Below are positions 1 through 64,000 of a DNA stretch of 64,000 nucleotides, one piece after another (within the stretch, counting starts at the first letter, position 1; every line of letters starts with the position of its first letter). A program made the translations under genes and the position numbers. The stretch spans positions 70,224,181-70,288,180 of the forward strand of contig NC_058340.1 of the NCBI RefSeq assembly GCF_905475395.1, given 5' to 3'. The DNA comes from Chrysoperla carnea. Its lineage: Eukaryota > Arthropoda > Insecta > Neuroptera > Chrysopidae. Below the pieces are notes generated by a model, which searched no databases, had not been told where the DNA came from, and saw nothing but the letters and a program-made list of their open reading frames with translations.

Positions 1-235
1 GTGCAAATTTTTAAGAAAAAAGTCATTAAAAATCGATATAAAATACATTGGCTCTTATGGAGGAATCTCAAAAAACTACATATTTTGGAAGTTTTTGATA
101 ATTTTCATTTGGAATGAATGAAAAGAAATTTTAAAAAAACTTTTTAATAGAAAGTAAACATATTAGCAATGAATTAGAAAAGAAAAAAACTAAGTGTCAC
201 CGTCCATATAAGGGATGTAAGAGCAGGGTAGATTA

Positions 236-492
236 AGGGTTGAAATTATTTTTATCTTATTTTCAACTTTGATGATGAATTTTGTTATAACTTCATGAAT
301 GTAGACGAAAAATAAGAATACAATTTTTCGATATGTGTTTTGGTTTTCGAAATATCGAAAGCTAAATAATTAAACAAAGATATTTTGAAAATTAAGCCAG
401 ATATCGAAAAATTTTATTCTTACTTTTCGTCTTATATCGTCAAGTAATAACATAAATGTATCATCAAAATTGAAAATATCTATTTTTAAATT
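236..492. repeat. Hairpin MITE-like element, about 257 bp
   Basis: Left arm (about 236-340) and right arm (about 398-492) are inverted copies sharing CTTCATGAATGTAGACGAAAA-type and TTTTTCGATAT blocks. A solo left arm is repeated at 2,877-2,990. Confidence 0.7.
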
Positions 493-789
493 TGTGCCCC
501 CACTACCATGCTCATACATCCTTAAATAGATTAAAAAGTGTGTCGAAAATATGTGTTATCAATTATTTCCGAAATGTTGTTTTGAAAAGTTATTCTAATT
601 TTCATCTCTACAAAGTTTTGGTTACATATCACCTTCCTGTTCAGTTTTTTGTTAAAAAACAAGTAAAATCCATCAATTGACTAATTAATTGTTGAAATAA
701 AGTGTAGAATGTTAGTACTTGCATTATTTTTAACAAATTAGAAAAGTTCCTTTTGGCCGACATATAATTTGGTTTCAAAGTACTGCCGA

Positions 790-1320
790 AATTTTTTTGC
801 GTTTTTCTCGATTTTTTTTAAAGGGTACAACTTAAAAAATTGCAGAAAATCGAAAAATTTTTTAAATCTCCAATTTTGATAAAACTCAGTTTATAAGGAA
901 ATTTTGATCCAAAAAGTACAAAAATCGGGCGTATTTGATGTCTGGTCTAATAGATTTTGAGATACGGACTAAAATCGATTCAAATATTGCGATATCCCAG
1001 AAACTCTGCATCCAATCATTAAATTAACGGGATTTTTATACTTTTTGGACCAAAATTACCCCATCCACCGACTTTCATCAAATTCGGAAACATAAATATT
1101 TTTTGCGTTTTTCTCGATTTTTTCAAAGGGGTACCCTTAAAAAAATTGAAAAAATCGAAAAATTTTTAACCTCCAATTTTGATAAAACTCAGTTTATAAG
1201 ATAATTTTGACCCAAAAAGTACAAAAATCGGGTGCATTTGATGACTGGTCCAATAGTTTTTGAAATATGGACTAAAATCGATCTAAATATTGCTATATCT
1301 TAGAAATTTCAACCCAATTG
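790..1320 (+). repeat. 306-bp module, about 1.7 tandem copies
   Basis: TTTGCGTTTTTCTCGATTTT recurs at about 797 and 1,103 (spacing 306), each followed by the AAAATCGAAAAATTTTT, AAAACTCAGTTTATAAG and AAAAAGTACAAAAATCGGG words. The same module forms arrays near 22.0 kb and 36.7-37.4 kb. Confidence 0.8.
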
Positions 1321-2876
1321 TGTTGGAATGATTTTGGAAAGTTCCAAAACCAAAACGTTTTTTTAATGTAAGAAAAAATGAGAAACGATATAATCAAAAT
1401 TAAATTTTAAAATTCAAAAAAAAAAATTTAATCTTCATTTTATAATATTTAATGCAGATATTAAAATAATTTAAAAAAAAAATCATTTATATTCAAATTC
1501 ACAACCAATAATTATAATTACAGTAAGACCTATTTATAAAGATAATAATAAACAGCCAGCCGACAAACAATTTATTATTAAAAAAGGAAATTAAATTAAA
1601 GTGACCATCATACCATAAACACAATTAGCAAAAAAATAAATTAAAAAAATTATATCAAATTAAGAAGTGCCAAGCCATATGGTTTTCTTTCAAAAAAAAA
1701 TACAAAAAACCTGATTCATACAAAAAAAAATTACTTTCACAAAAGCAAGAATAGAGTAGCGCACCATCCTTGTCACAATTATCTAAATATCGTGTACAAA
1801 ATTTATTTCAGGGACGGATCTAGGTATGATTCATTGGAAGAAGAAGGGTACTCGATATCGTGTCATTATAGACGAATTATAACAGACAGAGTAGTTCAAA
1901 ATATAAGTAGATACAGTTCAGAGACACAACTAGATTGTTTATAACTGACTCATCATCGCATAGTACCCATTTTTCATTTTCATTCTGGGTTTTTGTCTAG
2001 CATGTTCAATTGATTTAAAATTCGAATAGCTTCCTTAAATTGTATCTGGGGCCAAATTACATAAAACAAATTATTTGAAAATAATAATAAAAAAAACCTT
2101 ATTATTTTAGAATCAAGTTTATTAAAAAAATAACTCGTGACTGGCACTACAGAACTAAACGTGACTGACACTACCGTCACTTAGAATTGTAAAATAGTTG
2201 TATTTTAAAAGAAACCTTACAAATTAATTTTGCAGGACACTAGATAGGAACTTCAAAACCATTTTAAAGATATATACGAGTAAATGTACTAAAATGCTAT
2301 TTTTGAGTACGATTATTAAGAATCAAAAAGGTCACAAATAAAAATGAAATTGAAATTTTAACGTTCTTATAAACATAAATAAAGAAATTTTAATGAAAAC
2401 TTAACATTTGCGAAAGAAAAATGTTATTTAAGTCCTTTAGATACTAAAAGCTCAGCAATCTCGGAAACGGCTCCAACGATTTTCATGAAAAGTAGTATGT
2501 AGGGGATTTTTGGGGCGATCAAGCTAGGTGTCATTATTAAAAAACGTCGTTTTATCTGTGTTTTCAGGAAAAACTGAAATAATATTGACTGCAAAACACG
2601 ACTCTTACTGACATCTATTGGCGACGTATTAAAGCACATAGCCGGGACATTTAAGTTGGTACTTGTTGGTATTTTAAATGGGCCTTATATTAGTGATTAA
2701 ATCTGTACCTTTTTAGCTCAAAAAATACCGAGTAAAGGCCAGTCAACCAGGTACTTTTATTAAATTGAACAACTTACGCACTAAATTGGGTTCTCGAGCT
2801 GTAATAGTAGTGTTTAATAGAGATAGCGTGTAAACGTGGCCTTTGAATTTAGCCAACTATAGTGATTTTAGATTTA

Positions 2877-2990
2877 GGGTTGAAATTATTTGTATCTTAT
2901 TTTCAACTTTGATGACGAATTTTGTTATAACTTCATGAATGTAGACGAAAAGTAAGAATAAATTTTTCGATATCTACCTTGGAGATATCT
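2877..2990 (+). repeat. Solo arm of the 236-492 hairpin family
   Basis: Nearly identical to 238-345 over about 110 bp, including GATGACGAATTTTGTTATAA. Confidence 0.75.
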
Positions 2991-3404
2991 GCTTAAGAGA
3001 TAATGATACCCTTACACTCTTTTTCAAATAATCCGGTCCTGTTTTTACATTAAACAGAATAATTTTTATTATTTTATAACACCAATATGCAATTAATGAT
3101 GTCATATATTATAAATAATACAAATCATACTTTCTTTATATATAAAATAAAAAAGATCACTTATAAAATATACAAATACATATATTTATCTATCTCTGTT
3201 TTGTCTTGAATGTTATACATACATTTGAGTGTGTCTATTGAAAATGGATAAATTTTGTATCCTTTTACGGTAATGTTCTTGCTGTTGCCAATACTTTACA
3301 AGTATGATAATAATATTATAAATATGTCCATGAATTCAATAAAATTTTTAAATATATTAACTGTACAGTCAAAGCCAGTTGTAACGAAATTGAAGGTACC
3401 GAAC

Positions 3405-3832
3405 AATATGGTTCTTATATCCGATAATCGATATGTGAATATGTACCGTTAATCTCTTTAGGGCACTTCTCTTCCTAGTAACTCTATCATTAAAAATAAT
3501 ACTTTTTCGAGAAAAAATGAAAGCCCTGTTGTCTAAAGACAAGCTAAAATACTCAAGGATAAAAATTGGGCGTTTTTCAATAATTACCTTCCCAATTCCC
3601 AAGCTGGAATATCAAAATAATGGTACCCTATGATAGTCGATAAGTGAATATGTACCTCCAATCTCTTTAAAACACTTCTCTTCCTAGTAACTCTATCACT
3701 AAAAATCATTCTTCTTCGAGGAAAGATGAAAGCCCTGTCGTCTAAAGACAAGCTATAATACTAAAGGATAAAAATTGGGCGTTTTTCAATAATTACCTTC
3801 CCAATTCCCAAGCTGGGATATTTAAATGTAGT
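3405..3832. repeat. Tandem duplication, two copies of about 213 bp
   Basis: Copies 3,405-3,612 and about 3,620-3,832 share CACTTCTCTTCCTAGTAACT and CAATAATTACCTTCCCAATT at matching offsets. A weaker third copy follows to about 3,985, and a remote relative lies near 14,735-14,915. Confidence 0.8.
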
Positions 3833-4084
3833 GTTGGGACGCCTATTAAATAAATATCTTCTGAGACAAATACTTCCAGGAGTAATGATGGTGACTATTT
3901 TACTAAAATCTTCCTTATTTGAAGGAAAATGAGAGCCCAATCGTCAAAAAACAAGCTGGAATACCAAAGGGTTGGATTAGAGCGTCCTAACTCGCTTCTT
4001 TAATATTAAAGACGACCGAGCTTTCATTTTTCCTCGGAGAAGGATGATTGTAGTGAGAGAGAAACCAAATGAGCCCCAATTAGA

Positions 4085-4400
4085 AATAATTAACTCCCCC
4101 GAACTAAAAAAAAAAGGGGGGGGGGTGAAGTTTGACCACTATATGTGTGTGTCTATCTATCTGTATGTCTATGGCATGATAGCGCCTAAACGGATAAACC
4201 GATTTTGATTTTTTCTGCTCTGTTTGAGAGATAAGAACATTATTATAACAACATTAAAGATAATTTAACGTTGAGTGTTCTTAGCTATGTTTCAAGTGCG
4301 AGATTAGGGTTCCGAACCGAAAAAACTAAAAAAATTGGCGATGATCTTCAAAATCGGCTCAGTTTGGAAAAGGCTTTATAGAAAATGGTAAGTTAATTAG
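4085..4400 (+). repeat. Dispersed repeat, copy 1 (copy 2 at 31,868-32,160)
   Basis: Both copies begin with a CCCCGAACTA / TTTGACC-CTATATG segment, contain the phrase AGTGTTCTTAGCTATGTTTC AAGTGCGAG and continue GGCGATGATC-TCAAAAT. The AAACCGATTTTGAT phrase is typical of 3' ends of insect retroelements. Confidence 0.65.
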
Positions 4401-5149
4401 AGTGTTCTTATAAATGTTTCAAGTGATAGTTGAATTCAATCAGCCATTATAAACGATGTCGCTATAACAAATTTTGACTATAATAGATAATGTCTATATA
4501 CATACTAAGCAAGTATGACTGAGTGTGTGATCTCTTTAAACTTAATTATTAAATTGAGAATAAAAAAAATCTACACGAGGCGGTAAATATGCTTATATTA
4601 GTGTAATACATCACATATGTGACAACCGTTATCATAACGCATATATTGTTGTTACTTTATCAGGTGACTTGTGAGATCAGGTAGTATTAGGGGAAATAAA
4701 AAAGTCTATTGTGCTTCCCTACGTGGTGCTTAATGGGTGGTCTTAGCCTAGAATGCAATAATACAGGTTGATTTCCTTTCATAAAGGAAGGATTAAGACC
4801 TAATTTAATAAACTCACAAATTTCAAATCTTCTCTTGTAGTATAACATCCTGGATTTCTCCACAAATTTATCAATGAATTAGAGGCATTTAATTTGCTGT
4901 AATCTACACCTTTTTTGCACTTTGGGTCGAATCTTGTATGAGTTCCCGGTGAGCCGTATTCTGCGCCAAAATCTGGATACATCTATCCAGTTATAGCTAA
5001 CTTATTTTATCGCCAAGACCTTACGAAATTAGCTAATTGAAATGAAACAGCTAGCCAAAAAATATAAATATGATTTGGTCAGTGAATTGATCTAAGATTT
5101 ATATCCAGTTTATTCCAATTTTATAGAAATGATTCAAAAAACCTATTTA

Positions 5150-5620
5150 AGGTAGTACCAGCATGAAATCACTTTTCGACAGATTTGGCCGAATTTTTTT
5201 TCTCGGGTTTATAATAGCTTTATTTATGAATTCCTAAAATTTCATAATTTTTGACCGTTTAGATCGCGAGATATTTAAAGACAAAGTTCGCGATTTTGAG
5301 GGTCATGTCCCATTTAAAGCATGTAAAATGTCCGGTCTCTCCAACTATTTTTTATGATATTATTATATATTGAAGAAAAAGTAGAAAAAAATGTTTATAC
5401 AATACAATTCTAAAAAAAAAATTTAGAAATTAATTTTCACTTTCGAGATATTAATTTTGACGTAAATTGATCGAAATTGGGACGTTGGCATAATTATTTC
5501 CCATTTTAAACGGTCAAAATTTCTGAAACTTTGGGAATTAATAGTAAGCATTATTAAATTCTTAAATTTAATTTTTCGTTAAATTCTGTCGAAAAAAAAA
5601 TTGTACCATTGCTTTAACAT
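5150..5620. repeat. Diverged hairpin element, about 470 bp
   Basis: Ends are inverted (TTTAAGGTAGTACCAGCAT versus AAAAATTGTACCATTGCTTT), as are internal ACCGTTTAGATC / AAACGGTCAAAAT and TTTCGACAGATTT / AAATTCTGTCGAA blocks. Confidence 0.55.
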
Positions 5621-6290
5621 AGAAACTGCAAATACCATGCTGGAAATACCTTAAAGGAATTCAAAATAAAGTAAAAATATAAAAACATTCAAAATATTGT
5701 ACTATTTTAAATAGAAAGTTTTAAATCCCAGACAAGATTATTTACGATATTTATGATAAGCCTTGATGTACAAAAGAGTCACGATTTCAATACACAATAA
5801 TGGAAGTATTAAAACTATGTTGAAGTAAATATTTCAAAGAGTAAATAAAAGTACGTCTACGTATAAGTACATATAGATAGAGTACAGACAGACTTGAACG
5901 GACAATCTGACTCCTATTTATTACATGAGTAACTCTTTCAATAAAAAATAATACATTACCGATGACTAATTCAAATTACATTAAATATGTAATATTTAAA
6001 AATCAAAACATTGATTGTATTTTTAAGTAAAAAAGAAAAAAACTGGAAACACAAATTCATTTTAGATAAAATTTGCTTATTTTAAAACAAAATTATTTTT
6101 TTATTATATTTACCCCGAATAAAAAGACTAGCGCATTGTGTCTAAGGTCAACGCGAGGGGGTAGTAATGAATTTTAAATACATTTTGTAACCCTTAGATT
6201 TTGAAAATGTTATTATACAATTTTATTTTTTTATTCATTTCCCATACTACATCAATGAATGTGAGAAAGTGCATTTATATATTGAGACAT

Positions 6291-6467
6291 GTGTATAAGA
6301 AAGATACTATTACATGTTTGCTTGTATGCGTTTGTAGCTTTGCTGAGCGGCAGTTTGCTTTGAGTTATATGACTGACTAATGCATTTGATCTTTGAACAG
6401 TATTAGATAGTTCAGTATATTTTGACAGACAAGCATACAAGCATATAAGAGTACCTTTCTTATACAC
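6291..6467. mobile_element. 177-bp MITE with about 35-bp terminal inverted repeats
   Basis: Begins GTGTATAAGAAAGATACTAT and ends with the inverse CTTTCTTATACAC; TGCTTGTATG/CATACAAGCA pairs follow inside. A sister copy lies at 59,777-59,961. Confidence 0.75.
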
Positions 6468-7207
6468 ATTGCTTTATGCTGTACTCACAGCTCAAATAAA
6501 CTGAAACTCGATATGTTATTTATAAGGAGAATCCATGTTATAGAAGAATGAGAGAATTGAGAGAATTCCCATGGGAAAAAAGGCCTTTATCGAAGTTTGC
6601 GTAAGTGTACAATGCCTTCAAATTGAGATAAAAGGTTGAAAATCTGTGGGTAGGTAAAGTTTAATGTCAAGGTGTTCCAAGTCCCAAGCTGGCAAAACTG
6701 AAGTATCAAGTATTCTTGCAGTTTTTTAAATTTTGCGTACTTTTACAGTCCTACCAAATTGAATTAGAGAGTTGGAAAAAGCATCTAATAAGGGAGAAAT
6801 ATGACTCATAGATAGAGTATCAAAACTCTACGACTGACGAATTGTTTTCTTTTCTTTTTTTTTAAATATTAATCATTTTGTACAAATATGTACTGACGCC
6901 AAAAAAAATTATATTTAGTCTAAGACAATTCATGTTTAAAGTATTTCAATGTAAAAAAAAGAGAACTTTTATGATTTATATAAGAAATTATTTATAGGTC
7001 AATAACAATAATCAATAATTGTATTAATTATTATGTAATATTTTTAATAATCGTATTGATTATAATCATGACTACACAAAATAAATCACGAATACAAGAA
7101 GTCTTTATATAAAGTAAAATAATACATAATGGAAATGGTTTTTAGGCAATAGAAGCGTTAAAGTAATGAAAGTTGCCTACATATACAATACAAATCATGT
7201 ACAGTCT

Positions 7208-7322
7208 GTGTCACAAAAAATACACGTGTTTTACCATTCTAAGTGCTATAACATTATATGTGAATTGCATGTACTGTTATAGTAAAAGTACTTAGAATGG
7301 TTTAACATTTTCGTTTATTTTG
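7208..7322. mobile_element. Short palindromic MITE-like element
   Basis: ACCATTCTAAGTGCTATAAC on the left is mirrored by GTTATAGTAAAAGTACTTAGAATGG on the right; outer ends GTCACAAAAAATAC and CGTTTATTTTGAC are also inverse. Confidence 0.55.
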
Positions 7323-10003
7323 ACTAACGAGTGCATAAACTTCGTTCGTTACCCCCATCGTGACACATTCACTTAGGCTAAAGCCACGTCAGAGAAGACA
7401 ATCTAGGTGATTTCTGAGTAAAAGAATTTTGAGCCTTTAAATCAAACATTGTTGTCATGCACATATATCCTTAATTTCTGATTTTCCCAATTCTCTACTA
7501 ATTACGACCAAACAAGGTTAGATGACAGTATCGATAATTCAAGATGGAAGACATCTATATTTTAAAAATTAATTTGATTAACCATGACAGACACTTCATG
7601 TACTTATTAATGTCGTTACAAAAAAAAGTTTCCGTGATGAATTAATAAAGTTCTAAGTAATTTGCACACGTACTTTACAAAAGAATGTTAAACATATTCT
7701 TGATGACTTGGAAGAAAGAAAACGGTTATGGGATCAATTGTAAGTTACCTATATTGTAAGTGTCATGTAAACATACATTATTATTATTATTTTAAAATAA
7801 ATACGTGCTGATGTACGCACTTAGAATTTTATTATAATTAATTAATTTATTCAAATCAAATAAAAAACAAATCATGTAAAATCAATTGAATTGTTTTTAG
7901 GGTCATCAAAAAACAAAATAAACGACCTAAAGTTTACTTAAAACAGTTTAGTAGATTAAAATTATGGATCTAGGGCCAGGCGTAATATTTGAAAATAATT
8001 TCAAAACGGTTTTTTCTCTACGCAAATATTCATAGCCGAGGAATTCTCTTTTAGTGAGCCTAGAAAAATTTTAATAGCACGGAAAGCAAAATTTCAAAAT
8101 TAAAAAATGATATTTATTTGGTCTACAGCTTCGAATCAGGCTCATGTGACTTGGTTTGTGGAATTCCGACCTGAAAACGTCTGCGTGACGCGGAAACGTT
8201 TGATACTACCTTGTGCGATTCGTTGAATCACAATCCTTGGCTGGACTCTTTTTGAAGGGAGCTAACCTGCCTTGTATGTTTCGAAAAACTTCAGGCAAGG
8301 TTCATTAAACCTGAGGACTAGGCTTCAGAACTTGATGAATGACGAATTTTACTTGAAGCTGACCAAACTACGCGATGAGACAACTGTACACAATCCGACA
8401 AGACAGAATGTAAATTTATTTTTTAATGATTCAGAGTCACGATGATGACTTTTTTTCCAAAATAAAATTCCCTAACTTTTGCATGTTTTCCAGTTGAATA
8501 ATTCAAAAATTCCCTGACTGAATTATTACTTTTAAATTGCTTAGAAAGAAAGTGGAACAAAAATTTTACAAATAACGAATAGAGAATGCGCCATTTTTTT
8601 AAATAAATCATATATAAATAATTTTTTACAACTTTGTTACGAAACAAATAGTTTCCTGACCTTCCAGTATAATTTTAATTCCCTGACATTACCAGATTTT
8701 CCAGTAATGTGGCCACCATGTCATTGTTTCCAAATCACAGGTTGAGAGAACAGTGTTGGCTTAACGATAAAGCTTGGAGATTTATTCAAAAGCTTCCTCA
8801 TCTTTTGCTCAGAAAATTGAAAAGTACAACGAGACTGCCGGCAGAATAGCTTAATACATGAAAGGATTGCAGGAATCAAAGACAGATAAGCAACCTGGTT
8901 TTAAAATTTTTCCAAGTAATACAACGTAGTAATTAAAGGAATGTTGATTACATATTTGTTAAATTGTATTATCATAACGTTGTCTAACTTATTTTATCTA
9001 AATTATTTTTTATCAGTTTCAATGCGCCACCGTTGGATGGCATCAGTTTCTTCGGTTGAATAATAACACAAATAAAAAATAAATTTCTAAATGTTGTCAT
9101 GCAAAATTAACACTGCATAAATATAATAATATATATATAAAAATCATATTTTTATAACTAAAAATTATTTCGTTACATATATACAAACCCACCTACTTGT
9201 TAATTAAAATCATAAAATTAATTCAAATAATTCACCAAAAGAAAAAAAAATACTGTTTTAATTAAAATAATAATTAAGTCTGAAAATAAACCATATCATA
9301 TTGTATGTAAAGATACCGTAGTAACATTATTATGTTTTTATACCAAAAGATGAATAACGTATTAAAGGTGATTGTCCGTAATTACCATGACACGCCAAAA
9401 AAATATATAATTGGCTTGTCATTTTCTTATTTAAATTAATGGAAAATTTATGAATAAATTTGGCTACTATAGTAGAGAATTGTGCAAAAATTTATTACTC
9501 ACGTTTGATGAAAATAACTTTTGTTTTCGATGTCCTTTCTTCACACGGGTTCAAATAACAATCCAAAATTTTATGAAAATATTTTGCTTCACAAAAATTT
9601 ATTTGGCACTACCATAAAAAGGGGAAAAAGTGGGCAAAACAAATATGAAGTTATACATAAAAATGGTAAGTAACCTGATAATCTAAATGGGAACTACTGA
9701 AAATGGTTCACTTCATTATCGCAAGTTGGCGGGGTTTATCTGATTTGAGTTTGAATATTTTTATTGTCCTTTAAAATGCTAAGTAGAAATATTGCCATCT
9801 GTTAGTCTAAATTGGAACTACTGAAACGGGTATACTTCATATTTTAATCAATACGAATTATTATCGCCAGTTGGCGGAGTTGCAACTCCCAGTTCAGTTC
9901 CTACTGAAAGACGATGATGGTCATGAATCTATCATCAAAGCTTAGTTAACATAAACACGGCGAATGTTTTTAATAAATATTAAAACAAGAACATTTTCTT
10001 ATA

Positions 10004-10389
10004 TCATTTTATTGGTACAGAGCCCTACATAAATGTTGCAAAAAAGTGTTTACACTTTCTTGATATAAATTTAACAAGAATTACTAATCAAAAATTTAAA
10101 TATTCATAAGCATGTGACCGATTCACATTCAGTAAACTGATTCATGACCATATTTGTGACATCAATTTGATAAAATAACTAAAAATGAATCCACAAGAGA
10201 AATAATTTAAAAACAAGGGCCATAAATATTATTTTTTTGGTATTGAACCCTAAATGTATTTTACAAGAATGTAATAAAAATATTTCCACTTTCTTGTTAT
10301 AAATTTTTACAAGAATTACTAATCAAAATAGTTTTTGTTTAAATATTCATGACGGCACATGACCGACACTTAATGTGACATCAATTTGA
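10004..10389. repeat. Two diverged tandem copies next to the long tropomyosin exon
   Basis: About 10,020-10,180 and 10,245-10,400 share ACTTTCTTG-TATAAATTT, ACAAGAATTACTAATCAAAA, AAATATTCAT and TGTGACATCAATTTGA in order. They lie in the intron just after the exon's donor on the minus strand. Confidence 0.6.
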
Positions 10390-10493
10390 CAAACCACGAG
10401 GACCTAGATAGATACCATACACCACATGTCTGTGTGGGGACGACAAAGACAAATCGGAAAAAAAATGCATTCAAAACTGAATAAAGAACGTAC

Positions 10494-11159
10494 CCTTTTA
10501 AGTTGAGTATTCATAATATTATGTAATTCATTGCGTATTATTGAAAATTTCATCATCGTATCCGAGCTAAATATGGATCGTCCAAATGCTAGGCCAGGAT
10601 AATCAGCACACCGGCGACGTCGTCTTGTTTCACGTTCAGCAATCACTTCGGTACGCTCTGATGGACATCGTAGACTTGCCAACTCTTCAATTTCTGGATC
10701 TTCTTCATCGGTATCACTTTGACTCGAACCTTCACCAGCTGATCGTGTCATTAATGATATATCTTGACACATGACGTCTTCTTCAGCAGTCTTCGTTGAT
10801 GGTGGTGGTGATGGTTTTCTTGGTGAATGACTTCGTATTTTTAAATTTTTATTATTCTTATGTGATTTAACATTATCTAATTTTTCGGTGATGACATCTT
10901 CTTCAACGGTTGTTAGATCAATTATACGACTTTGATCTTCTGTATTATTGTTATTATTTACACTTTGATTGGTGGTCACTTGTTTTCTATCTGTCAAAAC
11001 ATCATCACAAGTTGACACATTCTCTTGGAGGTTATAACCTGTCGAATTTATTGATGTTTTAAATGGTGTTGGATTTCTTCGTCTTGTTCCATCATAACGG
11101 GGATGATGTTGATGACCCCTTTTTCGAACTGAGCCATGAGCGAAACCTCGCTCGGACAT
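10494..11159 (-). CDS. Tm1: Alternative long first coding exon, probable atypical (I/C-like) tropomyosin isoform
   Basis: An open exon of 222 codons lies downstream of tropomyosin exon 2 on the same strand. It begins MSERGFAHGSVRKRG; a TAG lies in frame upstream and no earlier in-frame ATG exists. It ends in phase 0 at QLKR|GTACGT, the same phase as exon 2, so it can join the same downstream tropomyosin exons. Composition is that of a disordered tail: basic N-terminus, Asn/Ser/Thr-rich centre, an acidic run (SDTDEEDPEIEE), a short RRRRR cluster, then a helix-prone end (KFSIIRNELHNIMNTQLKR) suited to lead into a coiled coil. Drosophila Tm1 makes an atypical isoform (Tm1-I/C, kinesin-1/oskar RNA transport) with a long unique N-terminus from an internal promoter; position, length and phase fit. 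I did not align it to that protein, so the link is inference. It could instead be a separate gene in the intron. Confidence 0.62.
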
Positions 11160-11164
11160 TACTA

Positions 11165-11206
11165 TTAGCAACACTGCTGCACAACAATGTTCATCACAGC
11201 AGCCAT
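11165..11206 (-). other. Short upstream ORF in front of the long alternative tropomyosin exon
   Basis: An ATG in a favourable context (CAAAATGG) opens a 13-codon frame (MAAVMNIVVQQCC) that ends in TAA only 5 nt before the MSERG start codon, in a different frame. If the transcript starts upstream, this uORF would lower or gate translation of the main frame. A 5' end inside this stretch would make it irrelevant. Confidence 0.35.
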
Positions 11207-12487
11207 TTTGCCTCACTGGCGGTGACTAGTTGATATTTTTATTACTATTATTATTTCATATTCAACATTCTTTTGTTTTGTATGTAATCATTGTATTGTC
11301 GAGACATCTGTTGACCGTTTTGTTGCACTATGATATATTTTCTTTTAAATTTAAATTTATTTTCCTTGTAACCATTACTCAAATTTTTTTGATCTATTTT
11401 TAATCATACGATTTTGAAATACAACTTTTAAATGTTATTCGAACATTTCAAATGATTTTTCATGTTAAAAACACTATTTATAGAGAAATAATAGGCGTAA
11501 TTTACATATGTAAACATAAATATACAGACTGTTTACTTTTAAAATTCCTTTTAAGATTATTAAATAAATCTATTTATAATCATGCCTTCCTGTCAATAAA
11601 GTTCATTAAATTGTTCAAAATTTAAATACTGCCATTGTTGCCAAATTTATGTTTTTGAATCCTGAAATATTTTATATTGAAATAATTGTTTTCGAGCGTT
11701 AATCAATCAATCAATTTCATAGTTGTTAAAAGTATAATACGTCATATTTGTCACTAATCCCACCACTAAGTTTTTGTTTTTTTAAATATCACATATTTTT
11801 TTATTCACACTTTTTTCAATATAAAAAAACACCCTGTATAGACGCTTTGATGTTATAAGTGTAAAAGTTTAATAGAAAAAAAACATTTTTTGGATCGTAT
11901 CCAGGAACCATATTAGGTCGCTACAGATATCTCTAAGTTAGCTCTGTTTATAAATATTCTGTTTCATTTTGGGCTATTAATAACTTCGCCTCTGTTTAAA
12001 TTATATTTATTAACGAACGCTTTATGTGTCGATGCGGGTGGGAGAGGGAAATGTTTATGATCGAATCGAAAATATAAAACGTATAAGCATATTAATTCGA
12101 TGACGAAAATTTTTAAATAGATTTTAATTTTAATGGATTCGATTACAAACTTATATTTTTTTATGAAATATACATACACGGAATTTTCCTAAAATTTTAT
12201 ATTTTATTCATTTTGTTTAGAAACAATTTCGGGTTCATTTCTCGATTGAAAAAAAATTTTGTTTTCGCGAAAATATATATCTTGTATTTCGAACTTTCGC
12301 GCATGGTTGTTGATAGGTCGAACAACATTTATTCTCCCCACCTTTTTTATAAATGCTGCCAAATTATCTTGGTATAAAAACATAATAATTTTCCTTCGGA
12401 ACCTTTTTTTTTTTAAATGGTTTTTCTTAATAAAAAGATGGATTTGTATATTTTATGGAGAAATTAATGAAAATTTAAAGTACTTAC

Positions 12488-15340
12488 ATTTTGGAGAGCC
12501 TTATCTTTTTCTTCCAATTTGGTGTTGACTGCCATTAAAGCTTCTTGAGTTTGATCGAGATCATTCTCAATAGCTTGGATCTTTTTTTGAAGTCCACGCG
12601 CTTCTTCTTCAGCCTACATGTTAAAAAATCATCAAGTTTGAGTATTTTATTTGGATTTTTTAGGGAAGTATTTGGAATTTTCTTTTCGATTCCATTTGCA
12701 TTTATATTTTTTGTATTCAGAGAATTTCTTGGAAATTTTTTTGTTGGTTGTATTAAAACGTCAAATAAGTAGATACTGAATGGTAAAAAATGAGATTTAA
12801 CGCCCGTCTATATAAATGTACAGAAATTACAAATCCAACCCTGGAAAGCAGTGTTTTCTCAGTTGTTTTGTTTTGAAGTTTCTTTGATTTTTAAAAGTTT
12901 TAGAAATTAATCGGCTTATTTTTATTTGTTGAGTAATAGATAAATAAAAGATTAAAATCTTTTAATTTCACAATATATGGCGCTTAGATAATGCATTTAG
13001 TTAGGTAATTATTCACTGACGTAGCCAAAAAGAGGGCTAATGAAAACCGACAATTATTTTTAAGAGGGTATTAATCAAAGATTATTGATAAAGACCTTAA
13101 TACCGGAATAGTGAAGCAGATGTTGAATTGGAAGGACGATTAATTGTCAGTGTTGAGTATTTATACTACGTTTAATCAAGGAAATAATCTTATGTTGGAT
13201 CATTATTATAAATTACTGATCACCCCGTTTCTCAAGCCTCGGTTTCCATGGCTTTTAAGCTTAAATTCTTAAGAAATTTACTTTTTGGAAAGACGAAATC
13301 TTGTTCTATCAAATGATATAATATAAAACAGTTGATCGCCCATTGGTGGGGAAGCATCTATATAACCACGTGGGTCGATCAAGAGAGGGAGGAGATTAGT
13401 TTAAAAGTTACGCTGACCTACGCTTGGATTCGGATGGCAATAAAGTCAAGCAACGTTCAACCTACAGAAGGCGAACTTTGATTAAGTTGGGTTGAGTTGC
13501 CACTGGTTGTTATTAAGTTATTTAAAAAAAAAAGTCCTACATGCTTCCCCACAACTTAATTTAAATGCAATGTTGCCAGCCCTGTTTAAAAGTTGGTAGA
13601 TCTAATCTTTTTTTTTTCTATGTAATCCACCGTGGTGTTCTTTTGTCGTTTTTGGTTGTATCAAAATTTCGAATTGTTCTTTCCCTGGTGGAAATCTTTT
13701 CTGCCAATAGTCTAATTTGGTCTTGCAGTGTTATGAAAAACAATTACAACTAGAAGAATCATTAAGTCTAAAAAATTCTGAAACACTCGCTGTTTCAAGA
13801 CTGCATTATTATAAGTTTTTCGACTCTTCTAGAAGACTTTTTCAGAATAAATCAAAGTTGTTAGATCTACCTAAAAGTTGGTAGACTTGGCAACGTTTTT
13901 TGAACAACAAATCCGTTAAAAAATTTTAACAGCATCTTTATTTAATTTACTCTCTCCTCATAAAATGTATTTTTGACTACGTGACTGATTGAATCCGTTT
14001 TGAATTTGACATTTTATCGACTTGATACTTCTTTATAAGGTGTTATTTGTTGTTGTTTATTGTTTATGTAATAATATCTTGTCCAAGGTCGGCCAATAAA
14101 TATATTATTAGCTTTATAAGGAAATTATTACACAGTGACTGGTGGTACACTTACACATCGGAATAATTGATAATAAATGAGGGGGGGATGCTTTTTCATT
14201 TTACAAATATTTTTGTTCTTTTTAGGTCGGTGTAGTACACTAAGTTTAAGAAGTAAAAGATAGTAATACTACAGTGTAATTAGTCTATCCTTTTCTGTTT
14301 ATGTGTAAAAAGTATATACACTAGAATACAAATAGAACATATTTATGACTTTTAAAAAATCTGGGTTGTATTGTTTTTTTTCGGGTGATATTACCTTGTG
14401 ATAATTATCTCAATTTTTAATTATTTTTATTGCCTTTAATAGCCAAATTTTTGTGGTGGATCTAAGCAGTGGCGTAACGAGCTGCACTCGCGCCCGGGGC
14501 CCAATACCTTTTAAACTTTTAGCAATTTTTAATTATCCCGTCCGAGATATGATACCCCCTCTTGACCCCTCTCCTCACTACGCCACTGGATTTAAGAAAA
14601 AAAAGGCTTACGTCGCAAAGTTTTAAGTATATACAATGACTGTTAATAGAAAAATTGCCATTCGAATTATTTGTAAAAACTTAAATTACAGTCAAAACGG
14701 ATTATATTAACATTAAGAGGACCGTACAATTAAAGTCGCTAAATCCGAAAGTCGTTATATGCAATATGTACGTTTTATCTCTGTAGGAAAATTGATCTTC
14801 CAAGAGAAAGGTCTCTAGGTGGAAACTTGATGTCCCTTTCACTAAAAGTTATTCTTCTCCGAAGAAAAATGAATTTACGGCCTTCAAAAGACCTGTTGGA
14901 ACATCGCAGGGTCAGAAAGTTAGGGCACCCCTTTTAAAGACAATTTTAATGGAAGATTGTTTTTATCCAGGGATTAAAAAACGGCTTGTTTTAACCTACA
15001 TAACCATTTTCAAACTGCTTTTCACTGTTTAGTAATATATGATTATTTCCTTCAGATTTTCACAGTTTAAAAATAGCCATATAGACTGAAACATGTCATT
15101 TTTGAATTTTGACATTTGGATCGATAATATTCAAAAATTCCCCGAAAAGTATTTGTATTTTTAACAAAAATATAGGGAATAATGCAAATGGAATCGAGAA
15201 TTTTTTTCTATAAGAATATTATTTACCTTTTCAGCGCGGAGATTGGCATCTTTAGCTTGTTGTTCACATTGGAGAGCACGATCTAATGCGCTATCCTTTT
15301 CAAGCTTCATCGCTTGCATTTTCTTTTTGATTGCGTCCAT
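12488..15340 (-). CDS. Tm1: Tropomyosin 1, 5' coding exons 1 and 2 (partial gene)
   Basis: Two exons encode residues 1-80 of a tropomyosin, the coiled-coil protein that lies along actin filaments and controls myosin access. Exon 1 (15,340-15,227, 38 codons) opens [20 protein letters not shown] and ends at an AAG|GTAAAT donor. Exon 2 (12,613-12,488, 42 codons) runs from [11 protein letters not shown] to EEKDKALQN and ends at AAT|GTAAGT. Both junctions are phase 0, and 38+42 residues matches the family's classic exon 1/exon 2 split. The heptad pattern is unbroken. The ATG lies in a CACC-ATGG context. An acceptor just upstream (exon start 15,375) implies a spliced non-coding leader. The shared exons starting near AESEVAALNRR were not found to the left and should lie outside the window. 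Intron 1 is about 2.6 kb. Family identity is clear; muscle-type use is inferred from the N-terminus. Confidence 0.93.
14467..14589. mobile_element. 123-bp MITE with CAGTGGCGTA ends
   Basis: Starts CAGTGGCGTAACGAG and ends CTACGCCACTG. The interior is GC-richer than its surroundings. This terminus is widespread in animal DNA-transposon MITEs. Confidence 0.6.
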
Positions 15341-15375
15341 GGTGACCGGTTTTTTATTTGACGCTTACCCGAAAA
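15341..15375 (-). other. Tm1: Tm1 5' untranslated part of coding exon 1
   Basis: The 35 nt before the Tm1 ATG are bounded upstream by a typical acceptor (TTTACAG then TTTTCGGG). The leader is therefore spliced, and transcription starts at a separate upstream exon. Confidence 0.6.
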
Positions 15376-16074
15376 CTGTAAATAAGAAAATTTATTTTAG
15401 TAAACTTATTGCATTAAAAAAATTATTTTTGGTATAAACTTTGACCAGGAAAAAATGTCAATGATAAGTTTAGAGTAAAGTCTTTATTCGAGATCTTTAT
15501 CGAAAATTGTTATTCAGAATCTTTTGCAAGAATTTTTTGCACTCATTTTCAGATATAAAAGTCAAAAGAAACAGAGTTCGATGTAGCTGATTTCCCAATG
15601 TTAAAATATTTGCAATGTTTACCCGAACATTCTGTAAATTCTCATTCCTAAGAAATCAAGAAATGTGGATATTTATTCAAGAAATTATTCGATATAATTT
15701 CTATTTCAATACATTTTTCGATTATATTCCACCCAAATTTTTAAAATTGGATTTAAACTTTCCAAAATAGCTAAATGTGATAAATTTTGATGTGTTCCAT
15801 TTTATGGTTCAATGACTTGGTCACCTAAAAAAGTTCATATGGTCAAGGAAATGTAAAATTGCATTATTATTGCATCTGATTGAACTATATTTTTTTAATG
15901 TGTGTAATAGGTATGGCAGGAAATTCATGTCATTCCCTAGAATAATGCATATTATAGGTAAAATTGTGGGAATCAATTAACATTGCACTTGTAATAATCG
16001 ATGGCTGTGGGAAATTTTATCAAATTTCTAAGTTTAACCTTCAAAAATTTAAAATAATTTATAATTTTTGTAAA

Positions 16075-16556
16075 TATACAGGGTGTTAGGTAAGTTGGCT
16101 ACATATAGAAAACTTTTTTTATTATAAGGTTTACGAAAAAAATGTATTCTTTATAAAAAGCTCTACTTTTAAAAATATTAACATTGACCTATTCACTTTT
16201 GACATCGAATATACAGAGTGTCCAAGAATTGAGAAAGTGCGATAAGAATGTTAATGGGCGTTTAGAAATGTGAATCATTTTGAACAGATAAGAAGGGAAA
16301 CGGTTAAAAAAATCACTTACGAGATATACAGGAGTGTATTAAAACAATTTTGTAAAAGAACAAATACATGTATGGAACGTGAAGGTGGATGCGTTGAGGC
16401 AAAAACAAACTGAACATGTGGACACCCTGTATAGTCGATGTCAAAAGTGAATAGCTGAATAAAGCAGAGCTTTTTATAAAGAATAAATTTATTTCGTAAA
16501 CCTTATAATAAAAAAGTTTTCCATATGTAGGTCAACTTAGCTAAACACCCTGTATA
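16075..16556. mobile_element. 480-bp MITE with long (about 145-bp) inverted repeats, Tm1 intron region
   Basis: Ends TATACAGGGTGTT / AACACCCTGTATA. The arms 16,075-16,225 and about 16,415-16,556 are inverted near-copies (TTATTATAAGGTTTACGAAA, TTCTTTATAAAAAGCTCT). A second ACAGAGTGTCC/GACACCCTGTAT pair lies inside. Confidence 0.8.
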
Positions 16557-17940
16557 TAATTTATTCTGAATTATGTGGAAGCCATTTGAGGGTAAAATGT
16601 GATCCAAAATGTTAAACAAATACTCCCAAAATTTAAAAAAACGTCCTTGCTTTTTGGAGGACTGAGCAGAAATTAATTCAGAAGAAAGTTTTAAAAGTTG
16701 TTTTTTTCCATCCCTAATTTAAGAGAAGGGGGGCGCAATCAACCAAGAGCGTAATTAATCGAAGGTTAAATATCCTTCTAAAAATTATTTAAAAAATTTT
16801 TTTATTTAAATATTATTTTAGTAAAAAGAGTTTCCTGCGAGTTTATGGGGTTGCATAGAAATTATTTAAGGGTTAAATTTTCAACAGGTCATATTACATT
16901 TCATATGTATATAGGTCAAATAAAATATTTTTTATAATTATAAAAAAAAAATATTGTTAAAAAGTTATTTTTAAGTTTTAGGTAAATATTTAACGACCAT
17001 GCGTCTCGAATTTTTGTTTTGCTAAAAATAAAACATTCGCGAAATATCCGGAACAATTTTTTTTTTTAAATATTTATAAAAATAAAAATATACAAAAATT
17101 ATTATTTCTTGGTTGAAGTCAGCAATTTTGAAAAAAAAAGTATTTTTATTATAATTTTTTTAAATAAATATTTTTTATTAAAAATATTTTGCAAAAATTC
17201 TTTGGTGAAATAACAAAATTTTTCTTCAAGAGGCCATCAATTTTTCGAGACGTATCGAATAACAAAACCTTTGACGTATTCCCTAAATATCTGCCCACGA
17301 TAATTTTATAAAAATTGCTTGTCGAATAAAAGAATCATGCCAAAATTTAAATTTTGCTTTTTAAAAATTTGGAAAATTATTTTATTAATTTCCTGGCTCA
17401 TATCGTACCATCGCATCTAATTTTAACAAAATTTTATGTCAAATAAAGCAATCATGCCACAATTTAAATTTTGTATTCGAAAATTTTTAAAATTTAAAAA
17501 TAGTAAATTGTTTGTCAAAGCGGCCATTATTAATTTGACGAGGCATATCGTATAACGAAGTCCTTCTACGCACTTAAAAAACATGCGTAGAAACTTTAAT
17601 TTAAAACTATACACATTTTAATTTTCACGTCGAATAAATATGCTATTACATAATCGTCAAAATCTATTTTCCAGATTATTCGATGCATTCAAAAATATTA
17701 AATTTACTATTCAAAAAATTTTGGGGAGCTTTTTTACCCAAAAAAAAAAATTGATTTTGAGTAAGTGCTTAACAATTAAAGTTTGTATTATTCTTAAACG
17801 CATGCTCAATTTTGACGGAATTCAAAAAAATAACATTCTCTCTCAAAAAAAAAAAAACTTTTATTACAAATTTATCATCAATTTTTTGCACAACAATTGA
17901 AAAATTTTCAAAAAAACTTAAGAAAAAATAATGTACTTAC

Positions 17941-17980
17941 CAAATATAAATCAAAATGAGTGCAAAGGAGACTTTGAACT
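17941..17980 (-). other. Tm1: Candidate non-coding first exon of Tm1
   Basis: A strong donor (TTTG|GTAAGTACAT, G of GT at 17,940) follows about 40 nt that start at an arthropod-type initiator (TCAGTT, A at 17,980). It lies 2.6 kb upstream of the spliced acceptor of the ATG exon on the same strand. The pairing with that acceptor is inferred. Confidence 0.45.
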
Positions 17981-18013
17981 GAAAAGTACGCGGTCTCTTG
18001 ACAACTAATTATA
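17975..18013 (-). promoter_or_regulatory. Candidate Tm1 core promoter (TATA-like box plus initiator)
   Basis: On the minus strand a TATAATTAG box (18,013-18,005) begins 33 nt upstream of the A in an initiator match TCAGTT (A at 17,980). The spacing is that of a classic TATA/Inr core promoter, expected for a highly expressed muscle gene. Confidence 0.45.
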
Positions 18014-21000
18014 GTTGGGGTGTTTAAAACTTTTCTTACGTTATTGCCGTTAATAGTTTGGAAAAGTAGGGGTAACTCACTCAAAACATCTTTCTTTCTC
18101 CGTTTGATTATAATAATATGATGATGATATATTTAACTTTGTTGAACATGCAATGTACGATGTACAATGTTTAATATGTAGAAAACATTGCAATCTTTCT
18201 TCGAAACTTTTCATACTAAAAAAAATTCGTAGCACAATGGCTGCGTCAGCTAAGCGAATTCCCTCAGAGATTGAAAAAAGGACACATTTTTCTAAAAATC
18301 GAATATTGCATTTTTAATTTTTCAAGAATTCAAAATTTTGTACTTTGCTCATCCCCCACCCCTTGTTTAATGGTCAATTTTTCTCATTGACAAGCTTAAC
18401 CTTTCAAATACCAAAACTCTTCTTGATATCAAATTTTATTCAAATCGGACTTAAATTGCGACCGCTAGAGAGTTTACAGACACATAAACATACATACATG
18501 CATAGTACATACATATAAATTTATAAATTTTAACGATGGTCATTTTTGACATCTATTAGGTAGGATCGATGTCTAAAAAGTAAAATAAGTATAGATAGAT
18601 TCCAATTATTACAAGTAAAACATTATAATCGTCTAAATCCTCTATAAAAACGAAAATCAAATAAAATGCTTCAATTCGAAAACCACCTACCGCATTTATT
18701 TCCTATATATAACGGGTGTTAGAAATATCTCGGAATAGCAGTCAAATTCGAAAGATAATGATTTTAGCAAAAAAAGTTTCAAACAAAAGTTGCATATACA
18801 TGTAGAGCTAAAGAAGGAAAGTATAAGATTTGACCTTGAGGGTGACCTTGAATTTTAAGATAACTGAAAAGTTAACTTTAACTCTTATATGGTGATGATG
18901 GAGGAAAACATTAAGTTAGGGAATTGTTCCTAGTAAAAAACCGACAACTTTTGTTCGAAACAATTTTTCGAGAACTCAATAGGTTTGGTAGAAATCGAAC
19001 CCGATAGTATTTCCTTGATTGTTTTTGCATTCGATTTTTACCTTTTCGCATATTATTCCAACGCATTATTTTTATTGGCTTTTTAGTTGATGGATCAATC
19101 TATATTTCTGGAGTCATTTTGTTTCGAGTGTCACTGATGTTCCGGAACATTTCTAACCCAAAGTATATTGTATGAATATTGTTAAAATTTATGTATGTAA
19201 TAAACTACATACAAATATAATTTTCAACGGGTATTATTTTAGTGGTACTATAAAAGTTACCCCACTATAGTGTTATAAATAATATCCCCACTTCAGTCAC
19301 AAAATCAAAAGTGTTTTCGTTAAAAAGCCAATATATAATAAGATTGCATTACTAAACAGAAAATATTATTAAAACATCGAATCTGATGCGAACACAGATG
19401 GTCAGGTTGAAAACAATCTGTTTTTATTTTATTAATAACCGTGATCTATTTTTATATTAAAATATATATTATTAATATGTACGGACGGCCCCGTCTAATA
19501 ATTTTACAGAAACGTGGAAAAATTTATTTTATTTATCCTTACCTTATAGGAAGTAGGTAGAATCTTTTTGAATACCGGGTGCTTAAAAAAATGGGTGAAT
19601 TATTGAGTCAATATCTTGATCATCTGAGGAGTATTTTAAAGTAATATACAGGGTGCTTTTTTAAAATTGACATGAAATGCAAAAAATAGTTGGGTCTTTA
19701 GTACATATTACGCAAACATTAAACTTGACCCAGGTTTTCAGGCTCAACGAAAAGATCACTCTATTCCATACCTGGTAATAGATAGATGAATACTTTTAAT
19801 TAGAACGCAACGGTAAGATAAATTTATTCGAAACATTTTTCTGCAAACCGTACAATTTTGGGCAAAAACAAACTGAAAAGTTTTACCCAAAATTGAGTTT
19901 TTGTATGTCCTCTGTAGAATCTAGGCACTCTTGGAAAAAATTTTCCAATAAAAGTGGTTTGTTTTTCTATAAAGACCATTTTTTGTTCAAATTGAATGAA
20001 GAAATGCGCAAAAAGCTTTTTTATATAGTTTCTTACATAGGGTCTTATAGGGTACTTTTTCTATCAATTACTGTCTACTATTCGGTTTGTTTGAGCTTTT
20101 ATAAAGAGATGTGTGCCTTTGAAATTAACATTTTTCAAAAATACCCCTTTATTGATGGGTATAGTAAAATAAAAATAAATTAAGATCAGCTGATATCTAA
20201 TTGATTTTAGCCCTCAATTTTTCAAAAAGTGTAAAATATTCGAAAATAATATTCTTACTTCAAGTTTTGCAATCACTTCGTTTTAGTCTTAATTTTTAAG
20301 CACAGTAAAAATTTTGCTGTGTTATTACATAGCTCACACGATAAAGGGAATACGATTTTTCATTATTTTCGGTTCGGTTAAGGACGTTGATGCGTCAACC
20401 TGTTTTGCTATGTGCGTTCATAGGGAAACAGTACCTATGTAAATTTTAAAGAATTTTAAATTAATATAAAATAGAAAATTTTTTTGAAATTCTATTAAAA
20501 GTTTAAATAATTATTAACTGGTAAAAGTTTCAAGTATGGTTATCGATATAATTTTTGAAAAACATCGATTTATATTTTTCATTTAGTCCCATGTTAAAAC
20601 TTACTTTTAGTCATTTTTTAAACTTTAAAAAAATTTAAATTAATTCGATAACAGGTTATTTTTCCTGTCTTAAATCATAGAAAATCATTTAAATTATCGC
20701 ATTATCATATTGTTTTTTATTTCTCTACTAATATTGTTGACGCGTGAACGTCCTTAAATTTAATTGAAAACTGTCATTGAAATTGACAGCACGAATTTTT
20801 AACTTTTTTTGGCTTGACACAATAAATAAATTGAATCCAATGATTTCTAATATTTAAGTCCTAGAAAATGATATCATTTACAAGAAGTAGGCAGTCCCTC
20901 TATACTTCAACGTATATTGCTTTGTGTATATTTATCTAGGAAACAAAATTTTCTAAAAGAATCTTGTTATTTTATAAAATTTGTGCGAAATAGAAAGAAA

Positions 21001-21483
21001 GTTTCCCCGCGCATACATCCGGTATGGGTGGGGAAAATGCTGCTAGAAAATCGTAAGCCTTTAACGTGTGTCATACAAAATTTATGCTACATAACGTGTA
21101 ACTTGTCAAAAAAACAAGTACTTACATTAATCTGGGTGAAGGATTTTTGGATTAGGAAATCCAATGCATATCAAAAAATCAATACAAAATCAAAACATGT
21201 ATCAAAAAATCATGATGAAAATCAATTTACAAAGCATGAAATTACGTAAACATTTTCAAATGGTGAGTACACAAAATATTATTATTTAAATTAGTTTTGA
21301 AGCCGCGTTTTTTTAAATTAAAACGGTATAATTTTTTAAGAACACAAATGAAATTAGTAACAAATTACTTGTAAGTAGGGAAGTCATGTACTTTTAAAAA
21401 ATTGATCTGTCAAAATTGAATTGAATTTGCTACCGCTTTATTTTTGTTTTTAAAAAAATATAAAGTGAAAAAATATAAAAAAA
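18014..21483. other. Divergent spacer between Tm1 and the ORP9-type gene
   Basis: About 3.5 kb lie between the Tm1 promoter (minus) and the ORP9 ATG (plus). It should contain the ORP9 promoter and 5' UTR, but no TATA or initiator stands out. A possible donor (AATG|GTGAGTAC) near 21,260 could mark a non-coding exon. A lone MITE-type terminus (TATACAGGGTG) sits near 19,650. No coding exon was recognised. Confidence 0.4.
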
Positions 21484-24400
21484 ATGTCTGTGATGGAGGG
21501 TTCGTTAAGTAAATGGACCAATGTCGTTAAAGGATGGCAATATCGTTGGTTTGTACTTGATGAAACAGCAGGATTACTGTCATATTATACTGTAAGTGAC
21601 AATTAATTTCATTTCGTTTTCATTGTTTTGATGTAATTAACATAAATACAATTAATTGACATGTCAAATGTCAATATGTAAGTATTTTTATTTAAATAAA
21701 TTTCTATAGTGATTTAATGTCAAACAGGTGTACGGGATAATTTAACTTTTACCGGTTTTTTTTTTTTGTAATTTTTCATTTTCATTGATTTTATATTAAT
21801 TCGTAAAAAATGTACATAATCTTCGCTAATTTAATTATTTATGCATATTTTCCTATTTTTATACTTTTTATTATGTATGTACAAAAATTGCAAAAATAGC
21901 AAAAAATCGAAAAATTTTTGTTATCTCCAATTTCGATAAAACTCAGTATATAAGGTAATTTTGTTCCAAAAAGTATCCAATCATTAAATTAACCTGATTT
22001 TTATACTTTTTGTATCAAAATTACCCCATACACCGAGTTTCATCAAATTCTGGAACAAAAATTTCTTTTGCGTATTTCTCGATTTTTTCAAAGGGGTTTC
22101 CCCTTAAAAAAATTGCAAAAAATCGAAAAATTATTTTTCTCTCCGATATCGATAAAAATCAGTATAAAAGGCAATTTTGACCCAAAAAGTACAAAAATCG
22201 GATGCATTTGTTGACTGGTCGAATAGTTTTTGATATATGGACTATAATCGATCCAAATATTGCGATATCTCAGAAACTCTGCATCCAATCATTGAATTAA
22301 CCGAATTTTTATACTTTTTGGATCAAAATTACCCCTTCCACCGAGTTTCATCAAATTCCGGAACAAAATTTTTTTTTGCGTTTTTCTCGATTTTTTCAAA
22401 GGGGTACCCCTTAAAAAAATTGCAAAAAATCGAAAAATTTATTTTCTCTCCGATATCGATAAAACTCAGTATATAAGATAATTTTGACCCAAAAAGTACA
22501 AAAATGCTTTTGATGACTGGTCGAATAGTTTTTGAGATACGGACAAAAATCGATCCAAATTTTCAAATATTGCGATATCTCAGAAACTCTACCCACTCGC
22601 TTCGCTGGGCAATTGCAAATTTGTATATAAAGACTATTTCGTTATAAACTTAACTTCATTTGCCATCACTTATTTCCGCTTTCGTACACAATTTCGATGG
22701 TCTTAATTTTTGGTCTTAATTGTGTCGGACAGAAAAGCTAGAAATAAAAGCGCGTTTATTATGTTTTATAAAAGGGCAAGCGTACAATTTTCTGCTCGGC
22801 ACAAAATATTTTATCGCGCATTCGCCAAAAATCAAAAGTCTATTTCTGTTAAACAAGAGCTAACTAAATAACGAACAATTTGCTACTCTTGTAACATTTT
22901 GACGATCGCTATAAATAACTTACAATGACATCTAGAGGAAATCGAATGAAACAATGTAAAAATGTAGGTACTTAGACTGAAATAAGATTAGATAAAAACA
23001 AAATTATGTTTTATTTGAAATAAATATTATTTATTATTAAAACGTATATATAATCGATAAAATATAATCGTTATAATGATTTTGCATTGGTTTGATTTTT
23101 TGCATAAGCATTCTTATAAAAATCATAGAATAAATAATAAACTAGAACTACATTTGGAATATACAAGAATCCCAATTCTTTTGGTACGTTGCATGTTGAT
23201 GGCAATGCTGTGAAATAGTGTACGATTATTATTGTAAATTGGACCTGTAACAAAAATTAAAGAAAAATTGTTCAAATATGAATCAAACTTAATTTTATAT
23301 TCCAAATCATCAGAGAGATAATACACACTAGAGGGACATAGACATTGGAAACGTCTAATAGTGAGAAAGGTAGAAAGAGACAGAAATTGGAGTATACATT
23401 TTTGTTGTTATTATAGTTGGCGCGGAAAAGAATGTATGAGAAAGAGGAAGGAAGACAGCTATACGATATCCCTTTTGGTGTCTTTTTCTATTACGATCAA
23501 CCTTTGGTGGGGACTTTACACCTCTATTGCGTATTATCTCTATGCGAATCACTCTAAATCTAGATGAGTTAACAATAACCTAATATGAAGTAACTAACTT
23601 AAAATAATACATTTTTCAGTAAAAGGAACCTGCCGCCTTCTTAAATAGCTTTAACTCCTTACTCCATGTCTCAAAGTAGGTTTTCAATATGAAAACCAGA
23701 GTACAACTGTAGAAAGAAACATTGTAATCAGAGTCTGGTCACGAGTAATCTATGATTGGTTTGCTATTTTTAGGTGGAATTTACATCGTCCCTAGTAGCT
23801 GTCGGCTCGCAACCCTCGCGAGTTGACTGTAACTCGCAACCCTCGCGAATAGACTGTAACTCGCAACCCAACTCACACGAAAGTTGCTGTCTGCACTAGC
23901 CTGTTTACATGAACGCTGATATCAGTTTCTGACGCGAAACTGAGAAGGAAGAACGCGAGGTTCTGTCGTTTGATGTGTTGAATGCAGACGAGTGGATCAC
24001 GCAATTGATAGTACCTCAATTGCGTAGAGTAGACTGTAACTCGCAATCCAACTCACATGAAAGTTGCTGCCTACACTCGCCTGCTTACATGATCGGGGAT
24101 AATATCGTTTCTGATGCGAAACCGAATGAGAAGAACGCTAAGTTCTGTCGTGTATTGTGGTGAATGCAGATGAGTGGACCATGCAATTGATAGTAACTCA
24201 ATTGCGCAGAGTAGGCTGTAACTCGCAACCCAACTCACACGAAAGTTGCTGGCTGCATTGGCCTGCTTACATGATCGCGGATAATATCGTTTCTGATGCG
24301 AAACCGAGTGAGAAGAACGTTAGGTTCTGTCGTTTATTGTGGTGAATGCAGATGAGTGAACCATGCAATTGATAGTAACTCAATTGCGCAGAGTAGACTG

Positions 24401-27400
24401 TAACTCGCAACCCAACTCACACGAAAGCTGCTGGCTGCATTCGCCTGCTTACATGATCGCGGGTAATATCGTTTCTGGCGCGAAACCGAGTGAGATGAAT
24501 GCGGTGGATCGCACAGTATATAGTAACTCACATGATACGTTTATACAATGACAGAAACTTTCAACTACTGTTTAGAAGAACTCGTATTCTAAGCCGTACT
24601 GTGTAAACCTTAGTCAAAATATGGTTGAGAGCAAGTCACATTATGAATCTTGCTTCACCTTTCGCCGCAGTCAGGTTTACTTTTTTATTTACAATACGGT
24701 GTCTGGCTATCGCCATATTAAATTTAGTTTTTTTAGAGCGCCAAATAGGCACATTCAAACAAACATACATAGACTTGACATTACTCTCCTTTGCGTCACG
24801 CAGTCGTGTAAAAATATAATAAAACGGTATAAAAACAGTAGGAACAATTTAGCCGTGCATGCAACGAATGGCTAAATTTTTCTTAAAATAAAATTGCTAA
24901 AAAATAGAAAGTTAGAAAAACAATTACATTTTTTCTAAAATGAATATTTTTTTTATTAAAAGATAATAAAAATATGATAATAAATATGATCATATTATCA
25001 AATAGAAAATATCATATTTGATAATATGATTATGAAGCTACAAAGATTTTTTTGTCTCTGTTTTTTTCATATAAGTATTTTTATAAAAATCATAAAACAT
25101 ATAATAAATGAAAAGAACATTTGGGAGACCCATTAAAGCCCCTGCTAGTTTTGGTGCTTGGCATGAAGGTGTCAATGATGTTAAATAATGTAATATCATT
25201 ATTGTGAACTGTACCTAAAACAAAAAAGACCAAGTGTATGGTCACTTATAGTGGGGTTCGTTCCACACTGTTCAGAACTGTCAATATTTTTTTTTTTTTA
25301 ATTTAAAAGATAATAAAAATATGATAATATTTTCAAATATGATCATTAATACAGATAATAGAGAAGTCCGCTGCACTCTTCCATAATGCACTAATTTGCA
25401 GAAGTTATTATACCATGTACATATGAAATATGTCAAGGTATACTAAGTTTTGTCCCAAGTTTGTAATGCTTAAAAATATTGATGATACAAAATTTTTGTA
25501 TAGGTTATCATAAAATCACCCAATTAGTACATTCGCCCGTCACCTCGATAACTTAAAAACGAAGTAAGATATCAAGCTGAAATTTGTATAGAGTGCTGAG
25601 GACGTAAAAAGTGTGGTAGAGGTCGAAAATGAGCAACATAGGTCAAGGTCTTGGGACCGTAAGACCCGTCTTGTAAACCGTTAGAGATATAACAAAATTA
25701 TAGTGTAAATAATGTTTCTTATAAAAAAATAAACAACTTTTGTTTGAAACATTTTTTCGTAAATATCATGTGCTGAATGTAAATGCGCAAAATTGTTATA
25801 ATTTTGGAGCGTGTTAGTGTCGCCATTGTGAGGAAGACCGTTACGGCCTATATCTCCGGAATAGCAATAACCTTTATTGTAGATAATTCAATTTCCTATC
25901 TTTTTTTGCTGAATAATGTTTTTTCTATCACTTACCGTTTACGACTTATTAAAAAATCTCTATTATCTGTAATACATATTTGATAATATGATTATGAAGC
26001 TACAAAGATTTGTTTGTTTCTGATTTTTTCATATAAGTATTTTTATAAAAATCATAAAACATATAATAAAGGAAAATAACGTTTGGGAACGCCATTAATG
26101 TTGGTACTAATTTTGGTACTGGACATGAAGATGGCAATGATGTTAAATAATGTAATATCATTATTGTGAACTGTACCTAAAACAAAAAAGCCCTAGTGTA
26201 TGGTAATTTGTGGTGGGGTTCGTTCCACACTGCTCAGAACTGTCCTTTTGAGGATGTTCATTCTGATGAAATTTATATAAAAAGGTAAAATAAAAGTTTT
26301 CTTACCATTTGTATAATTGTTAACGATTGTTTCCATTTTATTAGTCGTTGTTGCATTTTTTTCCCGAATAATGCCAAGAAATAGTAGGTGTACATTAAAA
26401 CATGTACAAAACAGTTGATTAACATTGGAAATGTGGCCATTCCACCTAAAACATTAATGGATTTTTTCGTAATTACTATTTATTTCCACATATTTTAATA
26501 TTTTTAAAATTCCCCCCAATTTCTTATTATAATTTTATTTTGGACAAACTAACTTAGAATATTTTTAAATTATAATAAAATTGTTTAGGAATCGAACTCG
26601 TGGCCTCTCCCATATTTCTATAATTTCCTTATTTTAACTTTTCTCATTTCCGATTTCTACATTGAGCGTAAATTGCCTTCTTCTCCTCTAGCGCTAATAC
26701 TATTTGCATCAATAATTGAAATGGAAAATACACACATTCGGGGAGAATCGAATCCACGAACTCTTGCATGTTTGAAAGTACGCTACCTCTGCCCCACCGT
26801 ACTCCCATTTAGACCAATAGAATAAAAAGCATAATTTTAGGTCCATGCATATATGGTTAAAACTAATACCTGCGAAATATTTCGCCCCAATCCATACAAG
26901 TGATAATGTGGATACATGATGGTAAACATGTAAAAATGAGATTTGTTTTTTCTTTTTACGTAACACAAAGAATACTGTCTCAATTAAATCCACCATTTTT
27001 AACATAAATAACCACCATACGGTTTTTGCCATACGCATTTGATCGGGATCTGTTGTGTATAACACTGGCTGACAACCCCATGAATATGTTGTTAACCAAC
27101 CACTTATTAGTATCTAGAACAAAAAGCAACATTTAAAAAATATATAACTTGGATCCTTTGGAGCTTGCCATATGCTAGCAGGGATTGCAAATTACAAATA
27201 AAATCGTTTCTTAACTTACCGAATAACAGATAATAGCATTTGCAAATACTTGAAATAGATTATAAAATGCAATAATTTTTTTCAAATTGTATGGCTTCCT
27301 ACTTTCCATATATTGTGGACCGAGTTTATATATTACATATAAATAACCAATTATTGTTATCACCAATGGAACAGGACTGTCCATAAATGGCCATTGTTCC

Positions 27401-30400
27401 ACACGTTTATCTGTAAAAACAAATTATGACAGAATTAGACGAGGGAATAATAATAATACTTCTCTCAGTAGTATATTGGTTAATCGCCTGATTCGCGGAA
27501 TAAACTCCCCAAAGTTAGCCGAGTGAAGCACTCACTACCATGTTCTCGTTTTACTTCACAATAGCGTTGCCAACTCAGTGGTTTTACCACTAAAACTAGT
27601 AGGCTAATACCTATCCCTATATATTATCTCTAAATGTGAAGGATGTTTGTTTATTTGTTACGCTTCCACGCAAAAACTAGCGAATGGGTTTGAATGAAAC
27701 TGTACAACAATATAGTTCATATATCAGAATAACACATGAGCTATAATTTATAAAGATATAAGTATTTTAAATAAAAAAAGTTTTCACTGTTAAGCTTAGT
27801 CAAGCGGGCGGGTATCAAGCTAGTATATCTTAATTATGCAAGTAAAGTTGTTTGTTTGTTACGCTTTCACGCAAAAACCAAAGGATGAATTTGAATGAAA
27901 CTAGACAATAATATAGCTCGTACTTCAGAATAGTACATGAGCTATATATAATTTATAAAGATATATTTAAACAAAAATAAAACACTTATATTTATTGTTT
28001 TATCATTTCAACCAAGGTTTCCAGACATACTTCTTACATTAAAAAAAAAAAATTGAAAACTGATACATTTTAAGAACGTGATTTTGTTAATAAAATTAAC
28101 CATAATCAATTACAAAAACTTTTGAATAACAATGCTTTGTAAAAACAAAAACAGCTATTGAACTAAACAAGTAATCGCGAGATTATACGCAAAACTTGGC
28201 AGCCTGTGGAATGCCTTCCGTAAAAATTCAATAGTCATGGCAGGCCATCACCGATTTGAAGCCGATTAAAATTAGCATGTCTGTGTTGCTATCCATTGCT
28301 GAGTGATTCAACTCCTCGAAGCATTTAAAAATAATTCTCGATCAGAATCTTGAGGGGCTTGATTACAAAACAAAGATTTCTGCTTATAAAATTTCGACAC
28401 CCTTTAAGTAATCTTTATGTCGATACCCACGTATAACGTCACTAGTGGATATCTTCCTGTTTGTTTAAACGTTCATATATTGCATACAAATATAGATCTT
28501 TAAAAACTAACTTCACTTTTTTCTTCGTAAAGTGAAAATTCTTCATCCGATGTGATACAAAAAACTTAGGCCGAACCCTATTCTAAAAGTAGGCAAGAGG
28601 AAAAGTAACATCTTTCAAATTTTTGACCTGTTAAAATAAGAATTTAAATGGAAGTTGACTCTGGGTCAAGTTCAAATTATGAATAAATATTTTTTGAAAA
28701 ATTTTTCGAATGCCACTTCGGTGAAACTCTTATATCTACCCGTTTTCGAGCCTGTTTTAATTCACAATCAGTGAACCTGTTTCATGAAATACTGCATGGC
28801 TATAATTTTTAAAACGAACGAAACTGTGATATTTTTTCTTCTTTCCGGCTGAGATTCAATTTTTATTTAGATACTGTAAAATTTTTATTTAAGCCTTAAT
28901 GTCTGTGTAAATTCTATGACGATCTTTTGAGTCAATCTCTATTTTACTTTAGCAAGAATTTTAGTGCCAAGAGTTTCAAATTTCATAGAATTTTCTCGAA
29001 GGAATAAGGTATCAATCGAAAGATGATCAAACAAACACGCATTCACATTTCTAATACTAAGTAAAGATATATATATATATAAATAAATAAAAGTAATTAC
29101 CTGTAAGTTCGTGGAATACGAAATTATATTTTTCAGCAATAGTTGCCATTTTGATCCCCCAATTATTTTTTAAAAAAACAGTCTAAGAACTACTAAATTG
29201 CATAATTTATGTCACCAACGTGCATGTACCATTTCTCGGTCAGAAAAGAAACGGTGTTCAATCAATAAATAACTGATCGAATTTTTAAAAATATTGATAT
29301 GATGTTTAGCAATATAAATTTGTTTTTTCACATTTTCATGGCGTGACGTATGGTGTATTGTATTATTAAATCATGCTTTATACTACCTGCTGTATTCAGG
29401 ATTACTACCAAGTTTTTTTTCCGATATTTATACTTTAAATTGAATTGTTTAGGAAGAAATTCGTCCGAATTTTCAACAATTGTATTTTTGCGAATTAAAA
29501 AAATTATGTTTTATCATTTTCTGGCCCGCTTTTAGTTTGTAAGTCGAAAGCGAGCCCTTAGCGAAAGAAAACTCCACATAATCCTATAGGAGAAAATTGT
29601 AAATTTGTTCTAGTTTAAGAATCTTTTTTATTTTTTCAAATATCTCTATTAAAACTTGAGTTATTGTAATCGAACTCGAATGTATGATGAAAAAATCTTT
29701 AAATCGTGTATAGACAAACTTTGAAAAGCTATATCTTCGAAACTATCCTCCCTATAAAAACCGGCTTGATCTACAATTATTGCAAATTATTTTTAACTTA
29801 ACTTTCTTTAAAAATAAACTAAAGTTTTGATGAAAAACCAGCCCTTCCAAGTCAAAATCGGCAAAAACTGAAATAAGGTCAAAATTTTAGAGGTTTATCT
29901 TATTTTTCGGCATGATCCGGTCGTTTGCCGAGGTCGAAAACTTGGATTTAACATTACCATTACGTTGAAAACAACAAACATACTTAATTTGATGCAACGT
30001 TCACTCCCTTTTCAGATTTTCTTTCGCCAAGGGCTCGCTTTCGTCTTATAAACAAAAGCGGCCTAGAAAAATGATAAAACTTAATACTTACAATCGTACT
30101 AACTTCGTTGCTATTGCATAAAACGCATTTTTATGTACATAACACTAAAATAGAGATTCATATCTTTAAAATTAGTACCTTAAAGTACAAAAATATTATT
30201 AATTGGCCAATCTACGGACGTTTCAAACCAAACGCTTAGCGCTGACCTAATGCAATATCATTTTCGTTTACGGTCGTATCAAGACGAAAAAAAAAAAAGA
30301 AATATTTAGAATAAAATTGGACTGAACTGTTTAGAAAAATTTTCAATAGTTTAGGAGGTATGGCCGTATAAACAATTAAATTGTTTATAAAGATTTTTTC

Positions 30401-32480
30401 CCCCCACTCTGATCGATAAGCAAGTTGAAAATTCGGATTCAGCGGGTCGAAATACACTCCTTGTTAGGTGGGACCTATTGATGCACACGAAATCCACTCA
30501 GCGCCTGTACTATTTGTCATGCTTTTAACTAATGAATATCTTAAGAAAATTAGCCTTTTAATAGTTCAACGCAAACTTTAACATCCCAAATCTAAAAAAT
30601 TTAACATAAGGGGTATTAAACAATTTTTGCTGGTTATGAAGGGCATTAATGATAATGCATATTCACCACGATTTAAAGATTTTCTTAAGAAAACGTTCCT
30701 TCTCGAGAAACGTCCCTAATACACAGGGACTGTTATTTGAATCATATAAATGAGACTTTATCGAAAACATTTTTTAGCTATTTCATGAAAAAAGCCAAAA
30801 GACAAAAGTACAATTTATTGAATAAATGTATAATTTAAATGAAATAAAAACGCATTATGTGAAAAAAATATTAATTTCCTGAACCATTACGCGCTATTCT
30901 CTTTCATTACGTAAATCGTTTGTTTGTAAATGAACATTAGTGACTGGGCTTTTTCAAAATATTCTAATACACAATAGCCCTGGAGCCGGTGACAGTAAAA
31001 CTGCACTTACACGGATTTCGAAATTTCACATATGAATCAATACTATTTAACGATACAGCCAGGATTTTTTTTATTTTTTTACTGGTGTGGCAGATATTTT
31101 GGTCAAGTGTTGTCACACCGAGATATTTCGGAAGTAGAACTCAAAACGAACAAATTAAAAAAAAAAAGAAAGTAATTCCGCGATAAGGGTAAAATTTTAT
31201 TGGCTTTATATATTAAAAGTCGGTGTGACAGACCTTTCTGCTACGATAAGAGCTGTCACACCTCCTGAAAATAGATAAAATTTGCAACAAAATGATCTCT
31301 CTTAATTTCCATGAAAGTGCAAAATACTTTTTATTCGCTTAGGCGCTACGATGCCACAGACAGACAGACACGCACACAAACACACATAGCGGTCAAACTT
31401 ATTAAGCGAGCTCCCCTGGCACACCTAGTCCATATTGTACCAATCGTTAAATAGCATTGATTCATATGCGAAATTTCGAAATCCGTGTAAGTGCAGTTTT
31501 ACTGTCACAGGCTCCCCACTTACAACAAAAATTTATTAAAGAATTTTATTAGGTCTAGAACTGAACGTAATATTTGACACGAATTTCAGAGAATTTCAAA
31601 ACGGCTGACAAATATGATAATATTTCCTCTACGTAAATTTTTATTGTCAGAGGTGATTTCCGTTTCAGAGTATCCGGAAAATTTTCAATTGAATTGCAAT
31701 AAAAAAATGCAAAAATCATTCAATTCGATACTCATAATAAGGTGTCTATCGTTCCACATCTAAAATATTGAAATTTTTAAAATGTCGAGCAACGGATATT
31801 TTGAGATTGAATTTTTCAATCTCGCATTCAGACAAAACAAATTGCTTACTGATTATTTTATTTTTCTTAACCCCCGAACTATAAAAAGGGGTTGCATAAG
31901 TTTGACCGCTATATGCGTCTGCCTCTCTATGGCATCGAAGCGCATCGTTTCGTTTGAAAGGTAATTTAATGGGGAGTGTTCTTAGCTATGTTTCAAGTGC
32001 GAGTTTATGGTTCCGTATCCGGAACAACTAAAAAATAGGCGATGATCCTCAAAATGGGATCAGTTTGGAGAATTCTCTAAGGAAAAAGATCATTTAATGG
32101 AGAGTGTTCTTAGATACGTTTCAAGTACGAGTATAGAATTTCGTATCCGAAAAAATTCTCGGAGGTTTTCTAAATTTTGTAAATTTCACTTGGATAGGTA
32201 TAAATTTTCTTTATTGTTGACCAAAGATTATTCAGGCAGCCTATATATTTTATAGAAATTTTTTTCTTATTTGTTTCAGTCAAAAGAGAAAATGATGCGA
32301 GGTGTAAGGCGAGGCTGTGTGCGATTAAAAGGTGCTATAATTGGTATCGACGACGAGGATGATAGTACGTTTACAATCACCGTCGACCATAAAACATTTC
32401 ATTTTCAAGCACGCGATGCAGAAGAACGTGAAAGTTGGGTGCGGGCATTAGAAGACACAATATTACGACATGTATTTCGT
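21484..32480 (+). CDS. OSBPL9: ORP9 exons 1-2: PH domain
   Basis: Exon 1 (36 codons, ends TAT ACT|GTAAGT) and exon 2 (32,280-32,480, 67 codons) encode one pleckstrin-homology domain. It runs from the [16 protein letters not shown] first strands through [20 protein letters not shown] to the closing tryptophan helix ([16 protein letters not shown]). In ORP9 this domain binds phosphoinositides on the Golgi/endosome side. The two halves are separated by a 10.7-kb intron containing an opposite-strand gene. Confidence 0.93.
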
Positions 32481-35400
32481 GTAAGTAATTTTAATATGCT
32501 CTTTAAATTTAATTTCAGACACGAAAATTTCTAACATAAAGCGAGACAACTTTCAAATAGATTTATCGTTATATAAGGAGTAGGGTTTAAAATTATTGTT
32601 CGCACAAGCAGTACGATGAAGTCTGCGATATAAGTAGTAAGATTTTGTTATCCAAATCATACTTACCTGGCGTAGAGGTTACCGTGATCAACAAGGCGGT
32701 TCCCCCAGGGTGAGGCTTTTCCATTGCACTACGGTTAGGCTGACCCTTGCGATAATCCCTAATGTGGATAACTCGGGCGTGTAATTTTTGGTAGTCGGGA
32801 CTGCGTTCGCGCTATCCCGGTCTCATGTTAATCTAAAAATATCTAATCTTGATTTCAAATGCTCCAAGCATCAATGCTTGCCTACTGGCTTTCAGTTAGT
32901 TTAATCAAAATCGTTAATATTGTCCAAAATTTGACGTTTTTTTGGTATATTCATTATCCATATAACCATATACAACAAAATGTTTTAAAATCATATTATT
33001 TAAGGAAATTAGAGATTACAAGACGATTTCAAGGGTTCAGTTGTATATTTACAAATTTATATTGTGTATGCTTGTTTTAACATGCGTGAAATTTCCAACA
33101 TTACAACAATTATTTGTCTTTTTCTCTGCCTAAAATAAGCTGTAAAATTTTCATATAAATCCGCCAAGTTTATCTTCAACCAAGAGTCCATAAAATGTGT
33201 TGCGAAAATTACAAAAAAAGGTTGCCGTTATTATTTTCCACCAAATAGGGCCTACTTTGAAAGCAACTAAATAATTCATGTTGGTGATGGGGTAATTAAG
33301 GACGTTCCCAAAGAAATTACCTAAATGTTCCAGTATTTTTTTTTTTGGATAAAACTACGGTACCCTAAATACTTTTAAAACGTTTTGATATGAGACAAAT
33401 TTGTACAAAAATTGATTCATTATTGACAATAAATATTTATTATCACAATTCTTTACTGCCGGAACCCCCCAACGTTCTCCTTTCATTTTGGAAAAGAAGT
33501 AATTTGAGAAACCATTGTTCGAAGACAAACAACTTTTTCTGTCTGTATGTCATTGTGTAAAAATTTGTTAGTTTTTATCATGAGAATTTAATATTAATTT
33601 TTCATATTTTTAAAATTAATTACCAAAATTAATTAAAATGTCGGTAAGTTTTAAAAAATAAAATTGCCTTGGGGAAAAATAAATGCAATTTTTTTTAACT
33701 TGTTTAATATTGTTGAAATTTTTTTTAGGGGTGTTCATTTTTGACGGTTTTGAATAAATCTTCCTCAATAATAAAACTGGGAACATTTCTGAGAAAAGTG
33801 GATTTAAAACCGTTTTTCCAAATATGAATAGTTTTCATTTTAAAGTATGTTCGGATAAAATTTGTGCATCTTTCAATAAAAATAAAGTGAATTTCATACA
33901 AACGATGGTCATAGTTTGTCCAAGAGCAAATGTTTCTTAAAAACATTGTTCGAATTATTATTCTCTTGACATGAATCCAACAAACGCTGGTTCGATTCCA
34001 CGATAGGACATTTTTTTAATTCTCTTAATATGAATAAAATTTTTCTAAGTATATTCTAAAAACAAACAGCTTTCAATTAAAATGTCCTAAATTTAGCAAA
34101 TTCTACCTTTAGAGAATTATCCATCTAACTTGAACGTATTTTTTTCAGATGAAATGGGAGTGTAATCGAACACAACCGTCAATTGCCGATTTCGATAATA
34201 AAGTTGCTGAAGCGGACGCATATTTACAAATAATGATTGATCAAACTAAGGTAATTAAAAACTTTTGGAACTAATTCATAAATAATTGGAAAGTTAATAT
34301 TAAAAGTTCTTTTTTTTCTAGGCAATTGAAGAACAAATACCAAATATAACGGATTTAGAAGAACAAGAAAAATATAAAATGTTACAGGATCAATCAAATG
34401 TAAGTATCTTGAGAAATAGCGAAAGAGACCATTGCCTGTATGTCCTTACATATTTTAAGCATTCTCAATCTAGGCCGTAAGATCGATACCCAGAATTATG
34501 TGCCTCATTTTCTAGCTTCTACTTCACAGGGGACTGAAAATCATTTAGGTGTTCACTGAAATGAAGAAAAATTTGCAAGTGAACTGCGTGTTTTTGATTT
34601 TCAGTCCCTAAATGTCAATTCACAGGCTTTTATACCGTCAATATTATGTATGCCAAGCAGGGCCTGATTAAACATTTGAGGGGCCCTGGATCGCATGCTC
34701 GCTTATTCCATCAGCCATTTGCTGAATGATTTTTTCACATATTTTTTTCATTTGCTTGTTTGTACAATCTGACACAAAGAGTGATTCTCTCTCATCTCTG
34801 TATGGCAGTAATTATGTGACCATAGACATAGAAAATAAAGCGTTCTCGATCTAGCTGTCAAATAAAGTGTTACAAAAAATTATGTGGGATTTACGGGGGA
34901 CTCGTAATTCTGATGTTCCTAGGGCCTAAAAAATGGTTAAAGGCGACCCTGCTTTCTCTTTCAAAGACTTTAGTGCATATGCTTTCTGAGACATTATAAA
35001 TATTTACTTACATTTGAAATTTTTATTTTCAGACTATGCTCGACAACATTAAACATTCCATTGTATTACTTCAAATTGCAAAGGTATTTTTTTCTTTTTA
35101 TATGATATTTATTTTCAGAATTATCCTAAAAGGGGATTTCCTATATCATTCTCTGGCTCTCTGAAACTTTTGACTCAAAACCTACAAAAATCGTGTTCAA
35201 CACTAATTAAGCCGAGAAAATCCTCAAAAATTTGTTTTTAAGAATTTGACGGAAAAATAGGGTGATTTTGACACAGAAAATATAAAAATCGAGTTCATTT
35301 AATGATTGGATGATACAAATTTATTACTTCTTTACCGCTCTCCGAATCCACAATAGAGAATATTCATGTATTGTTTTTATATTTTTAATTCATTGTTTAC

Positions 35401-38400
35401 ACCGTGTACCGTTTTACACAACAAAGTAAAAAATATAAATACTACTTAAAAATGCTGTATTTAAGTGTAAACAAATATTTAAAATACATTATAATTTTGA
35501 GATATTTAAACGCAGTTTTTTGGCGCTCTCTGTTGATGACGTATGAGTACGTGATCTGTCAATTGGTGACAGTTCAATGTATAATTTACAATTTAAAAAA
35601 ATGAATTTACAACACAGAATTTACACTCGTTGTTATTAAGTTTTTTAATAAAAAGCCGTAGAATAATATAATTTAATGAAATACCATATAAAATGTATGT
35701 AATTAATATTATACAGTATGTCAACAAATTTGACAAGCCCGTACTATGATGTCACGTCCGTATAAAAATTAGAATTTCCGTTTTATAAATTTTTAAATGC
35801 CCTCACTGAATTTGTACTTTTATTAATTAATTTTAAGTATTTAAAAAGATATTAATTAATAAAATAATGGTTTAGTTGAAATGTCCAGTCATTAAAGTTA
35901 CGGAAAAAAAATATTTGAACCAAATTTACATTTCATGAATATTCCCTATTGCTGAAGTAGTAGTAACAAATGTACCGATCAAAAGAAGGGGTATCTTATC
36001 CGATTAGTGCTGCCACCATTGTTTTATTTAAATATTTCACTTTTATTTAAATATAAATGATAAGAAAATCCCCAAAACACTAATTGATAAAAACTATAAT
36101 GAATTTCCTTTGTAATAATTTAATCTTACTAAATGATTTTTTAATTATTATTAGAGTCAAATGATTGTAGAACAATTTAAAGATGCAATGCAAAGACATA
36201 AAGAATTATTAAAGGCAAGTAATTCACCTCAATCTCACAAGACATTTTACAGACAGTTTTAATGATAAAAAAACCACACAATCAAAATTTTAAAACGTCA
36301 TTATTTGTAGTAATTGTTTTGTATTGTATCCAGAATACAGCATATCCAGTAAATGGTATTTATCAGGGTCCAACACCAAGATTAAATTTACCCGTACGTA
36401 ATGCAGGTAACTATTCGACAAATTTTATTCCATAAATTTTGCGATTATCCCCTTTAAAGCTTATTGGGAGGTAATTCATTGCGTGTAAAACAGAACTGGT
36501 AATTTCATACTACACTAATTTTTGTGTGTGTTAAAAATACATAATATTTGCAAGCATGTAACTTTGCTATCCTTGGTCCTTTTGAAATGTAACACAGCTC
36601 ATTTTAAGGGCAAAGAAGTGAACTTGAAGAGGTGTTACTCCAATTTACTCGTAACGAAAAAACTCTCTATATAAGATAATTTTGACTCAAAAAATAGAAA
36701 ATCGTGTTCATGTATCCTTTAGAAAAAATCGGGAAAAAATTTTTGTTTCCGATTTCGATAAAACTCTATATGTAAGGTAATTTTGACCCAAAAAATACAA
36801 AAATCGAGCTTACGTATCGATTGGATGCATAGTTTTGAGAAAATCGCTCTTTGTGTAAAATTTTGGACTATATCTCAAAAGCCACGCATCCAATCATTAA
36901 ATAAACCCGATTTTTGTACTTTTTGGGTCTGGAATTTTGTTCTTTAATTTGATGAAACTCGCCGAGTGGGGTAATTTTGATTCAAAAAGTATAAAAATCA
37001 TGTTAATTTAATGATTGGATGCAGAGTTTCTGAGATATCGCAATATTTGGATCGAATTTAGTCCGTATCTCAAAAACTATTCGATCAGTCTACAAATGCA
37101 CCCGATTTTTGTACTTTTGGGTCAAAATTACCTTATATACTGAGTTTTATCGAAATTGGAGATAAAAAAAATTTCTCGATTTTTTGCAATTTTCTTAAGG
37201 GGTACGTACCCCTTAGAAAAAATCGGGAAAAAAATTTTTTTTCCGATTTCGATAAAACTCTATATGTAAGGTAATTTTGACCCAAAAAACACAAAAATCG
37301 ATTTTACGTATCGATTGGATGCATAGTTTTTGAGAAAATCGTTCTTTGTGTCCAATTTTGGACTATATCACAAAAGCCACGCATCCAATCATTAAATAAA
37401 CCCGATTTTTGTACTTTTTGGGTCAAAATTACCTCATATATTGAGTTTTATCGAAATTGGAGGAAAAAAAAATCAATTCAACTGGAGGAAAAAAAAAATC
37501 AGTAAATCAATTCGACACTGTAAACAAATTAACCGCTAAAAACCATGAAGCAGGTTATCAAAACCACAAAATTCCAAACCACTATCAATTGAAATTACAA
37601 CTAATAAAAATAAAAGCGTCACGACGCTTTTATTACCATCTTTGCTAAATTAATGTTTTTATTAGGATTTTCACCGAGCTCCAGTCAAATGGGTGTACAA
37701 ACCGGTATTGAACTTGCAACAGAATGTATCGGACCACAAAAAAGTAACATTTTATCGGGTAGGTAAATAAATATAGGAATAAATCGAAATTAATCTTCAA
37801 TGATTATAATTTTCTGTTTTTGTTAATTTTTACAGGTACTTCATCGCCTATAATATTGGTTGTGCCAGAAACGTCATATTCCAGTTCGGAAGGTGAAGAA
37901 GATTTTTACGATGCTAACGATTCACCATTCACATCCAGTCAAGTTCAAAGTCCGATGTAAGTTACTATTTCTTTTTGCTTTTTTATTAAAATTGGCGTAA
38001 AAACATTTTTTTATAGCCCATGTGGTAGAAGCAAAAAATTTACAAAATCATAAAAATCTATTTTTGAGAAATACGAGAAAAGAAAATAATCGATTTGCGT
38101 CATTTCTCAAATTATTAACATATTTTTCCGTATTTGTTATTTCAAATTATCACCAACCATTACTTACTTTATGTATATACAGTGTGTTCCAAAAGTCCAT
38201 AAACACGAGTAATACTGATGTGTTGTGATTATGAAAAACCAACTTTTTACAATTAAACGTCAGACCCCTTTTGAATTTTTTAAACGGGACTTGTTTTAAA
38301 ATGGATTCATTTCAACGTTCATCTTTAATATTTCGGTAACAAAAGAGATTGTGACCTACGACTTGCGCCAAAATTCGAGTTTTTATGCTCATTCCAACAA

Positions 38401-41400
38401 AGTTTTAAGAATAAGGTTCCTGATAAAAAAAACAATTTATCTGTATGGAAAAGCCTATCTCAAATTACCTTAACTACTTGATAAATTTTATTAATGGATC
38501 CTACATCCTCGTTAGTTAAGTCTAGCTGGTTACTTAAAACCCTGTATAAACGAAATAAACTATTTTTTGTGAAAAACGCAATGGAACACAGACATATGGA
38601 GCCCATTTTTCTTGTATATAATACGCAAATAATTTATATCAACAGGAAATTTGATAACAAAAACTTATAAGTTTTACATGCTAAATATATGTTTAGGAAA
38701 TTTTAAAATACAATCTGTTGGATATTGTAGTAGTATATGGAGCTATACAGGGTGGTCCATTTTATTTTAGTCTGGCCAATAGTTCGTTTTGTAGTTAACC
38801 AATCAAAAAATAACTTGCAGAAACAAGTTGCAGAGTTTTTAAACAAAAGTTGCAGAGTTTGATAGGGGACATCATGTTCTGACATTAGATTGGACCTAGT
38901 TCTCCGGCTTTCTTTAATAGCCAATTTAGATCCTTAAAGGTAAGAGAAAGAATGCAGCTTTAAATTAGAAAGTTGATCTTCTTGAAAAACTAGCAATTTT
39001 TATTTAAAACATTTTTTCGAAAAGCGTTAGCTTTTAGAAGAAATGCGAGACACGGTAACTACAGAAAAATGCTCAACCAAAAGTTTTCAAGGACAATAGA
39101 GGACATTCGTCTGTGTCTATGACTTTGATCTGAAATTCTAGTTTCAAGGTCATTGGACCTTGATCTTCAAATGATTTTGAAAATTTACCTGGGCTTAAAT
39201 GTTATAAGCACAGACGAATGACATTTATTGGCCTTGATAACTCTTGTCTAAAAATTTTTAAAATAAAGCTAACTTATTTTCTTTTGATTAAATGCAGTAA
39301 TGATAATACCGATTTTTGAAGAAATGCTTTAAATAAAAAATATTATTTTTTTTTATGAGGATCAACTTTCTAATTTAAAGTAGTAAAGTACTAGTTTGAC
39401 AATTAAAGCAATCCGGAGAACTAGGTCCAATCTGATGCCCCATCGAACGAAGTTACACGAAGGTTGGTTTGACGTCATTTAAAGTTGATAATAGTGATAT
39501 ATTAATACAACTTTTGACACTGTTTTATTGTCATTGCTTGTCGGATTGACATCACAGATCACGTGTGCGGTGGAGCCAAAAAAAATCGTTTTAAAATATT
39601 TCAAATATTGTGACTTTTTAACAATTTTTTTCATAGTGTTTTTATTGTTAAAAATGCGTAATTTTTGAGTTGCAGGCTCTGCTCGACCTATATTTTCATA
39701 AAAAGTTATCAAAAAGCATTTCTGTTTTTCATAAAAAAGGTCTATTAGCCATAATAGATTAAAGCGGTCCACCCTGTATATGGGAGCTACATACATGGCA
39801 GCAGAGCTATACATGTGTGTATATATATTGATTTTTATAACTTTTAAGCAGTCGAATTGGCGTCGTTATGGTCAACAATGCGCGTCCTTATTATATATGA
39901 GACATTTCAAAACGACAATAAAAACTTATCATCTAGTTGTATGAATTCTTTTAGATACGTTTGGAAAGAGTAGTCAGAGAGGCGAGTAACATAACACTTA
40001 CATGAAATCTGAAGGCTTGGGGGGATGCAAGTAATTAAAAATGTGTTTTCATATTTTATGATTATTCCAAGGTTTTTTCCTCACCACATAATTTCTCTTT
40101 TAGCTTGTACAGATGATAGAAATTCGAAATTTATTTTTTTAAATGTTCAACAATTCTATTTTATTAAGATGGAATTTTGTATCTGAATGTGCTTTTGGTA
40201 TCTTAAAGCAGGGGGAAACACAAAATTGAAAATTTCTTGCTAAATTTTAATAAATTAGGGAATATTAATCACAAATAAAGCTGTACTCTTTTCCCACTGT
40301 TTTCTCACTTTTCCCAAATCGTTCGAAGACAACAATTTTGAAATTTTTTCGAAGGTGCAACGCTTGAATAGATTGGGGCAGCGTATATGAGTGCGGGTCG
40401 GAACATTGGTGATTTGGTGTGCACTCACTTTATATACTTCCCGAGTATCTAACAAATTGTGATGTCAGCCAATCAGCTTCGATCAGATGATTAGCCCATT
40501 TATAAGAGCAATTACGATCAGTTAAATCATACTGATGATGACTACATGGTAGTCGAAATATGTATTTATATAATACAAAAATTGATATAGGAAATTGGGG
40601 AAACAAATCGAAATTTAGTTCGAAAATAAAACGGGGGGAACCGAGAACCCAGAATGAATGGAAACAATGAAATGGAACAATTTTTCTAAGATTATTTCGA
40701 GGTTCACTGAAAATCTTTATCGCAGTTTTACGAACTTTTTTTAATCACCCCGAATATTAACTCGAAAATTATGTGATTAGTATCAATGTTGACCATATTA
40801 ATCAAAGGTACTTGTTTTTTGATTACGGAGTTTTTATTAAATTGTTTTATTTACAAACTTCCTTTTAGCAATTGAATTTTTTAGTAGATTATTTTTATTT
40901 TATTTTCTTTGAAAACTTGTTTGTTGAATTTTATAGAAAATAATTTTCTTACTAAAATTTGTTTCCTTTCCTTTCCGTAAAATCTACCAGAACGTCTATT
41001 TATCAAGACAAATACTCAAAAATAAAAAGACAAAATTGGCTTTCATTTTGAAAATCAATAAATTATTTGTACCTCGTAGAACTAAATCTAGGTAAGTTTA
41101 ATCTAGCTAAAGTGAGGCATTTATACTGACTCTAGTAAGGCATTTATACTGACCTAGGATTCAATAATAAATAAACACAAAATAAATAAAAAACTTAACT
41201 TAACAAAAAGAAAACTGACTTTAAAAGAAAAATTTTTCCAAAACAAATTAAAATGCACTAAAAAGTAAACAAATAACGATAATTTAATTTAGTTAAAATT
41301 ATTATTATTTTTGGAGTCGGTGTCAGCCAAGCTAATGTAGCAAACTGTTCTGTCAGAATTGTTTCCTTGGCTGACACCGACTCCAAAAATAACAATAATT

Positions 41401-44400
41401 TTAACTACATTATATTATCGTTATTTTTTTTACTTTTTATTGCATATTAATTTGTTTTGGAAAAGTTTTTCTTTTGAAGTCGGTTTTCATTTTGTTAAAA
41501 GTTTTTTATAATTAGTGATTTTTAGTGAATCTGAAATATAATAACTAATTTGTCACTAAAAAAAGAATCATCGAAATCGGTTGGCGTGATATTGAGTTAT
41601 TCGTCCTCTTGTCGTCCATACTTAATGCAAATTTAAGAATTTTATGGTTTTCTCATGGATGTCGTTGTCAGAACTGGACCAAAATGAAATGAGACCACAC
41701 GGGAAGCACTAGCTTTCAAATAGATAAAGAATCATCAAAATCGATCCACCCAGTCAAAAGTACTGAGGTAACAAACTTAAAAAAATACAGTCGAATTGAG
41801 AATCTCCTTTTTTTGTTTGAAGTCGGTTAACAATACACATATCTTGATTTTGAAAACGTGACAAGTATACCAATACCATTAATCAAAAGTTTTGCTCAAA
41901 GCCATCGATTTATTTTGTTGCTGCAACGTTTAGTGTTTTCAAGTTCACAACTGACTTTGAACGTACATCAGCTCAGCTGATATTCAATGATGAAGTATGT
42001 TTTTTTATTCACTCTTGACCGGTTTTATATACAAATATTAATTACATTGTTAATTAATTATAATATCAATGCTATATTATTACACCGCATTCTATTGATA
42101 ATAAAAGTTGTTGTGATTTTACGACAATAGCGTATCCAATAAATTCGAACTCCCTAGAGCGGCATTCTTTTACAATTTAGAATTATTAGACTACTTATTA
42201 TTTATTGAAGACATCTTTCATATATATTAAGACTTTCTCATATTCAAAATTCTCTTAAACGGCCTTAATATCGGAGTTAAAAATGAAATATAACCCTTCA
42301 GCACTCGTGTTATGAGAATATTGCTTATACTCGATTTAAAACATAAATGCCAAAAAAATTAAATGATTAAGTTCTAGATCTCAAAAAAACTTATCGATTG
42401 ACGTCTGGTAAGTCCGATTTGAATGCGTGTCTCGAGAAAACTTAGCTGAAAAACGAAATGTCACTTACAATAAACAAGGATAGATAGATGATAGATTAAG
42501 TGTCATCTATGAATACAATAGATAGGTTAATTGAAGTATGTAATATTTCTTTACATTATTTATAAATTATTATATTTGTGATTACTGAGAGAAGTTTTTA
42601 CTAGCGTCTTTAACATCCGTTTTTTGTACCGTGTGGCTAACAAAAAAAAAGTTTTTATTTCACAGAAAAATTTATGTCTCAAATGGTCCTCCCCTCTCAA
42701 ATTTGAATACTGTCTACGTTGCTGAATAATAGTATTTCATGTTCTTTAAATAATAAAATTTGTTGTGATTTTACGCGATTACTCATATGTATATACTACG
42801 GTTAATGAAACTATTTTTGGTTGACTGATTACAAATTACAAAATAATTATTACTGTCATTTTTTTCTCATTATTGTTATCAAAAATTCTACTCTTTCTTT
42901 ATTTTTAAAATTAGGTCTCCTTAAAAAAATTCTCAACTGACATAAATAATTAAATCCTCCTCCAAAATAGTACCTATTGTAAAAATAACGTAAAACTTCA
43001 TTTCGTGCGTCGATGACATCATCATGTTCTTTGGGTTCTCGCCTTTGATTCTCCTCCAGCGGTTTTGATGATAGATAACTTTAAGTTTCTCCTTTAGTAG
43101 TTGCGTTGGGTATAAGTGGTCTTTGTGGGTGGCAAAAATATGTAATAAAACAAATCTGTCTTTTTCTAACACATTGTAATTCCTATAAATTAAATCGAAA
43201 ATGTTCTGTCCGACGTTTAATGTGTCAGAAAGACCTAAATTTTTCCATTATCACAAATAATCTAAAATTTTTGAAAATGATCCGAAATGATGAAGATCAA
43301 AAAGTGGCAACATAATCTGAACCATAACATATTTTTTGTGATAGATACACTTGTCTATAATTATTATTCGGATCATTTAAGTCATTATACATCATATAAT
43401 TTCTAGGTTAAAACATTTTGATAAGACTATGATAACATTACACGAGTCATAACATTAATTAATCACTTTTTTCATATTCCAAAAGTTTATGTTTATTATT
43501 AAAGAACTTATAGTACAAGATCCGAATTAGGGTCGACCTTCACCCATCTGTTTACCGAATGAAAGTTATTTTCTATGAAATGTAAAATATTAACAAATAT
43601 TCCTGTAACGGGTTGCCTTAAAAAATATGGTCAAGACCATTTTTAATATAAATATCAAAACTTGGAAAGCTTGTAAACATTATTTTTGACCAATATTTTG
43701 TGGCCAATCATATGCCACCGTAATTGTAACAAAATTATCTTTATTTAGATATGCGAGTCAATGAATTAACAGATGCACGTAATTACTATTTTCAACTTGT
43801 ATAAATGCGATAATAGTGAACGAAAAAAGGCAAACAACATAGCTGCTGCATATTCTTTATGGCTTTTACTTTCGAGTAGATCAAAATTCGTAAGATATGC
43901 AAGTCAGTGAAAAATTTCTAAAAATTTTACTCTTGATATTTTCACTAAAAGTAGTCTGGACCATATTTTTTTAGGCAACCCATTGCAGGGATATTTGTTA
44001 ACATTTTATATTTCATAAAAAATAACTTTCATCCGGTAAACAGATGGGTGAAGGTCGATCCTAATTGGGATCTTAGACTATTATAATTATTTCCTGACCA
44101 GATATTACATACAATTCTCTATAAGTTTGTTCTTTTTTGACTCAGTGTAATATGCTGAGTGTAAGTAGAAAAGAACAGTGATATTATCAAGTCAAAAGAC
44201 TATTCGCTTCTACTTCTACACTTATTGTTAGTATAAATGGTGGATACATACATTATAGATGTTACCGTCAGATTGTAATTTCTGTTAAATTGTAAACAGT
44301 CTATCAACAATCATTCCAATCTGTATTAAATTAACTTATTGATCTCTCTATATAACTGGATAGAGGATCTCATGCATTAAAATTGATCAAATTTGAAGTG

Positions 44401-47400
44401 TAAACTAGCGCCTCCAAATGAGTGAATATAACTTAAAAAAATACAATGGGGTAAGCGCATATTTAACAAATTTATACTTCGTAGTAAATCGTAACAAATT
44501 TATACTTCGTACAATGTTTTTTTTAGTTTCCAGCTAATTTTTCTGGGTGCTGGGAATGCTTTAATATTAAAAACTTAAAATTATTTTACGCTAATGCGAT
44601 CAGTGACTTAACCCAACACATTCAGCTCAGTTAAGTTAATATATAGGTTAGATTAACACGAGTTGGGATGGTTTTTTGTACCTGAGGATAATTTTATAAT
44701 TTTACTAGACGGTTTACAAGCTAGCGGAAATTAAATCTAACGGTGGACATATATATATTATATATAGATTTACTTCTATTAATTTCCTGCTAGCAAGATA
44801 TTGATTTCGCTCCGAAAATTTCATATTATCTTTATACTTTTATATTACAATTATTTATTTTTGTCTAAGGTTAAATTTTTCTATTCAATTTTTGCCTAAT
44901 TTTGATGAGGGCCAAGTTCCTAGTTTCTACTATTTCTTTTCAATAAAGAACCCAACTTTTAGGTTACTCTGAAGATCAAAACCAAATTCAAAATGTTTTA
45001 AATATCACCCCCCCCCCCTTTTCTCACCCAAAATTATTATATCAATGGTAATATTTCAAACATATACAGGTCATATCCAAGTATATACAGAATATTTAAA
45101 CAATTAATCTATTAGTTGTCAACTTTTGCTTAGTTATTAATTAGTATGTTTCAAATTGTAGATCTATGTTTAGAAATTTATTAGAAATCTTTAAACTTAT
45201 CATAATAAAGTTATTGGTTTGATCTATAAATGTCATATTTACACGGCTGGTTACTCTGTTGCAAAAGAACAAAAAAAACAAACAAACACATGCGCAATGC
45301 ATTTCTTGCGCACTCTCAGCACAATATTGTTTACAATATAAAAAAAATAATAAATTTTTTGTTCTTCATAATATTCGCAAGTTGATCTAGTTTTGTTGAT
45401 ACTATGATTTTTTATCCTTTTTTATAGCAGTGAATTAAAAATAATTGTACATAAAGATATAATGAGTTTCTTTTTATTCTCACAAGTGATTTGTTTTAAT
45501 AAAGGCCATATTTATATATGTACGTTTATAGAGACAGTACCAGTACCGTGCTTACTTTCAAAACAAACCCCCTATGGCCCCCGAACAGTTATTAAATATT
45601 TTATTATATTAATTTTTAACGTGTAGTATTTTTTTTAATCTTATATGCCATGATATTACTATGTATATTATGATCTTGATAAGAAAACTTGAACCATTAC
45701 AAGCTTCTATTTTATTTAGTTTCACCTGTCTGTCTGTAATCAAATCTTGCAAGTCTCTGTCTAGCGCCTGCTCTATAAATAACAGAAGAAATTTGCTGCG
45801 TAATTCTTTCTGTGGGTAATTTTTTTATGAAGGCTGGCGTCTTGCTTTTTTGGGAACTTCTCCAGTACTCAAGTTCATATTTTCTATGCAGAATTGAATT
45901 TTCTTTTGAGAATAATTCTCGCACATCACAAAACGACTCAAATTCGATAAAAATTATTTTTTAGTGTCTAAACATACTCGTAAGTGTCGTCTTGCGTTAC
46001 CGTATCTTAGACTGTATTAAAAATATCTTTTATTTTGTTCTGAGTAGTATCATGATACAATTAGCTCAAGTATGTTCTTGCGTAAATACACTCTCTCACT
46101 CTTGATTAATCACTCTCGCGCTCTTTTCACCATCCTCCACCATATTGGTTGAAGTTGTTTATTTACGTCTTTTAGTACGCATTTTTCTTTTCTGAATTGG
46201 TTAGATTTTCTCAAAACGCGTTCGTATCACGAATATTACTTTGTCTAATTGTAATATGCGTATTGCTACCTCAGTTATCTCGGTTGTTAGTTTGAGCCTC
46301 TATTAGTAGTTTCTATTTTTAGGCAACCACCATCAATATGATTTCATCGACAAAACTGTTTAGCTTAGAGTCCTCAAGTACCTTTATTTTCAAGAGATCG
46401 TCAATGTCTAAAGAATTTATGTTTCTGTAATTTTATGTTCTGTATTCACCTAACTATTAATTTGATTCATCAAAAACTAACCAGATAGTGTGTTAAAATT
46501 TTATGAGTTAGTTAGATTCATAGATTAGTTAGATAGATTTTATGCAGTTAGATTCATTTTCCACTGATTTATAGTGTACACCAGATGGATGCGCGAAACA
46601 TTTTAATGATGACACATTTTTGTTAAAACATTACTCGGTGCTCTCTGTTAAACATAGCGACTGTAATGTCAATGAGTTTGAGTTTAGTTTAATATTTTAC
46701 TTTGAGGGGGTTAGTTTTTTTATGTTGAATTTTTCATATTTTATTGCTACACTACTGGATCTCTACTAGTGTGGTGGTTATTGCATTGTTTATAATATTG
46801 TGTGTATATGTTAGGAATCAGAAGTCAGAACGTGGATTCATCATAAGTTCCTATACCGTGGATATCTATTGTTGTTTTTAAATATCAGTGGCAGTGGCAT
46901 ATATTTTACAAAAATATAATTGTGTTCAATTGAAATATTTTTAAAATTTAATTGTGTGTTTAAATTGTTAAGTTTGGTGGTGGTTTTTATGTTTAAGTTT
47001 ATTAACAAAATAACCGGGTAATTTGGTTTGTTTATTTTTTTTCCCACATTTGTTAATTGTTAGGCTCGATTTACACTAAGAACTCTTTTTGTAATGTTTA
47101 AATGAAACGGTACAATCATAGAACAATAAATTATTTTTATCCTCAAAATCGAAATAAAAAACATATCATGATTTATATTTACGTTTTGAGATGTTCTACA
47201 ATAATGTAAGACATTTACAAAAAAAAATTTGTGTGTATATGTGTGTGTTGTCAAATTTTTTGGCGTAAAATAAATAATTGCCAAATAAATATTGATCATT
47301 TATAATTTTTTGTACTTCTAGTAGATTTTCAATTAAATTAGTGCGAAAGAAAGGAGAGTTAAAAGAGTGGAGAATTTTTTTCGAAATTTTTCAAAAGACC

Positions 47401-50400
47401 AACCCGGACACAATACATTGATTTTTTGTTACGGTTAAAATTTTTTGAAAACTATGGATTAAGGTAGTTTTGATCACGCAGATCAAAAGTTCTTATGGAT
47501 TCAACCCTCAAAAACCCTTCCCTTCCGAGCCAAGACTCTTCAAAGGTTATGCCTACATAAGATATTTCTTTTTGGTTTCTTATGGACTCAATCCTTAGAA
47601 TCACTTCCTTTCTGAGCTACAGCCCTTCAAAGGTTATGCTTACTACGGATTGAGGTAGTTTTAATCATGCTGATTAAAATGTCTTATGGACTCAATCCTC
47701 AAAATCCCTTCCCTTCTGAGTAATCCCCTATGAAAAAATCAGATTTTTAATATGTATAAAATTTTATTTGTAGTTTAAAGCCTCAACAGCATACCGCAAA
47801 AATTTGGGCCTAATTGCATTTAAGTGCTTGAAAAAAACCACCCAAAAATAAAGATTTTCTGTTTCTATACATGCTAGAAAGATGGGATTTTAAACAACCG
47901 ATTTCCCATAACGCAAAACCGCCGAAAAATTAAAAAAAATAGTTTTTCAAATTTTCCGGCGGGTTGCCTTGTGCAAAATGAAATTTTTCGGACTTTTCTG
48001 TTAATTTGACTTTATTTCGAGTCAATCGGTGAAAATCCTATCTTTCTAGCATGTATAGAACAGAAAATCGTTAATGTTGGTACGTTTTTCGCGCGTTCTT
48101 TTTACAATTAACAATCACGCACTTAAAATGCAATAAGCCCCAAATTTTTTTTGGTATGTTATTGTATAAGATTTACACTACAAATAACAATTTTGTTTCT
48201 ATTAAAAAAATTTTGGGGTAAAAGTGACTAAAATACTGCAAATTTGCAGTGTACTGTCCGATCACCTAAAATGTAAACAAAAATTGCTATTTTTAAACAG
48301 GTCAAAATTTGTTTGAACAGTTGTAACTCCGGCTTTAGAAAATTCGCGTGGATTTAATATTAGTATATATGGTGACTTGTGACACAGTTAAACTTAACGT
48401 TTTGCATGTTTCGATAATGCAAATGGGTAATCAATATTTTTGTTGTGTTATAATAATTAAAAACAAGGAAATGCTGAATTTGCACTGCTATTGTTTTATT
48501 TTTCAACGTACCTTGAAAACAATAGATAAGAGATTTTAAATAAACTAGCAGCCAAACCCGGCGTTGCTCGGGTTAAAATACATCGCATGTTTAATGGTAT
48601 AAATAATATTTAGAGTTCCATTTTAAGGATCCAGGGTCTTATTCTATTCTATTAGCTTCTATTGTCCTTTTTCTTGTTAAAAAATCGTTTAATTTAGTAA
48701 AATTTATATCCAGACAGAATATTTTAATATAAATAACTTACTTTTAACAATAAAACCCTTGAAAAAACACTAAACTTGGTTGAAATTAAAAGATTTAAAT
48801 TTCGGAAGATGGCCCAGAAAGTTGGTGTACGGTTCTGGCTTGATAATTCAACTTTCTCGATCATTCCAGAAATTTGTTCTGAAAATTTCCGAAAGTTCAC
48901 ATGAGTAAGAAAAGGATAGATATATATTTTTTTTCCACCCATGATAAACTAATCATATCTTCAATTTTTTGAAAGCTGTCACTTTGCTAATGGAAATATA
49001 TATAAAAAACATTCCCCCAAAAAGGATACGATCGATTCCTTAATATATCTACCCTTAAAAAATCTGTATTTATTTTTAAACCAAATGTCAATTTTAATTA
49101 TATTTTATCGAGTTGTATATTCTGTACTGTACCTATAGTGCAGTCGCTAGAGGAAAAAACCATGTTGAAACCTGTGAAAATGAGAAATTAAAAATTGAAA
49201 TTTTTATATGAAGTAATTTTATATTTTCGGCATGTTTTTTTCACAATTTTTCATTTACCGTTGTGTTGATAATTAGTACCTGAATAACCGAGCTTTGCTC
49301 ATTATATATTTTAAATGAAACCTAGCCAGATGGATTTTTCGTCCCAAATACTCCCTGCATACTAATCCTGTAACAACGCCATCTACTGAAACCTATCTTC
49401 AATGTTTCAGTGTCGGTAAAGCAGTTAGTTGCTCCCAATTTAAATAATGTGTTAAATTTATAATATGCGTACTTTACGCTTCATCTAAGAAAATTCGCTA
49501 AAACTGCGCAACTTTAGGAAAAGAAACTTGAAGTCATAAAGCAAATTATCTATTCATTTCAGTAACTGGCAGATCGAATTTCCCTTTCAAAGTTTGATCT
49601 AAAAATGTCATTTGATTTTATTACTTTTTACAATTTTGATTTGTTGTTTTTCCAAATTATGTTTTTCATTCGGGAAACTGTCAAAAAATATTGATGGCAA
49701 ATCTCAACACTCTAAAAAAATGAAATTTAATAATCGACAAAAACAATCAGTTAATAATGTCTCCAGAATAAAGATAAATTTTAGAGCAACAGTTGCATCA
49801 TTTAAAAAGAGGTATATGCTTAATTCACAAATTTTGAAATCAGATCAACATCCATCATTGAAGCAAAATAGAATAAAAAGTTTTTGTTGACTGGCAACCA
49901 TTTTTTTAATAAAAATGTCAAATTAACTTTATTTTTCTTTGGATTAATTTTTTTTTTTACTAATTTTGATTCAGAGAAGGTTTAATCAAAACATTGTGAA
50001 TAATTCCTTTTAGACAATTATCTGGAAGTCCTAAGGCATCAAATGTATGATTTTACCCGTGGACATCCTTGTATATATTTGCGGTATGCATCAGTAAAGC
50101 TATTATTTAGAAAGATAGTTTGAATTTTGACATTTTTTTTCACTTTTTAAGATCGACATTTATAACTCGTTTCGTATCTTTCTGCTCAACAGAACAGGGG
50201 TTGATGTTTAAAATCAATCGATATTTTACGCTTTCGTAAAGTTTTTTATCGCCCGATTTTTAAATCTTGTTGGAAAATTTAAAAGAAAACAATTTTTTAT
50301 AATTATAAAATCTATTATAAATTTAATTATGTTTTTATGAGTGGAATTTATATATAAATTAATTATGGTAATTTCCTTTTAATTTTACAGAGGAGTACGA

Positions 50401-53400
50401 GTTTTCTCAAATGAAAGTGAAACAACAGCAACATCCACAGACAATAGTACTAATGAAAAAGTGGAAATACATAATTCTGTTAGTGACACACTTTCTGAAA
50501 GTAATAATTTAAGTAATGAAAATTTACGTAAAGTTTCGACAGCGGTTAGTGAACGAACATCATTACCATTGAACGATGATGGTTCTATTAATTATGATGG
50601 TAAGTAAAACTCTAACAAATTTTCATCCTTTTCTTACATAAAATTTTTCATCTCCTAAAAAAGGGAATATGTAATTACAAAATATCGTTTCTATTTGCTC
50701 TGGGAAATAAATTTGAATGAAACTTTTTATACCGTGTTTATAGGATCCCAAGAAACATTGAGTCAACTTATCCTAGTCAGAAAAGGGCATAGGGCCCCAG
50801 CGGGGGGCATATGAACCCTTATTTTTTGGAAATTTTGGCTTAAAATTGTTATCTAGTAGGTAATTTTAGTCATCTAATACGAAGCCGATGTCCGATTACA
50901 CGGAGTTTGCCCATCTTTCGAAAATCGCATCATTTTTGACCAAGAATTTCATTTTTTTGGCACAAAAACTAAATTAAGTATTTCTCGTCCAAACTGTGCT
51001 CTTGGAGGTATTTTTGGTTGCTGATTACGAATCCAAGATTAACACGAATTCTGTCACATCTTCTGAAAATCGTGTCATTTTTGGCAAAGAATTTAATTTT
51101 TTTGGCACAAAAACGACAAAGTAAATGTTTAAAAAAATGACGCGATGTTCGCTGCGATAGATGCGAAAAAAGTGTATTTTATAGTCTTTTTATAAAATCG
51201 GATGCGCATACAAAATATTAGTAAATTATTCTTTTTAATTAAAAAAAATGTCCTTAACAATATTTTCAGTCCTGGAAATCCATTAAATATTCATTATTTT
51301 TACTTTCCAAATTCGCATGATTTAAAATATAACTTTTTTGTTTAAAGCTTTGTATGACGAAGACATTGAGGAAGACTCTTCATTAATGGAAGCACATGGT
51401 TCAGTAATAACACATTTAATATCTCAGATCAAAATTGGTATGGACCTAACGAAAGTTGTATTACCAACATTTATATTAGAACGACGATCATTACTAGAAA
51501 TGTATGCTGACTATTTTGCACATCCAGATTTATTTGTAAGGTTTGTAAAAACATAAATATTATCTGTTAGATCAAAAGACTATCGTCGCATTCTTAACAG
51601 TTGTCAGTCATGGCCGGATTAATCATGTTGGAGGCTCTAAGCTTTTTCTATCTTTTGTTTTTGAGTGTATATACGTCATTAATATTTTAAAATAATAATT
51701 TTTTTTCTCCGGATAGTATTGCTGATCAAAAAGATCCAAAAAGTCGTATGGTACAAGTTGTTAAATGGTATATGGCCTCATATCACGCTGGTCGTAAAAG
51801 TTCTGTTGCCAAGAAACCATACAATCCAATTTTAGGTGAAGTATTTAAATGTTGGTGGGATTTACCGCATGATAGTCAAGAAAATTTATCATCTTCATTA
51901 AATAATTCGACCATTACGACATCGACTAGTGACCAGAATGTTGATACGTCACCGTCGTTGGTAACAGATGGACCTGTCCCGTGGGGTACACGAGATCAAC
52001 TTACATTTGCTGCTGAACAAGTATCACATCATCCGCCAAGTAAGAAATTTTCCATTAGATAATATGTAACATTCCCTCTTTGGATAATTTCTGCGCACGG
52101 CCCTGATATCTAAGATAATTTTTTCACCCGGTATAATATAATTTTTTTGTTTGTTTCTAGTATCAGCGTTTTATGCCGAACATTATAACAAACGTATAAG
52201 TTTTTGTGCGCATGTATATACAAAATCAAAATTCTTAGGTTTATCTGTATGTGTATATAATATTGGAATAGGTAAAATTACGTTATTAGATTATAATGAA
52301 GAATATACGGTCACATTTCCAAATGGCTACGGTCGATCAATATTAACGGTACCATGGATTGAGTTAGGTGGTCAAGTAAAAATTGAATGTCCACAAACAA
52401 ATTATCACGCGGATGTTGAATTCTTAACGAAACCATTCTATTCAAATAAAAAACATCGTATTACAGCGGACGTATATTCAGCAAATGATAAAATACCATT
52501 TTTAAAAGTATCCGGTGAATGGAATGGTGTTATGGAAGCCAAATGGAATGATGGTGTTAGTATATTTTTATTTATTATTTAGGATTAGCTGATTAGCTAC
52601 AACTAAACCAGGATAATCTGGACTTATATGCGATTATGATTAACCTGAGCCATGTAATCTAACAGTCAAATTTTTATTCGGTGTTAGTTTTCTTTAGATC
52701 ATTACCTCATTTTTGAAATTTCATTGAATTTTTTCCCCATGATTGAAGTAATAATAATAATACATAAGAGGGATATCGCAAATGGGTGCCTAGCACCTAG
52801 ACCATGGAGTCCTCTATGTCCTTCTTGAGAACAACAACCTTTGCCACTCGAAGGCAAGACTGTTCTGGGTAAGAGTTGCTATTTTAAGCAGATGAAGCTA
52901 TTGGATTCTGACGGGGCCAGAAGTCACACTCTAACTCCAAAGTGGTCCAGTAATTTGACTGTGTTATTCAGCGACAGACGGTTGTTTTAGCAAATAATAA
53001 TTTCAAAAATTTTAATATTTTTTTAGCGAACAGAACCATTTATTGATGTAAATAAATTAAAAGTTGTAAAGAAAAAGGTGAAACCAATCAGTCAACAAGA
53101 AGATAATGAATCACGACGATTATGGAAAGATGTAACCGCTGGTTTACGGTTTAATAATATTGAACAAGCTACACAAGCTAAAAGTGATTTAGAACAGAAA
53201 CAAAGAAATGAAGCGAAAGAACGTTTACGAACAAATGACAAATGGGAAACAAAAGTAAATATTTTTTATATTTAAATATTATGTAATAATTCTGATGATA
53301 TCATGATCATCATTTGCACCCATTTCTCTCTTTTCTGTTGCCTTATTGCCTGATGAACGTTAGCTTTTTCACGATGCTGTTATTATTAGTTCCTATTATA

Positions 53401-53677
53401 TAATACACCTATTACAGTTTTGGTACCTTTATATATTTTACGGCATTTGCTTCGCCAAGATGTCAGTGCCACGAGTAAAAAAAATGTAAACCATTCTCGT
53501 TGCAATCAGCTGATTATTTCAATGATTAAAGAGGCAGCCTCAAAGTACAAAGACCTTGCATTGAATCTTTTTAAAGTTCTGCTAAAATATAAATTTCTTT
53601 TTCAGTTATTCCAACCTGAAGGTGAACTTTGGAACTACACAACACCCTTATCAGATCGTATCGAGAATCAATTATAA
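21484..53677 (+). CDS. OSBPL9: Oxysterol-binding protein-related protein 9 (ORP9/OSBPL9 type), complete, 15 exons
   Basis: Predicted 768-residue lipid-transfer protein that exchanges lipids such as PI4P at ER contacts with the Golgi/endosomes. Exons: 21484-21591, 32280-32480, 34149-34250, 34322-34399, 35033-35083, 36155-36214, 36334-36406, 37666-37758, 37836-37956, 50391-50599, 51348-51540, 51717-52039, 52161-52555, 53027-53254, 53606-53677. All phases agree and the sum is 2,307 nt. Order: N-terminal PH domain (residues about 2-98), coiled-coil segment (105-200), low-complexity linker with an FFAT-like motif (278-284), ORD domain (about 375-765) with [38 protein letters not shown] and EWNGVM. 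Length is close to vertebrate ORP9, and the start [20 protein letters not shown] is ORP9-like. Intron 6 uses a GC donor. Intron 1 (10.7 kb) hosts an antisense elongase gene and intron 2 a U1-like gene. ORP11 and ORP10 are relatives; ORP9 fits best. Confidence 0.95.
21890..22610 (+). repeat. 306-bp module, about 2.3 tandem copies, ORP9 intron 1
   Basis: Same module as 790-1,320; the GCGT(A/T)TTTCTCGATTTTTT marker is at about 22,070 and 22,377 (spacing 307). It ends CTCGCTTCGCTGGGC. Confidence 0.85.
23010..23015 (-). terminator. Candidate distal poly(A) signal of the ELOVL gene
   Basis: TTTATT on the plus strand reads AATAAA on the coding strand, about 56 nt after the stop of terminal exon 5c. 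Confidence 0.4.
23071..23244 (-). CDS. ELOVL terminal exon copy 5c (distal)
   Basis: 57 codons plus TAA after a TTACAG acceptor, phase 0. It is more diverged but fully open: [14 protein letters not shown], loop [15 protein letters not shown], helix [18 protein letters not shown], tail [10 protein letters not shown]. Conserved Cys, Pro-Lys and the YDFYKN block are kept, indicating selection. A candidate poly(A) signal lies at 23,010-23,015. Confidence 0.85.
   Translation of the reverse strand, partial: VQFTIIIVHYFTALPSTCNVPKELGFLYIPNVVLVYYLFYDFYKNAYAKNQTNAKSL
23848..24510. repeat. 182-bp tandem satellite, about 3.6 copies
   Basis: A GC-richer monomer repeats with 182-bp spacing. The marker GTANCTCAATTGCG occurs at 24,011, 24,193 and 24,375, and CTGTAACTCGCAACCCAACT recurs near each unit. 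A diverged unit precedes (23,848-24,029) and a partial one ends the array near 24,510. Short frames in it (23,975-24,551) are periodic copies of the same noise. It lies in the ELOVL 3' region between terminal exons 5b and 5c, and within ORP9 intron 1. Confidence 0.88.
25007..25280. repeat. Segmental duplication unit 1 (contains ELOVL exon 5b)
   Basis: Matches 25,970-26,244 from before the stop codon to well upstream of the acceptor (GGGGTTCGTTCCACACTG). The coding middle is the most diverged part. Confidence 0.8.
25038..25214 (-). CDS. ELOVL terminal exon copy 5b (middle)
   Basis: Same length as 5a (177 nt), same acceptor and phase, intact to a TAG stop. Ends are nearly identical to 5a; the loop differs ([16 protein letters not shown]) and the helix reads [18 protein letters not shown]. 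Homology with 5a extends into flanking non-coding DNA on both sides, so a block of about 270 bp was duplicated. A candidate poly(A) signal lies near 24,951. Confidence 0.82.
   Translation of the reverse strand, partial: VQFTIMILHYLTSLTPSCQAPKLAGALMGLPNVLFIYYMFYDFYKNTYMKKTETKKSL
25390..25690 (+). repeat. Dispersed repeat, copy 1 (copy 2 at 60,165-60,420)
   Basis: Starts TATACCATGTACATATGAAA and runs through TCAAGCTGAAATTTGTAT and GCAACATAGGTCAAGG; the copy in DNAJB12 intron 2 keeps the same order of words. Confidence 0.7.
26000..26176 (-). CDS. ELOVL terminal exon copy 5a (proximal)
   Basis: 58 codons plus TAG after a TTTTAG acceptor, joining in phase 0 to exon 4. It encodes the last two membrane helices: [14 protein letters not shown], the loop [16 protein letters not shown], then [19 protein letters not shown] candidate poly(A) signal (AATAAA complement) lies near 25,873. 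Confidence 0.88.
   Translation of the reverse strand, partial: VQFTIMILHYLTSLPSSCPVPKLVPTLMAFPNVIFLYYMFYDFYKNTYMKKSETNKSL
26000..29149 (-). CDS. ELOVL very-long-chain fatty acid elongase, isoform with proximal terminal exon 5a
   Basis: Predicted 266-residue ER multi-pass 3-ketoacyl-CoA synthase that condenses malonyl-CoA with acyl-CoA. Exons: 29149-29101, 27410-27220, 27113-26870, 26445-26306, 26176-26000; phases agree and sum to 801 nt. It starts [16 protein letters not shown]. Diagnostic motifs: histidine box HVYHH (residues 142-146), KMVDLIET then VFFVLRKK (119-133; family consensus KxxExxDT, with E and D exchanged here), [12 protein letters not shown] (172-183) and TIIQMVQ (204-210), whose last Gln comes from the terminal exon. 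The C-terminus is Lys-rich ([10 protein letters not shown]), compatible with ER retention. The gene lies wholly inside ORP9 intron 1 on the opposite strand. Two further copies of exon 5 follow. Substrate length cannot be assigned. Confidence 0.94.
29500..30085. mobile_element. Element of about 585 bp with about 65-bp inverted ends
   Basis: ATGTTTTATCATTTTCTGGCC at the left is mirrored by GGCCTAGAAAAATGATAAAAC at the right, as are AAGCGAGCCCTTAGCGAAAG and CTTTCGCCAAGGGCTCGCTT. It sits just upstream of the ELOVL ATG. Confidence 0.7.
30982..31515. mobile_element. Element of about 534 bp with about 72-bp inverted ends
   Basis: The left arm (30,982-31,054) with GACAGTAAAACTGCACTTAC is mirrored by the right arm (31,443-31,515). 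The interior has a degenerate GTGTGACAG/TGTCACACC pair. Confidence 0.75.
31868..32160 (+). repeat. Dispersed repeat, copy 2, ORP9 intron 1
   Basis: Second copy of the 4,085-4,400 repeat. The AGTGTTCTTAG motif is itself duplicated inside this copy about 130 bp apart. Confidence 0.65.
32659..32821 (+). ncRNA. U1 spliceosomal snRNA gene or diverged copy
   Basis: About 163 nt that begin ATACTTACCTGGCGTAGAGG, the invariant U1 5' end that pairs with 5' splice sites. They continue through stem-loop II with the U1A-binding loop (CATTGCACT), an Sm site (TAATTTTTGG), and a terminal stem-loop (CGGGACTGCG TTCG CGCTATCCCG). Length matches insect U1. The stem-loop I loop reads GATCAACAAG where the usual U1-70K target is GATCACGAAG, and stems H and III each show a mismatch, so this may be a variant or a decaying copy. 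No clear snRNA promoter element was recognised upstream. It lies in ORP9 intron 2, same strand. Confidence 0.85.
34149..36214 (+). CDS. OSBPL9: ORP9 exons 3-6: helical/coiled-coil linker
   Basis: Four small phase-0 exons encode residues 104-200, rich in Glu, Gln, Lys and Leu with helix-forming spacing ([40 protein letters not shown]). The equivalent region of ORP9 mediates dimerisation, including pairing with ORP10/11. Exon 6 ends AAG and is followed by GCAAGT, a GC-type donor, joined in phase to exon 7. Confidence 0.85.
36215..36216 (+). other. GC 5' splice site of ORP9 intron 6
   Basis: The junction reads AAG|GCAAGT. Only this donor keeps phase 0 with exon 7, which starts at AAT (36,334) after a CAG acceptor. 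The rest of the site is perfect consensus, as usual for GC-AG introns. Confidence 0.7.
36640..37470. repeat. 306-bp module, rearranged array in ORP9 intron 7
   Basis: Carries the same words in both orientations (TGCATCCAATCATTAAATAA, GATATCGCAATATTTGGATCG, AAAAAGTACAAAAATCG complements). A piece also occurs at about 35,190-35,310 and at 60,420-60,680. Confidence 0.75.
37901..37921 (+). other. FFAT-like motif in ORP9 exon 9
   Basis: Codons for DFYDAND (residues 278-284) follow an acidic/serine tract (SSSEGEED). This matches the FFAT pattern (E-F-F-D-A-x-E with an acidic flank) with conservative changes, and sits where vertebrate ORP9 has its FFAT. The motif binds the ER proteins VAP-A/B and anchors ORP9 at ER contacts. 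Confidence 0.85.
38744..39780. mobile_element. 1.04-kb element with TATACAGGGTGG ends, ORP9 intron 9
   Basis: Ends TATACAGGGTGGTCCA and GGTCCACCCTGTATA. Subterminal inverted blocks include ATTGGACCTAGTTCTCCGG / CCGGAGAACTAGGTCCAAT and AGAAAGTTGATC / GATCAACTTTCT. No transposase was seen. Confidence 0.75.
41187..41509. repeat. Near-perfect 323-bp hairpin, about 145-bp arms and 34-bp loop
   Basis: Left arm 41,187-41,331 ends GGAGTCGGTGTCAGCCAAG; right arm starts at 41,366 with CTTGGCTGACACCGACTCC and mirrors the left outward through AAATTAATATGCA and AAAACTTTTCC-type blocks with few differences. The 41,332-41,365 spacer is unique. Confidence 0.9.
43511..44087. mobile_element. 577-bp element with about 115-bp inverted ends
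   Basis: The left CACCCATCTGTTTACCG and AAAGTTATTTTCTATGAAAT are mirrored on the right by CGGTAAACAGATGGGTG and ATTTCATAAAAAATAACTTT, and GGTTGCCTTAAAAAATATGG by CCATATTTTTTTAGGCAACC. Confidence 0.8.
47460..47725. repeat. Imperfect tandem repeat
   Basis: GGATT(A/G)AGGTAGTTTT, TCTTATGGA(T)TCAA and CTTCAAAGGTTATGC recur two or three times over 265 bp next to the 47,755 hairpin. Confidence 0.6.
47755..48195. mobile_element. 440-bp hairpin-forming element
   Basis: TTTTATTTGTAGTTTAAAGC ... AATTTGGGCCTAATTGCATT on the left is mirrored by AATGCAATAAGCCCCAAATT ... TACACTACAAATAACAA on the right. An inner pair is TATACATGCTAGAAAGATGG / ATCTTTCTAGCATGTATAGA. Confidence 0.75.
50935..51120. repeat. Two-copy imperfect repeat in ORP9 intron 10
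   Basis: AATCG-GTCATTTTTG, AAGAATTT-ATTTTTTTGGCAC and AAAAAC occur twice, about 145 bp apart. Confidence 0.5.
51348..53677 (+). CDS. OSBPL9: ORP9 exons 11-15: ORD lipid-binding domain
   Basis: These exons encode residues about 366-768. The OSBP signature EQVSHHPP lies at 52,015-52,038, split from ISAFYAE by intron 12. The paired histidines and the lysine of [10 protein letters not shown] contact the PI4P headgroup in this family. A 20-odd-residue Ser/Thr/Asn insertion precedes the conserved GPVPWGT block. The C-terminal helix and the final [11 protein letters not shown] strand are intact, and the stop is TAA at 53,675-53,677. Confidence 0.93.
52785..52990 (+). mobile_element. Retroelement-like fragment in ORP9 intron 13
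   Basis: Homologous to the reverse complement of 56,290-56,525. It has higher GC than the surrounding intron and no intact frame. Confidence 0.5.
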
Positions 53678-53736
53678 CGCAGATTATCATTAAATTAAAT
53701 TATTATTCAAAAAAATAATTGCGTTAGTTAAAAAAA

Positions 53737-53742
53737 ATAAAA
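53737..53742 (+). terminator. Candidate ORP9 poly(A) signal
   Basis: AATAAA lies 60 nt after the ORP9 stop codon; a second lies near 53,875. Which is used cannot be told from sequence. Confidence 0.4.
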
Positions 53743-55890
53743 AACAATAATTTCTCTTACACAATCCACACAAAAATATATGGGTTACATAACATATATA
53801 ATTATTTGACACACTGTGGACTACCAAACCTACCAAAATAATAAATATTATGTATTTGTAAAACAAACATAAAATAAATGATCAAACGATTGAAGTTTGG
53901 TACTTAAAAAAATAATAATAAATATGATGCTGCAAGTTCTATTTAATTACCTTTTAAATAATCTTATTATTATATTAATTAATTATTTAATTAAATATTA
54001 AAAAATAATAATGTTATACCAATATTTGAAAATATAATTAAAATGTGTTTTGTTCATATTTTTTAAAAACCACCTCCATTTGCAATTCTTTTTTTTTTTT
54101 AATTTTATTATTTTTTAAAAAACTATTATTTAGGTATTGATTATTGTTTGTGATGTAAAGGAACAATGTTAAATTCAAATTTTCGGAAGACGACTGGGCC
54201 GTTCTGAAAAAAAAAAGATTTTGACCTTATTATTTCAGTTTTTGTCGATTTTGATCCAGAAGGAATAGTTTTACATCAAAGATAGTGGATGGAATTTTTA
54301 AAATAAATTAAATTTGCAGCAATTTTAGACCAGAACGGTTTTTATAGCACTCATAGTTTCAGAGATACAATTTTTCAAAATTTGGCCAATTTTTCAAGTT
54401 GCACGATTAGCCTCTAGACTGAAAGGGATCACTTCGGAGTCCCCTAAGACCCAAAGAAAGTCAACTAAGAGGAAGGGAGAGGGTTTCTAAGGAAATACTA
54501 GATCTTCAAAACTGAACTAAAGTATTGGTAATCTGTATGTAAGTTGGGTTAATGTTAAAGCAGAGTCCTTTGGTGTAAACTTCCTAGCTCTTACTCTTTC
54601 TTTTTTATGACAAAATATCATGGATTTTGGCGGAATTGAAACAATTTCAATTTAAAGATTGGTTCAAATTTTTTTAAAACTTTAGACAACTACCTAATAT
54701 AATATCTAGAAAATGATAGCGATTCTAAGACTGAATAAGAATTTTGCATAAATTATACTTCTCTATAGAAATTTATCTTTTGGAACGTCACCTTACGTTA
54801 AATAATAATTATTGGGATTTCGTAACAAAAAAAATTACCAATAAAATTTTTAAAAACTTTTATTCATAAAATTCTTGTTTTATTTTTGATCCGTAAATAA
54901 TAAACTTTTGTACTACTATAACAAAGCCATTATTGAATATTTTATTATGTATGAAAACGAGATATGATCATTTTTGTAAGCGGTAATCGTACTGCACTGA
55001 AACTGCATTTCCATTTTACTCGATTCCTGGCAAAAATACAACACAATTTGTAAGGTTCTCAGGTTTAGAGAATTTTACGTTTTTTAGGGCATGTTTAATC
55101 ACCTCTTACAAAATCGCTCATAATTGGACAACGAAAAATCGTATGGCTATGAAATGTACATAAAATTAAAACGGAAAAATAAGACTCATGAAAATCATAA
55201 TAGTTTTCATTAACAGGGTGTGACATGTGCTGTGCGTCATGATAAACATAGAACTTTCTACCTTTTAAAAATGGATGATCTTGAATTTCTGATGGATTTC
55301 GAATCTTAGAATAAATTGGAGTAACGCGACAATTTATTTTTGCTCATAATATTTAATAATACATGAAATTTATAAAATTAAAAAACCCGACCTTTCCCAG
55401 GTTTTCTTGGAACATAGATAATAATATTCTCGATCAAGTCACCTTTCAAATAAAAAATCAAAATCAATGAATCCTTTTAAAAGTTACGATGCCGCAAAAA
55501 TAGACACGATCAAACTGATAATACTCTTTTCGCGCCAAGGGTTGAAACGGCTGAACCGATTTTGATAAAACATGTCTAAGAAAACCATCTCTAGGATTAA
55601 AAATTATAGATTACACATTCTAGTCGCCATTAGTGATTTTTAGCTGCCTCACAAATTTTTAATGATTTATGAATGAAATCAGACATTTTTTTATTTTGAT
55701 AACAATAACAAACAATAAAATGATAACAATTAATAATAATTATAAATAATACACCGTTATTTATATATATATAAATATATATAAACAAATAATATAAATA
55801 ATAGGTAAAATTTACAAGCTATTTAATTATTTATTTAGTGAGTTTTAAAATTAATATTTTTTTTAAATAATTAATTACTGATTGATTGTT
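53743..55890. other. Spacer between the convergent ORP9 and DNAJB12 genes
   Basis: About 2.1 kb of AT-rich sequence. A segment at about 54,180-54,420 resembles, in inverse orientation, the interior of the hairpin element at 29,500-30,085. Another at 55,480-55,620 has the wording of a dispersed retroelement tail (GGCTGAACCGATTTTGAT). No gene seen. Confidence 0.45.
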
Positions 55891-55896
55891 TTTATT
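55891..55896 (-). terminator. Candidate DNAJB12 poly(A) signal
   Basis: The minus strand reads AATAAA 24 nt after the TAA stop codon. Confidence 0.45.
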
Positions 55897-55919
55897 TAAT
55901 TATTTTAATTTGTAATTAA

Positions 55920-58900
55920 TTAACGATGATGAGGTCGTAGTTCATTTAAAGTAGCACATGATGGTGTTGCTATCGATTGCGCCTTTTTGAATAGTTCTTC
56001 ATCACCGAAATTTCGTGCTTTCCATATCATCGTCTCACCTATTAACAAAGGAAAAAGTTTTTAGAATTCGGATATAGAAACCTAACTATAGGTTTTGTCT
56101 TTCCCATAGCAAGAATGGCTACGAGAAGTCCATCTTGATTGATTACTGGGACTTTGCACAGAGTCGCATGCCAAAAGGTGTGTAACCACAGATAGGCCAT
56201 TCGACTGTACTTACATAATCGTAGAACATAGTTAAAAAGGGTGGTGGGACTCTTGACAGGACACTGTCGATTGAACTACCTTCTTCATAACATGGTAATC
56301 TCTGATGATCCCAGGGCCTGAATGTAGGACGACCAAACCTCTCTTCGGTTTGGGTTCGAAACCTTGGAGAGAAGTTGTGGGATTTTTGCGTGGCGTCTGG
56401 TCTCGACAGAATCCAATAGCTTCAACTGCTTAAAATAGCATCTATTAATTGGAGAAGTCTCGCTTTCGGGTGACAGGTTGTTCTTAAGGATTGCACAGAG
56501 AACCATGTGGTCTAGGTGTTAAGGACCCATTTGCGGTACACTTCAAACAGCAAGCTGTTCCTGAATGATGATATCTTAAGATGGAGGGAGGAACGCACTC
56601 GTTGTTCTACTAGACAGACATGGACGGAGTACAATCGTAGGCGTTCCGCATATCTTATATCGCTTCAAAGACCTCTATAAGCAAAATTGTTGGGGCTATT
56701 ACAGGACACTAGTTAGGCAGCAGGCACGCTGAATAACTGGGCCTACCAATGCATCATGATTTTTGCAGGAGCAGCCACAGTGAAGAGAAGGAAACGGTAT
56801 CTCATATTCTCTGACACTATCCACAGTCAAAGGTCTAAATATATCTCACCCCAGGACAGCTCCTCTAACCTAATTATTAAGAGAAATATTTGCTATGCAA
56901 CTGAAATACTTACGATAATTTCGCTCTCGATGACAAGCATGTCGTAAATTTGTTATAAATTCCTCTTCAATTGTAGCTTCTAAACGTTTCAATGAACCTT
57001 GATATTCATTATGAAATGTTTCCTTCACATAATATGGTATATGTAAATGTTCCGTATGCCTTTGGACTATGAATTTTCTAAAAATGACAACAAAATTATA
57101 AACATAAATTTGATTAGAATGGAAGGTATTTCTATCTATTTTTTAAGGTATTTCTATCTAACGACAGGAGGCCAAAAATAGGTTATTTCAGACCACCTGA
57201 ACTCTGAAGATAAAATTAAACGAATCAATAATTGGTTACGTTCTATAACTCTACGATAAGGAAATACTGACTTCTGATTGATTCGATCGATTGAAAGCGC
57301 GTGTTTGACGCGTCAATAGAGTAAAACTTTTATTCGAATTTTACCAGAATTCGTCACCGATATTAATTTAAAATTAAATATGCAATTCCATGCGTACAGC
57401 GTAAAAATATGAGAAGAATAAGATAATGTTCTTACTGAGTGGCATGAAGACTGTAGACTGGATCCGAAATAAATAAACTAGACATCATACTTAAAATAAT
57501 TAATATTAATATTGGTAACATTTGTACAAAAGCTGTGTAACCATTTTGTTGCTGAAATTTAAAAAATAAATTGTATTGAGACCATGAACAAAAAAAAAAT
57601 ACAAACTCTTTTCTTTAAGCTAACTTAGTTTTTTTTCGCCTAATACTAAAGTCATTGTCGTGAAGACAACTTTTCAAGAACTGTAGGAAAATTCAAAATA
57701 AATAAAATCGCTATCAATTTCCAGCAATAATTTTTTTTAATCGATTAACAGAAAGTGAAATGCATAGTTGTAATTGAATTTATTTTTTCTACAGACGATC
57801 CATGATACAAATACACAAGGTATATCATTGTTGCCTCTCCCAAACGCCCCATTCATTTTAGTCTGTCATTCTCATAGCCAAATTTTTCGTAATTAAGCCC
57901 ATCTGGATTGCTGAGACTTCGCACAAGAGACTTAAAAAAGATGAAGTTTTTGAGTTTGTTCCGTGTTATCCGAGTTTTCGCTTATACTAGGTACCTCCTC
58001 CCCACATTAACTTGGATAAACGAGGTTCTACTCTATTTGTATCATTCACAGTCTTAAGTTTACGACAGTACTTGAAATTTAACGTTAAGCATTCTTAGAC
58101 AAGACTCAAAATGTAGACTATGTTAAAGTGCTCATCAGATCAAATCGAAGCTAAACAAAAACTATTCCCAATAACAATCCACCAGTTCCTAAGATCCGTA
58201 GATGTACTGGATACAGAAAGATCATATCCATTTCTCTCGATTTTTGTCAGTTCAAAATGTCAACTCCCCGACTTTAATCAATTCACATACTCTAACCAAT
58301 TATAGCGACCATTTTCAATACATTTAGATACCTTTACAGTTTCTTTAAAAAGTTTTCGATTTATAGAATTGGCATGCATTAAATTCACACGAGATAATAT
58401 TTACTTTACTGAAAGTTTCTTCAGAATAAATGACGAACGCGAATAAGGTAGTGACCCATTTTGGACCGAAAGATTTGACCCGAATAATTGCAGTAAATGT
58501 TTATCAAAAAGTTGAGAGAACATACTAGTTTTCCTTCAAAGTGTAAATAATGCTCTCAGAGGCGAATTAACAAATTTTTCATCTGTAGGCAGTTTCAAAA
58601 ATTCAATAACACTTTTTCTATTAGTTCTTTATTTCTTAGAACCTGTAAAATCGCATTGGTTGTTCGGGGTAGTTCTCCGGTTCGAACTATCGTAGATGGA
58701 TAAATTCATCAACAAAACACTTTTCTAAATCACCAGAATACTTCGTTACTAACATACTTGTTCTATTTCGAATTTATTCAGTGTTTAAACTGGTCAAATT
58801 TCTTAAAAACGAAAATTTACTGGAAAAATTGCTGTAAAATTCTCGTCTCTTTTGAAATTCAACCACAAGTCTGTCTCTAATTTATAAAGATTCATCTGCT

Positions 58901-61574
58901 GTGAGCTTTTTCTTCCGTATTCTTTTTGTGCCTACTTTGCCTTATTGATAATCCGCCTCTGAGTGCTCTAGGAAGGAGAAAGTACACACAAAACATAAGG
59001 CACAATCCTTAAGGATAAGGCTTAAAATTTTGTTAAAAAATACATTTAACGGTTTATAAATATTTCATTTATTAAATTTTCTTATTTTAATTAAAATCAC
59101 AGAATTTTTCTATATAATTTTACAAATAAAAAAATATCACGTGACATTTTAACAATCCAAAATGACAGTCATCATGCCATTACCTATGATTGGATAGCTT
59201 AATTGATCTGATGGCCATCGTTAACCTAGGTTTAGAACGTTACGATGAAGAGAGAGGAGGATTACCACACATATCCACGTCTTAATAACATCGCTTGAAT
59301 ATATAGACAAATAATTAAAAAGAATATTTTAAAATAATTTACTTCATGACGTGATTGTGATGTGTTTGTTTCACCAGATCGTGCCCATCGTCCACCACGA
59401 CGTACGTAAACATTTTGTTGTGGAAAACCACCACCAAAGAACATGTTAAATAATTCTTCGGCGGTGATATCAGCCTCGAAGCCACGACTATAATGTTGAC
59501 TAGCGGATTGAGAGGATGCACGATTTGGCATGTTGCTTGCTTCACTACCAAATAGATCATATTGTTTACGTTTTTCTGGATCTGTTAGAACGGCTACAGC
59601 ATTTCCTATTTTAAACAACAATTTACGAAAAAAAAAAATGTTAATTCAGTTAGAAAGGTGACGATAAATCGATGTAAAAATACATTTTACACGATTATTT
59701 TTTATAGAATTTGTTTGATAAATCATTTCGTATGTTACATCGAGCTGGATGCAAGTGTACATTTACAAGAAGTAATGTGTATAAGAAAGATACAATTATA
59801 TGTTTGCTTGTGTATGTTTTTACTGTAGCTTACCTCAGTCGCAGTTTGCTTTGAGTTGTGTGACTGACTAATGCATTTGGTCTCTGAACAGTAGTAGATA
59901 GTTCAGTATGCTTTGATAAGCACGCATAAAAGCAAATATATAATAGTATCTTTCTTATACATAAACGTGTTGTATATTTAATATTTACCTATAGCTTTAA
60001 AAGCTTCTGCCGCACCAGGCGCTTTATTTTTATCCGGATGTAACTGTAATGCTAATTTTTTATAAGATTTTTTTATAACTGAATCAGTTGCATCCTTGGT
60101 CACTTCTAAAATTTCATAGTAGTCTTTACAACTCTTAATTCGTTTTACCTAAAAACAAAATTTTATTATACCATGTATATATGAAATATATCATAGTATA
60201 TTAAGTTTAGTTCCAAGTTTGTAACACTTAAAAATATTAATACTATAAACAAAATTTTGGTATAGGTTTTCATTAAATCATCTAATTAGTCCATTTTCGC
60301 GTCTGTCTGTCAACAAGATAACTCAAAAACGAAAAAAGATATAAAGCTGAAATTTTCCTAGCGTGCCCAGGACGTAAAAAGTGAGATCGAGTTCGTAAAT
60401 ATGCAACATAGGTTAACTGGGTCAACCCCTTAGAAAAAATTCGGGAAAAAATTTTTGTTTCCGATTTCGATAAAACTCTATATATAAGATAATTTTGATC
60501 CAAAAAATACCAAAATCGGGTTAATGTGTCAATTGGATGTATAGCTTTTGAGAAAATCACTCGCTGTGTCCAATTTTGAATTATATCCCAAAAGCCACGC
60601 ATCCAAACATTAAATAAACCCGATTTTTGATTTTTTTTTTTTGGGTTAAAATTGTCTTGTACAATGAATTTTATCGATAACGGAGGCTATATCGATAACG
60701 AAAGTTGTTGCGGCTATCACAGGACACTGGCTGGGCGGCAAGCATGCTGAACGCTTAGGCCTAGCAGTGTATCACGACTACTGCAGGAACTGTCACAGTG
60801 GTGACGAGGAGGAGACAATGTCTCATCTTCTCTGTCACTACCCAGCTCTTGTCATGACTTACTTGAGCCAGCCTCTCTTTGACGACCTCTCCGACCTAAA
60901 GTCAGTCGACGTCAAAGCCCTCCTGCTGTTCTTAAACAGCTCCAAATGGTTCATGGAGTAGTACCCTATGATCTAAGTGTGTCCCGCCCCAGGACAGCCA
61001 CTCTAACCTAACCTAACCTAATCTAAGGGGTACAAAGTCAGGTTTATATATTGATTAGATGTGCAGTTTCTGAAAAGATCGCTCTTCGTGTCCAATTTTT
61101 TGATTTTATTTCGAAAACCTATACAAATTAGAATGTATTTCCTTCGATACATGTTTCACCATTTTATTATTTTCAGATAAAGAATCTACTTTCAGAAATG
61201 AATAGAAACGAATATATTGTTAAAAACTTACAGCTTCTAATTGATCAGGTGTAAATTCCACTGGTGTTGATTCCGCTTTAGCCGCTGCAGGTTGTCGTCG
61301 ACGAACTTGTGGACTTTCTTTTGCATGATCTTTCATGCTAGATATCTTAATTAATAATTCTAAACAATAAACACTCTCATTAGCTTAAAAATGCATCTTT
61401 CTCCCTTCCTCAACAATAAAAAACTAAAGTATACTAACCTTTAGCTTTAGTAGATGGATAAAGTCGTTCAGCTTTATGTAAAAATTTTTCAGCTTTTTCA
61501 CGATTCCCGAATTTTATATTTATTTCAGCGATTTCAATACAACGATCAGCCTCGTCTTTGTTACTTTCAAGCAT
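55920..61574 (-). CDS. DNAJB12: DnaJ homolog subfamily B member 12/14 (ER membrane J protein), complete, 7 exons
   Basis: Predicted 361-residue tail-side ER membrane co-chaperone whose cytosolic J domain stimulates Hsc70 in membrane-protein quality control. Exons: 61574-61439, 61359-61232, 60148-59989, 59605-59343, 57551-57436, 57077-56914, 56038-55920; phases agree and sum to 1,086 nt. The N-terminus [20 protein letters not shown] plus a helical [16 protein letters not shown] repeat is typical of B12/B14. The J domain starts at KDYYEILEV with the HPD triad at residues 125-127 ([10 protein letters not shown]). A Gly/Phe-type FNMFFGGGF segment follows, then one membrane helix (about 239-257, [17 protein letters not shown]) and a C-terminal DUF1977 domain (YYVKETF, ending [14 protein letters not shown]). 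The order is diagnostic and length is near the family's 370-380. B12 and B14 cannot be separated; insects usually have one gene. It is convergent with ORP9. Confidence 0.94.
56285..56525 (-). mobile_element. Retroelement-like fragment, related to one at 52,790-52,930
   Basis: On the minus strand it shares long blocks with 52,790-52,930 (plus), for example GCTATTTTAAGCAG then GAAGCTATTGGATTCTG and a CCTAGACCA start. One frame (73 codons) is open but has no recognisable domain. It may be another part of the non-LTR element, inserted head-on against the 56,560-56,880 fragment. Confidence 0.5.
56560..56880 (+). pseudogene. Degenerate second copy of the same non-LTR element 3' end
   Basis: Nucleotide similarity to 60,700-60,850 is plain (TTGTTGGGGCTATTACAGGACAC and onward), but stops and indels break the frame and the last coding part is partly deleted. 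It ends with the same CCCCAGGACAGC/CTCTAACCTAA tail. It lies in DNAJB12 intron 6. Confidence 0.65.
59777..59961. mobile_element. Sister copy of the 6,291 MITE, in DNAJB12 intron 3
   Basis: Shares about 180 bp with 6,291-6,467, including GCAGTTTGCTTTGAGTT and TGACTGACTAATGCATTTG, with matching inverted ends. Confidence 0.75.
60165..60420 (+). repeat. Dispersed repeat, copy 2, DNAJB12 intron 2
   Basis: Collinear with 25,390-25,690 and directly followed by a piece of the 306-bp module. Confidence 0.7.
60696..60961 (+). pseudogene. Non-LTR retrotransposon ORF2 C-terminal fragment
   Basis: An open frame from [18 protein letters not shown] to a TAG encodes the end of a non-LTR retrotransposon polyprotein. 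It has the Cys/His knuckle CRNC then [11 protein letters not shown] (C-x2-C ... H-x3-C type) and the usual terminal [10 protein letters not shown]. The 3' UTR ends in repeated CCTAA units. The reverse transcriptase part is missing, so it is a 5'-truncated dead copy. It lies in DNAJB12 intron 2. Confidence 0.8.
60962..61027 (+). mobile_element. 3' UTR and CCTAA-repeat tail of the non-LTR fragment
   Basis: After the stop codon a short GC-rich UTR (CCCGCCCCAGGACAGCCACT) leads to three to four CCTAA-type units, then unrelated sequence. The same UTR words follow the related fragment near 56,850. Confidence 0.6.
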
Positions 61575-63690
61575 TTTGACAGGCTTTTTGCTAAGAAAAA
61601 AAAAATTTTTTTACTACCAAGGAAATTTTTACTATTTCATTTATAAATTATGCAAGGTCATTAATCATATTTAATTAATTAATGTGTTTCAAATGCATTA
61701 ATTAACGAGTATTTTAGCTCTAATAAAAACTAAATGTAATTATTTTATGAATATTGTAGGGGGATTAAAGATTAATTTTAATTTAATTAAATAATATGTA
61801 TATTTTTACTTACAATTACACAATAATTTTAAAAGCTAAATTTTATATTTTTTATTTTATATTATGGCATAAAAATGGAAAATATTTCAAAATATGCATT
61901 TATAGGAAAAAAACCCAGTCTAATTTTATATGATGTTGTCAAAAATAGTAATTAATTTTTACAAAATGTTTTAATGAACAGGAATGCGACTCAAAATTGA
62001 TAATTTCATTTACATTTATGACGTCTGAGCACCTGATAAATATATGTCAAGAAAGAATTAAAATACACGTACATTGGACTGTGTATAAAATCTTAACTTT
62101 ATTTATTCTTAGGGCTGTGTCACCCAAGTTTGTGGTGCATGGATATAGGAATATTTTAAAAGGGATGGAGTATAACCGAATGGGGTGAATCTCACTCAGG
62201 GGGAAGAGGCATGGTATCATTGTGCCTACTTTCTATTGGCTGTTAACTAGGTGCATGCTGAAAGTATGCTCAAAGCGTTCTTTAAGTGTTTTTGATTCGT
62301 TTGTAAGCATGGAAACATGTTTGACATATGGTTGACGTGTGTGGACAACATAAATAAATAATCTTGTATTCAAAAGAAAAGTAAAATTTGTAAAGAAAAA
62401 TAAATACGTGAAGTATTTATGGTTGTTTTAAAACAATTTTTTCAACGATATAAGTCACCTAAACGTAACAATATTCTATTCAATTTAGTGAATATTCAAT
62501 CTTCAATCCTAGTGTTACAACTATTATAAGTTAACTAATGAAATTCAAAAGAAGGCTTCAGAATGTCTCGAAAATACGTCGATAAATTTTCAATACTAAA
62601 TTTCAACGTACATTATAGAATTTTTAAAACATGAAATTAATGTAAAAATTTATTTGGGGAAATTATTACTTATTTATGTATTGAATTATGTTCCCGTGAA
62701 CCTAATCTTTAATTTAAATAAATGTTATTTTTATTATTTTACGAATTATTTACGATATATTCTTTAGGTAATTAGTCGGTCAGAGGAATATTAAAGGTAT
62801 ATTCCTTCATCCAAGGGTAATTAGTTAAAAATATTATATTTGTAATTAATTTTTAAATTATGTATTTAAAAAAAAAAATACATTTTTTTCTTTAAGGTAA
62901 AAGATTTTAATTTAAATAGAAAGATTTTTTGCTCGGACCAATCTACAACACACGCAGAATTCGATATCCCATTTAAAATTTCCCGCAGTTGAGAGTGCGA
63001 ACAACCGCAGCCAATCAAAAGCAGGCATATTGCTTGAGTCAATCTAAAACCATGGATATAGAAATATTAAAATCTAAAACACACGAAATATTATCGTTCT
63101 ATTTGAATTTCCCGCAAATGAGAATCGCAGCCAATCAAAAGTAGGCACATTGCTCCCCCCTGAGTGATACACCCCCCTCGTCTAAAGTAGGACTTTATAC
63201 TACATCCCTACTCTAATTACTAGAGATCCGTGGTGTTCGAATAGCGCCACCTTTTTTTCCTTATTATTAATTATTAAAAAAACTGATAAGCAAACTTAGG
63301 GTATTTTCCCACAATTGGCGCTGTTGTATTTAACGATTGGTATTCATGATAGAAACATGAATACTGTACACCAACACCTATCAAATTCTTTTTTAACTTG
63401 TCAATCCTAACCTAAAATAGCATGTTATGCCGGATCAAGTATATCAAGGGAAGCAACACAATTTTTTTGGATTGTAAATGGACTATAGATCAAAATGTAT
63501 GAAATGGTCTTAAATTAGGAATTAAAAAATCACAATCCAATACCGTCTTTTAGTAATAACATCTTCGTAAGGGATAAATTTACAGTGAATGATATTTGAA
63601 TTCTTTATTAAACCCCCCATCAAACATAACCTCATTTTATCAGCAACATTAATTCATAGCGATTAATAACTTATTTATTATTATACAAAA
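61575..63690. other. Spacer between DNAJB12 and the right-edge gene
   Basis: Divergent intergenic DNA that should hold both promoters. It includes an inverted-repeat pair (about 62,150-62,262 versus 63,124-63,213) and a third direct partial copy near 62,990-63,035, sharing a CAGCCAATCAAAAG-type block. No gene recognised. Confidence 0.45.
62150..63213. repeat. Inverted-repeat pair spanning about 1.06 kb
   Basis: 62,150-62,262 reads, reversed, CAGCCAATAGAAAGTAGGCA ... CCCCCTGAGTGAG ... CATCCCT and matches 63,124-63,213. A further direct copy of the CCAATCAAAAGCAGGCATAT block is at about 63,011. Confidence 0.6.
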
Positions 63691-63940
63691 ATGTATAAGA
63701 TCCCAAAGATATTACAAACGCCACAAACAAATAATTTTTTAAGAACTTACATGATTAAACGATCAATTGTAAATAATGAAGGTAAAATTTTTGTTAAAAA
63801 ATTTGTGTGTAAAATGTTTTTTTAAAGATTCGAAATTTTTTCTAGGCCAAATACGTAAGACATCAGTAACTCCAAAAAATTTAGAATTCACCACACCAGT
63901 TTTATATAAATCTTGGAATTATCCACAATATATTAGAACG
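63691..63940 (+). CDS. First two coding exons of an unrecognised gene (runs off the right edge)
   Basis: Exon 1 (63,691-63,781) opens MYKIPKILQTPQTNNFLRTY and ends GAA G|GTAAAA. Exon 2 (63,846-63,940) starts after a CTAG acceptor, completes the split glycine codon and ends ATT AGA ACG|GTAAGT. The joined 62 residues are basic and low in acid at the start, with Arg, Ser, Thr and hydrophobics spaced as in a mitochondrial targeting sequence, then read TPVLYKSWNYPQYIRT. The intron is 64 nt. I do not recognise the family; a mitochondrial product is a guess from composition. It is divergent from DNAJB12, 2.1 kb away. Confidence 0.55.
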
Positions 63941-64000
63941 GTAAGTGCCGTTTTTTTTTTGTGTCACAATTTTCGAATAAATCTAATAAAAATGTTTGTG

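Follow-up and report, generated by a model that had tools for sequence, protein, structure and literature searches.

In Chrysoperla carnea, a single divergent ELO gene on chromosome 4 (at about 70.247–70.253 Mb) is predicted to end in three alternative last exons, 5a, 5b, and 5c, one of which would be spliced to exon 4 each time (probability about 0.7). The gene was analyzed in a window of 64,000 nucleotides, which is the whole stretch of DNA studied here. The original prediction of four ELOVL exons followed by three intact last exons was confirmed, with the coordinates as claimed. The acceptor, phase 0, and stop that it attributed to each last exon were all found as well. The exons are as follows:

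29101..29149, minus strand: ELOVL exon 1, coding part from the predicted ATG (16 protein letters), GT donor, frame runs on into exon 2
27220..27410, minus strand: ELOVL exon 2, matched at E 4.0e-38 in the genome-wide protein search
26870..27113, minus strand: ELOVL exon 3, contains the loop-2 cysteine (in SWGCQP) and the HVYHH box, aligns to ELOVL7 6Y7F
26306..26445, minus strand: ELOVL exon 4, ends in TIIQM, GT donor, phase 0
26000..26176, minus strand: alternative last exon 5a, 58 aa, open, phase 0, AG acceptor, in-frame stop
25038..25214, minus strand: alternative last exon 5b, 58 aa, open, phase 0, AG acceptor, in-frame stop
23071..23244, minus strand: alternative last exon 5c, 57 aa, open, phase 0, AG acceptor, in-frame stop, with the loop length of the family

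The junctions of exons 1–4 (minus strand, 29149–26306) are GT..AG, and the start codon in exon 1 was placed by frame and context. The spliced products with 5a, 5b, and 5c consist of 266, 266, and 265 aa, respectively. They match the whole ELO domain (Pfam PF01151) at 1.2e-62, 8.4e-64, and 3.8e-63, covering profile positions 1–241, 1–241, and 1–240 of 242. HVYHH in exon 3 fits the HxxHH box of the ELO/GNS1-SUR4 elongases. Both cysteines of a predicted tunnel-closing disulphide are present, one in SWGCQP of exon 3 and the other at codon 18 of 5a, 5b, and 5c, a position that is Cys in 10/10 paralogues. In ELO enzymes, this bond is formed by the loop-2 and loop-6 cysteines, according to the available part of PMC10449689.

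An OSBP-related gene contains the ELOVL gene in antisense orientation, between the two halves of a PH domain:

21469..21606, plus strand: open frame with the PH domain's first half, on the upstream side of the host-gene intron (limits approximate)
32256..32534, plus strand: open frame with the PH domain's second half, on the downstream side of the host-gene intron (limits approximate)

OSBP-domain exons were found further downstream, at 51416–52546 of the window, and they presumably belong to one gene with the PH halves.

The array of 5a, 5b, and 5c is far beyond chance. All three exons retain the loop-6 Cys and seven other residues that are invariant in the paralogues. A last exon was recognised in ten paralogues, each of which has one such exon in the stretches fetched, and an AG acceptor stands directly before the xQF start in all ten, as in 5a, 5b, and 5c. 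A further paralogue row, C1:99274544, which reads as a single residue, was excluded from the invariant-residue counts and the neutral simulations. At three other columns common in the paralogues (Y in 7/10, F in 9/10, and L in 9/10), either two or all three of the lacewing exons deviate. Exon 5c is more widely different from 5a/5b: TM6 and TM7 show conservative changes, and the one extra loop residue of 5a/5b is absent. The alternative use of 5a, 5b, and 5c is likely, given that frames and splice sites are intact and the invariant residues are kept.

Exons 5a and 5b belong to a duplicated unit composed of 68 nt of intron, the exon, and about 28 nt of 3′ flank. A dispersed repeat lies between the two copies:

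25971..26244, minus strand: 5a copy of the duplicated unit
25352..25969, minus strand: 618-bp dispersed repeat that has terminal inverted repeats of 13 bp and is flanked by TATTA, just after the 5a stop
25008..25282, minus strand: 5b copy of the duplicated unit, also found by the DNA search with the 5b unit

The two copies differ at 7/68 intron sites and 21/177 exon sites. The exon differences are concentrated in codons 15–37, with 18/69 sites compared to 3/108 elsewhere (Fisher 4e-6; scan permutation p = 1e-4), where the limits and width of the patch were picked post hoc and the permutation corrects for position, not width. By alignment, which gives the helix limits, this patch comprises the final part of TM6, lumenal loop 6, and the beginning of TM7. 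The original prediction had each choice swap TM6, the loop, and TM7, which is overstated for TM6, as codons 1–14 are identical between 5a and 5b. Replacement change in the patch exceeds that in the non-coding flanks (12/53 vs. 7/96 sites, p = 0.010, counts rounded), and synonymous change is also elevated (6/19 vs. 8/116, p = 0.005, counts rounded). Since both are raised, simple positive selection on the patch was set aside in favor of homogenisation of the flanks, and the pattern suggests that gene conversion acted around a retained variable patch. In the last-exon tree, where 5a and 5b are grouped with a support of 0.991 and joined with 5c at 0.977, the 5a/5b duplication is later than the split from 5c.

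Other copies were sought in the window and in the genome. With the three isoforms as tblastn queries, the window gave no further convincing ELO exon. The best leftover was a low-complexity plus-strand piece near 22320–22440 (E 0.058 with the isoforms; E 0.005 with the 5a exon alone and the filter off). In 10 kb on each flank there was no ELO match at E ≤ 1. Among the best candidates scored in the genome-wide PF01151 and full-length protein searches, the chromosome-4 matches fell at the lacewing ELOVL locus only, where the PF01151 search covered best candidates only and 5b and 5c are absent from its matches listed. The 5b unit, used as a DNA query against the genome, matched only 5b, 5a, and 5c, plus a 44-nt opposite-strand self-overlap of 5b. 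The search with exon 5c gave 13 matches, three at the lacewing ELOVL locus and one at each of ten other places. Retrocopies of spliced mRNA, sought as an indirect sign of splicing, were absent from the 36 protein matches listed. With a single upstream set and copies only at the locus, the claim of exon triplication in one gene, not three genes, is supported. The possibility that 5a, 5b, and 5c are remnants of three tandem genes stripped of their upstream exons is very improbable and was rejected. Tandem ELO genes do exist in the C. carnea genome (C1 at 71.15–71.35 Mb), but tblastn at E ≤ 10 found no upstream ELO exon between 5a, 5b, and 5c, which bears out the earlier claim that no other ELOVL exon lies there, and no further exon set was seen on chromosome 4 among the best candidates scored. 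Moreover, the 5a/5b unit begins within intron 4, 68 nt ahead of the exon, and therefore no other exon was copied along; the three-gene reading is largely refuted. An assembly artefact, in which haplotype copies were joined in tandem, is still less credible. Tandem near-copies are a classic artefact, but the divergence of 5a from 5b in both intron and exon, the repeat between them, and the far greater divergence of 5c argue against it. So does the assembly procedure, which, as outlined in the available part of PMC10116181, involved PacBio reads, Hi-C scaffolding, and curation removing haplotypic duplications. The artefact was rejected on the 5a/5b divergence, the intervening repeat, and this curation.

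In the one-gene reading with three last exons, two successive last-exon duplications would have occurred, the first separating 5c from the 5a/5b ancestor and the second 5a from 5b. Exon 4 would be joined to one of 5a, 5b, or 5c, a splicing pattern proposed on the basis of the frames, with cleavage and polyadenylation behind the chosen exon. The result would be three enzymes identical over 208 residues. The choice between 5a and 5b would mainly alter the lumenal end (final TM6 residues, loop 6, and the beginning of TM7). Loop 6 seals the acyl tunnel on its ER side and is linked to substrate preference (ELOVL5; available part of PMC10449689), so the isoforms probably differ in the acyl chain accepted, the extent of elongation, or stability. 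Tentatively, one elongase gene might give three chain-length-specific enzymes by exchanging the closed tunnel end, with conversion keeping 5a and 5b alike outside the patch and selection keeping the patch at the tunnel end different (a “splice-selected tunnel floor”). A competing RNA structure with exon-upstream elements and candidate docking regions was also considered and rejected, as none of 12 Dscam-type docking/selector pairings tried was clearly above shuffles (z −0.45 to 1.41).

Two other explanations concern the use of the exons and the effect of their exchange. It is unlikely that the gene regularly uses just one last exon (5a or 5c) and that the others, recently duplicated or decaying, are open by accident. 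Exon 5a is nearest to exon 4 and could be the sole exon used. The 5a/5b duplication is recent, and neutral simulations at such divergence (d = 0.05–0.1) left 52–28% of sequences stop-free, with 21–6% also retaining the eight residues, so that the case for constraint on 5a and 5b taken separately is weak. However, the dS between 5c and 5a/5b is 0.58–0.87, so an unused exon should probably have broken by then, and yet none of the three has lost its acceptor, frame, stop, or any of the eight invariant residues. At d = 0.45, which is half of the 5a–5c dS, about 3% of simulated sequences were stop-free and 0/5000 also kept the eight residues; at d = 0.2, the values were 11% and 0.4%. The half-branch from the 5b–5c dS, the lower value of 0.58, is about 0.29. 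Synonymous change exceeds replacement change between 5a and 5c (Fisher p = 0.012), whereas the dN/dS of 5b–5c, in line with a single exon in use, is not significantly below 1 (p = 0.17). As for the candidate poly(A) signals of the original prediction, hexamers are present after all three stops (nearest AATAAA at +122, +81, and +36 nt for 5a, 5b, and 5c), but the minus strand has a background of about 0.85 AATAAA/ATTAAA per 200 nt, the hexamers are close to chance frequency, and these signals therefore carry little weight. The sole AATAAA/ATTAAA no more than 500 nt from the 5a stop, at 25878, sits inside the 618-bp repeat. This repeat has pushed the corresponding poly(A)-like stretch (ATTAAA for 5a, AATAAA for 5b) to about 700 nt from the 5a stop, which again favors a single exon in use. 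It is rather doubtful that the isoforms differ in ER localisation, dimerisation, or stability, and not in chain length. The C-terminal tail of 5b, KKSL, fits the ER-retrieval pattern KKXX, while NKSL of 5a and AKSL of 5c do not share the KK. The ELOVL5 variant G230V, located in the loop-6/TM7 region, changes conformation and is proteotoxic, as described in the available part of PMC10449689. Nevertheless, of the 21 nucleotides by which 5a and 5b differ, 18 fall in the lumenal patch and not in the tail.

The usual explanation for insect hydrocarbon chain lengths is that separate elongase genes differ in specificity (e.g., PMC11974489, available part). Tandem terminal exons in an elongase appeared in none of the titles and abstract openings among the matches listed, which is weak evidence of absence with most subscription papers outside the scope, and none are described in the available parts of PMC8315507 and PMC11974489. 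For the mosquito elongase AGAP004373, a differentially expressed isoform is reported in the accessible text of PMC7351493, although, for the majority of isoforms of those genes, the differences are said to be confined to untranslated regions. PMC12758981 (available part) describes a long-read transcriptome (Iso-Seq) of C. carnea from eggs, larvae, and adults, together with tissue RNA-seq.

Human ELOVL7 (PDB 6Y7F), compared by sequence only, belongs to the same family (E 4.7e-55, residues 16–263 of the 5c form). In yeast elongases, the region of TM6, loop 6, and TM7, the one varied in the lacewing exons, is held to set chain length, and the molecular caliper reportedly has a juxta-lumenal lysine whose position along TM6 shifts between forms differing in chain length (Denic and Weissman 2007, as cited in later papers). 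The chain-length inference that the original prediction drew from this caliper stands insofar as the swapped region overlaps loop 6 at the ER end of the tunnel. Its literal form does not apply, since the lysine is codon 22 in 5a, 5b, and 5c and codons 1–14 are identical in 5a and 5b, so that no TM6 lysine is displaced; the length difference in the lacewing is the one loop residue in 5a/5b. Tandem homologous terminal exons chosen by splicing and 3′-end formation are likewise found in Drosophila pip and PGRP-LC (PMC9013439, available part). Unlike these, the lacewing exons end a membrane lipid enzyme, are predicted from sequence, and are accompanied by no competing RNA structure that we could find. 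In helminth coq-2 and human CYP4F3, exon choice alters the substrate specificity of one enzyme, as proposed for the lacewing, a control described as rare by the coq-2 authors (PMC7434440, available part). The coq-2 gene has two internal exons with tested function, whereas the lacewing gene has three terminal exons with putative function. If the proposal is true, chain length would be switchable by splicing inside one gene, and 5a, 5b, and 5c would provide a natural trio of loop-6 variants on an identical enzyme body for probing how ELO enzymes measure chains.

The ELOVL (ELO elongase) gene consists of four constant exons followed by three tandem candidate last exons, 5a, 5b and 5c. The window covers chromosome 4 positions 70224181-70288180, and the features are as follows (window coordinates):

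29149-29101, minus strand: ELOVL exon 1, GT/AG junctions
27410-27220, minus strand: ELOVL exon 2, GT/AG junctions
27113-26870, minus strand: ELOVL exon 3, GT/AG junctions
26445-26306, minus strand: ELOVL exon 4, GT/AG junctions
26176-26000, minus strand: last exon 5a, phase 0, AG acceptor, stop
25214-25038, minus strand: last exon 5b, phase 0, AG acceptor, stop
23244-23071, minus strand: last exon 5c, phase 0, AG acceptor, stop

The spliced proteins comprise 266 (5a), 266 (5b) and 265 aa (5c), and a domain search matched the whole ELO domain with each. The 5c form was aligned with human ELOVL7 (PDB 6Y7F) at E 4.7e-55. In exon 3 (26870-27113), slightly upstream of the histidine box, the E..DT of paralogues (e.g. 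SKFTEFFDTLFFVLRKK) is replaced by a swapped acidic pair, which possibly changes the enzyme. The whole gene lies antisense inside a plus-strand intron (within 21469-32534) that divides the PH domain of an apparent OSBP-related protein gene, with OSBP-domain exons further on (about 51416-52546); it looks like two nested lipid genes. Directly after the second PH exon, a candidate U1 RNA gene was found (32659-32821, plus strand; full-length match to Rfam RF00003, 143.1 bits).

The original prediction of one gene with a triplicated exon, not three genes, was upheld, as no second ELO exon set was detected in the window, within 10 kb of it or, among the best candidates scored, on chromosome 4. The tblastn search with the three isoforms revealed no other window stretch that convincingly resembled an ELO exon; of the remaining matches, the best was low in complexity and on the plus strand, near 22320-22440 (E 0.058 in this search and 0.005 in a second one). 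No ELO exon was matched by tblastn within 10 kb on either side. Genome-wide, PF01151 gave 34 matches and the full protein 36, and among the best candidates, which were scored, this locus was the only one on chromosome 4; the best paralogue pieces were 43-45% identical. The 5b DNA unit matched itself, 5a (89%), 5c (73%) and a 44-nt opposite-strand self-overlap, with nothing further. With the 5c exon as protein query, 13 matches at E<=1 were obtained, three at the locus and ten elsewhere. For comparison, 19 stretches round other ELO genes were taken. Within them, ten chromosome 1 paralogues have one recognised last exon each, with an AG acceptor immediately 5' of the xQF start in 10/10, as at 5a, 5b and 5c; the chromosome 2 ELO gene has one weak last-exon place and the 99.27 Mb place on chromosome 1 two. 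Within the range of our searches, the triplication is thus particular to this ELOVL gene.

A tree of 13 last exons, unrooted and built from 14 rows minus one that could not be read, grouped 5a with 5b (support 0.991) and this pair with 5c (0.977). The loop of 5c is as long as in the ten paralogues, and in both 5a and 5b it is longer by one shared residue; for this reason, 5c most likely retains the ancestral form. The duplicated 5a/5b unit spans ~274 bp (68 nt of intron, the exon and ~28 nt of 3' flank), with 7 differences in the intron part and 21 in the exon. Over codons 1-14 (TM6), 5a and 5b are identical, and 18 of the 21 differences fall in codons 15-37 (69 sites) vs 3 in the other 108 sites (Fisher 4e-6; scan permutation 1e-4, corrected for patch position, not for patch width). 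Over codons 15-38, pS is 0.31 and pN 0.23. Both synonymous and replacement change exceed those of the flanking DNA, which points to gene conversion that would have homogenised the flanks while the middle patch stayed distinct. Based on the ELOVL7 alignment, the patch would run from the end of TM6 through loop 6 into the start of TM7. According to an excerpt of PMC10449689, loop 6 of ELOVL5 carries a cysteine that closes the ER end of the tunnel, and loop 6 shape varies among the elongases modelled. This cysteine and seven other paralogue-invariant residues are kept in all three exons; at three columns that are less uniform among paralogues (Y in 7/10, F in 9/10 and L in 9/10), all or two of the three exons depart.

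A 618-bp repeat bounded by 13-bp terminal inverted repeats, with TATTA on its flanks, lies directly 3' of 5a. As a query it gave 35 blastn rows, itself included, in the window and paralogue stretches, and among the 14 of 35 listed most matched its inner part. With the repeat set aside, the 3' flanks of 5a and 5b are homologous over ~60 nt, gapped (score 118 vs a shuffled maximum of 53), and the insertion was probably later than the 5a/5b duplication. The AATAAA 3' of 5b (24957) is then the counterpart of the ATTAAA 3' of 5a (about 25300), which the insertion displaced to ~700 nt from the 5a stop. Within 500 nt of that stop, AATAAA/ATTAAA occurs only once, inside the repeat, and poly(A) hexamers after the last exons occur near background frequency. 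Between 5b and 5c there is a 182-bp tandem repeat (23850-24499; 3.6 copies, 89% matches), of which a search of the window and paralogue stretches found no further copy.

Use of all three last exons is putative. When exons were simulated along a neutral branch with d=0.45, only ~3% were stop-free and 0/5000 also kept the eight invariant residues; at d=0.2 the values were 11% and 0.4%. The 5a-5c synonymous excess gave p=0.012, and the case for use is fairly good where 5c is set against 5a/5b. It is weak for 5a and 5b taken singly: at d=0.05-0.1, 52-28% of exons were stop-free and 21-6% also kept the eight residues, and the 5b-5c excess gave p=0.17. We also looked for regulatory RNA pairing at the locus and found none.

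In the proposed mechanism, exon 4 would be spliced to one of 5a, 5b or 5c and the RNA would end 3' of the chosen exon. The first 208 residues would stay constant, and the exchange would affect the floor of the acyl tunnel on its lumenal side. The yeast caliper, in which a TM6 lysine position sets acyl chain length, had been invoked; its literal form, a lysine shift, does not hold, since the loop lysine is at codon 22 in 5a, 5b and 5c and TM6 codons 1-14 are the same in 5a and 5b. Loop 6 may alter the shape of the acyl pocket. Because the C-terminal tails differ (KKSL in 5b, NKSL in 5a, AKSL in 5c), a difference in isoform localisation is a live alternative.

In C. carnea itself, a serpin and further venom genes are reported to be alternatively spliced, with long reads from eggs, larvae and adults (excerpt of PMC12758981). 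Among the literature matches listed, no elongase with tandem last exons was found. In other genes such features are known: excerpted sources describe tandem terminal exons in pip and PGRP-LC (PMC9013439), and in coq-2 and CYP4F3 (PMC7434440) the choice of exon switches enzyme specificity.
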